64,000 bases of DNA, from positions 24,956,545 through 25,020,544 of the forward strand of contig NC_030386.2 in the NCBI RefSeq assembly GCF_001625215.2, in the 5' to 3' direction. The DNA comes from Daucus carota subsp. sativus. Lineage: Eukaryota > Streptophyta > Magnoliopsida > Apiales > Apiaceae. The notes beneath the pieces were generated by a model, which worked only from the letters and a program-made list of their open reading frames with translations, was not told the origin of the DNA and searched no databases. Position numbers and translations under genes: made by a program. This document shows positions 1 to 64,000 of this stretch, piece by piece. Each line of letters starts with the position of its first letter. Position 1 is the stretch's first letter.

Positions 1-1121
1 GAACTTGGAATTTACACATGACAGTATATATATAGTCAAAAAAAAGGGATAGAGGGCATCATGAGCACATCAAAGCTAACACTAACTATTTAAAATTAGT
101 AGAAATGGTCAAATTTCCTCACTGTCATCATGGATCCCACAATAAAAAAAGATGCCAAACATGGTGCTTGGCTCCCACTATATGACTATAACAAAAGGCA
201 TGGTCACAAACAACAATAAGATAAAAAGGAGATCAACAATGAAAAGCAAAGCTAAGATTGAGGAGAAATGTGCAAGCAAAAGAAGTTGTTGACCATCCTA
301 AAGCTTATTTAGACATTTGAGATCAAGATTTGCGAAAGCTTTTAATCCTACTTAACAACATGGAATTCTTAACGTGATATAATTTAGCATCATAAACAGT
401 GGATACACTTCTCGGAACAAGGGTCGAGGGCCTCGACGCCCAAGCGGATCAAGTGCGAATATCATATTTTTTTACAATCGACCATCATACAAAAAAAGAA
501 TTTAATGCCAATACTACGCATGATAAGAATCTTGTTTTACAACATAAGAGAATTTCTTGGTTCAGATCTATGAGAGGAATTTGATTTTCAAAATTTGATG
601 TCTATTTAGGTTTGATCAGAAACTGTTGCCAAAAATATCTCTAACTAATTGCGGTTGAAGAACAACATTTGGAATCTTTGGTCAGCTACTATGAGACAGT
701 TTTATTTTTTTTTGTTACTTGAGCTCACTTATATATAAGCCTTGCGGCTCTCTCTTGGTAGGTCATGTTCTGCAGTTGGTGTAACTTAACAACAGCAGAA
801 GCTACAAGACTATGTCCCAAACACATTATTCAAGTTATCTGGGGGACCCTAACACATATAACCAGCCAATATGATGATTTAAAGGTTCTCTCAACAAGAA
901 GATTGCATTCTATATATTTGTCATGTAACCATATCAAAACTTAAACTTGAAAGTACCTTTACAAATCAGACCGGTTGGTAAGTTCTATTTAAACTATGGA
1001 TAAAAGGTTTGACCTAGCGGTGAGCTACACACAAATACGATTTAAATTTAAATGTCAGGAAGCTCAGTTGGTTAAATAATCTGTCTGATCATTAATCAGT
1101 AAAAAGTAAATATTATAATTT
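1..1121. other. Intergenic/3' flank, no gene seen
   Basis: AT-rich sequence with only short chance ORFs (for example 61 codons at 399-584 with no recognisable domain). The right end is the 3' flank of the minus-strand RING gene. I see no tRNA or confident repeat; a tRNA-like A-box match near 1,055 has no B-box. Confidence 0.6.
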
Positions 1122-2225
1122 TCATATACCTTCAGTTTTCCTCATCCATGGAAGTTCGTGATCAAGAGAGGAAGGATAATCCAATTGAGTGTTTGAAGAA
1201 CCTGAAAATTGGCCTTTCTTAGACCATTGCCATATCTTTGAAACAGAATAGCTGTCGGTTTTTGTCCCAATACTAATCTTTTTCCCGTTGTTGTCCCCAT
1301 CAGGAAAAGAACTATGGCTGCATTCCTTACTTTTTACAAGTTTCGCATCACTACCATCTCTTACATTGTTCAATGCTACCTCAAGACTTGTATCAGCAAC
1401 CACATACTGATATGAACCCATTGAGTAGCACCTTCTTGCATCTAAATTGCTACTACTAGTCTCCCCTCCCGCGCTGTCCGACCCATCCAACTTTCTAAAC
1501 TTACCAAGTCTAACAGGTAGAACGCCAGATTCGACTGCAATTTCCTCAATTTCAACAGTTTTCTGATTGGAAGATAATGCATATCTTCTATTACCATGAC
1601 ACTCATCATCGTTTGGATCATCAAAATCAAACATTGGATTTTCAACTGAGAATCCAGGACTGAAAAGTGTCCCTCGACAAAGAGGGCATGTCGAGTTTGA
1701 AAGCAGCCATGTATCAATACAACTAATATGAAACGCATGACTACAAGTCGGAAGCAATCTCAATTTATCCTTATCAGTAAACTCACACAAACAAACAGCA
1801 CAATCAAACGGTTCTTTCGAACCCACAACCTCCTTGTACATAAACACAGGCAAAGCATCAATAAAAGCTTGATCCAAACCCGAGTCATGTAAATGGAACA
1901 ATTGTTGTAGCTGTCTTTCAAGAGCATCTGATCTAGAAGACACCTCAACTCTATCCGACTGCGACGATGTCGAAGATTGGTGTTTTGTCAAAAATCTAAC
2001 TAGCAAATGCAGAAGCCCAGATATAAAAAACAAGACAGCTAAAATCACAATAATGAAAAGAACAGCAGGATTAATTTTAGGGGAAGATGAAGGTGAAGCA
2101 GGTGGTTGTTTATGGAAAGCAATAGAAGTACCATAAGGAGATGAAGGTAGAGGATAAACTGGAGGTGGGTATGTCAAGATTTCATCTTTCTGCTTAATTG
2201 AATACTTAATCCAAGAAACTTTCAT
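1122..2225 (-). CDS. ATL46: RING-H2 finger E3 ubiquitin ligase, ATL46/ATL47 type
   Basis: Single-exon gene for about 367 aa. The protein has a Pro/Ser-rich N-terminus, a hydrophobic membrane span (roughly residues 50-75, ending in LLHLLVRF), a GLD region just before the RING, and a RING-H2 at about residues 141-182. The ligand spacing is C-x2-C-x15-C-x-H-x2-H-x2-C-x10-C-x2-C, with the Trp (DTW) and Pro (CPLC) that the ATL family uses for E2 binding. The [16 protein letters not shown] and [20 protein letters not shown] blocks are strongly conserved in ATL46/ATL47 as I remember them. Family role: membrane-anchored E3 ligase that ubiquitinates unknown substrates. I chose the ATG at 2,225 (MKVSWIKY) because homologues begin near the following IKQKD motif. 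The frame is open to an ATG at 2,327, which would add 34 residues with no family support. The C-terminal tail is variable and unassigned. Confidence 0.88.
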
Positions 2226-2327
2226 GTGGGTATGCTCAAAAAGCCATCTTTGGTATCTGACCTCTGACATTGCACAGCTTGAAATCCCAAAGGTCAAATC
2301 TTTATATATCAAGATTACCAACAACAA

Positions 2328-3512
2328 ACACTTGCATATTCCATTGATTATAGCCCTAAGTCATGCCACAAAATTTGCTAGTATCATATATGTAGCCATT
2401 AAAAGAGTAGTCTAAACTGAATCTTTATGACAAGTCAAAGACCCAAGTCACTGATTGTGCAAGAATGAATGAAAGAACTTATAAAAAGGAATGATTTTTT
2501 CACTCACCTGTCTTGAAACAATAGATTCTTGATCTGTTACACCTTTGCTGCATCAGCAAACCCCTTAAACACAAGGCCTTATAAGAAAAAATGAAGATTG
2601 AAAATCCCAAGAAACTGGCCTTGAGTATATTGACTTTGAGACTTTGTGTGTCTCTTTCAATTGTGACACACAGATATAGTTACATATATGTATTGCAGGT
2701 GGTATTATATGATGAGATAGAAATGTTTGTGTTTGTGTTGTGTCTGAAGAAGAAGGGCAAGGCAAAGACTGGGCAGTGACACCCGTTTTGTTGTTTTCTA
2801 GTGATGAAAAGCCAAACCAAGTATTCACCCATGAGTATGAGTGAGCCAATGATTTTTATTAGACGCGCCCTCTGTGGAGTGTGGTTCTCAGCTTTGGGCC
2901 TCCGCGAGATTCCACGGTTTAACCATGCAACTTTACTCTTTCTTTTTCTTTTTATCACACTTTAATTAATTAAGGTTTTAAATGGAGAACCCAATAAGAA
3001 AAGCATCACTCCTTCGATTTATTGACATGATATTTTAAATTTTTAGATTAATAATTGAAAATATTATATTTTAAAATAATCAGATAAAGTTATATAATTA
3101 ATATTATAATTTAGAAAAACAAAATTTTGAAAATAATGATTTTAGCTATACGATCAAAGACTCAGAAATGTGGGTTAAAAGGCCTAACGACCTATATGCA
3201 TTTTGCATAGTATTCTGGACATCTCAATTTTATTGACATATTTCGGATTAATTCTTAATTATTTGTTTACTGATTTCATTCAAATTTAATTAAAAAAATT
3301 AATTTATCGAAAAAGTCTCCGATAAAATTCTGATTAATCAACTGATTAATTTTGATTTCTAATTTGTTTTAGTCTAAATTGTTTTTTTTCTGATTTATTT
3401 CACTGGGCCAATCTGGTTGGTTCTTCGCGATCATGGACAAAATTTACATACTAGCATTTAAAATACTTACCCATTTACATATTTGCAACATCACTTAACC
3501 TATCTTTTTTAA
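2328..3512. other. 5' region of the RING gene and AT-rich intergenic DNA
   Basis: 2,328-2,900 is probably the promoter/5' UTR of the minus-strand RING gene. Overlapping small ORFs at 2,565-2,958 have no domain. The rest is AT-rich with nothing identifiable. Confidence 0.4.
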
Positions 3513-3740
3513 CTAGCATAAAAGCCCGTGCGAGGCACGGACCTCTAGTTTTTATTATGTTTTAAATAATATTCATGTGTCATCATATTGTTCTCTTAAG
3601 AGACTTGAGTTTGTATTATGTTTTAAATAATATCCGTGTGTCGTCATATTGTTTCGAGCGTAACTATTACATTTTATTTTTTGACAAAATATGTAAATAT
3701 GAAAAATGTAATATTTGCAACCTAATAGCAGTAATAGTAA
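3513..3740 (-). mobile_element. Helitron-like 3' terminus (right extent not resolved) with an internal tandem duplication
   Basis: Read on the minus strand, the sequence ends with a GC-rich hairpin (CCGTGCCTCGCACGGG), a short AT spacer, then CTAG followed by host T. This is the plant Helitron 3' signature, shared with the elements ending at 22,177 and 48,914. About 3,545-3,603 and 3,608-3,655 are near-identical direct copies. No matching 5' TCTATACTAT end was found to the right, so the element is either truncated or interrupted by the MITE at 3,750. Confidence 0.5.
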
Positions 3741-3749
3741 TAATAAGTA

Positions 3750-4062
3750 CTATTCCATCTGCCCCAATTTATATGACCCTTATTCCTTTTTGGGATATCT
3801 CTAAAATAATGAACTTATTGTACTTACTATTTTTAAACATTACTTTTCACTATTACACCAAATACTTTTCTATTTTATACTTTTTTTATTTAATAAACAC
3901 TATTACACTCACGACTTACCTCCACTATCTCAAATCTATTATTAAATTTTGATATGTTCCACCACTTTACCCACTTTCCAACTAAATTTACTCTTTTTTT
4001 ATTACATTTTTCTTAATCTCCGTGAAAGTCAAATAAGGTCACTTAAAATGAGATGAAGGGAG
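3750..4062. mobile_element. Stowaway-like MITE
   Basis: Degenerate terminal inverted repeats of the CTCCCTCCGTCCC type (left: ctattccatctgcccc; right: gatgaagggag) are flanked by TA on both sides (3,748-3,749 and 4,063-4,064). The element is about 313 bp with an AT-rich core. It has no coding capacity despite a 125-codon chance ORF. Confidence 0.65.
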
Positions 4063-5968
4063 TATATTTTTTTAAAAAAATATGGATCAAAAACTACATT
4101 TGAACTGATATTTCTATATTCAAATTCGTTAGGATATAGAGACCATTATCAAATTATATATGGTCAAAATTATATTCGAAATTAATACTGAAACTTTTGG
4201 ATTTTAAATATATTATACCTCATTAAAAGTATCTGTAATTTATTGTTGAAATTATTAAATTATTTCAACTAATATACCATGATTTTGATGAAAACCTGTT
4301 CTTCATATGTGAATTAAGATAACCTAAATCATGATTAAATGAAGATGTGTGGTTCGCGTTGCCTTACATTTATTTCTTCTTTTTTGAGAGCACGTTTGCA
4401 TAATTGTTAAAGTGATACATGATGGAGCAAATCATCAACACATTCTTTTTAGCATATGTTGCACACATTTTGTATAAATAGAAATTATAACATATGTTGT
4501 ATGTAAAAAAACATATACCTTATTTTATTATAAAAGTATCAATTGAACTACTAACCGTATAATTGCACCCCAAAAATTTCTGACACCTTTGACGTGTCTT
4601 ATCCTTTTATTTTTCTGTTGACTTTTGATTAACAATATAGAATTTCTTTAAATTCACCTTCATATCACAAGTTACAGTATTTCAAATACATATATCATCA
4701 AAATGACATCGTTTAGATATATTTTCTGACACAAAATTTGAAGTATTGTCACTATTCTTATATCTATAATTTTTTTTAAAAAGATTTACACATCAAATTC
4801 TGAATTCATAGTTTTAAATAAAAAAAATATTCTAAATAGGAATATTCTTTTAGTTCCCTTATTTCGTGTTCTCCAAAATATTGTAATCTATTTATAAATC
4901 GCCTTTTATAAAAAAAAGAAATTAATATGACACAGTCCATTTCGAAAGCCTATCAATTTTCCTTTCAAAGATGCTCGCTTAAACCTCAGTTTTTGTGCTT
5001 ATTTCTCACATTCATGACTTAAAATTTCTATAATATTGTATCGATGCTCGTTTAAACTATTAAGTTAGATTTGAATTTGTTCATTTTTATTCAAATATGA
5101 ATTATATCTATTTTTAGAAACCTGAATCATGACTCGAACCCGATTATTCATATTCTTTTTCAATTTTAAATTTATTTACGTAAATAATTAATTTATAGAT
5201 ATTAATCTATCATGTAAACAATATATGAGACTTGACTGAATAATAACTTATCTCAAATAAATAAGATACGGAAACGAATATAAATACAAAAGTTTTAAAG
5301 TATGTGGTTAATACTTTTGAATAACAAGCTAATTGTTTGTGTAGTTCAAGTGATTTGAGTGATGTATTTGTATCGGAAGGTAATTTATTTACTCAGGAGG
5401 GAGGCCCAACACGAATGTGTTGGGCTTTATATATACAATATAAACTCCTATCAATTCATTTTAGCTCTTTTGCAAAGATAGTATTTTCTTAAAAGATATT
5501 ATTATCGTGGAAATTATGTTTTAGAATCGAACTTTTTAGTTCGGAAATTAGGCAAACCTAACTAGTGCAATTAGTGTGTGTTGCAACAGAATATCTAATT
5601 CGGTTTTGCAATCACCCGATGTTTTATCAGACTTTTTTGTCTCTACTCTTGCCTACTATCAACTATTTTTCCTTAGCTTGCATTCATATTGCTCTCGAAA
5701 ACCGTTTATCCACCCAATTTCATATTCGCTCTTATCACATGAGCCACCGGGATGGATGGGTTTGTCTGCTAAACTCTAAACGAGAAATTTCTAGAAATTT
5801 GAACTTAAGCACAACACAGTTAATCCTTGTACAGTTAGCATTTGTTAGTATCTCTACATAACATCGTATTACAATATCAAAACATGAACCAAACATTCCT
5901 CCGGACCAAAACCAAAACAAATAAATTCCACAACAAACAGAAGAAACAAAAAATTAGCTGTTGCAAGT
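4063..5968. other. AT-rich intergenic DNA and 3' flank of the receptor kinase
   Basis: No gene is recognised. A perfect 9-bp hairpin (gcccaacac / gtgttgggc, 4-nt loop) lies at 5,404-5,425. About 5,830-5,968 is likely the 3' UTR of the receptor kinase. Confidence 0.4.
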
Positions 5969-8096
5969 TCATACTTGAGAAACATCCATGGACATGTCAT
6001 CCTCCTCTTTAATCGCATCGATCATAACCGCAACTTGGCTAATGCTAGGCCTTGCTTCCGGCGACTCATTAACACATTGTATAGCAATCTGCAGCAGATT
6101 CACCATTCTCTCTTCACTTGCACCTTCTCTGCTCAAGCCTCTGTCGAAAACCTCCCCTGTCCACTCCTCTTTAATCACGGAAACCACGTATCTGGCCAAA
6201 TCCATTCCGTTGTTCTGTACTGAGGCAGCTTTTCCTGTGAGCATCTCGAGGAGAATCACCCCAAACGCGTACACGTCTGATTTAAATGTGTTTTGTTCAC
6301 CATTTTCTTCCGCGGATTGGATGTTGCTTATGCTCACCATGGATCGGTCTTGATTTTCCACTCTTAGGCCGTACTCGCTGATGCAGGGTTCCATGTTTTC
6401 GTTCAGCAGGATGTTGGAGGATTTCAGGTTTCCGTGTGCAAGTAGGTCTTCGCGGAGCTCCTCATGCATGAAAGATAAGGCCTTGGCGATTGTAGCGGCT
6501 AGACTTAGTCTGCTGCTCCAATCAAAGGTCACTTGGTCTCCTGTTCATTTGTGATATAGCAAGATTAAGCTAAGAGGGCGTTTGGAAACGTGCATTTAAT
6601 TACAAATGACAGAATTTGAGTTGTCAGTTCAAATTATCAGGTTTATACTAATATTTGAATGTCCTCGATTTCAAATGAAATTGATATTTCCAAACAGGTT
6701 AATTGTTCAAATTCAGAATTTCAAATGAAATCCAGGTTCTCAAACGGACCACAGTAAAATTCATCAGGTTATAAAAAATAAAAGGGACGAAGTCATTACC
6801 ATGGAGAAGCTTGAAGAGACTTCCATTGGGCTGATATTCATATACTAGAAGCTTTTCTTGTTTGGAGCAGTAGAATGCAATAGGAGGCAGCACCCTAGGA
6901 TGCCTCACTTGATCCAACCTTTTCATTCTAATTTTGAAATCGTTGCTAGAAAGCGACCAATCCTTAATCCTTTTCACAGCCATTGTCAATCCTTGGCTCT
7001 CGCATATGACCTTATACACGCTCCCATGTTTTCCTCTCCCGATCAGCTCTGCTGGTGCCTTGAGCAATTCTTCAAACTTCAAGCCATTTACCTCGGGACT
7101 GGATAAAACAACCAAGGATTTTGCACTTTCAGCTGAGGTAGCTGAAGATTCTGATTTGCTATCTGCACTTTTATCATTTGACATGATACTAGGCTTGGTG
7201 CTACCATCATAATCAGAGGCTTCTACCTTAATATCAATACTATCACTTACTTTCTTGTTTTTCTTGCCTTTTGAACAGAATTTATACAGAATGAGCAGCA
7301 CAATAACCAAACCTATAAGAAAATAGCCTGCAAACATGAGAATTTGATCGCGGGAGTAGCCACTCTTAGGCTTGTCTTCTTTTAGGCATTCGTTAGGTAA
7401 TGGTTCACCACATAACCCCAAGTTATTGTCGAAGCTACTAGCAGGAAAACGAGAACCGCCATCTGGAATAGGACCACTGAAATTGTTTTTGGAGACATTG
7501 AATTTCAGAAAGTTAGAAAAATCAAATTTTGGAATAAACCCTGAAAGCTCATTGTCTTGAGCTAAAAACTCTGTCAGGCCAGATATTCTGGCCAAATCAG
7601 GCAAAACACCGGAAAATTGATTCTGAGAGATTTCAAGGATCTTTAGATTGTTTAACCTCGACATAGAATCAGGAAGGTTACCAGAGAACATATTTCCACG
7701 TAAATGCAATCTTGAAAGATATTTGCAACTTGAGATCTCATCAAGGTTTTCTACGCGAAGACGGTTGTCATTGAGACTAAGTTCAGTAAGAGATTCAGCA
7801 AAAGATTTATCACCAGTACAAAGTATCCACGGATCAAAAATTCCAGCAAAATTTAAGCCATCAAGTTGTAGCTTTTGCACTTGAAAAGTCTTGTTACTAC
7901 AAGTCACACCCTTCCATTGATCCTTGCAAGGATCAGAACTCAAATTCCAACCCCATGTTGGATCAGGAATATCATTACTGCTAGTAAGTTTCTGGATGAA
8001 CTTGACTAAAGTGGATTGAACATCATCCTCAGATCGTGTAGAACGTGTAAGAAGAAGGAATGAGACGAGGAAAGCCCAGATGCATATTCGATTCAT
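5969..8096 (-). CDS. LRR receptor-like kinase, probable inactive (LRR-III)
   Basis: Two exons, 8,096-6,800 and 6,540-5,969, with a GT-AG intron of 259 bp. Phase is kept (HG|DQVTFDW) and the protein is 622 aa. Order of parts: signal peptide (residues 1 to about 22, MNRICIWAFLVSFLLL), LRR N-cap with a paired-Cys motif, about five LRRs, LCG motif, TM at about 252-274, Lys-rich stop-transfer, Ser-rich juxtamembrane, then a kinase-like domain from about 335. The Gly loop (GRGKHGSVYK) and the AVK lysine are present. However, the catalytic loop is HGNLKSSN instead of HRDLKxxN and the DFG position reads EYG, so catalysis is very unlikely. This is the usual state of LRR-III 'probable inactive receptor kinases', which signal as scaffolds or co-receptors at the plasma membrane. 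The start at 8,096 gives a clean signal peptide; an upstream in-frame ATG at 8,162 would bury it. Confidence 0.88.
6573..6705. mobile_element. Possible small MITE inside the receptor kinase intron
   Basis: Short inverted ends (gggcgtttggaaac near 6,575 and tttccaaacag near 6,690-6,700) bracket AT-rich DNA within the only intron. The ends are of the TTTGGAAA class seen in many small plant elements. No clear target duplication was identified. Confidence 0.3.
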
Positions 8097-8162
8097 ATTT
8101 ACAAAATTAGAAAAACTCTGAGGAATTGTATAAAATTTCAGTATATGAAGAGAAAATGACAT

Positions 8163-11004
8163 TGTTCATTCATAATCTGTTTCTAACTTAACGTATTTTA
8201 AAACCGTTGGCGGATACTACAACTAGGGAACCTGTTCTTTTATGGAAGTTGAGGATATATCCTGTCAAATTCATGCCGGCTTCAGCTAACAATGATTACA
8301 ATTCTAGAATTTCACTATTATTTTCAAAGGTATTTCATGCAAGAATCTTGGACAATATCAACAGATGGTATATATATTTGGACTACATGCAGCTTGTGAA
8401 CATCTTGGTTAGATATGTTATGATAAATAAACGCCACATTTGTACAACTATTGGTGATCCATCAATTTGTTAATTATCAATTGGGTTAATAGATAAATGA
8501 TTTATTTGTTTGGTATCTCTTGAAAGTTACTGCTAAAGCTGCTACAGTTGTTCAAACGACAAATCATTCTCACATTACAGTCAGTGACAGAGCTAAAGAT
8601 TGGCCGGCATTCTCAGCTGACCTCATTCTGTGCTCTTACACCAGTGCTATTAGGTTTTGTAGTCTGTAGTCATTGTTGGAGGTTTGGACTTACTTGAGGA
8701 TTATAAATTAGTTGGAACTGAGTAGTCGTTAAACAATCTGATAATCATTTGTTCCGTGAGCTTGAGGTGTTCTGTAGACTACACTCCTCTGCATGAAAAT
8801 CATATTGTTTCTGGCATTCTGTTACATAAGTTTGTACAACAAATATGTATCAAAGCGGTATACTCAGATTATAGGAATATCAAGGGTTTTGTGTGTTTAC
8901 TACAGCGTAAAACAAGATGGTTCAGAACCGGACTTATGAGAGCCTTATGGAATTATATTGAATATCAAAGTGCTCCAATAGGGCAATAATTTCTCAAAGC
9001 ACAGAAATTAGTTGGAACTGATCTTTCGCCACAATCACATCTCAAAAGTCATAGCAATTCAATAGGCCGGCAGTGGTTATATACACTTCATCTGACAGAT
9101 CAGTATCATGCATCAATTTCTCCCCATCATTTTCCAAATTTACAAACAAACTAAACAATAAACAAATCAAAGATGCCAACATAACATCCATTATTTCATT
9201 TTTTTAATAGAAAGATCCGGTCATACAAAATGATTTCAGCGCTTCAGTCCCCATTCAAGGGTCTGCATGCCCAAGAACTTCATCTTCACTGACATCATTC
9301 TTACGGACCTCACTCGCCTCATTATCATTGTCATTCTACTAGCCTGCTGGTAACATTTTCTTCTTCATTTAAGGCATAGGGTGCTCTGCAGTCACCAAGA
9401 AAGGACTTGTGTCCTTTCCTGATCATTGCGCGTCAAGATTAAAGCAACTCCGCAATTCATTTCTTACTGCTAATTTGTTCATTCAGTTAACTTCAACTTT
9501 TTATTCATATTATCATACTGTTTTATCAAACAAGTTTTCAAGGAGGACAGGTGTTCCCCGGACATCATTTCCATCACTTATTGTATTTGAAAATTGTGTT
9601 GGTTTCCTATGCAAAGATGCAGGCAGCTCCATGAATTTTTAAAAATGCTTAACCACTACTCTTCCAATTACAGGGACGGAGACACGCAGGGGCAGTGGGG
9701 GTACTTGACACCCGTAGGTTGTCTGTGTTTAGTATTTTCTAGTATACAAATTTTCCTAAGTACAATATTATCCCATGGTTGAAGCAGGAGTTTGTTATTA
9801 AAATAGCCATATTTCGAATTCTGCATGGCCGGAAGAATGTTCTTTATCCTCTGATTTTCTAATGAATTTGAAATCCTAGATGCATCCTGCTTCCAAAAGT
9901 TAGATTCACTTCTGGTTGACTACATCCAGCATACAGACTTCAGCAGAGGTGCCCCAAAAGGCTGGGCTTGGTTTTTTCAAGAAATGTGACTAAAGAAGCC
10001 AAAAAAGCTTGAACTATGTAAAAGCTAAAAAGTAAAAGCTTGAAGTCTTGAACTATATAGATGCTTTTTAATTTAAATAAATCATCACTATGATAGGACT
10101 TATCAAGTAGCTCGGTGGACTGGAAAATTCTTTTTTAATTATTTTGCTAAATATTTTTAGTGAATAATAATATATAATTTGTCAAAAATTGTATATTATA
10201 AATATTAATTTTATCTATATATATTATATATCAATATAATTAAAATTAATAATTTTATATTAAAAAAATAATAATTTAATTTTACATTAGGCCTCCCGGT
10301 ATTGAGCTGAACCTTATATAAAATAATCATTTTATATGTATCATATCCATCTTTTAATGTCCATATCCACCTTTTTTTTTATGACAAATATTTCTTGCAC
10401 AAATTAAGAAACATTATTTTGATATCTAGTTAAAAAATGCATACTCCATTAAAAAAATGAAAACAATAGAATTAGTTATCCTAAAAGAGCAATATACTAG
10501 TATAATTTTAGCAAAAAGAGCACTGACACATTTATTGTATTCGTCGCGACCATTCGCCCAATCTGTATTAGTCGAGTCCAAACGTTTCAGCCCCTCCTTC
10601 AGGAGCTGTTTACCAAACCCTGAGCTAACTTTTTCCATCACAGACGCACAGGAACAGGTAATTTTTGTAAAAATTTTCTTAATAATTAATAATTTCTCTT
10701 TTTGTATACTGCTTTAAGTTTTGATATGATAAATGTAATGTACTTCACTTGTTTGATTAAATGTCGCTGTGAATTCAAATATATACACACTCTTCGTGTT
10801 CTCTTTGTCTGAATGGCTTTGCATACTTATTTGTCTTTGTACGATCAAATTTGCGTGATTGTTTTATGTTATAATAATACTATCTTAAAGCAATGTTTGT
10901 TTGATGAAATGGGTGTTAGTCTATGTCAAGATTAGACAAGTGAATGAATTGTGTAGTGATTTTTGTAGTTAGTTGATTGGTTGTTGCGGTTCAACAAGGC
11001 TGTA
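8163..11004. other. Intergenic region with TE-like fragments; probable 5' UTR exon of CLP1 at its right end
   Basis: No ORF here belongs to a family I recognise. About 9,670-9,715 (gggacggagacacgcaggggcagtggggg) resembles a common plant repeat terminus. Minus-strand 9,335-9,255 reads as a short acidic C-terminal-like peptide with a stop, but upstream in-frame stops make it at best a decayed exon. About 10,540-10,656 ends in CAG|GTAATTTT and could be a non-coding first exon of CLP1, spliced to sequence just before 11,005; that is inference. Confidence 0.35.
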
Positions 11005-14000
11005 ATGGCATCGGCATCAACACCAGAGCAGGTTAAGTTGGATAAGGAATGTGAGCTACGAGTTGAAATCGGCCCGGAATCTCCTCTTCGTCTTAGGCTA
11101 CTCACTGGCACTGCTGAAATCTTTGGCACTGAGATCCCTCCTCAAATTTGGCTCTCCTTCCCCCCTTCCGTCAAATTTGCAGTAAGCCTTGTTCAACTTT
11201 TCAACTTTCGTTTAAATTACTCTTTTATCATCCCTTGATTTCTACGCGGAGCGGACCTAGCTACTTTTGTAAATATTAGGGTATTATTGGCTCTTTGATC
11301 AATGAGGGGTTTGTGGTTTCTGAATAAAGATGACTTCTTTGGACAATCTTTAAGTGTTGTGGTTCATTTATATCGCAAATTCACGGCATTATATTTCTGA
11401 CCTCATTATACTGCTCCACTAGTCACAAATTCTTAACTGCATATATTTTACATGGACTAAGAATGTACTTGCCTCTGGAGGATTGTATGTGCACAACATA
11501 AAGGGACGGGACATGCTCAGTCCAGTTATCCCGCTTAGAGCGGGCATAGGTGAACAAAATGTATACTCTATATTTCTACAAATAGAAATTCTACACTGAC
11601 AGATAGTAGAATATCCTTGCCTCCAGAGGATTATATGTGACCAAATTGTACACTCTATATTTCTACTATTAGTAGTTGTGTTTTAAATCTGTTGCTGCTT
11701 GCCTAGACTTGACACTATTAACCAGTAGGTGCGATTTCCAATTGGTTTTTAGTACTAGTCACCTGCTTGCTACTAATATAATGCCTTGTCATCTTTCACA
11801 CGACTTTCTCAGGTTTTTACTTGGTATGGAGCTACTATAGAAATGGATGGTCCTACTGAAACTTATTACACAGCAGATGAGGTAACATGAATTTTTGTAA
11901 AGGTAGTCTGCTAAATTTTACTCAGCAACTAATTCTTTTTATCTTTATGTCAGACACCAATGGTTAGTTACGTAAATGTACATGCTGTACTGGATGCAAG
12001 GAGAAACCGTGCCAAAGCATCTCCTAGTGATACCGAGTCTTCTCAAGTACTATCCCAGTCATTGTTTTTTTAGATATAAAATATTAGAAGTCTTCTTTGT
12101 GAAAGTAGGAATTGCTTTTCCATAACTGCAGTCTTTAATATGTGATGCCATCTTAAATGCCAGATACATTTTTCTTTTAGGATTAGAGATTGCCATTAGC
12201 TTATGGAGGTTTTAAGAATAACCTGAATCCGTTTTCCCTCTAAAAATGTTATGAGCAATAAGTAGTCTTGTGTTAACTTCTGCTAGTTCCAAAGACGTAC
12301 GACATCTTTTCATTCTCATTATAGAGCTCCAAGTGCAAATTTAATCTAGATAGATTAACGCTATAGTCTAGTTCTCTATACTATTATAGAGTATCTATAG
12401 ATGTAAACTTGAAAACTGGCATCTGGTACTCTGTCGAGTTCCTCTTATTCTATAGCCTTCTTTACAGCGACATGTGTCATGGAGTATTTGCAGTTGTATC
12501 TGTTTTTTAATTAGCACTGTTGAAGGAATAATATCTCCAGTGAAGTATCACAGTCCTTGTAATATTGTAGAAGTATCCTATTTGATATGTTGTGTATAGT
12601 GTATACAGTTGCTATCTTTATTTTACTCCCTAGTTGTTGCCTAAAGTTGGATATGAAGACGCATTATCCACAAATGTTGCACGTTTTCTTTTCTTTCTAA
12701 AGTTTCAATCCGTGTGTTGTTTAGGGTCCAAGGGTAATTGTTGTGGGACCTACAGATTCAGGAAAGAGTACCTTGTCTAGGATGCTTCTTAGTTGGGCAG
12801 CTAAACAAGGTTGGAAACCTACATTTGTGGATTTAGACATTGGCCAAGGATCTATAACCATTCCCGGGTGCGTCGCTGCCACTCCAATTGAAATGCCTAT
12901 TGATCCTGTGGAAGGAATTCCTCTTGAAATGCCTCTTGTGTACTTCTATGGGCATCCAACACCTAGGTACTACTTCTTGCCACCCATTTATTTTGTATGG
13001 CAGTTCCAATTTATTGTTCCTTTTTAATCATTTGTGGCCCTCACGCTTGCTACAGTGCAAATGCTGATCTTTACAAGGTTCTGGTCAAGGAACTTTCTAA
13101 AATCTTGGAGAGACAGTTTGCCGGGAATACTGAATCTCGAGCTGCTGGAATGGTGATCAATACCATGGGCTGGGTAGATGGTCTTGGTTATGAGGTACCC
13201 GAGTTGTAAATATATACATTCAATGTTGCTAGTCTGGTGAAATCAGTTGGCTCAAGCAGTGAATGTATAAATTTTAGATGTTGACATTTTAACTGTACCT
13301 GTTTCAGCTACTTTTACATGCGATTGATACATTCAGTGCAACAGTTGTTCTGGTTCTGGGACAGGTTAGTTTTATTCAGTCAGTAGCTGAAATCTACTGG
13401 TCAGAATGCAATTCTTTTTGTTTCCTAGGTTGGCTGTTAATGTAGTTGCTATTATGATTTTCGTCATCTTTATATTTTGGTCTTATTGTTTGTTTGAATT
13501 TTCTTAAATACTTGACCTCAAAGTTTGAAAGAATTTGTGCCAGTTTGAGATTTTAGACCAGAATTGGTACTTGCCAGTGTCTGTCTTGATCATTAAAATT
13601 TGCGCAGGAAAAACTTTGTAGCATGCTCAAAGATGTTTTGAAAAGCAAGCCTAATGTAGATGTTGTGAAACTTCAAAAGTCAGGTGGCGTTGTATCAAGG
13701 AACGCGAAAGTGCGTCAGAAGGCTAGGGGCCACAGAATAAGGGTAAAAGATTTTAACTTTTTCCTTTAAATCTAAGATTAAATGATTTAGTGGTTTAGAA
13801 ATGTGAATTTTTGAATATTATTTGTGTTTGGTTAAATTTTTCAGGAATACTTTTATGGCCTTACTAATGATCTGTCCCCACACTCTAATGTTGCTAGTTT
13901 TAGCGATTTAACTGTCTTTCGAGTTGGTGGGGGGCCACAGGCCCCTCGTTCAGCTCTGCCAATTGGTGCTGAGCCTGCTGCAGATCCGACAAGATTGGTT

Positions 14001-14433
14001 CAAGTAAAAATTGACAGGGACCTGCTTCATCTAGTTCTTGCCGTTTCCTATGCCAAAGATCCAAATGAAATCATTTCAAGGCATGGAATATTTCTTTTTT
14101 AGTTTAGTCGTCATTTACTTTCTATCGGTCGTTAGAACAACTACTTGCCTGCATTTACATTGTATCACTAATAGCATTTTCCTTTGTGATGAGTGTATAT
14201 TATTCTTTTTTGATGCAGTAATGTTGCTGGGTTCATCTACGTGACAGATGTCGACACTCAAAGGTTCCAAACTTGAAAACTCCTCCAGCTTACCATTTAT
14301 ATATAGATGACTGATTGATAGTTGTTATTAAATGGTCATTTTCAGGAATAAAATCACTTACCTCGCACCGTCAGCTGGAGAACTTCCTAGTAGATATTTA
14401 ATAGTGGGATCTTTGACATGGATTGAGAATTGA
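11005..14433 (+). CDS. CLP1: CLP1 homologue, polyribonucleotide 5'-hydroxyl-kinase / pre-mRNA cleavage complex II subunit
   Basis: Ten exons: 11,005-11,181; 11,813-11,881; 11,954-12,046; 12,725-12,966; 13,056-13,194; 13,308-13,364; 13,608-13,742; 13,845-14,080; 14,219-14,263; 14,346-14,433. The coding sum is 1,281 nt (426 aa), close to Arabidopsis CLPS3. Order of parts: N-terminal beta domain (ELRVEIG, GTAEIFGTEIPP, FTWYGATIEMDG), central P-loop kinase/ATPase with Walker A GPTDSGKS at the start of exon 4, and the DLDIGQGSI segment, then the C-terminal domain (VFRVGGGPQAP, YLAPSAGELP). CLP1 acts in the nucleus in the CF IIm cleavage/polyadenylation factor together with PCF11; in animals it also phosphorylates RNA 5'-OH ends. 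All introns are GT-AG except intron 8 (14,081-14,218), which begins GC. The stop follows the conserved GSLTW-IEN end. No frame damage. Confidence 0.93.
11465..11665. repeat. Imperfect direct repeat in CLP1 intron 1
   Basis: A segment starting cttgcctctggaggatt and another starting cttgcctccagaggatt are each followed by similar 'tgtatactctatatttctac'-like sequence. They are about 145 bp apart within intron 1. A small GC hairpin (cccgcttagagcggg) lies between them. Non-coding, function unknown. Confidence 0.5.
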
Positions 14434-15864
14434 GCATGGTTTAAGCCATGAGTGTGATTCAGGTATCCAATAGTTTTCAAGCTCATCCAGGAGAACGATA
14501 GCCATCTTATTGATGAATGCTAAAGAGGTGTGTTTAACCCATGTAATACGGGGCTCACTGGAATGGGCGAAGTCTTGACCGTCTTACTGCATTATAACTA
14601 GTTGTGCAAGTAGTGTCAGTGCTACTTTAGATCCTCAGCGATCTCTATAGCCTCCAGAAATTATGGAATGGTTTGTAAAAATATAGGTCTGGGTTAAGAT
14701 ATGTTGGTGAAAGAAAGCACTTTATTGGCAGTACCAAAAATGTCATGGTTATTCAGACTTCTTTCGTTCTGTTAACTTAAATTTGTATCATTGTATGTCT
14801 TACTGTGTTGCATTTTGGATTGCAGTGCTCCTAGTTATATTTGCATCTTGTCCTTTACATATTAGCTGCTCGTTTACGTACCGTGGATTAAGGAGATAAT
14901 TCTATTAATCTAAACGACATTAGATAATAGATATGGATACAAGTATATGGACAATAAGATAAATCATAAATTAATCAATCTTTTTAAGTAGTCCGGTTTT
15001 CAAGCATAGTTCGAATATGATAAATATTATTTTAAGACATTTAAAATATACAATTGTAATAATAATAATTTAAATTTACCGAATTTTCGTGGCACGGGAT
15101 GTAGCAAGTGCTTTTGCTTCTCAGATGAATTAAGTGTAAAGATAAAATAAATCTCCATCTTTTTTTGCTTGATGATTAAAAACCAGGAGCATTTCCAATG
15201 GCTCTTTGATGGTTAAATAATTAACAATAAACACATGCACGAGACACATAAAAGAAGGCAAAAACAAGCCCTTGGTATAACTTAAGGGTTCTGGATCCAT
15301 TACGTATTGTGGCGTTTTAAATAGCATACATGTTTTATGTAACCTGTTAATCTGTTATTGGATGAATATCCGACGTCAAAATTATAATATTTTTAAACAC
15401 GTTGATCGCTTTTAACAGCTCGACGAGTAAAATGACTGCTTATCCATTCAACCATTTTTTATGCTGGACGATCGAAATGAATATTTTACTCATCCGGAGG
15501 TTAAAAACACTGAACATGAACATGTTAAAAAAAAAATATTACAATCCTGGTCGTTAGACATTCATCCAAAGGTAGAAAAATATGTTGTTTAAAACATCCC
15601 TAGCACTTAATTATTGGAGACCAGGTCCCATAACTTTTAATGCGAGAAATACTATCCTTCACATGTGTATTGAGTTAAAGGGATCCTTGTAATTTGTCCC
15701 ATCATTCTAGTGAAGACAACAGGAATCTAGTAAGCAGGTTGCAAAATATAACTCGCAAGTCATAGAATGGTCATGTATCACAAAAGAGAAAATAGAATAT
15801 TAGAGACAGTAAAGCATTTTCTCATGGTCAGCCTTGAAGGAAAATAAGCTACATAAAAGGCCCC
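14434..15864. other. Intergenic region between CLP1 and VDAC-like gene A (tail to tail)
   Basis: Contains the 3' UTR of CLP1 on the left and the 3' UTR of the minus-strand porin gene on the right. In between is AT-rich DNA with no recognised gene or repeat. Confidence 0.5.
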
Positions 15865-18440
15865 TTAGAACTTGGTACCGAAACTCACTCCAAACATTGC
15901 ACTGCTGTCTGAATCCCTGGTGTAAAACACACTTGAAATGGCAACACGGGAATTCTGATTAACCTTGCTTAACATAACAAAAGTTGCCACACCATGGTTG
16001 TCGTAACATGCTTTCAGTATGGTCGCAGAACTCAATGCAAACTTAGTGTGATAGGTGATAGTATTTTGATGGGTAGATAAATTATGACTTGCTTCAGCAC
16101 TGACTGCTATAATAGACAGAGAAGCCAATGCACGTTGAATGACGTTCATGTTCTTCCAGAGGTTGCAATTTACTTTATGGCAGTAGGATGCGTTCAATGT
16201 GCTCCCTTTATAACCACTGTATAAACATTACAAGGTTTCATCAGCAGATTACACAATAGGATCCTGGCAACAAATTAATAGATACACTTGAAATTCTAAA
16301 ACAATACGGAGTTAGATACTTACAACATGAAGGTGTTCTTCAGGCCTACATAGCGAAGGGTAATACCACCGGAAAATTTTGCCGTTCTCATATCATATGA
16401 GACATCTGTTTCCAGTGCAGTAGTGCTATCTCTTACAAAGCTAGAGAAGTTAAGAATAGGGTTTCCAGTCAACCTCATGATGTGTACATTGATCCCAGCA
16501 TATTTATGTTGGTATTCAACTCCTATCTGATACATTCAAACACAAACAACACAATAATATCATAAGAAATTCAGATGCTTATTAGTAACTAGGAGCAGTC
16601 GAGCTTCCCCTTGGCAATTTATGCAGAGAGCTAGTTTGGCATCCTGTCCTCCCTCATCAGTGCTTTATATATAATTATAACAAATTATACTACATAGTAA
16701 TACAGAAATTAATAATTGCTTTCCATCAATATAACACGACATTACTAAACTCACCACGTCAGATTTCGGCTTCAGAATGTCGAATCTACAAAAAGCCTTC
16801 ATACCAGGAAAAAGAGAACGTCCATCAATGGCGAAGTTGGTGAGAACCTTGTGTGGCCAAAAAGGATGAGCATGGCAATCCATCCAACAGAAAAGAATTT
16901 ATTCATGCAAATGGAATATGGATGAGTATAAATGAGAAGAGTAAACATTTAATCATGGTTCAATGAAGTATAAGACTGGTAGCTAGACATGACTTAATTA
17001 TATCACAACAATTACTGTCCAAGGAAGTTGGCCATATGCAATAATTGTTTATATATCCAAATCGAATGCTGCACAATATATCAAAATATAATAACTGATA
17101 ACAAAGGCAAAAGAAAGAAGAAGAGGTGTTCCCTATGAAGTATTTAATCCATTTAAAGGCTTTAAAAGATTATAATGAGATTGAGGACAAGTCTTGATGC
17201 CTGAGTAAAGTTCAATGCAGACCCCATTTTAGTTGGAGTCTCAGAGTCCATTCTGCATCATTGGGTCAAATCTAAACAATGAGTCAAATTTCAAACCTAT
17301 TTTGATGAAGAAAATAGGTTTGAAATTTGAATCATTGTTTAAGATTTTATCCAACAATGTAGAATGGACTCCGAGACTCCAACTAAAACGGGGTATTCAT
17401 TGAACTTTACTCTAAATAATACTATCACCAAAATAAGTAACTCAAAAGTTTATGTAAAACAAATCATAAACCAAATTCTAGGGCTAATTTTACTTTGTTC
17501 TGCCATGTTTTACAATTTTCACGGTTTCTACAAGCTGTCTAAGAAGATGTAGCAACTTCGTAGCAAGAACATATCTGGCAACACATTAATACAAGCACAA
17601 CAATCTTAAACAAAAAATGTATTTTTAAGGAAAGAGTCACTGAACAATTGCACCGTACAAGTTAAACCGGCCAAAAAGGAAAAGGAACAGAAAACTAATA
17701 AACCAGCCATATAACGGTATTAATAAATGCCAAAAAGTAGTCACAGCCAATATCACGTTATTAAATAAAAAGTATTTATATTTATTTAATTGACAATTAA
17801 AGTTAACAAATTAGCGAAGCCAATAAAAAAGGAATAGAACTAGAACTTGTTGAAAATTGACCCCGTTGCACTGAAAACATATAGACAACTTACATTAGGA
17901 TTTGTGAGCAAGTTAAATTTGATGTCAGCACTAAAAATTCCGCTTTTCAGATGTGCACTGTACACAGACATGTATACACCATTTCCCGCTGATCCAATAA
18001 CCTGAAATGAGAGAAGAGCTCAAATCTCACACAAAACAAGCTAGTGTAGTTGACAACCAGATCGATGTAAAATAGGCAAACTGATGAAATCAGTCACTCA
18101 CAAATCTAGATGAAACATTGGGACTGAACTTGAGCTTGCCGTAATCCTTGTTAAAAATTTCTAATTGAATCAAGTAAACATTATCAGAAATCAGAAACCC
18201 ATCGCAGTTATCACATGATAATAATATATACATGAAGAGCAATATTGTTCAGAAATCAAACTACAAATTAAACAACGAGGTTACATGGATCGGTCACCAA
18301 GATCTCGTCATTACACATGATATATATTATTGTTAAAATAGATATCCAACAACTCAATCAACATATAATGCAGAAAAATTTATACACAAACCTCTTGTTT
18401 TCTGGATGATATAAGAGTAAAGACTAGTATCCTTGCTCAT
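15865..18440 (-). CDS. VDAC-like mitochondrial outer-membrane porin, gene A
   Basis: Six exons: 18,440-18,392; 18,160-18,102; 18,001-17,894; 16,847-16,755; 16,526-16,324; 16,216-15,865. The sum is 864 nt (287 aa). The exon layout and phases match plant VDAC genes (exon 4 is 93 nt and exon 6 is 352 nt, as in gene B). Recognisable blocks: N-terminal helix region (MSKDTSLYSY...KTR), NKDY, LKSGIFSADIKF, GMK in place of the usual GLK nucleotide-binding triplet, YAGI, NPILNFSS, TDVSYD, NTITYHTKFAL, and a C-terminal beta-signal-like end (MFGVSFGTKF). Family role: beta-barrel for ATP/ADP and metabolite exchange. The protein is divergent from canonical plant VDACs and carries an extra stretch of about 15 residues after YCHKV, also present in gene B. 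The reading frame is intact. Exons 1-3 lie inside the left arm of the large inverted repeat, so its promoter is palindromic. Confidence 0.82.
17205..17415. mobile_element. Palindromic (foldback) MITE, left copy
   Basis: Nearly the whole element is an inverted repeat. It begins gtaaagttcaatgcagaccc and ends with the complementary form (cattgaactttac), with arms of about 100 bp meeting near 17,308. It lies in intron 3 of VDAC-like gene A. A second copy sits at 20,167-20,383. The two mark the outer ends of the large inverted repeat. Confidence 0.75.
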
Positions 18441-18748
18441 TATCACTTGCGGCAATGGAGAACAGTAAGATATAAAAAAAATGAAAACAAATGTGCTTTG
18501 CAAGACAAAGAGTTTTAAACACACGCCATTGATCTATAATCTTAGCCGGGGTTCTTTCTCATTTTGAAACCGTCAGATTATTTTGTTTTTGAGTTCTGAT
18601 AATAATGACAAAATTCTTCTTGGTTTTCTCCGCCAAAAGCTCAGACCATTCCCATCAATGTAGAGCCAGGTTTTGTGAAAAATGCAAAACTGAAAAAAGC
18701 ACAAGCTCCAATTTTAAAGCGCAACTCGCGAAGTGCGATTACTCACAC

Positions 18749-18775
18749 GATAGATAGATCAATAGATAGATAGAT
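18749..18775. repeat. GATA microsatellite in the inverted-repeat loop
   Basis: Run of gata units with one interruption, located at the centre of symmetry of the large inverted repeat. Confidence 0.8.
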
Positions 18776-19108
18776 AATTTAATTTTTGGCCAAAAAATCG
18801 TGTGAGTAATCACACTTCGCGAGTTGCGCTTTAAAATTGGAGCTTGCGCTTTTTTCAGTTTTGCATTTTTCATAAAACTGGCCCCACTACATTGATGGGA
18901 ATGGTCTAAGCCGTTGGCGAAGAAAACCAAAAAGAATCTTGTCATTATTATCAGAACTCAAAAACAAAATAATCTGACGGTTTCAGAATGAGAAAGAAAC
19001 CCGGCTAAGATTATAGGCTAATGGCGTGTGTTTAAAACCCTTTGTCTTGCAAAGCAAAAGAGTTTCATTTTTTTTATGTCTTACTATTCTTCATTTCCGC
19101 AAGTACTA

Positions 19109-19690
19109 ATGACCAAGGATACTGGTCTTTACTCATATATCATCCAGTAAACAAGAGGTTTGTGTATAAATTTATTTTGTATTCCTATGTATATGTTGAT
19201 TGAGTTGTTGGATATCTATTATAACATTAATATATACCATGCGTAATGACGAGATCCTAGTGACCGATCCAAGTAATCTCACTGTTTAATTTGTAGTTTC
19301 ATTTGTAATTAAGGTCTATAAATTATGTCTAAACAATATTGCTCTTCATGTATATATTATTATCATGTGATAACTTAGATGGGTTTCTAATTTATGATAA
19401 TGTTTACTTAATTCAATTAGATACTTTTAACAAGGATTACGGCAAGCTCAAGTCAGTCCCAATATTTCATCTAGATTTGTGAGTGACTGAGTTCATCAGT
19501 TTGCCTATTTTACATCGATCTGGTTGTCAACTACACTAGCTTGTTTTGTGTGAGATTTGACCTCCTCTCTCATTTCTGGTTATTGGATCAGCGCCGGGAA
19601 AATAGTGTATACATGTCTGTGTACAGTGCACATCTGAAAAGTGGAATTTTTATTGCTGACATCAAATTTAACCTGCTCACAAATCCTAAT
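19109..19690 (+). pseudogene. Partial VDAC-like pseudogene (exons 1-3) in the right arm
   Basis: Mirror copy of exons 1-3 of gene A, head to head with it. Copy of exon 1 at 19,109-19,157 keeps an ATG but has TAA where gene A has AAA (codon 14). Copy of exon 2 at about 19,421-19,478 has a 1-nt deletion (aagtcagt for aagttcagt). Copy of exon 3 at 19,579-19,690 has lost the acceptor AG (ctg for cag), has small insertions after GSA, and its donor is weakened. Exons 4-6 are absent because the duplication stops in intron 3 at the MITE. It cannot encode a porin. The interval between the two start positions (18,440 to 19,109) is a symmetric, possibly bidirectional promoter. Confidence 0.85.
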
Positions 19691-20166
19691 GTAATTTGTG
19701 TATATGTTTGCGTCAATTTTCAACAAGTTCTAGTTCTATTCCTTTTTTATTAACTTCGCTAATTTGTTAACTTTAATTGTCAAATAAATAAATAAATATG
19801 GATAGTTCTTTTTTATTTAATAACATAATATTGGATGTGACTACTTTTTGGCATTTATTAATATTGTTATATGGCTGGTTTATTGGTTTTCTATTCTTTT
19901 TCCTTTTTGGCCAGTTTAACTTGTACGGTGCAATTGTTCAGTGACACTTTCCTTAAAAATACATTGTTTGCTTATGACTGTTGTGCTTGTATTAATGTGT
20001 TGCCAGATATGTTCTTGGTACGAAGTTGCTATATCTTCTTAGGCAGCTTGTAAAAACCATGAAAATTGTAAAACATGGCAAAACAAAGTAAAATTAGCCA
20101 TAGAATTTGGTTTATGATCTGTTTTACATAAAATTTGTGAGTTACTTATTTTCGTGATAATATTAT

Positions 20167-20385
20167 TTAGAGTAAAGTTCAATGGAAACCCCGTTTTAGT
20201 TGGAGTCTCGGAGTCCATTCTACATCGTTGGATAAAATCTTAAACAATGATTCAAATTTTAAACCTATGATCTTCATCAAAATAGGTTTGAAATTTGACT
20301 CATTGTTTAAATTTGGCTCAATGATGCCGAATGGACTCTGAGACTCCAACTAAAATAGGGTCTCCATTGAACTTTACACATTCTT
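20167..20385. mobile_element. Palindromic (foldback) MITE, right copy
   Basis: Same family as 17,205-17,415, with terminal gtaaagttcaatgg and ccattgaactttac and arms of about 100 bp. It forms the outer end of the right arm of the large inverted repeat; flanking sequence beyond it no longer matches the left side. Confidence 0.75.
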
Positions 20386-20783
20386 TCTCTTCCTTGTAAA
20401 GGATTATAACTTATTTTTAATTTAAGGTTATTTCAATCATTTTGTATTTTTGAAGATAGTGCGATATTTGGCAAGTAATCGCGAATCAGGCTTGATTTTA
20501 TGCCAATTTCATAATTGCACTAAATCGGTCATATGCAGCTTGCGAAACATTCGCTTACTCGCGAAGCGAGATTAATCGCGATTCTAACAACACTGAGTGG
20601 GTTGGGCTCCAATTATGTACTATCCAATTCAAATTGGGATAAATTGCTTTATCCCAAGAATAAATTGTTAAGAGTTTTTTTCATTGTCATTTAAGTAAAA
20701 GAAAAATCAGGTATTGATCGTTATGTTCGTTAATATCCGATGCAGCAACATTAAAATATTACTTCTATCGATGAACCCCAGAG

Positions 20784-21522
20784 CATGGTTACATGGGACG
20801 GGGTTCGATACGAAACGCGGTACGAAATCGGGAACGTGGAAGGCTACCTTGAACGTTTCCGGAACGATGGAACGTTCGGGTACGAGGGAACGCAGGGGTA
20901 CGAGGGAACGTATGGGTACGATATATTCTTAAATTAAATTAAATTTAATTATACTATTATAGTTAAATTAATATTTTTTTCATCATTTCTTATATTTTTA
21001 ATTATTATTTCAAGAAAAAACGAGCTGATATATTTTTTTGAAAAAATGTACTCCTGCATAAAATGTATTGTAGTACATTGATCGAAGATCTGATCAGCTA
21101 TATTAACATATTTCACATACAATATAATATGGTATGTTGCCAGCTGTTCACCAACCAAAAATGAACCTGGACAACCTAATGTCCAGGTACATGTATTATA
21201 CAATACACCTGTATACATATTATAACTCTTCTCTTGTACAATCTCTTTCATCTTCAGTCTCTTTCATCTTCTTTTCTCTTCTTCTTTTTTCATCTTTCTG
21301 CTACAACACCAGCTTCATAACTTTCCGGCGCCGGCGGGAAAAAGTGTCCGTTTGCGTATGGCGGAATATGGTGAATCTGATCGCGACCTGGTTGATCGGA
21401 GTCGCTGCTGCCGGCGTTTCCGATCGCGATCGGCGACGTTTCCGGTCGCGTTTGTTCCGGGATCGGGGACGAACGAACCGGGTCGCAATACGTGGTCACG
21501 TCCCCCGTTCCTTGTTTCCATG
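20784..21522. mobile_element. hAT-like non-autonomous element with 8-bp target duplication
   Basis: Identical 8-bp direct repeats ccccagag lie at 20,776-20,783 and 21,523-21,530. They enclose inverted termini (catggttacatgggacgggg at the left; the right end reads cccccgttccttgtttccatg). Subterminal regions are GC-rich and repetitive, for example gggtacgagggaacg twice near 20,877-20,910 and cgatcgcgatcgg near 21,421. The centre is AT-rich. The 8-bp duplication is typical of hAT elements. No transposase is present; the Arg/Ser-rich ORFs here come from the subterminal repeats. Confidence 0.72.
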
Positions 21523-21530
21523 CCCCAGAG

Positions 21531-22176
21531 TAATAAAATCAACTTGCGAGTTGTGATTATCTTAATGCACTATTCTAGTTTCTACTTTAAAAACCATTAG
21601 TTGTTAAATATTTGATGCCTACATATGCCTGAATTTTTTAATCAATACTTCAATATCTACACTTCTCGATGAAGAATGTGTTCTGTATGCTTTTTGAAGT
21701 TCTCATTGTATTATTCTCATAGCTCTTTTAAGTAATTTCTATTGATCTATGTTCTATAGTGACTTTATGACAGAAAATTTGATAAAGAATGTTGGGTTAC
21801 AAATCACAATTTATAGTTCTAATTCTTTTTTAAAATAAATACATATAAATGACCAATCCGTATGTTAGTATTGAGTTTACTATCCTATGAGAGAGACACT
21901 ATATCTAATGGGCCGTAACTAAATAAATCATCTGACAAATAATCCATCAATATATTGATATGAAACTGCCAAATATATAGGCGTTACTTATTGGCTATTG
22001 CAGTCATATATTTTTAAAACATCAAAATTCTACTCTTGTCAAGGGTTGTAAGCCAAACAGTATTCTCCAACCCGCAGTTCATGAAACCTCTTACATCCAT
22101 CCAAGCATATCATTCTGATTGTTTTTCGCCCCAAATTATTTGGTAATTTCACAATATTTTCTTGCATTAATTAACA
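21531..22176. other. AT-rich intergenic DNA
   Basis: No gene or structured repeat recognised between the hAT-like element and the Helitron. Confidence 0.4.
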
Positions 22177-22841
22177 CTAGCCTTTAACCCGTGCAAAGCA
22201 CGGGCGAGTATATAATTCATATTTATTAATTATAATTTAGATCTTAACACCATCTTATTAGTATTTTAGTATTAATGAATTGGATTTTAATTAAATTATA
22301 TTAACCAACTAATTATATATCTTCTAACGGAAATTTAGCTTTCACAATTTATTATCTATCTATAAATATTTTTCTGATATTAATATGTGACAGTTTATTA
22401 TTCAATTAATTTTAAATCAAATTTTTCGTATCTCATATATCGTCATATGTTACGTAATGGTTCGTGTTTGTAATGAATTAGAACACGTTGGAGTTAAATT
22501 TCGAGTAGAATACGTTATAATTAAAAAGTAGCGTCTTCAATTATTTATATGTATTTTAGACAAAAGATATTCAAAATTGTATATTTATAATTAGTTATAC
22601 ATTTATTTATAAGTATTTTTTTAATATTAATATATGTTATTAACAGTAGTTTTCACCTTTATTCAACTAATTATAAATTATATTTAAAAAGATATTAATA
22701 TACATAAGGAGTGTTTTTAGTATATGAAATTGTTTAATAGATATCTACATGTAGACTTTTAGTTTTAGAAGAGAGTACCAAACCAAAATTTTGTACGACT
22801 ACAAATTATACCCATGTTGGCTTTTTATAGTATAGTATAGA
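22177..22841 (-). mobile_element. Non-autonomous Helitron
   Basis: Minus-strand orientation. The 5' end is TCTATACTATACTATAAAAA at 22,841 preceded by host A. The 3' end is a perfect hairpin (cccgtgc-ttt-gcacggg), then ttaaagg and CTAG at 22,177, followed by host T. Insertion between A and T, a 5' TC, and a 3' hairpin plus CTRR are the diagnostic Helitron features. About 665 bp, AT-rich, non-coding. Confidence 0.78.
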
Positions 22842-23299
22842 TTATACAAGAGACTGATATACATGTCACCAGAGTTTGCAAAATATTGATTTTGATTTAC
22901 ACTTTTATTCTGAACAACATGGAGACATAAACTTTTAGCTGTGATGAAATGTGTTTAGAACGACTTATAGTTATATTGTAGATGTGTAGATAAAAAAGCT
23001 AGCCCTCATTTACAATTAAGCCATGATGTGCTTGAGAATTGGAAAACATCAGCTTTGTATTTGTTTTAATATGTCATACAATGATAGCATAATCTAACAC
23101 ATTTTCAAAATTCAAAGGATTTGCTAGTTGGACTCATGTTTTTTCAACCTTTCATGCATATTCCGGAGAAATTCAAAGTCTTGTAATTACAACCAATAAA
23201 GTAGCAGTATCCATCATAAAAGTATATACAAAAACAAACGGTACTTCTTATACAGAAAACGCCCAAAACAAGAAATGGCAACATATCAAAATTCAAGAT
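22842..23299. other. Intergenic DNA
   Basis: No recognisable gene or repeat. Confidence 0.4.
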
Positions 23300-23760
23300 G
23301 TTAGTATAGTATAACTAGGATGTCATCCCAACCCAAATTTGTATCCTGCAATGTCAATATCTGCTTCTATATCTAAAATCTGGTTTTAGCTATGAAGTTA
23401 TAGTGTTCTTGAGTGCAGCTAGCTGTTATTATACTTGGTTATCATGGCAGAACTATAAAATATAATAATACAGTAGGATAATCAAAGTCGTAAATAGAAG
23501 GGATAAATTCTGTAAGTCTATTTACAGCCTGAGATACATATATAGATCCATTAAAAAATATTAAAGGAGCATAAACAGGCACATAGATAAAAAAAACTTG
23601 AATTAAGTAAAAACAAACAAATAATTGGAAGAAACATACCTGAGACAAAAAGGGTTTTCAATTACCTCCAGTGCAGGCGTTGTCGCAGCTATGATCCAAG
23701 CCGGAGGATTAAGGAGAATAAGATAGAGCGAGCTTTATTATATAAAAATAACTGCTTTGT
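23300..23760 (-). repeat. Duplicated module X, copy 1 (degenerate)
   Basis: Similar along its length to 24,405-24,945. On the minus strand it shows a TATA-like box (ttatataataaag near 23,740), a short leader, an exon-like stretch ending in ...ENPF and a GT donor, then matching downstream sequence with a shared cagctagct segment near 23,420. The start codon position that is ATG in copy 2 reads ATA here, so any coding role is lost. Confidence 0.55.
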
Positions 23761-23834
23761 TTTCTTCACCTCTTAGAGTCACACTCAAAAATTCTAAAAG
23801 ATTTCATATTTAACTCTTTATGTTTATTATTCAA

Positions 23835-24245
23835 GAAGGCATAAGACTAGAAAGTAAACCTGACTAAATAATATGACAATAATTGCTAGCCAAGGAAATT
23901 GGCCATATGCACAATTTGTTTATATAACAAATAATGCACAATGGATCATAAGTATATAACTGAAAACAAAGGACAAAAGAGAGAAGGAGAGGTGTTCCTT
24001 ATGAAGGACTTACTATCTTTGAAGCCTTTAAGGTATTGTACGTGTGCAGTGTCTGTCGGGGTATCTTGTTTTCTGGCCAAATATAAGAGTAAATACCAGT
24101 ATGATTGCCAATTAGTACTTGTGAAATTATACAACCGTAAAAACGAATAAAAGAAATGAGAAATTTGTGTGCTTTGCAGGACGAAGAGTTTCAGAAACAT
24201 GCTTTTGAACTATAATCTTAGCCAGGGTCCTCTGTCATGCTACAA
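23835..24245 (-). pseudogene. VDAC-like remnant C (intron 3 joined to exon 1)
   Basis: 23,840-24,045 matches the part of gene A intron 3 at about 16,950-17,200 (shared caaggaaattggccatatgc). Then 24,060-24,240 matches gene A exon 1 and its upstream region (tcttgttttctgg, ataagagtaaa, tgctttgca, aactataatcttagcc). Exons 2 and 3 and the palindromic MITE are missing, and the start codon of exon 1 is gone. Exons 4-6 are not found to the left. This is a relic of a further porin copy with an internal deletion. Confidence 0.68.
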
Positions 24246-24404
24246 CAGTCAAATTACTTTGTTCTTAACAAAAAATTTCAAATATTAATGACTCGAACAC
24301 GTACAACATGATCTTCTCAGTATTCTCCGCCATAGCATAAGATTGTATGAGTTCAATACAATCCTATTTGAATACTTTTTATCCCTGAAACAAATATTAC
24401 TCTT

Positions 24405-24669
24405 GTTAATAAAAGGCCCAAAATTTGTATAGTGCAGTGTTTGTGATATCTGCTTCTATTTCAATCATCTAAGATTTGGTTCAAGGTATAATTGTTATAG
24501 CTTTGTTCAGTATAATACAGCTAGCTTAACCCTTCACCCAGTGATTGAAGAAGTGCTATAAAACTAACAATACAGCAGGACAATCTCTCTCTCTCTCTCC
24601 CCCTCTCTTTCCCCCTCTCTCTCTCCCTCTCTCCCTCCCTCTCCCTCCCTCCCTCCCTATCTCCCTCCA

Positions 24670-24704
<35 letters not shown>

Positions 24705-24945
24705 AACACACACTAGAAAACATATTAAAAAACCCAATTAACAAAGCGAAAGGAAGAATAGAAGAAACGTACGTGGGACGAAATGGGTTTTCAATAATAT
24801 CCAACGTGAGGGTTGTTGGCAGTTTGCACCATTTTTGCAGGCTTGCGGCCATGTTCCAAGTCCAGAGGAAGAAGAGACGAGAGCGAGCTTCTTCTTTTTT
24901 TCCCAGAAGAAAGTGAGAGAGACCTTTATTATATAAATTTATTAC
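24405..24945 (-). repeat. Duplicated module X, copy 2, with possible small unknown exon
   Basis: Paralogue of 23,300-23,760. Minus strand: TATA-like ttatataataaagg near 24,930, a GA/CT-rich leader, then ATG at 24,852 opening about 27 codons (MAASLQKWCK...IENPF) up to a GTACGT donor near 24,770. If spliced to an acceptor near 24,563 it would run about 14 more codons to a stop. I do not recognise the peptide. The CT/CA microsatellite lies in the putative intron. It could be a small gene, a 5' leader exon, or debris of the porin duplications. Confidence 0.4.
24584..24712. repeat. CT-rich then CA microsatellite
   Basis: Compound (CT)n/(CCCT)n tract followed by (CA)n. It generates false ORFs on both strands. 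Confidence 0.95.
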
Positions 24946-25384
24946 TTATTATTTTATTTTGCCAAATTATTTTGTTTCTTTTTAACACCTAAAATTACCC
25001 TTTAAAAGATTGTATTACTATATCTTTATAAATTTTTATATTTTGGAGTTTCTATATTTTAATTCTTTTTTCAGTAAACTAGGACGAAAAAACAATTCTT
25101 TAATGATTGTATGCTCAAAGAAATGTAAACCATGAATTCTTTTGATAAAAACATTCATAAGTGTAATGCTATGCTTAACAGATATTTCAAACTAAGAACA
25201 AAATTTAACAAATTTTAGAAAAGCATCTTGTTTGGACAAGAGTTCTTTGGAGGTGATATTCTGCCTCTAGTTTCTACATAATCTGACTATTCAATTGTTT
25301 GGCAATGGTGCCCTTGTGCTAGTGCTAAATATGTTACTTTAGTTATCAAAATATAACAGTAAAATGAGGTGCATCAACAGCCAC
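24946..25384. other. Intergenic / 3' flank of VDAC-like gene B
   Basis: AT-rich with no gene. The right end is the probable 3' UTR of the minus-strand porin gene. Confidence 0.4.
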
Positions 25385-27343
25385 TTATGATCTGGTAGAA
25401 AAGGCCACTCCCAACTTGGGGGTCTTGTCCAAAGCCTTGATGTCAACTTCACCTGATATAGTAACAAAAGACTTCCCGTTCCACTTGCTTTCCATAACAA
25501 CACTTGTCGTGCCAATGTTGTTTATACGCGCTTTCAGTGTGGTTGAACGACTCAGAGCGAACTGAGTGCCAATAGTGATGGTATTCTCTTTTGTTGATAA
25601 GTTGTGAGTTGCTTCAGCGCCAACTGCTGTTATGGATACAGATGTCAATGCACGTTGAATGATGTTTGTGTTCTTTGAGAGCTTGCCACGCACCTTGTGG
25701 TAGTAAAAGGCATTCAGAGTCTTCCTTTTATCATTACTGTATTAACATCACAAGCTTGTCAGCAAATTATGCACAAAAGGGAACAGACACTACCAATGTA
25801 GTGTGGTCTGATGCTCCTAGATCTTGAATGTTGAAACTGTACATGCTACTTAATCAGATACTTACAGGGTTAAAGAAGCAATTAGGCCTGCATAGCCAAA
25901 GCTAATCTTAGCACTGCATCTGGGGAATTTTCCTGTTTTTGTGTCAAATGAGACATCGGTCCCTAGTGATGCCATATTATGGCCGAGCAAGCATGAGAAG
26001 TTGAGAATGGGGGTTCTAGTCAATCCAGTAATGTTCATACTGATATCAGCACAGTCATATAGGTAACGAAGTCCGATCTGTTACAGTAAATCAAATGTAA
26101 GAAATAGAAAAGAATTCAGATTTCAGAACTTAGAATGTATGCAAATCTAATCTTCAAAACCCCAATTTCAATCCTCAGCTCTGAACTTGTCACCCACCGT
26201 ATATGATAAATAATATATGTATCATACTCATACATATAACAAAGAAGTAAACAACTGTTCTTTATCAGTATAACGAAACATAACTTGACTTACTGTTTGA
26301 GATTTCGGCTTGAGAATATTGAAGTTACCAATAGCCTTTAACCCAGGAAGAAGGTGACGTTGATCATGAACTAAGTTGACGAAAACCTGAGGGACAACAT
26401 GATCAACGAAAAGAAAGAGAGTTATTCATGCAAACAACAGGAAATAGGATAACTATATAGAGAGGAAGCAAATCGATTTCCTGCTTCAAGTAAGTAGCAA
26501 CAAGACTTAATTAGTTCAATTATGTGAATCTTTCTCTCCTACAATCTTGCCAAAATTAAAGCTTAAGTGCCCCCTCTGATGTATTTAATCTCACGAAAGG
26601 CATATAAATGACACACAAATTCTGAGTTTGCGCCTTTGAGGACAAGTACATCAAAACTTTTACGCACAAAAGCAAATATATAAATGACAATTGCAGGCAG
26701 ATAATGCAACATGAAAGCTGTATATTGATTTGTATTAAAAGACTAATTAACAGCCCGAATGGACCTTCAGGCTTCAAATTAGATGCATGATAAATTATGT
26801 TGGCATATAGTGCGTAGCAAACACCCTGGAAGACAAATAATTTTAAGTGCTTAAAAGACGATAGCATTCAATCAAGAAACTGTAATTCTGTAAAGCGCAG
26901 AGCTTACGTTTGGATGCCTGCCCAGTTTAACATTAATATCAGCAGTTAAGTTCCTGTTCTTAAGCTGTGTGCTGATAGTAGACAAGTAAACTCCATTTTT
27001 CATCGAAGATGTAATAGCCTGCAATTGGACCAAAACACAAACACAAATGAAGCACAACTCGACAACCTAATCGATGAAAAATAGGCAACAAAGTCATCAA
27101 CTCACAAGTCCAGGAGGAGCATCGGGCCGGAACTTGACATTGTTGCTGTGACTGTGATCCTTGTGAAGAAGATCTAACACATCAATTAAACATATTAGAC
27201 ACACAACTCTTCTACCTTGTACAATAACATAGACAAGCACTTAGTACCACAAAGATATACACACACACTTGTATGTATATCAAACAAATCAAACCTCTTT
27301 TTGTCTTGCGAGCATCAGAGTAGAAATTAAGACCCTTTCCCAT
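25385..27343 (-). CDS. VDAC-like mitochondrial outer-membrane porin, gene B
   Basis: Six exons: 27,343-27,295; 27,173-27,106; 27,018-26,908; 26,386-26,294; 26,077-25,866; 25,736-25,385. The sum is 885 nt (294 aa), all GT-AG with consistent phases. Closer to canonical VDAC than gene A: MGKGLNFYSDARK, RDLLHKD, PPGLAITSS, QLKNRNLTADI, the GLK triplet (LPGLKAI), NPxL-like TPILNFS, SLGTDVSFDTKTG, KENTITIGTQFAL, SGEVDIKALDK, and a beta-signal-like KLGVAFS near the end. Forms a voltage-gated beta-barrel for metabolites and ions. As in gene A, about 15 extra residues follow YYHKV (RGKLSKNTNIIQRALTS region), giving a protein longer than the usual roughly 276 aa. Tandem with gene A in the same orientation, with remnant C and the X modules between them. 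Intact. Confidence 0.88.
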
Positions 27344-28229
27344 AATTTCTTGAATAAATATGGGTGCAGTCCAAATGAAAGAAATGAGATGGTCTTCTTG
27401 TTGTTTGCATAAAAGGACTCCCACACTTTCTGAACCAGGTTCTTTTGATTAATATATTAACATGTTTTAGACTTTTATAAATCTTTAATGATGTGCAACT
27501 TAGAAGCTTTTGACACAAATAGAAATGTGATTGCTCCTTTTGGAACTGAGAGAACATTGTTCAATCATCATCTGACATGCACTCCAATGACTTGTAATGG
27601 AAACAAGGAAGAAGCATCTTGACTTGACCATGAAACAAAATTATATTATGGGGAACAAGGAAAGGATGTAGGATCAAGACACCTAGAAATTATCAAAACT
27701 GTTTCTATATTAATCAACAATGTCAATGTCACAACATTGCATATTGTGTGACATGAGAAGTATGTCAACACTCAACATCAATGTTCTCTGAATTCTAGTT
27801 TAATTAATCTTCGGCTCTATACTGCTTGAATGTCCGGGAACAACTATGATTATTATAAATATTTAAGCAGAGAGCTTGAGCATATGCTAGTTGTTAGCAC
27901 ATTAAAGCCAGTAAGCACGACATGATGCTGATAGTTCTGATTCGGCACTAACAGCTGCAAAATAACCCCGAGACAGGAAAAATATATAATTCCAAAAATA
28001 TGCAAAGGGGTACAACAATCAACTGTACCACCAAACAGTAACAAGGTAAAAATTTTCAAAAGCTCAGAATGTGTGTTAGTATGAAAATTCAACTTTTTGA
28101 CAAAAAAAAAAAAATGAACCCCTGTGAGATATTAATACTTAAACTTATAACGACTACTGTTATTTTTCACAAACAAAATTCACAAGACATTGTGCTGCTT
28201 GTAATATATATCTGGTACAAGAAACATGA
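27344..28229. other. Upstream region of gene B and 3' flank of the F-box/WD40 gene
   Basis: Promoter and leader of the minus-strand porin B at the left, then AT-rich spacer and the 3' UTR of the next gene. No other feature seen. Confidence 0.5.
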
Positions 28230-31200
28230 TCAGCTATCAGATTCATAACTGTCACTACAATGTTGAGGACCCCAAAACTTCGAACCACCTTCATTCTCTT
28301 CTGCTAAAACTTGACTGGTAGCATAGTTGAAGTTCCTGTAGTGTATAATCCCCTGTCCTTCAGTGCAGCTACCAGTGACTATTTCACAACCATTAACAGC
28401 AATGGCAGAACCACCTGTGGTAGAATGCAGACCACCAGTAGGGTTGCAAGCCAAGATATTTGTTTGTCGACCTGTGTCAGACTCCCAAACATTGACAAAT
28501 GGATCCTCAGGACTTCCTGAAACTACTTTATACCGATCCATGTGCAAAAACTTGACTGGACCAATATGCCCATCCAGCAAACCTAAAGGCTTTGTTTTCA
28601 CCGTCTCAGAGAATGTTCTCATATCCCAAAGCATTGCACTGTGGAGTATATTGAAAATTTCTGTTACAGACTACACAATCATATTGAAAAGCTTAACGAA
28701 AAGCTACTGCCAACACTAACACACGATCTATCAAGATAAGTTTGCTACAACACGGATCTGGATAGACCTAATTTTCTTTTGAATATACTACATTCTACAA
28801 AGGTGATTTCAGATGGGTGCAATAAAACGCCCAACACAAACGAAGAAGTTGTGGAAATACAACTAGTTCAGCAACTCCAGTTTGAAATAAAGAAATCCAA
28901 ATATTTATACAAGTCCTATAAGAAGGCAGAATGGAAGATGAATTATTTTAGTTATGACACTGAAAATGCCTTTAATATGGGTAAAACTTGATTGAGATTG
29001 CAAAGATTTCTCAACACCAAATTAACTGCAGAAAGGTGACTGATGCTAAAAAATCAACCAAGGTAAGGAGAAAAACTTTGTAAGAGATTCCATATAATTC
29101 AGTATTCTTCAAAATAACAAAACTTGAAATTTAGTGTGTACCTGTTCATGCCACCAGTGCAGATTAATGATTTGGAAGGAAGTATTTCAAATGAAAACAA
29201 ACTTGGCGGATAATATGGTGTGCTGAAAACCTTTTTCATGGTTCTCAAATCAATTGCAACAACCGAAGAACCAGCAGCTACAAAAAGAAGTGATTCATGG
29301 CATTTCAGGCCAACAGGTGCACCAGGTATCGAAGTCATCCCGACACAGCACGAAGAACTCGAAGATGATGTAGCGGTATCCCAAAGCCTCAACTAATTTC
29401 GATAAAAATTGTCAGATGACGCTTACTAAAAAATCAAGAAGTGAACTAGGTAAGCTACATACTAATATAAAAATATTACACTATTCCCCATCATACATCA
29501 AAACTCAAATAATAGCAATTCTTACGTAGGAAAATCACAAAAAATATAATAGAGACAAACCTACAAAATGTTATGCTTACAAATTACAAATTATGCAGTC
29601 AGAAATATAGTCACAGTTTTCATCTTTAACAATATATCCTATTCACTGCATTTGTAGGTCCAGTGTAAACTTGTTGCCTCAAAACTATATCTGAAAGTAA
29701 AGTGACTTTAGAGAAGATCCACTACTAGCGGTGACATGCCATCAATTTATGCTTATGTAAATTATGAACACACATGGATTCATTTAATTAGAAATATCTA
29801 TCCAGTTGGTACATTTCTTTGACTAAAACTGAATAAATACCTGCAAGTTACAAATTAATCTTACAAGGATGACAATACCTTTGAATCTTTGGACATGCTC
29901 ACCAAAAGAGAACTTTTGTGCCTGGAAACAAAAAAAGGTAGCATGCATGCAATTCAATCACAAGTTCAAATTTATGAAGTTGTTAAACAGAATGTTTAAT
30001 TAGGGCTAAAACAAAATGTTGTCAACATATCTGGTTAGCAAGACACAAAAATTAGTTATGCTATAGTCGGATCTTACAAAAATCATTTTAGCAACTGTAC
30101 GGTGCTCCTTTCATCTCATTTATTTTGACGCTCTGACCAAATTCTGGTTGAATTAATAACTTGTATAATGTATTTTACTTAAATTATATGACAAAAATAT
30201 AAATTTGGAAAAAGAAATCATGGAAACAATGTTCAGTAGATTCTAAGATTCAACTTTTTGATTTATGAATACATCAAAAGATAATTTTTAATTTGTAGTC
30301 AAAGTTTAGTTAATATGACCAACAAATTCAAATTAGGACATGACAAGTTGGATGGAAGTAATATCTATCTACAGCTTTTGATGCCCACAAAACGGGATAT
30401 ACTGCTACCTTCAGGGACATGTTCTTCCCTTTTCTTTGAGCAACCTCTTTCGTTTGGTGCTACTCTGTCTATCTTTATTTAGGTTAAATTAAAATATATA
30501 ACATCATAAAAATATTTTTTTGTTGTGCTAGTTCCAAATCAGCAAGTCCAATATCACATACACTACTGTATTTGTTTCCACGTAAGTCCTATGCACAAGT
30601 GGGAACATAAGTTTAAAGAGCGAAAATAGAAGCACCGTTTTCAGGATAGAGGAGTATAAACTATTTACTTCATATCTGTATGCTATCTATAATAACCAAA
30701 CATAAAAACTTTTGTAGTCGACCTTGGTTAACCCCAACTCTTGGTTATTCAAGTTTTGGTTAACTTTTTTTATTTTTTAATGACATTTAAACTATACACC
30801 TAAACTTTATAATTGAATAACACAGTCCTACCAAATACGATATACGTACACTCTCAATTTCATCCCTGCTAAAACTCAGAACAACCTATATATATTTTGA
30901 AATGCAACATTAAACTGAATCTCACTAACATTTCAATTAAAAAATTTGTCCATATAAAATTGTATGAAACCTTTAAATATTATATAATTTCAAAATACAA
31001 TTACGAACAAAATACTTGCTATACTATTATAACAAACTGGAAAGTTTTTGTATTCAATCAATCAGTTTTCATTAACCTAAAAAAATTTTGCTAACAATTT
31101 TTTTTTAAATTTTTTTTATGAATTAATATCCTAAATATTACATACTCATACTTAGAATTATACTTGCAATCTAATATCATATAACGGACAATATACTTAC

Positions 31201-34200
31201 AAAACTCACTTTCATCACTGCTCAAAATCATTATTTACATTGAATCTCATTAATATTATATGTTTAGAGTAACTTTTAAAACAAAGTTAAACTTTTTTTT
31301 TTTTAAATCAAAACAAAGTTAAACTTAAAAGATGATAAAACAATATAATCTTGTTAAATTAAAATAAAATTTTATATTCAAAATATATATTTAACTTATT
31401 TATGATCGCTCGTGCTTTGCACTGGTTGTAAGCTAGAAGTTAACAATACCAACTTTTAGTGTGGCAGACCGATGATTAAGTTGTGGAATACTGCACCCTT
31501 GAACAACTTTCTGCATGGCTACACCTTTTATATGTGAAGAAAGCAGTTTTTCAGTTTTTGTTGTGTACAACATCCTTGATCCTAAGCAATTAAAAGTGGT
31601 AGGTATATTTTGAAAACGAAATAATTAATTTGTTTCATAGCTCTTATTGAATAAAAAATAAACTTGATAATTCCAGCAAACAAGCATATTGTACACAAGT
31701 TAACAAATTTATATAGTAATTATAGTTCTTTTTCAATTAAATTAGATATGTTTCCTTGACAGAATTTCACATTTCATATACCGGCTGTGGACTTCCGAAA
31801 ATGCAAACACCTATATTCTTTGTCGCACTTATTTTAGCAAACTAATTGAAGCATTAACATACAAGACATATATAGACAAGGGTAAGAACGAACAGATAAA
31901 TGTCAAGAAACAAGTCCATACCCTGCAACTGACATCAGTACTAATGGCTTCCCATGACCATAAAGTGTAGCTCTTAAAGCATGTTGACCACGCTTTCCGT
32001 TTAAGTTTAGTGACCAGAGTCGAACAGTACCATCATCACCTCCACTCGCAAATACTTTGCCACTACCTTCACCCAACAATTTATCTGAAAGTGTCGTAAC
32101 TGGCCCGCTGTGACCTCTGAAACATCTCTGGCAATTTCCCTGTGTTCATTAATGAGAGATTCATTTTGCTGATAATCTATCACATATCTTGATATGTTTA
32201 AGAACAAGTTCGTGCATACATAACGTTTTTTGAATTTATTGCAAATGCAGCATACATAGTGTAAAGTTTACACATGCGTGGAAGAAGAGAAACATTAGAT
32301 TCAATGTCCTAACAATCATATACATAAACTTCACTCCGCAATACCTTCCACCATAGGCGAATGGAGTGGTCATAGCTTGATGTTACCAAAACTTTCTCAT
32401 TTCTTTGTGTCTCACTACGGAATAAAGAAGTCTCATCGAGAGAATAGAATCTGCAAAACACATCAGAATTTTACAAAATTGTAATTTACAACTCAAGTTA
32501 TTAATTACAATAATGTCTTCTAACAGAAGCTCTTTGCAATCTTAGCAGTACCCAACACATAAAATTGTGAAACAAAATCTTTAATCTCAGTTTGCTTTTC
32601 TGGCGAATGGCGATAGCAAACATACATATACTTGGAGTTAATTTCAATAAAATTGACGTACCATATCACAAATCAGGTTCACACTTGCATGTTAAAATAT
32701 AAAATCAATTACGAGGAACATGTGTAAAAACCTAAAACCATTTTACAAAAATATTAACAAATATATATACTCAGTATATTTAACTTGGAACGAAACCTAC
32801 AAGAAAATAAAATCATGCAATTTAAAAAAGACACACACACACACACACACACACACAGAGAGAGAGAGGACCCATGCATTTAAAAAAGCAATTTAAGGGG
32901 AGAAAAGTTATTAAAGGCGGTTTTTTAAGTTAACAAGAAGATACTTTTAAAGACTTTCTTTAATTCCATGCAACATTCTACCAGCCATTTTGGCAACTGA
33001 CAAGCTACCTCCTTCGCAATCTAAATTTTATATTTGGCCAAGTAATTTTCTTATTCTTTCCTTTTGCAATATTTTCTTTTTTAATAAAAACGTCGCTGTG
33101 ATTTCCCGCGAGTCCTACTTTCAGTTTTGGAACTTTTAAGTTTGATTCTCATGGGAGGAAAAGAGAGGAGGTTCAGTATACTGTATATCTGGACATATCA
33201 AACTAGAAGTAAAATATTACGACAAGAAAGTCTTATGACAAAAAGTCTCACCTCATACAACTGACTCGAGCACTATGATCACGGAGCGTTAGGAGAGGCT
33301 CTCTTCTCTTTAGAAAGCTATCAATCTTCATTATGTTTATTGCTGGACCCTGAACGTTTTTCCAAAGAAGACAAATTTAATGCATGTCAGTGATTCTAAT
33401 ATTAATTATTTACTACTTATATGTAGTATTTCTCTGGTACTAATGTGAAAGATAATAGTGATACTTTGTCAATATATGTTTTCACATGATCTTACTACGA
33501 CACTAAGCAGAGACGAATCAATAACATCTCTAGCACCCTAAACTAAAGCTAAAAACATCATCCAATCACATCAATAAACTCAGATATTTAGTAAATATAC
33601 ACTGGGGATGATGATGGTTTGTCCCATGACTCTGATCAGGGGAGGGACCTCGTCACTACTCACAGGCAATCAATAAATCCTCAAGTTCATTTTTTTTATA
33701 ATCTGACTGTTCACGGGTATCATTTGAACGTATTAATTGGTAATATATGCAAAAAAAAGAAGATCTTATGCATGTAAAATGAATATTAATAAATTTTATG
33801 AAATTCCATGACATGTTATTAATTTTTCTTTATCGAATTCAAGTATCACAGTATCATTCTTTAAACAAATAAAGACCATGATGCATTATTCATTAACCCA
33901 TAAGGCCAGATCAGTGGGATTGGTCTACCACCTTCTCCGACAGCCACACAAATAATACAGAGCAGAATCATTTATAGACTTCAACTAAAGAGTAAAAATC
34001 ACTTCCATTGTATCAGGTGGATGACATATTTAATTATAACAGGTAGGGCTGGCAATTTCCGGAACCGGGCCCGAAATTTTAATGGATCTGAATAATCAAC
34101 CAGAACCCAGAACCCAACCGAAATATGATAATTCATTAATATTACAATGAATTCATGTGGGTTGTCGGGTTTAAAGGCCGAATTCATGTGGGTTGTCGGG

Positions 34201-35304
34201 TTTGATTTTTTCACCCCTAATAACAGAGATACACAAATTAGCTTTATTTTTCAATTAAGGAAAGGATTTCACACGTCCTATATTCTTTGTACTACAAACA
34301 GTATACAATTTATATAACAATGAACGCATTCAGACAAGAACTGGAACTTGATCAGGATATTACCCCCACGTTCACGTATTATTTCAAAGTTTTTGTTTCT
34401 CATTCAAGCTTCTCTATTTATTGATAGAAACTTGTGTCCTTGTAAGTGTAGTTTCCATGTTCTTAAACTACAATCTCCTGTAATTTGTGTGGAGACTTTC
34501 TTTTTTAACTGTATCGAACAAGATATCTACAAAAAATAAGACTTGAATAACAATTTGCTTGATTCTTTCCACATTAACAATACAGGAATTCCAAATGGAA
34601 AAAGATTGTGCAATTTAGTAAAGCTGTGAAGCCGTCTTTGTGACATGTATGCCATACAATGCAAAACCAATTCTAAATAAAATAGATCACAAAACCATTA
34701 AGAGTTGAATATAGTGGAAAACATATCACCTGTGAGAAAACAATATCATTTTTGTTGATGAACAAATTGTCAAAAGGTTTTGCATCAGTGAGAATATCAG
34801 CAGCAAAAGGGTCAACAAATTTAAATTGCTGCACATCAAAATTTCTAGTGATGTATGCTTCTCTCACACTTGAGCGTTCTGAGATGCTAGAAGGTTCTTG
34901 TTGAGGCCATCTCTGTCTGAAACATTAGTAACGCAATTTGCAATCATCAGTACATATTTCAGAAAATAAACACGTGACTTTAAATTATTCTAATAATTTG
35001 ACCAAACACATATAGGTGTGTTGTGAACAGTGAGACCCATTGTTTCGTACAGTTATAATAGGGAGAGAGAGGGAGAGGGGGGGGGAGAGGGAGGGAGGGA
35101 GAGAAAGAGAGAGAGGAGGGAGAGAGAGAGAGAGAGAGACCTGAAGAAGGATCGCCAGATGGAATCAGAATAAGCAAGTGAATTGAGGTATTTGCAGGTG
35201 AGAGACAAATTGGAGATATCTTGAAGATTGAGAAAGCTGGCGCAGTGAATCAAAGAGTCCATACCCATATCCGTTATTTTGGTGCCACTCGCCATTCCAG
35301 CCAT
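28230..35304 (-). CDS. F-box and WD40-repeat protein
   Basis: Eight exons: 35,304-35,141; 34,916-34,730; 33,349-33,252; 32,450-32,345; 32,139-31,922; 29,921-29,879; 29,392-29,142; 28,638-28,230. The sum is 1,476 nt (491 aa). An N-terminal F-box occupies about residues 12-57 (MDSLIHCASFLNL, LTCKYLNSLAYSDSIW). A WD40 propeller follows, with units such as LRDHSARV-SYDHSIRLWW, FRGHSGPV-GGDDGTVRLWSL, LYGHGKPL-SKDSKLRLWDT, LWDMR, and LDGHIGPV-PFVNVWESD. The tail ends GSKFWGPQH then an acidic stretch. Plants have few F-box/WD40 proteins; this looks like the single-copy At5g21040/At3g52030 type, named from memory. Expected role: substrate receptor of an SCF E3 ligase; substrate unknown. The start at 35,304 (MAGMASGT) is preferred; the frame extends 4 codons to 35,316. 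The introns at 29,922-31,921 and 34,917-35,140 are discussed separately. Confidence 0.87.
30105..30358. mobile_element. Stowaway-like MITE in F-box gene intron
   Basis: Terminal inverted repeats of the Stowaway type (ctcctttcatctcatttattttgac / acaagttggatggaag) with TA at the right side. About 254 bp, inside the 2-kb intron 29,922-31,921. Confidence 0.55.
31018..31437 (+). mobile_element. Degenerate Helitron-like element in F-box gene intron
   Basis: Left end ctatactattataac (expected TCTATACTAT) and right end with an imperfect hairpin ctcgtgc-ttt-gcactgg, then ttgtaag CTAG. The base after CTAG is A rather than T, and the 5' TC is mutated, so the element is old. Same family as the elements at 22,177-22,841 and 48,914-49,322. 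Confidence 0.4.
32831..32869. repeat. (AC)n(AG)n microsatellite
   Basis: Perfect AC dinucleotide run followed by AG units, in an intron of the F-box/WD40 gene. Confidence 0.95.
34149..34203. repeat. 24-bp direct repeat pair in intron
   Basis: Two exact copies of a 24-bp unit beginning gaattcatgtgggttg lie 7 bp apart. They are within a GC-richer repeat-like block (34,040-34,215) in the intron 33,350-34,729. Confidence 0.8.
35061..35139. repeat. GA-rich microsatellite abutting an exon
   Basis: Purine tract of ga and gggag units that runs right up to the 5' splice site of intron 1 of the minus-strand F-box gene. In transcript sense the donor GT is followed directly by a long CT run. Confidence 0.9.
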
Positions 35305-36638
35305 TTTTACAAACACAAACTGAAATAATTAAACCCCCAGAAAAACAAGTGCACAACGCTTCAAACAAATCTATATAGGCGTAGCGCACAAAACTTTTGC
35401 CTATTGCCTTGTGCTCAATAGTCTGTTATCATCATGCGACATGAATGTGGACAGGACAGAACACCTGTAATAGCTGATAGTACACTTGTCCGCAAACAGG
35501 CCCGATCCATAAAAAAGCCCACTAACCAAACCCGGACAGAACACCTGTAACAGCTGTCAGCTGATATGAAATTTTCTTGATTGAAACAATTATGAATCCA
35601 TCTTGATCAAGCCTAATGAGTTTTTGGATATTATTAAGAGGGACGGACTCGGTATTTGATAAACGGGGACTTAATTATCATTAGAAAAAATATTTTAAGC
35701 ATTGATATTCCTGGATGTGAAATATAAGAAAATACATATCAAATTTATTAATAAATATTATTAAAAAGAATTCAGTGATGCATGTATAAAATTTTTAATT
35801 TTATTACTAAATATTTATTTTATTTTTGGGGGTCAGGGATGTCGAACCCCTCTCGATCCGCTCCTGATTGACAATGAAGTGTAATTTCCACTTTGCTGTT
35901 TGTAAGTTATAAGAAAGGGTTATTATTTGCTTGTATTGAGCTATCAGTAGGTTTTGTCATCATTTGCTTTGTTTGATGTATCTATTTCAAGTTGCTTGAA
36001 AACCATGGATTCAAGACCAGGATTTGGATTCAGTTTAATGCAAATGCATTTCCAGATTGGTCAAGTGAAGAACTATTTCAACTAGGTAGTTCTGTTATTC
36101 TGTTCTAGTCGACTAGCTGGAAATGTTTAAACAGAAGCTGTGATGTCGATGCATGAACATTGAGCACAATTCAAAGCTTAAGGGAGATGAGTTGATATCC
36201 AAGGTTTAAATTGTGTGATCTTAGCCTGATCTGCTGAACATGTTTAATATGATACATAAAGTGGCTGTGGGAAGTTCAAAGAGGACCAGCTGATGAGGAA
36301 GATATCCAAAAACATGCAAAAAACAGATTACCAGGCTATATAATCAGGAGCTACCTAGCATAGTGAGAATATCTTGAGAACAAATGCACCTGAGTACTAC
36401 ATAACTAGCTTCAATAAACAATCCCCAAGGCAAATACCATGGAAGATCCTATTGCAGACTGTATTATCTTAGGCATAATCAGTCCAATTAACAACAATGT
36501 CACTTGGTACTTACACCGCTGATCAATAAACAGTTCTGATTGCAGTTAAAATATACCGAAGCCTGCAACTATCACTTAATACATACACTGCTGATTCATG
36601 AAGCTGATAACATAACCAACAATTGTCATTGGAAAATC
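35305..36638. other. Intergenic between F-box/WD40 and REM genes
   Basis: Promoter/5' UTR of the F-box gene at the left. About 35,640-35,870 has repeat-like ends (gggacggactcgg and ctcgatccgctcctg) typical of a small plant element. The remainder holds no recognised gene; the right end is the 3' UTR of the B3 gene. Confidence 0.4.
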
Positions 36639-38533
36639 TTATGATTCAACACGAAAAATGACAACATTCAACAACCTTTCCTTAACCAACTCAAACACAC
36701 AGAAGTCACCTGCAGCCAAATTATTTTCTGTTGCGAAGTTCTTCCAACCAGCACTAAATTTGGCGCACTTCTTGTTGATGTAGCACTTGACTGACCAAAC
36801 TCTTCCATCGGGAAGTTGAAGGACAACACGGCAACTGTCTTTGGTTATGTTGCTCTCTATAAAATCCAATGGTACAGTCTGGAAAGGACAGAGTAAGATA
36901 AAATTAGAAACATTGGTACATAAAATTAACATAGAGGCACAGTCTGCAACGGACAGAGATAATATTCTAAACATTATTACATACAGTAATAATTAGTGAG
37001 TAGCTCATATTAGTTTAAATGCTTACCATGGATCCACCATACAAGTAAGATCTGTGAACCTCGACACTGAAGAAGGGGCGATTTGGTTTGTAAGCTTTAA
37101 GAGATTGAAGCACTCTAGCTTTGTCTGCTTCACTTCGTACCCTGGGCAATCTTTCATTTTCTTCACCTAAAAAATGCAAACATTAAAATCACACGAAGAT
37201 AATCCACAAAGGAAGACAAAGTAGACTACAGAAAAAAATGATGACATACTGTACAAATTACTTAATGATTTCAAATGAGAGAGAGATTAACTTACAGTTT
37301 GTTTCCTTTGAAGCTCGAGATATGAAGACTTTGAATTTTTTGCTAGAGCTGCTGATAAGCTCAAAAACACAAACATCACCTACACGCAGTGAATTGTCCC
37401 CTGCAAATATAGTCCATCCACGACTAATTCTACACTGGTTGCACTTCGAATTCATATTGCAAAAAACAACCCAAGATCTTCCTTCAACGACGAGAATAAG
37501 TTTCTGATTGCTCTGCCAGGTATATGCTTCTTTAAAGCTCTTTGGGATATACTGAAAAACCAAGGAAATTACCAATCTTTTTATTATTAAATGCACTTCA
37601 AACGTAACTTAATTCCAGAGTAAATCGAGTATTTATCTTAATGCAGCTTACCACGTTAGGCCATCCTCCACCTACCATATGTGACTCTTTCATAACATGA
37701 ATGAAAGACACATTCTTTGATTTAAAAGCATTCGCCACTGCAAGTGCTCTATCTTTGTCCACTTTAGATGCCTCTTTTGCTGTAAAATATTCATAAACAC
37801 AAACCAATATGTATATATGTTAGTTCATCCTCTATTTTTTTAGTAACTGTGCATGTTACTATTTTTAGAGTATACATCATCAAAAGATCAACTCATAGAA
37901 GATTTATACCTTTTTCTTGTCCCAATTTAGGTGATGCTTCTGAACTAGGTTCAGCTTTCGTCTTCTTGCAAGGCCTGATCAGATCATCAGAACTACTGGA
38001 ATCATCAATATCAATTTGCCTTACTTTCACTTGAGCTGATTTGACAGAGCCAGGTTTGTCCTTCCTAGCTAATGAATAATCTATCTCCGAGGCACTTGGG
38101 TCAAATATGAGTACTTGAAATTTGGAGTCTCCCTTGTACTCAAAAACTAGCAGATAACCAAAACTTATGGAATAAAAGTCTGCAAATTTTGGCCAACCAG
38201 TTAGCAGCCAAACCTTTCCTCTGTGTCTTTTTAAATCAATGGACCACTCTAAACCACTCACATTCAACATTATACTGTCCTTGAGGTTCTGTCCGAAAAT
38301 CCTTAAAAACTCCTTGGGAAATAGCTGCAAGATATATATCCAAATATCACATATTACAATAACATCTACAAGGAGAAAAGAGAACATAAAAATACAGATG
38401 TGTCATGGATGTGCAAGCTTTAAGGGGTTGAATGTGTCCTTACAAGATTAGTATGTGACCCAACACTGGTTAGTATAATTTTAAAGAAGCGGGTTGACTT
38501 CTGCGGCATATGGGACCAACCAGAAGAGGTCAT
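36639..38533 (-). CDS. REM-family protein with three B3 DNA-binding domains
   Basis: Six exons: 38,533-38,444; 38,324-37,910; 37,779-37,652; 37,551-37,296; 37,166-37,027; 36,878-36,639. The sum is 1,269 nt (422 aa). B3-1 spans about residues 10-105 (RFFKIIL, LFPKEFLRIFG, GWPKFADFYSISFGYLLVFEY). A linker with an acidic/Ser patch and a basic KKTK motif follows. B3-2 is about 190-295 (VSFIHVMKESHM, YIPKSFKEAY, RGWTIFAGDNSLRVGDVCVFEL), then another linker. B3-3 is about 323-422 (PFFSVEVHRSYLYGG, VPLDFIESNI, GWKNFATENNLAAGDFCVFEL). REM proteins are plant nuclear DNA-binding factors, often in reproductive meristems or vernalisation (VRN1). The second and third domains each follow an AxKV-D-x-RAL-type linker, suggesting internal duplication. 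Targets are unknown. The start is the first ATG of the exon with the B3 FFKIIL motif. Confidence 0.87.
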
Positions 38534-39933
38534 ATTAGCTTCGCTGCAGGATATGAAAATATTGGTATTTAGTCATATATGCACCAAAAACTTAAGCTTG
38601 CCTCATCAACTTCATGCATATATAGAGAGACTGTCCGATGTGGACTTTATGCCTCTCTGAATGTTAGCAACAAGACTATATGATTTGGTTGTTTAAGAAG
38701 CAGTAGTATTGCTTTGCTGCTGCTGTGCACTCTATTGTAGCAATTGATCATCTATTTGTTCAATTAATGTCTCCTTTTTCTTTAAAAGAGAAAGAAACGA
38801 TACTATATGGCTTAACTCAAAATAAACAGGTCACTGTGATTCATCAATTAGAAAAGTGAGCATTTTTCATGTGATGGTAACAATGATTACATAAACTTAA
38901 TAAGGTAATAGAAGACTACACAAACAAAGCATATCATATGCTGGTGAAGTTGGTTAGGGTCCTCCTAGGATCGAAAATGTGCAACATACCGGCATTCTTA
39001 TTATCTGGGCATTCCATGAAATTGGATTCTTACTCTAGCACTCACCATGCTTATGTTTGTTTCGTGATATAAAAATAGCTACTATAGTTTGACCTTAAGT
39101 TATCGTGTACCATATATTTATCAATTTCTTCATTTCTACGAAATTATAACACCTGGTGAGAAGGTGTTATCAGATAATTTCCCTAAAATGAACTTGGTTA
39201 AGTGATCAAAGCTCGTTCAGAGGATTAATATTGAGAAGAAGAGTACAAATGATCACTAACAAAGACGTATGCTAACAAGAAACACAAAGCACAAAGCAGT
39301 GATAAAATGCTGAAAGAGTTAGTAAACAGTTATAAAGAGACTTACTAGGTGTGCAACTTGTTTCTTGACTCCCCCAAGTTGCAACTGTAAGATAAACTAT
39401 CAAACACATATTAGAGCTCTGTAAATATCTGCCCACAAGCCTTTAGGCTATGGAGGGGTAAATTAGAAACTATTTTGGTGTGCAACTGTGTGTGCAAGTT
39501 AAGAGTTGCAGCCACTAGGAATTTGTGTACACATTTTTCAATATAGTTGAGTATGAAACTTGTAAATTACCAGAGCCCTTTCTCAGTGTTATGATTTCGA
39601 AATCTAAGTATCTAATCTGCCCATATTCTCAGTAATAAACTTATATCTGTGGCTGTGCAAGTGCAACTTGCTTGTTTAACATCACAAATGGGTTCCCAAC
39701 TTCTAATACGCACAATATACAGACACACACACAAAAGTACACATGAAGAAGCAAACGCACAAGCATATATACATCTTACAAGAAAGGAGAATCAGGAGAT
39801 TACTTGATGAGCTTTGAGACAGATTTTGTAACAAAAAGATGCGAAGCTAGCTTAGCTCTCGTCCAGCAGCAGCAAGAATGGAATCTTTTGAGCCTTCAAA
39901 TCTTCAATGAAGCCAACCGCTTTAGTTTTCCAG

Positions 39934-40070
39934 CCTGTTTGGGAATGAGAATCAAATTCTGCTTCTGGCTTCTGCTTTTCATGACTCGTTTGTGTAAAGA
40001 AGTAGAAACACTTTTAAAATGCTGAGAATACTAGCTTCTCTCTCACAGCTTCTGCTTCTTTCCCAAACAC
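39934..40070. mobile_element. Small MITE with TTTGGGAA-type ends
   Basis: Inverted ends cctgtttgggaatgagaatc and gcttctttcccaaacac enclose about 137 bp with internal complementary gcttctg motifs. Resembles short plant hAT/Mutator-derived elements. Confidence 0.45.
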
Positions 40071-40344
40071 TTTATATATCATTACTGATCAAATATTATA
40101 AACATAAATTATAGACATGTACAGTTTGGCTGCCACACTGCAGGAAAGATAACACTGCACAGTACTATACAGAGCTAGAAATTTGAGTTTCCTTTATTAT
40201 GGCCGTACGTACTAGGTGCTATCTAGTGACCGCTAGGTAAATGACTGCAACTAGTAAGTAGGAAATTTTGACTTAAAAACTTTTAGAGCATCTTAAGTTA
40301 TCGGGTTTTTCTAAAATATAATAGATTTTTTTTTTTTTTGCAAG

Positions 40345-40470
40345 ATAATGACTGCAACTAGTATAAAATAATAAGCTTTTTTTTTTTTGCAAGATACAAC
40401 TAGTAGTCAAATTTTTATTTGCAAGATACAACTAGTAGTCAAATTTTTACAACCAGTAGGAAATTTTCTA
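40345..40470. repeat. Short interspersed direct repeats
   Basis: Two adjacent copies of gcaagatacaactagtagtc plus diverged gcaagataatgactgcaactagta units, AT-rich, intergenic. Confidence 0.6.
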
Positions 40471-41330
40471 GAATATTTTATTTTTATAATAAAATAATGA
40501 CTACAACTAGTAGGGAAATTTGACAATATTTTCAAGTCGTTGAATGGAGGTCAGGAGTTCGAATTTTTTTTTTACGTACTAGATTTGTCATCGATGTCAC
40601 TACCATGACTTTGGCCAAGGATTTTTAATAGAGGGTCTTGCTGGTTTTTATTTTGACAAACCTATTTTGACAACATCTTGATTTGGTGGTTGACCCTTGC
40701 TATCCCTATATTATATTTTTATATTTGTAATTAAAATCCAGATATTGGGATTTAGAAAAATGGTCTCATTTATTCACGTATTGTGTAATGTTTTATATAT
40801 TTATACAAAACACTACCTCGTTTAGCGTTCTATGATTAAAAACAGAATGCTAAATCAAAACGCTACACGATCTAGCGTTTCTTTACAAATAAAAATGCTA
40901 TACTTTCCGACGTTACTAACTGGTTGGATGATATTGAAGGTCATTTTTTCCAATTATGTTATTCTGACGTTACTTCGTGAATTTGTGAGATCTAGAACCA
41001 TTTTTCCTTGTGAACCCATTTCTGAGTTAGAATATGAGAAATTAAAATTTTTAATTTTTTTAAAAGACTTACATTTGTTTTGATATGTGATTTTATAATA
41101 TATGTATAAGATCATTTTTTTTTAAATTTATAATATTTTATTATTATATTAATCATTTTTATAATTGTTAAAATATAAATATTAAAATTATACAAATAAA
41201 TAAATTAAATATCATTTTTCACTTACGAATAACTCCTGTACTCCGGGAAGAAACTTCGCCACTCAAAACCACACATTTCACCAAATTCATCGACAAGCAA
41301 CAACCATACAGTCCTACTATAGTCCTAATA

Positions 41331-41592
41331 CTCCCTTCGTCCCTTTTTACATGTCCATTTTGAAAAAAAAAATTGTCCCAAATTACTTGTCCACTTCTCT
41401 TTTCAAAACAACTTTTTGTATGTTTTTTCAAAAAATAACAACTTCCAATGTTTGACTAGCATATATATATACACAACTCTATCTAATTCATTACATTTAT
41501 TAGGGATATGTATGAAAACAAGATATCCAACTAACATTTTCTTAAGATGCGTTATTTTTTCAAAAGAGACAAGTAAAAAGGGAGGGATGGAG
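41331..41592. mobile_element. Stowaway-like MITE in the UGT promoter
   Basis: Termini ctcccttcgtccctttttac and gtaaaaagggagggatggag are near-perfect inverted repeats flanked by TA (41,329-41,330 and 41,593-41,594). About 262 bp. It ends 135 bp before the UGT start codon and contains an internal tatatatata run near 41,461. Confidence 0.85.
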
Positions 41593-41727
41593 TATTAATC
41601 ATACCAACCAACAATCAACTACTACTCGTCAACTTCCAACACATAACAAACCTCATTTCTCTGCACATTCTATCTACTCCAATTTTCTCAACTCTCAACT
41701 CCCAACTCCCTCTGCTAAAACTCCACA

Positions 41728-43116
41728 ATGTCAACCAGCAGCAACCAGCCCCTGCAACCTCATATAGCCCTCTTTCCTTCTGCCGGCATGGGTCACTTGA
41801 CTCCATTCCTCCGTGTCGCCGCCATGCTGGATGCACACAATGTTAATGTCACCCTCATCACTCCCCAACCCACACTCTCTGCTGCAGAATCAGACACCAT
41901 TGACTCTTTTTTCGCAATTCATCCTCAAATCAAACGCCTTGATTTCCATGTCATTCCTTATAATCCACCAACCCCTGATGACCCTTTTTTCATTCAATGG
42001 GAAGCTACTAATCGCTCACTCCATCTACTTCCTCCTCTGATTTCTTCTCTATCGCCACCCTTAACGGCATTTTTCTCCGATTTTAGCATGGCTACTAATA
42101 TGATTCCCATTACTGATCGTCTTGGAATACCCAACTTTATCCTTCTGACTACTTCAGCAAGATTTTTATCCGTGATGGCTTACTCTCCGTTTCTGTCAAG
42201 TCCTGAAATATCAAACACTAATATGAATCACATAACAATTCCGGGTTTGACCAGTAATATACCAAAATCAAGCATTCCCCCGCCACTTCTTCGTCCAGGG
42301 AAAAGCCTCTTTGCCTCAACTTTAGCTTCCAACATTCTGTCATTCTCGAAAGTAAAAGGTATCTTACTCAACAGCTTTGAATTCTTCGAGTCTGAGACGA
42401 TTACTGCATTCAACAATGATCAAGTTCAACAAGGCTTCCCACCTGTTCTCCCAATAGGCCCAATTAGCCCATATGGACTCGTACAAGATCATCATCCGCT
42501 TCCATGGCTGAATGAGCAGCCTGCTAAGTCTGTACTATACGTGAGCTTTGGAAGCCGAACAGCTCTGTCGAAAGATCAAATAAAAGCGCTGGCAGAGGGA
42601 CTGGACAGAAGCGGCCACAGGTTCTTGTGGGTGCTCAAAGGGGGCAAAGTGGATAAAGAAGACAAGGAAGAGCTGGATGAGTTGTTAGGCCACTCGTTTC
42701 TCGAGAGGACGAGAAATAAAGGAATTGTAGTGAAAGGATGGGTGAGCCAAGAAGATATTCTGCAGCACCCTGCAGTTGGAGGATTTGTGAGTCATTGCGG
42801 ATGGAACTCAGTGATGGAAGCAGCTCTGCATGGAGTGCCTGTCTTAGCCTGGCCGCTCCACGGGGATCAGAGGATAAACGCTGAACTTGTCGAGAAATCG
42901 GGGCTGGGATTGTGGGAGAGGGAATGGGGGTGGGGTGGAGAGAAGCTGATTGATGGAGAAGAGATTGCAGAAAAAATAAAGGTGGTCATGGAAGATGAGG
43001 TACTGAGAGGCAAGGCATGTAATGTGGGAAAAGAGGCTAGAAGGGCTGTTCAGAAAGATGGGGGATCTGAGAAAGTTTTGGCACAAGTTATCAACTCACT
43101 GAAACCTAAAGAATGA
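41728..43116 (+). CDS. UGT708: UDP-glycosyltransferase, UGT708-like (putative flavonoid C-glucosyltransferase)
   Basis: Intronless, 462 aa, typical length for plant GT1 enzymes. The N-terminal acceptor half contains the catalytic-His motif (AGMGHL, His at about residue 23), TFF/AFFSDF, and TTSARF. The C-terminal donor half has the 44-residue PSPG box at about 338-381, starting at Trp, containing the HCGWNS core and ending HGDQ. Blocks such as RLDFHVIPYNPP, SDF...LTTSARF and LGLWEREWGWGG match my memory of UGT708 proteins from buckwheat and legumes, which C-glucosylate 2-hydroxyflavanones or related dihydrochalcones (the route to vitexin and isovitexin). The acceptor here is inferred, not shown. 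Cytosolic, uses UDP-glucose. A Stowaway MITE lies just upstream and may shape transcription. An O-glucosyltransferase role is the main alternative. Confidence 0.85.
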   Translation: MSTSSNQPLQPHIALFPSAGMGHLTPFLRVAAMLDAHNVNVTLITPQPTLSAAESDTIDSFFAIHPQIKRLDFHVIPYNPPTPDDPFFIQWEATNRSLHLLPPLISSLSPPLTAFFSDFSMATNMIPITDRLGIPNFILLTTSARFLSVMAYSPFLSSPEISNTNMNHITIPGLTSNIPKSSIPPPLLRPGKSLFASTLASNILSFSKVKGILLNSFEFFESETITAFNNDQVQQGFPPVLPIGPISPYGLVQDHHPLPWLNEQPAKSVLYVSFGSRTALSKDQIKALAEGLDRSGHRFLWVLKGGKVDKEDKEELDELLGHSFLERTRNKGIVVKGWVSQEDILQHPAVGGFVSHCGWNSVMEAALHGVPVLAWPLHGDQRINAELVEKSGLGLWEREWGWGGEKLIDGEEIAEKIKVVMEDEVLRGKACNVGKEARRAVQKDGGSEKVLAQVINSLKPKE

Positions 43117-44261
43117 GAGTGATTTGTATGGATCTTTTTTAATCTATGTGTTTGTACCGATAATGAAGTGTCACAATAAAACATCAACTACCTCGTATAA
43201 ACTTATGAAGTAGTTTTACAACAATGTAATAAAGTGGCTTGCATTTCTTCAACATATCTAAGCTTCAGCCGACAGATTCTAACATAACTAAGCCCAGGCA
43301 AACCAAAATTATCATGTCTTACATTGTTTTCAACTTGTTTCTCATTTCACTGTTGAATAGTACTTTCGATCTCTTTCGCTGTCACGAGTAGTGATGGCTT
43401 ATTAGTTAACTTGTCTTTTCGGTAATATAGCTTAATTTCAACTGACAATCCTAATTCCTTAACCAACTAAAACCAGAGGTAAAGAAAACATAGGCTGAAA
43501 TCATTGGGTGCAGAACGTGTCAATGAAAAATCCACCTAGCTTAGAAGCCTCTGGACGCTTTGAAATGTCTCTAACTGCATCTACTCCGGTGATTCAAGAC
43601 CAAGGCATTGAGGAAAGAGTTGTGTGGCAGAGACATGAGCTCTGTCATAAGGGTCTGGCTGGGAGCATCAACGTCTACAAAGGGTCAGTGCATCTTGTCT
43701 CAGATTCTGAGTAAAGGCTGCAAAACCAGTTACAAAAGGCATGGTTATGATCAGGATGCTGATGTGATGGAGATTCGCTAAACTCAACTGTGCGAACCAG
43801 CAGCTTTGCCAACTCAACTCTGGATACCAGATGACCAACTCAAGGAGCTGGGATGAAGATTAACTCTGCTCTCATCATCTTCGTAATTAAGCAGAAGATA
43901 ATCCGTAACAATAACATTACTGCGACATGGTATAGACTATAGCAGATTATCTTTTTATCCCATTTGTGATTAATTAGTAATCTAGACATTTTCTGTCCCA
44001 ATAACGATTAATCAGACCTTTAAAATGATCATGTAATTTTCCAGTACAAGTTTTATCCAAATTTTCAGGTAACTTGATTAAACTTAAAAATCCTATATTT
44101 CACAAAATAAATTAAAATCAAAATATTATATTTAATCATAATTCCAAATATAAAGTTATTTCAATATATTATAGCGAAAATGTATATCCAAAAGAATATT
44201 AAAATAAAATATAATATCAAAATCATAAATTTGCGAACGTTTAAATATTCGAACCATATTA
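43117..44261. other. 3' flank of UGT gene and intergenic DNA
   Basis: The UGT 3' UTR probably ends within the first 150 bp (several aataaa-like signals). A 68-codon plus-strand ORF at 43,508-43,714 has fairly coding-like composition but no domain or partner exon that I recognise. The rest is AT-rich. Confidence 0.4.
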
Positions 44262-44656
44262 GAGCATCTCCAACGGTGTTGGCTATAATCGTTGGCTAAA
44301 TTGGACCTGTAAGACATTATGTAAAATTTGTTGAAACTGTAAGACATTTTGCTTCAGTGGTACTGGCTATATTGGTTGGCTATAATTTAAAAATAGCATG
44401 TTATTAATATTTTAAATTGTTAAAATAGAATATATCAGTTCAATATGGTAATAAATGATGTACAATCTTCCTACAGATTTTCTTACAGACCTGTAGAGGT
44501 TCGACAAATTTAGCCATCCATAGGAGGTTGGCTAGATTTACAGACAACAGCTGATCGTGGTTGGAGTTGAGTTTTTGAAGCTGTTGGCTAAATCTTTTTA
44601 TTTTAAGTATGCCAACTCACTTTTTAGCCAAGGGTTTTAGATGGTTGGAGATGTTA
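44262..44656. mobile_element. MITE with GAGCATCTCCAAC ends
   Basis: Left terminus gagcatctccaac next to TTA; right terminus gttggagatgtta. Internal ttggctataat/ttggctaaat motifs repeat in both orientations. About 395 bp, about 190 bp upstream of the phytocyanin gene. This terminal motif is common in plant non-autonomous DNA elements. Confidence 0.65.
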
Positions 44657-44843
44657 CAGTATCTTTTTGAAAGATAAACAGAACATGGCAGAGTAAAAAT
44701 AGAACCTGACAGCTGGCCCATACTATAAAAGACAAAAAGAAAACGGACATTTCATATACTACCCAAATTTACATTCACTCCGATTGTCTATCACTGTATT
44801 TCTGGGGTCAAATAATCATTCACAATACCAAATTTTTTTCCAA

Positions 44844-45939
44844 ATGAGTTGCAGCGTGCGATGGACAGCGGTTATATCGGTGGCAGTCATGCTGATAGTG
44901 GTGGCGGACGGCAGAGATCCTGTGCTTCACAGGGTTGGTGGAAGCTTAGGATGGACATATAACACAGTCAATTATACGGAATGGTCACTTCATCAAACTC
45001 CTCCGTTTTACGTTGGTGATTGGCTATGTAAATATTCTCTACTTTCTCGTTAATTTTTTTTATAGCATTTGTTTTACTAAATCACTCTTGGTAAGAACTA
45101 CTCACTCCCTCCCCTCATTTGTTTATATCAGGAGACTACTCACTTCGTCCCCCTCATTTGTTTACATTGGGGGACGGGGCTCACCACGCATTCTAATGCG
45201 TAGTTCGATAAATTATTTTGAATATAAATTTGATATTTAAACTTTTATAAAAAAAGAAAATTTTAAAAATAAGTTATAGAACTATGTTTTATATACGTCT
45301 TAAAATGCGTGTGGAGCAATGTGAAAAAACTGTAAAGAAATGAGTTATAGAACTATGTTTTAGTGTCGAGGAGAAGAAAATTTTACTAATAAATTAATGT
45401 ATATTATTATTATTTAACTTTAAGTACAAATATAAAATTTGAATTTTTGTCAACCACATATTAAAATTAAAATTTATGTTTTTTTTTGTATGGGAAATTA
45501 AAATTTATGTTATTAGTCTTAAGAATACGTTTCTTTATGATCACAACACATTTTATTAGCACTATTACGAGCTGATTTGACGAGAATGTATTGATGAACA
45601 ACAGTATTTGCATATGACAAGCATCAGTACAACGTGCTGGAAGTGAACCAGACAAGCTATGAAAAATGCAACGATCAGGGTTTCATCAAGAACATAACCA
45701 AGGGTGGCAAGGATGTGTTCAACCTCACAGAAGCAAAGACATATTATTTTCTCAGCGGCGGAGGATACTGCTACCAGGGAATGAAGTTATCAGTGGAGGT
45801 TCTTGATTACTCTCGGTTAGCTTCTGCTCCCACCCCTCCTAACTCCTCTCCTCCGAGGAGTTTCGGTACTGTGATCACCTGCATAATCCTCTCCATTCTG
45901 CTAGCATTTATCGCCCCTCTACCATGGGCGGTGGTTTGA
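44844..45939 (+). CDS. Early-nodulin-like phytocyanin (ENODL17/lamin-like type)
   Basis: Two exons, 44,844-45,027 and 45,605-45,939; the GT-AG intron sits at the usual phytocyanin position (GDWL|LFAYDKH). 172 aa: signal peptide (about residues 1-23), plastocyanin-like domain (LHRVGGSLGW, FYVGDWL, YNVLEV, YEKC, FNLTEAKTYYFLSG, GYCYQGMKLSVEV), a short Pro/Ser linker, and a hydrophobic C-tail consistent with a GPI-anchor signal. The His of the usual HNV copper motif is Tyr (YNV), and the second His near the CxxGM-like end is absent, so copper binding is probably lost, as in other ENODLs. Expected at the outer plasma-membrane face, with a role in cell-wall/arabinogalactan-linked processes. The most similar Arabidopsis protein by memory is At5g15350. 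Start: first ATG giving a clean signal peptide. Confidence 0.87.
45085..45330. mobile_element. Possible degraded Stowaway fragments in phytocyanin intron
   Basis: Two adjacent Stowaway-like ends (ctactcactccctcccctcatttgttta and ctactcacttcgtccccctcatttgttta) occur in direct order within the intron 45,028-45,604, followed by AT-rich repeats. This suggests a nested or truncated element. Confidence 0.4.
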
Positions 45940-46527
45940 ACTATATAGCGACTGTGTGCTTGTCGCGATTATGATTTACCTAGTTGATGTTATCAGAAGG
46001 ATTGTTTCCATGTCTTAGACTCTTAATTGAGCTTTCTGTAACTCACCAAGTTCTTTAAACAGTTGAACAAAAATTGTCCAAAAATTGAACTGTAAAAACA
46101 GTAGAAAGTTTCTCATGGACTGATGGACAGCATAACATGAAAACACAAAAAACTCGCATTTCTTATGTATAAAATACCTATCAAGTAGCACGGTTACATC
46201 GAAATATGATCATAAGCAAGGTTCTCAGTGATACTACTTTATAAAAACATTGATCATCTAGAAATGTAAAGTTTCTGTCAAGTATGAAGGTTGTGGCTGG
46301 GGCTCCAGGCTCCCACATCTGGTCTCGGAAGGTCCTGATATAAACAAACTTACCTTTTTTTTTGTAAGGAAATTGGTTCTTGTGTTCGATCCTGTGACCT
46401 AGACGATGGCGGCATGTACACACTTGTCCATTGCTCCAAATCCAACCTTCGAGCGTACACCATCACTACCATACACACTTCTGTAGCTTGCTATATGCGG
46501 ACCAGTGGAATGAAATACCTATTAGTT
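45940..46527. other. Tail-to-tail spacer between phytocyanin and HYP1 genes
   Basis: 3' UTRs of the two convergent genes. 46,300-46,420 includes a SINE-like ggttcttgtgttcgatcctgtgacc motif, too weak to call. Confidence 0.4.
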
Positions 46528-49500
46528 TTAAACTTCAGTAGCCTGAAGAAGGGGAGCGTTGCGCCCATCACTGATTCCAAGAGTGTGGATTGGCGCTAAT
46601 GCAGGATCTCGATAAGCAGTGGCAAGTCTTTCATAAAATGCATCCATTGTACCGCTGCTTTGGTCATCTCTGTCTTTCTTAATCAGGCACTGCACCACAT
46701 GTATACAGTTGAGGTAAAATTATAGCTAAACAAACATATCCCATATCTGTCTCTCGCCAAAAAGAAAAAGGAAGACAAACGATGAACATGCAATGGAGAT
46801 TATAAATACAGTGAGACCTCAATTATGACATATCTTTACATGCGTAACTTGTGTTCCTTCCAACCATAAAATTATATAAAACTGAATATTTTGAGAACTC
46901 TTAACAAAGGAAAAAAGATTATAGAACAATTTTAGTATATTAAATACAGCGGTCAGGTGACCAGTGACCTTCAAAGTTTGGATCGGGCTCAAGGTGGAGG
47001 AGATTGAGCATGGGTAGTTAAGAGTCTTAAAGACACCTCATTTTTGTAATGCCAGATATTGGATGGAAATAAGTAAAACCGCAGAGGTATGCTCAATTTA
47101 AGTTCTTATTCTTGTCCATTGTTTACTTGTATAAATCTTCAGAAAGCTTTCTGTTAAACATCTGTGAGCTCTTGTTTTCGGTCAAGTGACCTATGAAGAA
47201 ATTCTGCCGCCTTAAGACTTTTTGTTCAGCGAGCTACATTGGAATTTTGTAGCCTTAAACACTATCTTTGGAGCTCAATCAGGATTTAGTCTTTCATAGT
47301 GAAGTTGGATTGTGAATTGACTCATAAAGTTCAAGAAAGTCGGTGACATGTGAAGTTAGATTGGAAAGAGGTGACAAGCCTCAGTTTTGTGTCCTAAAGC
47401 CTTTCAGTAGGTGCTTGACAGAGAATGAGACTGACCAAGGGCAACACAAGTTTAATGGACAAGGCCCATAATGGGAGGGAAGAATGCAGAGGTGTCACTT
47501 AATGTTGGCTAGTGCCTGAAGTGTAAAAAGTTTTACCGATGGAAAAACGGCGAGATTGACACATTTTCGAATTTTATGGCCTGAAATACCTGATTATAGG
47601 AAGGTGGCCTTTTTTATTAAGTACCCATCATACTATAGTGTATCAGTTCCAAACGAAAATATTGGGGGGGGGGGGGGGGGGGGGGGGGTTGTGGTCAATT
47701 AGCTGATTTAAAATTAGGAACACATGGGTTCGGTTCCCTTCCAACACAATAAGGCACACACGTTTCCCATGTGTGACCAGGAATTGATCCCAGAGTTTGC
47801 TCTAACAACCAGACAATGTGCGATTTAAATTGCTTCAGATGATACTGCATTGTCATATGTGTGTGTAGTGGGAAAAAAGAACCTCGATTTTTAATTTTGG
47901 TGTTTTGGGCTTTTATTCTTTTGAATGGGGTAAAGCAGGCCAACACTCTTCGAATAAGCACACAAATTGCCAAATGTTACAAAGGCCAAGTTAATTCCAC
48001 ATGGTTAAGGAGCAGAAGGTCAAGACATTATATTGCAGACTAAATAAGGCCCGTGTGAGGGAGGGAGGAGAAAAACACGGTTCAAAAGATCCATTTAAGA
48101 ATATTTATGTATAGTAATAGAAGGTCCTGGAAATGAAAATGCAGAACAAGGAGGTGGTTGCGTGTAGATATTAGAGACCCTATGTGCCTAGATTATGAAA
48201 GATTTGTCTTATGATGCAGAAATAGTTTGAGGAAGTAGAACTGTGAACGGATATATCTGATATATTTTTTAGTATTGATATGTGAACAGTAGTGATACTT
48301 AACATTTACACTGAGAACATGCATTTTTAGATCAGTCATCGATTACCTCAGCAGGATAAGACTTGAACAATGGAATGAACCTTCTCTGGCAATAGTTGTT
48401 GAATAAAAGAGTCATGACTGGAAGGGGAATCATGAAGCCAGAAGCCAGGGGCATTTTCTTTAGCCCAAATATACCAATGGCGATTATGTGCATTAGTACC
48501 AAGGAAAAAATGGTCGAATTATGCACTATAGGCCAAAACTTCCCGTTACTATCATATTTGGGTGAATATACTGTCAAAAGCTGCAGGCAAAGAGTAAATA
48601 TACTGAGATGCATTATATATATTAGTAGTATCTACAATAGAGCATTTATTATTGAGATTTAAGGAAAAAAACATTCTTAATAACATGTAAGGCTAGAAGG
48701 AGCATCTATTATCAGGCTTCATGTCTAGTAGGACAAAAAAAATTTCTTTTAAGAAGATATGCATAATTAAAGTTTACACCCCTCATATATGAATTTAGCG
48801 AATTCACATATTTATGCAGACTGCATTTTTCTTATAGAAACTCATAACAAAAGCTTGATACTTTAATATATGTGCATCCTAAATTTACAATATTTTAGCT
48901 TTTAATAGATATACTAGCTTATAACCAGTGCTTTGCACAGGCGACTTATACATGTTATTTTATCGTATATATTATAATATTTAATTTTATTGTGAAGATA
49001 AAATTAAGTTATACTAATATGCATTTTTTAATTAAAATAAATTTTTAAATAAGTAAATAAGTGTTTGGATTAATGTATTTTTATTGGGTGTGTTAGATAA
49101 GTTTTTTATTTAACATGTTTCATATATTCTAAATGGTTAAGTCCATCAAAAAGCTAATTAAAAATTGGTCTAAAGAGATACGTTCAATAGGAATGTTTAA
49201 ATATGATTTATTAATTATAATAAAAAGATCCAATAGAACATATTATAATTTAAGGAGGCATGTAGCCCCAAATACCGACCGACTAAACTTTTAATGTTTC
49301 GGCTTTAATAATATAGTATAGATTCAATTGATGATACCACTAAGATGTCTTAATAAAAAGAAATAATAGAAAAAAAAATAAGATACACACTGATCATTCG
49401 ATACAAGGAAAACATTTCAATGGCGTTTAATTTATTGCAAGGTTAAGAAGTAATATATACACAAACCTGGTTGCGATAGACGATGTAGCCCAGACAGAAG

Positions 49501-52500
49501 TGAATCAGGAGAAATGGCAGAATTAGGGGGGCGAGGAAAAGGTATGTTATACCAAATAGTCCAAAAAGGAGAATTTTAGGAATTTTGCTAAAGTAATTAG
49601 CTGAAGGGACCACCAACTTATCATCCGCTCTTCCCAGGATTTTTCTTTTAATGAAACTCCAAATCAGGCTAAACATCTGAAAGAGTTCTGAGGATGTGTT
49701 TGTCCAGCCAGTCGTCACAACATATGCAATAAAGAACTCAGCCTACAGAGAACACATTAAATAATTAGAATAGCATACATGTGAGAAACAAAACTTAAAA
49801 AGTGCATACATAAGACATAAGCTAGGCATGGTTACATTACAAATCACTCATGCTTTTGGTCATTTCCTTTCTAAGAACTTTAAAAGGATGTAATATAAAT
49901 AAAACTATATACATATATGTATATATTTATATCTGTTAATCTCTCTTTGTTGGCTACCTATATATATGTTCAGTTTACTACTTTACTTGATACAAACAAA
50001 TAAATTGAAATTCTCCAGGAATATGAACGTGAAGTGTGTTCGGAACTTTGTCACAAAGCACATCCTATAAAATAAGTATAGGAATTTAAAACTCTAGCTC
50101 ATAGCCTCTCATTGGGCAAAAGAATACTTGGACTATTTGTACTACAGCCAAAATTTCCCTCACATAAAGAATTGGGCACTATACACAAATACAGTGTTAG
50201 TTGTGTTTCAATTGAGGACGGTCTTACATTTCTTTGTAACAATAACATATATGACTGTAAATTAAAGCTTATTTCACGATCCGATATTTACACTTTCCTC
50301 AGTTTGGATAGTCATAAAGCTCAACAAAAGCGATCGCCTGAAGTAGGTAGGAAAAGCAATGGACATTAAACCATGTTACATATTTCTTCCGTAATACGAA
50401 ATTTACTTTTATGGAAGGGAGCTGCATAACGGAGTGCCTCATGCACATCCCAACTATACACATGAAATATGTTTTGAAGATGCTTGTAATGAAATCAATA
50501 AATTGGACCATATAACAAATAGCATACAAATTCGACTTTAGACTAGCATTATAAAATAGCACGAGCGTATATACCTGTCCTGGAACAGCAACAGCTAAAA
50601 CAGATGGAATATTCTTAAGCTCCAGGAAGACGTTAGCCTGGTATAGAACAGATCCTGACAGGACATTTACAAAGAAAACATTCCATATGGTAAAAAAGAG
50701 TATCTTATAGCATGCACTCTTCTCTATATGACTACGGGCGATATATCCTTGAATGGAGGAAAGCATTATCATCGCGGGAGGCACATAATGCTGAAACAGC
50801 TGCAGAATGAGACTTGGAAGATATCCGGTAATAACTTGACTAACAAATGTCCTGCATATCAAGAATAATATTAGTTTGCATTTTTAACTAGAAAGGCTTT
50901 GAATAAATAACTCTTTGAGCCTCTCAAATATTTTTGGAATTCTTGACAACGAGTCCAGAGAATATATAGTACATGATGCATAATGAAAGATCCTTAAAGG
51001 CCTTAAAAAAAATTGTTTTGATTAATAAAACATGATATGGAGGAAGCATCAAGAGATTACGAGACAATTAATGTTAAAACTTACACTCTCAGTATGCCTT
51101 TCAGAAAAGGGAACCAAGTCTCCAACTGATCTAAATGAGTAAGACTTTGTACCAAAACAACGGGTCCAAAGAACAGAACTACAAGAACAATACATGCAGC
51201 AATAGCCACATATTTCAAAATCCATCTTTGCGTGAATGATGCAGAAAAGAAGGGCCAGTACACATCTTGGGGCTCAGGGGCTGCCTCAGTATTCCATTCT
51301 GTAGGATTTATACCTTGCTTGACGTGTAAAACAATTGCAGCACCAAATCGTGACTTAAAAGAAACAAATGCTGCCGGGACTTCCTATATTTTAAAAGAAA
51401 CAGGCAACAGCAAACAGGAAGATTAAGTTCTGGCTGTTATACATGGATAAAATTTGAATATAGTCTTCTATTACGACGGAACCATAATAGGCACCCGCCT
51501 CTTTATTATAAAGGAGTATTAAAATATGGAAGATAAAATGGCTGGTAAGAGAAATTTTTAGCATAATGTTGTAGGTTAGAATTCGTGAAGGCATTTTTTC
51601 TTTATTGTTTTGCAATATGACAACCTTGTTGTTTGCTATATTATGTTTCTGAAGTTCACATTGTTTTGCCCTTGATTTTGGAAAAAACTTGTACTGTTCT
51701 CCCCTCGACTTCTAAAAAAATCACGTTTTAGAAATTAGTCATATAATTTATTATATATTGAATTAGTTGTATAAATTTGAAGAGCTTTTGAAATTCCACC
51801 TCTCCCCTTCCCTCCTCTTGGGTATGCATGGTTCCATCAGTGGACTAAATTGCAGTATCATCCCAAAATAAGAGCTCGAACCTACACATCGATCCCTTTT
51901 TTTCTATTATGCAATAAAAAAAGCAATGCTTTCAAAATTTTGTAAATAGAACCTGCAAAGTATAGATAACAATGTGACTTGGCTGAACTATCATGTATTT
52001 ATTTTAAGGGTCTCATGGTCTATAGAGTGCAACCAAAAAGCTCTTACTATATAGTATGCAATATAAGTTTCTCAGTTACCTCATCATCATTCTAAATCTG
52101 GCCCAATCTATATTATATATCAGTAACTTTTAGTACAAACCTGTCCAGTAATTAAAGTTTGCTCCATTCTGACATTTTCTACCAGATCCTCCAGTTTTTT
52201 TTCATAGTGATCCACAAGATCAACTTTGCGTCCTAAAAAGCTAGCACGACCAACTCTTTGCTGAGTGTAGCTTGCTGATTTCATTTGAAGAAGCCTTTTA
52301 GACAAATCATCTGCATCACTCTAAAAAATCATAATTATTAGATACTGACCAGTAAAACAAGAAAAATAAAGGAGGCAGCAATACTTAACATTTAGAAATT
52401 AAATTGTTCATGAAAGTATTAAATATGACACATAAGTTTGAACATTATATTATAATGATTACGAATTTCACAGCCTCCATTAACCCTTAGACCCATTTTG

Positions 52501-55500
52501 AGTAGCCTATACCCAGTAGAACCTGACAGAGATGGTAATACTGAGCAAGTAGTATATATGTGGAGGGTAAGACTTAACCAATTGTTACATTGTACATCAC
52601 TCAAAGCCAAAAACATATTGAATTAGATAAAAGTTAAAAAAAAGTTACCTAAAATTAAAACTAGTTATGAAACTAGCATTGGAGTGCCACTTCTATTTTA
52701 GCATCAATAAACATTTTATATGCTATATTATAGTAATAGCAATAGATATTTAGCATCTAGCAATGGACTTGCTCTTATAACCGCAATTGTGCATAAACAG
52801 GGTTTACTGTCTATATATTACTTGATGCAATTGTAGTTTTCACTTTAATTCCAAATTTCCCTGATATTTTCAGAAGAAAATCTCACAGGGATTCAGCCAG
52901 AATTGTGGTCACTGTTTTTTGGCTTTCACTAGCTCGGTCTTTAAAATGCGGAGCAACATAAATTCTAGGACATAAGGTAAAAAAACAATTTTAAACAGTG
53001 CGATAAGGCATCTTATAATAAATATGGTAGAATAACTTTTAAAGCCCAAAAAAGGAGTAATGTATGAGAGGCTTCATCAGAATTGCTTACAATTAACTTT
53101 TGAAGTTTACTTGTTCGACGAACGATAACATGTGAAATATATGTAGAAGGGTAGTACAGCGTGAAAAAATTCTCAACGCTTTCACTGAAGCTGATGCCGG
53201 ATGAAACAGGGATGCCTCGAACTAATACAGAAAAGTGATGAACCTTAGGCTCGGATGAATTAAAGCAAGCTATCCGTTTTGAAGAGATGTACTTGAATTC
53301 CTGCATGTCTTAATATCTTTAGAAATTGACGAAGGAATCCAAAGGTTGCGATAGCTAATATGAGTCAGCAAATAGTGATTGCAATATACTTACAGAGTAA
53401 AGGAGATAGCAGACGAATCCAGTGAAAATATAAGCAACTGAAAAGTGAATCCATAACCTTCAGAGAGGCCAAAAAACCTTTAGAATCGCTTTACAAATAT
53501 CAGCTAGCCAATTCAGAATAGTTTTATTAGGATTGGAAACTTAATACTCTTATTAAGTCAAAGCAAGGAACTTAAATCACACAGAAAAACTTCAGATATA
53601 CATATGTGATACAACAAGTAATTATGCAGCATATCCTAGCAATCATAATATTAATTCAGATACATTAAAGTAGGTAAAATCCATGCAAAACTACATACAG
53701 CAAAAACAATACTTTAATAAGCTATGCCCAACGGACTTCAATGAGGAATAGACTCTATTTATGTGGGATGCTGTGTATAATGACTCGGGGGAGGCATAAA
53801 AATTAATTTTCAGCTTAACATGCATGATCTGACAATTTTATAAAGAATATAGTGGATGAGTGAGAAGCTCTCAGATTTTGCTTGTGTTCACAGAGTTAGG
53901 CTATAAATCTTGTACAGTTTCGCCTTTAACTTAATTTTGCTACAACCTCTTTGAATAAGCCCAACTATATTGTGCAGTAGTTAAAGATGTATTAGTTTTT
54001 CAGATCAAATCGTGAAATTTAGTCATCAGTCAATGGTAAGTTTCTAATATCCACTGAGTAAGATTGTTTTTTTAAAGCAATAAATTCTATGAAAGGAATA
54101 GCAGATCTTGTGTGAAGCAGTCAAGTCGTCCTAATATACATCTGTTTTTAACATTCCTTTTGTTAACACAAACATCCTAACCCTGAAACTCCATCTCAGA
54201 TGTTTCTTCCATGAATAACAATCAACACCTGCTAAAAAGATAATTAAAATCTCCATACCTTGCAAAACTATCGAAATGGAACATACAAACATGACATAAC
54301 TAAATATATCTATCATAGATATAAACTAACACTCTTTCGTGGCTAGGACGACATTACTATTATGTGTTAATATACCAAGAAAGTTAGCAGTGACCTGTTT
54401 GATCCATCGTTAACATTTGAAATACTAAATGATTCCAGAGACTTATTTGGCAGGTCCATGTAATCCATTGTTAACTGATTCCCCACGTAGTTGATAGGAA
54501 GAAGAATAATTCCAAAGATCATGGCAAAAGAGAAAACTTTTATGCTGCAATAACACAAAATCAGATAAATTTTCATAAGATGACATCACAGTAATCAAAT
54601 GGTATATAATTCAGACACAATTCACTTATGTATACTGAAAAAGAGAAAAGGAAGAAGAAACATGCTGCTCTTAACAAGTTTAGCTCGATCGCAAAACTTA
54701 ATTTATCTTATTAAGTAGAGAGCTCAAGATCAAACGCAAGTTTCTATCTATTACTATTGATGAGCAAGGTCAAGTTTAGGCTTGTTCCTCTCATTCTCGC
54801 CTTGGAAAGTGCAAGTTCAGTTCCTAATTAGTTCAGGGTAACTCCATTTCTTTTAGGGGGTTTAACAAGGTCTTGACAATACTTAGAACTGTATCAAGCT
54901 TACGCCTCCAAAACATTTCAGCCTACTTCTTAAGATGACAAAGCTTATGATTAGCAAGCTTGGTTTGCTTAAGCAATTACATAACATGCTACATTGCTCG
55001 GAATAGGGTACGGGGTGTTGGACACAACAGGGCTCTCAGTGTCCAGCTCGAGAATTTTAGAAATTGGTTACACATAAAACCTGTCCTTATTTAAGACAGG
55101 GATGGACATACAAAAAGTTATAGTATGAAAATATATTGGAGAAGATAAAGTAGCAAAATTAAACAATTTCTTAAACAGATCACCGATATGAATGGATCTC
55201 GCTTAACTAGCTTAACTTGATACTATTATGAAGGTACTAACTACCAAGTCCGCATTACTTTTAAATGGTAAACGTGCCACATGGCCGGTAACGGCTGGCT
55301 AAGCTATGAGGTGACTGTGACTCGCATTCTTTTCTCACTCTTTTCTTACTAAGCTATCTTCTAGATACATATGCAAGACCTTGATTCAATGTTTATAAAG
55401 GCTGGAATAAACTAATTTATACATACAACTAATAAGTATATATCTCTGCCGTGAATAACAAATAGAATGTAAAAGTGTCCTAAACTATAAGTAAACCTGA

Positions 55501-55774
55501 ATTCAAAAATACGCATGAAGACAACACCATCCAAGCCTGAGAGTGACAGAAGTTCTTCTTCCGATGTCTGCCATGCCTTTTTCACCCAACTAGCTGAAGG
55601 TAATAACCTTTCCAGGTTGAAATCGCTTCTAAGCATTTTTCCTTCAGCAACCAAACGTGGTGCATAAACGGAGGCATTACCCGGTTGTTTTCTCAATACA
55701 GAATATAAGGTGAAAAACAAAACGCAGAGACCAATATTGATCCCAACAGTTGTTAATAGAGCAGAAAGAATCAT
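46528..55774 (-). CDS. HYP1: CSC1-like protein HYP1 (OSCA-family osmosensitive/mechanosensitive channel)
   Basis: Ten coding exons: 55,774-55,497; 54,544-54,395; 53,457-53,394; 53,300-53,091; 52,320-52,141; 51,383-51,085; 50,851-50,575; 49,742-49,467; 48,580-48,347; 46,689-46,528. The sum is 2,130 nt (709 aa), right for the HYP1/RXW8 clade. N-terminal TM ([17 protein letters not shown]), then [16 protein letters not shown] and [11 protein letters not shown]. TMs follow in exons 2-3, the cytosolic PHM7 region spans exons 4-6 ([44 protein letters not shown]), and the RSN1-type multi-TM domain spans exons 6-9 ([60 protein letters not shown]). The C-tail ends [18 protein letters not shown]63 proteins are cation-permeable channels opened by membrane tension. 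A non-coding 5' exon probably ends at 56,583 (CTCAG|GTATTC), giving a 5' UTR intron. No lesions. Confidence 0.92.
46690..48346. other. Last intron of HYP1, including a 25-G homopolymer
   Basis: 1,657-bp intron. At 47,664-47,688 there are 25 consecutive G (C in transcript sense). Around 47,700-47,840 repeat-like sequence (acatgggttcggttccc) may be a retroelement scrap. No gene recognised; a 92-codon minus ORF has no domain. Confidence 0.6.
48914..49322 (-). mobile_element. Non-autonomous Helitron in HYP1 intron
   Basis: Minus orientation: 5' TCTATACTATATTATTAAAG at 49,322 after host A; imperfect 3' hairpin (cctgtgc-aaa-gcactgg), ttataag, then CTAG at 48,914 before host T. About 409 bp, same family as 22,177-22,841. 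Confidence 0.7.
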
Positions 55775-56868
55775 CCTTGCAGATTCGCAGTCTGTCGCTC
55801 ATCAATACAAAGCCTTCACCATAACTGCATATGCAGATTTAAAAAAACTCAAGAGATTGAACACTCAGAAGCTTTGCGTGCTTGACATAATGCAAGTATA
55901 AAGCCATACATGAAGAAAAAAAACAAGGGAACTTAATAGTTTAAGTTATTACATAATGATATGGAATTCTTTTACTCATTTTTTTTTATATATCTTTAAG
56001 ACAACTAACTCGACAAATTCTAACGAAATTCCACTATACTGGACTCGATAAGGAAATTAGAAATTTGATTTTGTAGTAACAGGTTTAGAAGATCATAATA
56101 GACAGTTTCATAAATGGTGAAGAAGACCAAATTCTTATAGAATCATAATATTCATACATTCCGAAGAGGTGTGCAGATTCGTGTTTGCCAACTTGTATGC
56201 AATGGATTTTGTCCAGCTTCACCTCTAACAGGGAGTTGAGGATCTTAAGAATTTACGATATTCTGTATCTAAGACTTCTAAAACATAACAATGCAGCACA
56301 AAAGTTGAATATAACATCCAACATTTATACATCAAATTAAGGGAAGCTTTATCGATCAAATTCAAATGCTAGTCCTAAGTGATATTACAAGCATGAATAC
56401 AAATTTCTCGATAAGCATTCGACATTACTTAAAAGAGTAAATGAGCTATAAGACTAAGCAGATTAACAAGACAGTACATCACAAACATACCTAAAACAAG
56501 TGTTTACCGTAATTAACACCAGAATTATACACACAAAGTGTTAAACAAATAGAATTAGACATAATAATAACAGATTGAATACCTGAGAGCGAATTGACGG
56601 TGGAGAAGAAAGTGTGTATCAAGTGCGAGTTGGCCTCGGGAACAGTGTATTTATTACAACAGCTCAAGTAGTGATCAGTTCAGTTGTGAGATCTTTTGGG
56701 TCGACTAAAAATCAGGTGAAGTAGTTAATTCTAAGATTCTTTTCGTCGACTTCAATTAAAATTAAATATAACATAAATTTAAAATATCTTAAACCGACTT
56801 ATTATTTTAAAACTTACTTTTTCCTAGGAATATTATATGAACTTGTTTTGTGTGCCTAATTATATCAA
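55775..56868. other. Divergent upstream region of HYP1 and the PLS-type PPR gene
   Basis: Holds the HYP1 5' UTR intron (donor at 56,583/56,582) and its non-coding exon (about 56,583-56,650), then about 200 bp shared as promoter with the plus-strand PPR gene. No other gene. Confidence 0.5.
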
Positions 56869-58497
56869 GTGATGATAAGAAACCGGAGTAGCGGGAGTTC
56901 AAACAATTTAAAACTATGGGGAAAATGCAAGAACTTCGAAACTTTGAAACAAGCTCACGCTTATATGATCATTAATGGTTTTAATTCTGATCGTTCTGCG
57001 CTCAGAGAGATTATTTATGTTTCTGCTGTTGCTTTGAGGAGTACAATACACTATGCACACCAACTGTTTGTTAGAATTACTGAGCCAGATCAGTATATGT
57101 GGAACACTATGATGAGGGGGTCAGCTCAAAGCCCTAACCCTTTTTTGGCTGTTTCGCTGTATACCCAGATGGAAAAAGAAGGTGTTCGTGCTGATAATTA
57201 TACGTTTCCTTTCGTGCTTAAGGCGTGTGCTAAGCTTTGTTGGGTTAATGTGGGGTGTGGGGTTCATGGGAAGATTGTGAAGCATGGTTTTGAGTGGAAT
57301 AAGTTTTCGAGGAATACACTTATTTATTTTCATGCCAATTGTGGGGATATAGGGGTTGCGAAGAGGATTTTTGATGAGTCGGTTGAGAGGGATGTTGTTT
57401 CTTGGTCGGCTTTGACAGCGGGGTATGCGAGGAGAGGGGATTTGGGTGTGGCGAGGAAGCTTTTTGAGGAAATGCCAGTTAAGGATTTGGTTTCTTGGAA
57501 TGTTATGATTACTGGCTATGTGAAGAGAGGTGAGATGGGAAGTGCGAGGGAATTATTTGATGAGGTGCCTAAACGGGATGTTGTTACTTGGAATGCTATG
57601 ATTGCGGGATATGTTGTACATGGATTGCATAAGAAAGCGTTTGAGATGTTTGATGAGATGATAGGTTGTGGAGAGTTGCCTGATGATGTTACCATGTTGA
57701 GTCTTATAAGTTCGTGTGCCATCACAGGTGCATTAGATGTTGGAGAGAAGATACATTGCTCAATATTAGATAGGTGTAAGGGAGATATGAGCATTGTAAC
57801 TGGGAATGCACTTATAGACATGTATGCAAAGTGTGGGAATATTGAAAAGGCGACTTCAGTGTTCCGAGGCATGAAGGATAAGCTTGTGTCAACATGGAAC
57901 TCAGTAATTGTAGGATTAGCATTTCATGGTCATTCTGAGGAATCTATTGGCTTTTTTAAAGAGATGCTAAGATTGAATTGGAGACCTAATGAAATCACTT
58001 TTATCGGGGTCTTAATTGCTTGCAGTCATGCTGGGAAAGTTGGAGATGGACGCAGATTTTTTAAACTTATGCAAGGTGTGTATAATATTGAACCTAACAT
58101 AAAACACTACGGGTGTATGGTAGATATGCTTGGCCGAGCTGGCCTACTGGATGAAGCATTTGGGTTTATCGATTCAATGGACATTGAACCGAATGGCATT
58201 ATTTGGAGAACTCTGCTTGGAGCCTGCAGAGTTCATAACAATGTTGAACTAGCTAAACGTGCTAATGACCGTTTACTGAAATTGAGACAGGACGAGAGTG
58301 GTGACTATGTATTACTTTCAAACGTATATGCTTCACGAGGTGAGTGGGATGGAGCTGAGAGGGTCAGGAAATTGATGGATGATAGTGGTGTATGGAAAGC
58401 GCCTGCCTTTAGCTCGACTGACGGTGACAACAGAGCCCTTATGCATTTCTTACTAGACTCAGAATCTCATAAAGATTCACAGAAACACACTCTTTGA
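56869..58497 (+). CDS. PLS-class (E-subgroup) pentatricopeptide repeat protein, At5g15300-like
   Basis: Intronless, 542 aa. Opening LKQAHAYMIINGF is the typical start of PLS proteins. A string of repeats follows, with hallmark phrases: RDVVSWSALTAGYARRG, KDLVSWNVMITGYVKRG, RDVVTWNAMIAGYV, GNALIDMYAKCGNIEKA, NEITFIGVLIACSHAGKV, HYGCMVDMLGRAGLLDEAF, then the E motif (WRTLLGACRVHNNVELAK, DESGDYVLLSNVYASRGEWD). It ends after the E region with no DYW deaminase domain. PLS/E proteins act in mitochondria or plastids in C-to-U RNA editing, with a partner supplying DYW. The overall match to Arabidopsis At5g15300 is from memory. The targeting peptide is short or non-obvious. ATG doublet at 56,869; either codon is possible. 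Confidence 0.9.
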   Translation: MMIRNRSSGSSNNLKLWGKCKNFETLKQAHAYMIINGFNSDRSALREIIYVSAVALRSTIHYAHQLFVRITEPDQYMWNTMMRGSAQSPNPFLAVSLYTQMEKEGVRADNYTFPFVLKACAKLCWVNVGCGVHGKIVKHGFEWNKFSRNTLIYFHANCGDIGVAKRIFDESVERDVVSWSALTAGYARRGDLGVARKLFEEMPVKDLVSWNVMITGYVKRGEMGSARELFDEVPKRDVVTWNAMIAGYVVHGLHKKAFEMFDEMIGCGELPDDVTMLSLISSCAITGALDVGEKIHCSILDRCKGDMSIVTGNALIDMYAKCGNIEKATSVFRGMKDKLVSTWNSVIVGLAFHGHSEESIGFFKEMLRLNWRPNEITFIGVLIACSHAGKVGDGRRFFKLMQGVYNIEPNIKHYGCMVDMLGRAGLLDEAFGFIDSMDIEPNGIIWRTLLGACRVHNNVELAKRANDRLLKLRQDESGDYVLLSNVYASRGEWDGAERVRKLMDDSGVWKAPAFSSTDGDNRALMHFLLDSESHKDSQKHTL

Positions 58498-59298
58498 TAT
58501 GCCATGATGTCAGCAAGTCTGAGTCGTTTCTCTTCTCAACCTTGCTTGGTTAATTGCTTGAGAATACTACATGGTTATGAAATACATGGCAGTACTTCTA
58601 TGTTGCAGTATGAGAAGTTATTGCTCAGTAACAGACAGAATGTATCTTAACTAATCTAACAGACAAATGTATTTAACCAATCTGTTAAACAAATCATTTT
58701 TCCTAGCTTTGTAGGTAGGAACCTTTCTTCTCTTATTTTTCTTTAACAACCCTGTTACCCATTTTAATAACAGTCTCTTTTAAATTTTCCAGCTGTATTC
58801 TTTAGCATTGGATACTTTTTTGTTCAAAGTCCAGGTGGAGAAATTTCAGGATCGAAGATCATGCAAGACTCTATCTCGTGTTTGTTGAAGAGATTATAAT
58901 CTCCCGATTATTTATCTTATTCATTCATACAAAATATAAAATATCAATGATATATGGGGTAAAAATATCCGAAATAAATTTATGAAAAAATTTCTTCGCA
59001 CAAGCAGATGTAATTATTCTCTAAATGATGGTTTTCTCTACAAGGAAATATCAATGGTTACTTGATATACATAAGATGTTTAACTAACAGAATACCAGAT
59101 ACACTATGTGGGCGCAGGACATAGCACTCCAGATTCCAGTTGTTCGGCTAATATGAACAGACACAGTATATACAGGGCGTCAAGCCGCGCACCCCAGATT
59201 CCAGTCATATAGTTTATAAAACTAGGTTAATGGCATTATTATACACATACCAAGGATTACCAATGATTGGTTATCTACAGCGTGCTGCCTGTCTGGTA
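58498..59298. other. Convergent 3' spacer between the two PPR genes
   Basis: 3' UTRs of the two convergent PPR genes and AT-rich sequence. Two related short segments (aagccgcgcaccccagattccagtc near 59,185; ctccagattccagttgttc near 59,130) form a weak direct repeat. Nothing else seen. Confidence 0.5.
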
Positions 59299-62200
59299 TT
59301 ATTTTTCTTCGGGGATCCCCTTCCTCACAAATCCACTGTCAGAAAGAAGCCTGGACAGAAAGCGAGGTTTGCTTTTATCCTTGTCTGTAAAAGAGCTTAA
59401 ATGTCGGATCAAAGACCACTGAGTCTCAAACTCCGGCTTATAACCATGTTGTTTCATTAATTCCAAAAGCTCTGATGCCTTCTTGTAGTTCTTCTCCAAG
59501 CAGTACCTATCAATTACAGTGCAGTAAGTCTCCCTGACTGGAATTTCACCCATCTGGACCATGGAATGAAGTAGCGCTTCTGATTCTTCTGGTTTTCCAT
59601 ATTCACAGACTTTTTGAATAAGGGAGTTCCATGTGTTGGAGCTTGGATATAGTTTTCTATGCAACATTTCACTATGTAAATCCAGGGCTTCATTCAATTT
59701 GTGACACATAATAAAACACTGTATTAGACAATCATAACTGGTAGAACTTGGGACGTTTCCTTTCCTCAACATTATGTCAAGAAGATGAATTGCCTTGTCT
59801 GGCCTCCCAGAACACGTGAGAAGCTTGATTATATTATCATAAACAATATTTTTTGGAATCAGATCTTTATTTTCCATCCTGTCTAAGAAGTTTACTGCCT
59901 CTTGGAGATTACCACGGCTTAGAAGACCTTCCACAATGTAATACTGAATGGTTGAAGCATGAAACCGACCAAGTGACTCCATTTCTTGGCTCAACTTCAA
60001 TGCTTTCTCAAGCTCCCCACATCTACAGAGGCACTTTATTAGTGCTCTAAAACAACGATTACTCGGTTTGATTCCTTTCGACATCATGATACCCAAATAA
60101 TCAAGAGCACATGACACATCTTTAACGCTGGATAATCCATAGACCACAAGATTGTATGTGGCCTCCTCGAGTTGAAAACCCCTTTCCTGAATTTCTTCTA
60201 ACACTAAACTTACAATCTTCATATTTCCAGACAAGAAAAGATAGAATATCAGAATGTTATATATCAACTCATGCGAACTTTCATTTTCCTTGAGCATTAA
60301 CTCTTTTATGTTAAATGCAGAAGTGTATCTCCCCTCCCTACACATGATAGATACTAATCTCCGGTAACTCTGAGTTGAGATGGTTACACTCTGTCTCATT
60401 ACAAAACCGAGTAATTCAGTGACTTTCTGGTAGTTCTTATTCTGACAATACCCTTGAAGAAGTATGTTATAGACTTCATCATGTGGGCGTAGATCCTTTA
60501 ACAAAAAATATTGGAGTAAATTGGCTGCTTCTCCAACCATCCCTGCGTTACAATACCCATTCATTAGATTATAGATGGCAAGAGACGGTAAAGGCTGCTC
60601 TCTCAAGATAATCTCTCTCAAATTACATATTTTCTTGAAATCCCTTGTCCGGCACAGCTCAGGAATTAACACACCAAGAACATCAAACTTTAGAGCGAAG
60701 TTTTTAGCAAGTATTATATCATAGAGCTTACAGGCTTGCGCATTTCTCTTCTCCTTGCAAAAGCCTAAAAATAAATGGCTGTAAGCAACACCATCCAAGA
60801 TAAAGTTTTGCTTTGACAGTTCTTCTGTCAAAGCATGTCCAACTAGTGTAAAACCTGCACAACAAGAATATTCAAGAAAATCATGACAAAGATCCGATTG
60901 CATATTTGGGCAAGCCACCATCATGGTCTGGAAAAGCTCTAGTGCTTCCCTGAGCATCTTCCGTTGGAAGAGGAAACCTATAAGTACTTTAAAATCCCCA
61001 TCCTCAGGCACCCACTTATCAGATCTCGCCAGTTCCCAATACTGCTGGATGCATCCCAAGCCTTCAACTTTGCACAATCCCTTCAAAATAGCAGTGTAAG
61101 TGTTATTTGTGATTTTTTGACGCCTTTGGACCATTTTATCAAAAATGATCTTTGCATTTAATGTATGTCCTCTTTTGATGAGTGTTTGAACAAGAACATT
61201 AAGAATTTCCTGGTCAATCTGGCTTAACAGCTTTGGAAATCTTTCCAAAAGATTTGCTATTGGTCTGATGCCGCAACGAGACATACAAAGGCTTTCTATT
61301 ATTACTGAAAAGACAGACAAAGATAGGTTTTGCCCCCAGTGAAGCATATCGTCTACCAACAACATCATGGCTTTAGGATTTGTAGGACGAAAGTCCCTTA
61401 ACACTAAATTGTTTATGTCAGGAATCATGGTATCGTCAAGAATTTTAGTTGTAGTGTTCTCAAATTTATCGATATCTGTATCCAAATATAGCCCATTGCC
61501 TATTTTATCAAAAAACTCTGTTCTTGAGAAACCCATATCATTATCCCTTCTCACTTTCACGGAGGATGGATTAAACCCCAGTAACAAATGCGCTTTTGAT
61601 AGTAAATCTTCTGAAGGTGAGAGTTGAACCAATCCATGGCTTTCCATGTCCCTAACCACCAATCCCACTTCATCGTATTGTCTAGCTCTACAGAAACCTG
61701 CAAGAAGAACTCTGAAGGTTGACAACTCAGGTCCTATGTCTTTATCTTTCATTTCGCTGAGAATCTCTTTGGCATGATTCCACATGCCCTCTTTGAATAG
61801 CCCACCAATAAGAGCATTGTAGGAATATATATGAGGTTTTAATCCCCTGGACAGAATCTCTGAGAGGTAAAAGAAAGCATCCTTTAATTTACTTTGATGA
61901 CAAGCCCATGCTATCAAGATGCCAAATGTTATTTCATCAGGGAAGAAGCCTAAAAATTCCAATTCCTGCATAAATAAAAATGCTTCTTCTGCACCAAAAC
62001 TTTTGCACAAAGAAGTAATGACCATATTACCACAGTACACATTTGGTGCACAATCGATTTCAGCAAAAAAGCTTAAAAGATCATCATAATCCTTCTTATC
62101 ACAGTACACACTGGAAATCGCATTAAGAACTAATGCATTCGGTTTCAATCCATCAGTCGCAATCTTCTTTACGAGGTCTCTTGCTTCTTGAACTTTTCCC

Positions 62201-63183
62201 TCTATGCAAAGCATCTGAATGAGTTTCTGGTAGATACGCTTACCTTCTATATTGAATCCCGACTCATTCTGCACCATATCAACAAACAACTGAAATGCCA
62301 ACTGGGTTTCACCTAATTGAATCAATTTGTTAAGAAGACCATGATAACACCTCACTGATGGAACCAATCCTAAGCCCCTCATTCGATCATAAACAGATAT
62401 AGCCCTTTTCACTTCATTAGTATCTACATACCCAATAATCAAATTACTGAACATTTCTCGACTATCCAACAAAATTCCCGGACTCTCAACTTTCTCAAGT
62501 AACATTTCAGCATCCCCAAACATTCTTGCCTCCACAAGCATCGAAGCCATAATCTTACAAGACTGAGAAACATGTAAAAAATCCCCACTTTGGCCACTAG
62601 CCCACTTGAAAATTCCCCATAAAGATTCAATCTTTCTAACTTTATGCTCAAAATTCCCATCATCACTCTCAAAACCCAGTAAAATTTCAAGAACATCCTG
62701 AGGTTTTAACCTCGAAAACCTCAAAAATCTACGGGCAGTATTGGGGGATACACAAGAAAGATTAAGAAGATAATCTTGAAGAGATAAACTCGAAACTTTA
62801 TTATCATCCCAGAGATGTGAGCATTTCAATGTCACTGATTTTGCAATACCAGAAAACTTATCTGACTTATCTGAAGATTTATCTAAGTGGGAATTGTTTA
62901 AATTAGGTGAAGATGCAGCAGCAGCAGCTAATGTAGTAAAAAAATAATGAGAAAAAGGGTGGGTATAAAACCGATTACGAACCTGGTTAGAGTAGAGTTT
63001 CTGAAGCTTGCCACTTCTGAATATCATCAATGTTGTTGCATTCTTCAGCTCTGCACTTGTGTTTGTTTTTGTTGTATACAACAGAGGACTTGAGTTTGAA
63101 GCTAGCTGTGTGGGCTTCATTGTTGTGATTTTTGAAGATGGGCTAGGCCGATTTGATGTTTGCGTGACAAGTCCAGTCCCCAT
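59299..63183 (-). CDS. Very large P-class pentatricopeptide repeat protein, At5g15280-like
   Basis: One continuous frame of 1,294 aa, no intron. An N-terminal organelle-targeting region (basic/hydroxylated, e.g. FRSGKLQKLYSNQVRNRFY) and a low-complexity Ala/Ser/Asn segment come first. P-type PPR motifs then run from about residue 200 to about 1,260 (e.g. PSVRCYHGLLNKLIQLGE, PHIYSYNALIGGLFKEG, NNTYTAILKGLCKVEG, HDEVYNILLQGYCQNKN, PSNRCFRALIKCLCRCGE, SSTSYDCLIQCF). A break near residues 520-600 has weaker repeat similarity. P-class PPRs bind organellar RNA and stabilise, splice or process it. Size and layout fit the mitochondrial At5g15280 protein (from memory about 1.2 kDa-thousand residues long). 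The start may be the ATG at 63,183 or, more mitochondrial-looking, MIFRSGK at 63,027. A Stowaway MITE lies about 20 bp upstream. Confidence 0.88.
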   Translation of the reverse strand: MGTGLVTQTSNRPSPSSKITTMKPTQLASNSSPLLYTTKTNTSAELKNATTLMIFRSGKLQKLYSNQVRNRFYTHPFSHYFFTTLAAAAASSPNLNNSHLDKSSDKSDKFSGIAKSVTLKCSHLWDDNKVSSLSLQDYLLNLSCVSPNTARRFLRFSRLKPQDVLEILLGFESDDGNFEHKVRKIESLWGIFKWASGQSGDFLHVSQSCKIMASMLVEARMFGDAEMLLEKVESPGILLDSREMFSNLIIGYVDTNEVKRAISVYDRMRGLGLVPSVRCYHGLLNKLIQLGETQLAFQLFVDMVQNESGFNIEGKRIYQKLIQMLCIEGKVQEARDLVKKIATDGLKPNALVLNAISSVYCDKKDYDDLLSFFAEIDCAPNVYCGNMVITSLCKSFGAEEAFLFMQELEFLGFFPDEITFGILIAWACHQSKLKDAFFYLSEILSRGLKPHIYSYNALIGGLFKEGMWNHAKEILSEMKDKDIGPELSTFRVLLAGFCRARQYDEVGLVVRDMESHGLVQLSPSEDLLSKAHLLLGFNPSSVKVRRDNDMGFSRTEFFDKIGNGLYLDTDIDKFENTTTKILDDTMIPDINNLVLRDFRPTNPKAMMLLVDDMLHWGQNLSLSVFSVIIESLCMSRCGIRPIANLLERFPKLLSQIDQEILNVLVQTLIKRGHTLNAKIIFDKMVQRRQKITNNTYTAILKGLCKVEGLGCIQQYWELARSDKWVPEDGDFKVLIGFLFQRKMLREALELFQTMMVACPNMQSDLCHDFLEYSCCAGFTLVGHALTEELSKQNFILDGVAYSHLFLGFCKEKRNAQACKLYDIILAKNFALKFDVLGVLIPELCRTRDFKKICNLREIILREQPLPSLAIYNLMNGYCNAGMVGEAANLLQYFLLKDLRPHDEVYNILLQGYCQNKNYQKVTELLGFVMRQSVTISTQSYRRLVSIMCREGRYTSAFNIKELMLKENESSHELIYNILIFYLFLSGNMKIVSLVLEEIQERGFQLEEATYNLVVYGLSSVKDVSCALDYLGIMMSKGIKPSNRCFRALIKCLCRCGELEKALKLSQEMESLGRFHASTIQYYIVEGLLSRGNLQEAVNFLDRMENKDLIPKNIVYDNIIKLLTCSGRPDKAIHLLDIMLRKGNVPSSTSYDCLIQCFIMCHKLNEALDLHSEMLHRKLYPSSNTWNSLIQKVCEYGKPEESEALLHSMVQMGEIPVRETYCTVIDRYCLEKNYKKASELLELMKQHGYKPEFETQWSLIRHLSSFTDKDKSKPRFLSRLLSDSGFVRKGIPEEK

Positions 63184-63203
63184 TCTTCTACTCTTCGTTT
63201 GTA

Positions 63204-63432
63204 CTCCTGCATCCCATTTTAATGTCTGTTTGACTTGTGAATATTACCAAATTTTGATCGAGATTTACACCTATAATATAATTATGTCATTATAAAATAC
63301 ATATAATATATTATAAAATATAATTTTTAATTTTTTAAAATAATAACAAATTTGTTTTTTATATTTGGTCAAAAATTGATCAATTTGATCGTTGAAGGTC
63401 AAAACAGGACAATTAAAATGGGATGGAGAGAG
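63204..63432. mobile_element. Stowaway-like MITE abutting the large PPR gene
   Basis: Inverted ends ctcctgcatcccattttaat and attaaaatgggatggagag with flanking TA (63,202-63,203 and 63,433-63,434). About 229 bp, in the immediate 5' flank of the minus-strand PPR gene. Confidence 0.75.
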
Positions 63433-64000
63433 TACTAATCCACTCGTACATTTTTAACGATTGGGTTTAGAGGTCATCGATTTATACAAAACTCCGAATA
63501 AATTTTTTATTGATTTATAAAAAATATTTTATTAATTTATTGATTATATTCTAATTTAAAATATTTTTTAAAAATCATGAATTGATAAATTAGTGGATTG
63601 GTTCGATTTCCTAATTTTGTAACAATTTGAATTATATAAATATTATTAATATTTTTTATACTAAATAAGAATTTGATATAAAATTGTGTATACACCTTAG
63701 TGTATATTTTATACAATCGAGATAGGATAATATTTTATGATCAATATTTTATTAAATATATAAATTTACAATTTAAATTTCAAACAATAAAAAACATGAG
63801 ATATAATTATATATCATAATTATATGGAACTAAACTAGGTTATTTAAAATTATAAAAGACGGCGGTATAGTCGGTTCGACCAAGTTTAATTTGGTCGATT
63901 TGATTATTTTTGTTCAGCGGTGAAGCTAATTACAGTATATCTTATGAAAGAAGAAAATATAATATTTAGAAATTGGTTTTTTTTGTTTCTTGTACTTATT
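63433..64000. other. AT-rich intergenic DNA at window end
   Basis: No gene or structured repeat recognised. Confidence 0.5.

Follow-up and report, generated by a model that had tools for sequence, protein, structure and literature searches.

A head-to-head palindrome in carrot whose inverted VDAC gene copy lies between hAT ends and probably arose by gap repair

Introduction

Inverted gene duplications have been proposed as a source of plant MIRNA and siRNA loci, arising by 'not well-known mechanisms' (PMC3237417). In the model that derives young MIRNA genes from inverted duplications (Allen et al., 2004, cited in PMC3237417), a partial inverted copy stands beside, and divergent from, its source. 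In Arabidopsis, the VIM4-VIM2 locus of Cvi-0 is a head-to-head inverted gene repeat around a centre of ~50 bp, with stretches of 100% identity and siRNAs shown (PMC13213937), while PAI1-PAI4 of Ws places an endogenous gene in a tail-to-tail inverted duplication whose read-through yields a fold-back RNA and which can act on unlinked copies (PMC3203196). Host sequence has also been found within hAT elements. Among animal Pack-TIRs, 208 of 370 are in hAT elements, and the published account attributes them to gap filling from nearby templates, with microhomology (PMC8277862). Gene fragments within maize hAT elements are termed rare, and their capture by Ds2 and Ds-l4 is attributed to post-excision repair (PMC3260210).

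The locus described here lies in a 64,000-nt stretch of the Daucus carota subsp. sativus genome (NC_030386.2, positions 24,956,545 to 25,020,544; hereafter the window), and our analyses of its arms cover this one genome. Like Pack-TIRs as that source describes them, it has host sequence captured within a TIR transposon, in single copy and from a template very near, with breakpoints within the element and with filler and, weakly, short similarity at the junctions. It differs from these animal cases in that the proposed template is the flank of the element itself, taken in reverse along with the hAT 3' end and the target-site duplication, that element and donor gene form one palindrome, and that about one third of the hAT was lost (compare PMC8277862). 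As with Ds2 and Ds-l4, a non-autonomous plant hAT captured gene fragments including introns; in the two maize cases illustrated the donors lie on other chromosomes, whereas the carrot donor adjoins its element (PMC3260210). The locus shares its head-to-head arrangement and short centre with VIM4-VIM2, but its arms are 92.5% alike and one side is a truncated pseudogene (PMC13213937). It shares the inverted duplication of an endogenous gene with PAI1-PAI4, but is oriented head-to-head and comprises the 5' half only (PMC3203196). The partial inverted copy beside and divergent from its source is that of the young-MIRNA model; a mature miRNA, its processing and regulation of a target would be hypothetical for the carrot locus. 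Among the titles listed in literature searches on hAT gap repair and reversed flank capture, none described a hAT that carries its adjoining sequence in inverted copy, which is weak evidence of absence.

Results

A sequence-only reading of the window had described two inverted arms of ~1.55 kb around a centre of ~45 bp, the left arm being the 5' half of an intact VDAC-type gene and the right arm its decayed mirror copy. Each part of this description agreed with our analysis. The features concerned, in window coordinates, are:

15865..18440, minus strand: gene A, an intact, diverged VDAC/Porin_3 gene of six exons with GT-AG introns (exons 18440-18392, 18160-18102, 18001-17894, 16847-16755, 16526-16324 and 16216-15865)
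17203..18751: left arm of the inverted repeat, consisting of the MITE, part of intron 3, exons 3-1, the 5' flank and a hAT 3' end
17203..17412: MITE-like element lying in gene A intron 3, an imperfect palindrome of ~209 bp with arms 86% alike
18797..20380, plus strand: right arm, in which the 5' half of gene A recurs as a derived, inverted copy bearing three disabling lesions
20172..20377: MITE copy in the outermost part of the right arm, an imperfect palindrome with arms 82% alike
23830..24266, minus strand: eroded fragment from the 5' part of another VDAC copy (context)
25385..27343, minus strand: gene B, an intact tandem VDAC gene (context, used as comparison sequence)

Gene A has an open frame of 864 nt for a protein of 287 aa, which matches Pfam Porin_3 over residues 7-279 (55.9 bits against a cut-off of 28.4; E = 5.8e-15) and has no match among PDB sequences at E up to 0.1. 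Its first three exons (18440-18392, 18160-18102 and 18001-17894) fall in the left arm. The right arm contains a TAA stop at 19148-19150, a 1-nt deletion in exon 2 near 19450 and a 4-nt insertion in exon 3 near 19593; the copy there has evidently decayed since, and gene A has retained its open frame. When the 23.8-24.3 kb fragment served as outgroup, 6 changes were confined to the left arm and 9 to the right arm; when gene B did so over exons 1-3, the counts were 3 and 8. The right arm is the faster with either outgroup, in counts too small to polarise the arms.

In a trimmed alignment of 17203-18751 with the reverse complement of 18797-20380, the arms were 92.5% identical over 1536 ungapped columns. 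Their 115 differences comprise 66 transitions and 49 transversions (K2P 0.079), with 60 gapped columns besides, and a spacer of 45 bp separates them. The reverse-strand BLAST match between the real arms scored 2117 bits over 1595 nt, far above the best match obtained from 50 dinucleotide-preserving shuffles (29 bits over 18 nt). Among the 46 best matches listed in the 441-Mb genome, only the two arm loci matched the whole left arm, and the remainder corresponded to the MITE, to the repeat at the centre or to a VDAC fragment (74%) within the same window.

The sequence-only reading had not recorded the hAT sequence at this locus: each arm has a hAT 3' end as its innermost part, and a hAT 5' end follows immediately outside the right arm. 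The spacing of ~45 bp given earlier for the centre was right, but the centre is no mere spacer, since it is a broken hAT 3' end. The parts of the element are:

18659..18666: target-site duplication site of the left arm, eroded, with a 2-nt gap relative to the right arm and 3 of 8 bases shared with the distal copy
18667..18751, minus strand: left-arm copy of the hAT 3' end of a non-autonomous element
18752..18766: GATA-rich filler at the central junction, resembling neither hAT end
18767..18880, plus strand: right-arm copy of the hAT 3' end, ~30 bp longer on its inner side than the left-arm copy
18881..18888: target-site duplication by the hAT 3' end of the right arm (reverse complement AGTGGGGC)
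20378..20595, minus strand: hAT 5' part, directly abutting the MITE tip, with terminus CAACACTG at 20595
20596..20603: distal target-site duplication (AGTGGGTT), matching the right-arm copy at 6 of 8 bases

The hAT family has short terminal inverted repeats, seen for instance in an 800-bp copy (L029) with termini CAGTGTTG...CAACACTG, and 8-bp target-site duplications that were perfect at three of the four copies inspected. The 3' end of L029 matched 18762-18880 (85% over 119 positions) and the reverse complement 18787-18670 (77% over 123), and its 5' part matched the reverse complement 20580-20461 (80% over 120). Against two other copies, L070 and L074, the 5' match covered the stretch between the terminus and the MITE tip at 20377 (72-73%). 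The terminus at 20595 is preserved as CAACACTG, and the 3' terminus is mutated in both arms. On the left-arm side, 226 bp separate the hAT from the start codon of gene A. Order and orientation of the ends are consistent with a single element split by the right arm, and six of eight bases agree between AGTGGGGC in the right arm and AGTGGGTT past the 5' terminus (chance ~0.004, or ~0.008 when both arm copies are counted as tries). Elsewhere, 17 of 31 other 5'-end matches were paired with a correctly ordered and oriented 3'-end match at most 1.2 kb away, spanning 520-1165 bp (16 of the 17 no more than 794 bp) as against 1929 bp at this locus; ~199 bp that L070 carries between the two breakpoints are missing here. 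We consider it very likely that the two hAT pieces represent one insertion. The 209-bp palindrome at the centre was also considered as a MITE and rejected, as its dispersed copies are single, non-palindromic 3' ends of the larger hAT.

Non-TE sequence, the right arm, thus sits between a hAT 3' end and 5' end, with its parent gene A directly adjacent. Because the centre is a broken 3' end and the other end lies past the right arm, the event appears to have been an insertion into the hAT, and because the hAT 5' end starts where the right arm stops, beside a target-site duplication, the right arm would be the derived copy, inserted reversed. Between the arms, 3 of 82 sites are different in the hAT 3' ends and 13 of 210 in the MITEs (93.8% alike), which argues that both predate the copying.

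We propose that the right arm was probably made when a break in the hAT was repaired by gap filling, with the element's own flank serving in reverse as template. A non-autonomous hAT would first have landed in the DNA upstream of VDAC gene A, where an 8-bp target (AGTGGGnn type) was duplicated, and would later have suffered an internal break. The gap would have been filled from a wrongly directed template: copying would have begun inside the hAT 3' end, crossed the target-site duplication and the 5' flank, taken in exons 1-3 of gene A and run on through the palindromic MITE of intron 3. Synthesis would have halted at the far MITE tip, and the end so produced would have been joined to what was left of the hAT 5' half. 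The middle of the hAT would have been lost, and the other junction would have received a short GATA-rich filler. The outcome would be a larger hAT, measuring 1.93 kb from end to end, that holds its neighbour in inverted copy and makes up a head-to-head palindrome together with the living gene A. The sequence itself shows both hAT ends and how they are ordered and oriented, that the target-site duplication was copied, where the arms join and which lesions are present; we infer the gap-filling or template-switch route, and likewise that self-complementarity of the MITE stopped the copying. The end of copying at the MITE tip is one isolated coincidence.

Against gap repair stand the left-arm target-site copy, which shares only three of eight bases with the distal one and lacks two bases present in the right arm, and the hAT pieces being only 72-86% like other copies, which makes the ancestral length inexact. 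The lost middle amounts to ~36% of L070, above the median of 4.6% in the animal cases (PMC8277862), and a loss of this size fits gap repair after excision equally to an internal break. Microhomology is weak at both junctions: at the outer one the window has TGTG, the gene side TGAG and hAT copies TTTGAG, and at the inner one there is only GAT/GATA.

An ordinary inverted tandem duplication, by fold-back or sister-chromatid fusion at a break, could have used the hAT merely as its site and been followed by deletion to the MITE. The GATA-rich and slightly asymmetric centre (left hAT to 18751, right to 18767) does resemble a fold-back junction. This route nonetheless seems unlikely, as a second independent event would be needed to account for a copy that stops at the MITE tip and there abuts the hAT interior, and gap filling explains both junctions at once.

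The locus might alternatively be read as a working hairpin, in which read-through dsRNA yields siRNAs regulating gene A, a proto-MIRNA in the inverted-duplication sense; we regard this as improbable. The capacity of a read-through transcript to fold back had been predicted and was reproduced in silico, with almost complete arm-to-arm pairing: in a 3178-nt transcript, 1434 of 1460 predicted pairs on the plus strand and 1425 of 1466 on the minus strand join both halves, and the predicted arm duplex has 22 perfect runs of at least 21 nt, the longest of 69. The accompanying remark that simple divergent transcription would give same-sense RNAs is correct. VIM4-VIM2, likewise head-to-head with a 50-bp centre, makes siRNAs (PMC13213937). 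Arm differences were about twice as frequent at CG/CHG sites (26 of 252) as at CHH sites (40 of 751; p = 0.008, pooled and without a control region), a weak hint of past methylation. The C-to-T differences, however, showed no significant skew to either arm (39 left-to-right and 27 opposite; p = 0.18), and the right arm is decaying with indels while the frame of gene A is still open. An Rfam search of 15-24 kb at permissive thresholds gave 17 weak matches, none at gathering score, and the left MITE alone gave 42, the best at 63.2 bits against a gathering score of 136. Because these matches are sub-threshold and many unrelated models, animal families included, match the same MITE, they reflect hairpin shape and no miRNA, and we rejected a MIRNA identity.

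The suggestion that siRNAs would act against porin mRNAs found little to act on beyond the parent gene. Among the best matches listed, the whole-genome DNA search returned no other VDAC match but the 74% fragment in the same window, so that gene A itself, in cis, is the evident target and the only close one by sequence. Exonic 21-mers, compared with 12 VDAC loci and the gene B region, had a minimum of 5-7 mismatches in 37 of 39 comparisons and of 2 in both comparisons that include the 23.8-24.3 kb fragment; those loci take in flanks of ~1.5 kb around mostly 3' exons, so that 5' exons may be absent, and the genome search is the better evidence on targets in trans. It is somewhat doubtful that the locus makes detectable hairpin small RNAs, and at present it is probably an inert relic with a latent capacity for hairpin RNA.

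Palindromic MITEs had been placed at both outer ends, as we also found (17203-17412 and 20172-20377), and were suggested to have mediated or bounded the duplication. The MITE does bound the copy; nothing shows that it mediated the event or moved DNA. In maize, Ac/Ds rearrangements at transposon ends are known to yield inverted duplications. Aberrant transposition of the sister-chromatid or reversed-end kind might thus have joined the MITE tip to a target within the hAT, and the copy ends ~3 bp or less from that tip. We nevertheless consider this very improbable: the MITE lies whole within the copied arm, the hAT target must also lose ~200 bp, the inner junction is within the hAT, away from any transposon end, and no target duplication is visible at the MITE tip. 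The family is dispersed and sparse, with further genomic copies such as C5:18691013-18691435, which has two inverted ends; by eye, no clear target-site duplication was seen among the copies inspected. In the gap-repair account, the MITE was evidently already in intron 3, was copied along with the arm and marks the endpoint of copying.

Long palindromes are a known cause of assembly error, but an artefact has next to no chance here, as 115 substitutions and 60 gapped columns cannot stem from duplicated reads, with which a hAT split on either side of the right arm is also incompatible; with arms 92.5% identical and carrying indels, the inverted repeat is, on this evidence, real and old and no echo of assembly.

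Discussion

The fullest reading of the locus, a transposon-made proto-MIRNA in which hAT gap repair makes a gene hairpin in one step, a MITE sets the arm length and small RNAs act in cis on the VDAC gene, has only a small chance of being right. The value of the locus is as a legible example of how an inverted gene duplication may originate. Both of its junctions can be read, in a hAT end, a target-site duplication, a filler and a MITE tip, and they point to transposon gap filling, so far described mainly for captured fragments, as one route to a one-step head-to-head gene palindrome. If this is true, hAT gap repair beside genes would itself be a source of inverted gene duplications.

An inverted repeat carrying half of a VDAC gene

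The sequence-only reading had placed a kilobase-scale inverted repeat at this locus, and it was confirmed there, at 17,203-20,380 of the window in the 441-Mb, 11-contig genome, with a left arm (17,203-18,751) and a right arm (18,797-20,380) separated by a 45-bp spacer. In the trimmed alignment the arms differ at 115 of 1536 ungapped columns (92.5% identity, K2P 0.079), with 60 gapped columns besides, and the pair scores 2117 bits, far above the shuffled-arm maximum of 29 bits over 18 nt (50 trials). Because this divergence is so large, and includes indels, an assembly echo was ruled out. Among the matches listed for the best candidates, the left arm is matched at full length nowhere in the genome but at these two places. 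Identity is 91.8%, 94.6% and 95.2% in exons 1, 2 and 3, 90.5%, 96.3% and 92.5% in introns 1, 2 and 3, 88.5% in the 5' region, 93.8% in a palindromic MITE and 96.3% in the end of a hAT element. Plant substitution rates of 0.7-1.3e-8 per site per year, applied to K of 0.079, place the inverted duplication at roughly 3-6 million years.

VDAC genes at the locus
Within the left arm, minus strand: exons 1-3 of gene A, a diverged VDAC-type gene
16,847-15,865, outside the left arm, minus strand: exons 4-6 of gene A
27,343-25,385, minus strand: gene B, an intact tandem VDAC gene (294 aa, Porin_3 139.3 bits)

Gene A has an open frame of 864 nt, GT-AG boundaries at 5/5 introns and a 287-aa product whose Porin_3 match is modest in score (55.9 bits) and covers residues 7-279. 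The gene A and gene B proteins share 130 of 287 aligned residues (45% identity), and dN/dS between them (0.394/0.735, NG86; 0.435/0.600, YN00) is below one but relaxed. In the right-arm copy, exon 1 is interrupted by a TAA (19148-19150), exon 2 has lost 1 nt and exon 3 has gained 4 nt; exons 4-6, sought beyond the right arm, were not found.

Other genes and fragments were also observed. An eroded 5' fragment of a further VDAC copy (23830-24266) matches 16959-17165 at 78% (23830-24031) and 18393-18590 at 74% (24064-24266), having lost the start codon and the part bearing exons 2-3. On the same contig, a Porin_3 match covering most of the C-terminal half (C6:26789079-26789696) contains two in-frame stops and may be a VDAC copy, either processed or read-through. 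A CLP1-type gene exon (12725-12964, plus strand, CLP1_P 107.4 bits) is transcribed towards gene A.

The duplication probably lies inside a hAT element

Used as a genome query, the repeat centre hit many dispersed copies of 18,767-18,881 (59 rows). These are 3' ends of a longer element; one copy, L029, is 800 bp long with ends CAGTGTTG and CAACACTG. We assign the family to hAT because perfect 8-bp flanking duplications, the mark of hAT transposons, were found at 3/4 copies inspected. Right-arm homology runs from ~18,762-18,767 to the 3' terminus at 18,880, the left-arm copy is shorter, being cut at 18,751, and GATA-rich filler lies between them.

On the reverse strand, 20,461-20,580 is similar to the 5' part of the family (80% over 120), and dispersed copies L070 and L074 extend the match (72-73%) so that it covers everything between the terminus, at 20,595, and the tip of the right-hand MITE, at 20,377. 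Searching the genome with 20,379-20,600 gave 31 matches apart from itself, confirming a hAT 5' end. Pairing by hand joined 17 of these to a 3'-end match in the correct order and orientation within at most 1.2 kb, with spans of 520-1165 bp (16/17 at most 794); at this locus 1929 bp separate the two ends. The eight bases past the 5' terminus, AGTGGGTT, agree at 6/8 with those beside the right-arm 3' terminus, AGTGGGGC (chance 0.004 for a single try). Two bases are gone from the left-arm counterpart, which agrees with the distal copy at 3/8; this counts against a single hAT, though the right arm keeps the former state. On order, orientation, abutment and target-site duplication combined, one interrupted hAT is by far the simplest view of both pieces.

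Elsewhere, C7:13028319-13029673 holds two 3' ends and a single 5' end from this family within 1.4 kb, possibly another compound element.

Origin of the duplication

Both arms contain the hAT 3' end (3/82 differences) and the MITE (13/210), so both elements predate the duplication. From within the 3' end of the hAT, the inserted copy extends in reverse over the target-site duplication, the 5' flank, exons 1-3 and the intron-3 MITE, and it stops within ~3 bp of that MITE's tip, where it adjoins internal hAT sequence. This layout most likely reflects gap filling combined with template switching. From the single coincidence of copy end and MITE tip we infer that MITE self-complementarity may have ended copying.

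A survey of animal Pack-TIRs placed 160 of 281 parents within 15 kb, detected breakpoint microhomology (at least one breakpoint) in 190, and found the gaps to be small, with a median of 4.6% of the element (PMC8277862). Here, in contrast, ~199 bp of hAT is absent relative to L070 (546 bp), ~36% of that copy; with so large a loss, the trigger may have been either a break within the element or repair following its excision. Maize hAT elements bearing gene fragments (2 Ds2, 9 Ds-l4) are termed rare in PMC3260210, which counts 903 Ds-related elements in B73.

Hairpin RNA potential

The sequence-only reading had also suggested that the MITE mediated or bounded the duplication and that read-through RNA could feed siRNAs, an interpretation supported in part only; it was right to remark that the products of simple divergent transcription would share one sense. 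In predicted folds of the whole repeat, 1434/1460 pairs of a plus-strand transcript and 1425/1466 of a minus-strand transcript join the two halves, with 22 perfect duplex runs of at least 21 nt. PMC13213937 describes siRNAs from the head-to-head inverted VIM4-VIM2 genes of Arabidopsis Cvi-0, whose centre is nonpalindromic and ~50 bp, and PMC3203196 describes fold-back RNA from PAI1-PAI4 read-through. Speaking against a regulatory role for such a hairpin at this locus are a decaying right arm, a gene A frame that is still open, gene A itself as sole close target (among the matches listed in a whole-genome search), and no Rfam family at threshold, the weak matches being generic hairpins. The hairpin is an in silico potential.

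CG/CHG sites differ between arms about twice as often as CHH sites (26/252 vs 40/751, p 0.008), an excess that, taken without a control region, weakly hints at past methylation; C-to-T changes showed no skew to one arm (39 vs 27, p 0.18).

On both strands, the MITE (17203-17412, 20172-20377) gives sub-threshold hits to numerous unrelated Rfam miRNA models (226 bases yielding 42 rows); palindromic MITEs can mislead miRNA annotation based on hairpin shape.

Significance

The locus is a MITE-bounded inverted gene duplication that arose within a hAT, with gap filling the most likely mechanism. Each ingredient is known and the combination is a variant; a limited literature search found no description of a hAT that forms a palindrome with a living gene by copying its own flank backwards. 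It is of interest mainly for scars that can still be read, and because it points to one specific way in which the inverted duplications proposed as a source of young MIRNA genes could arise.
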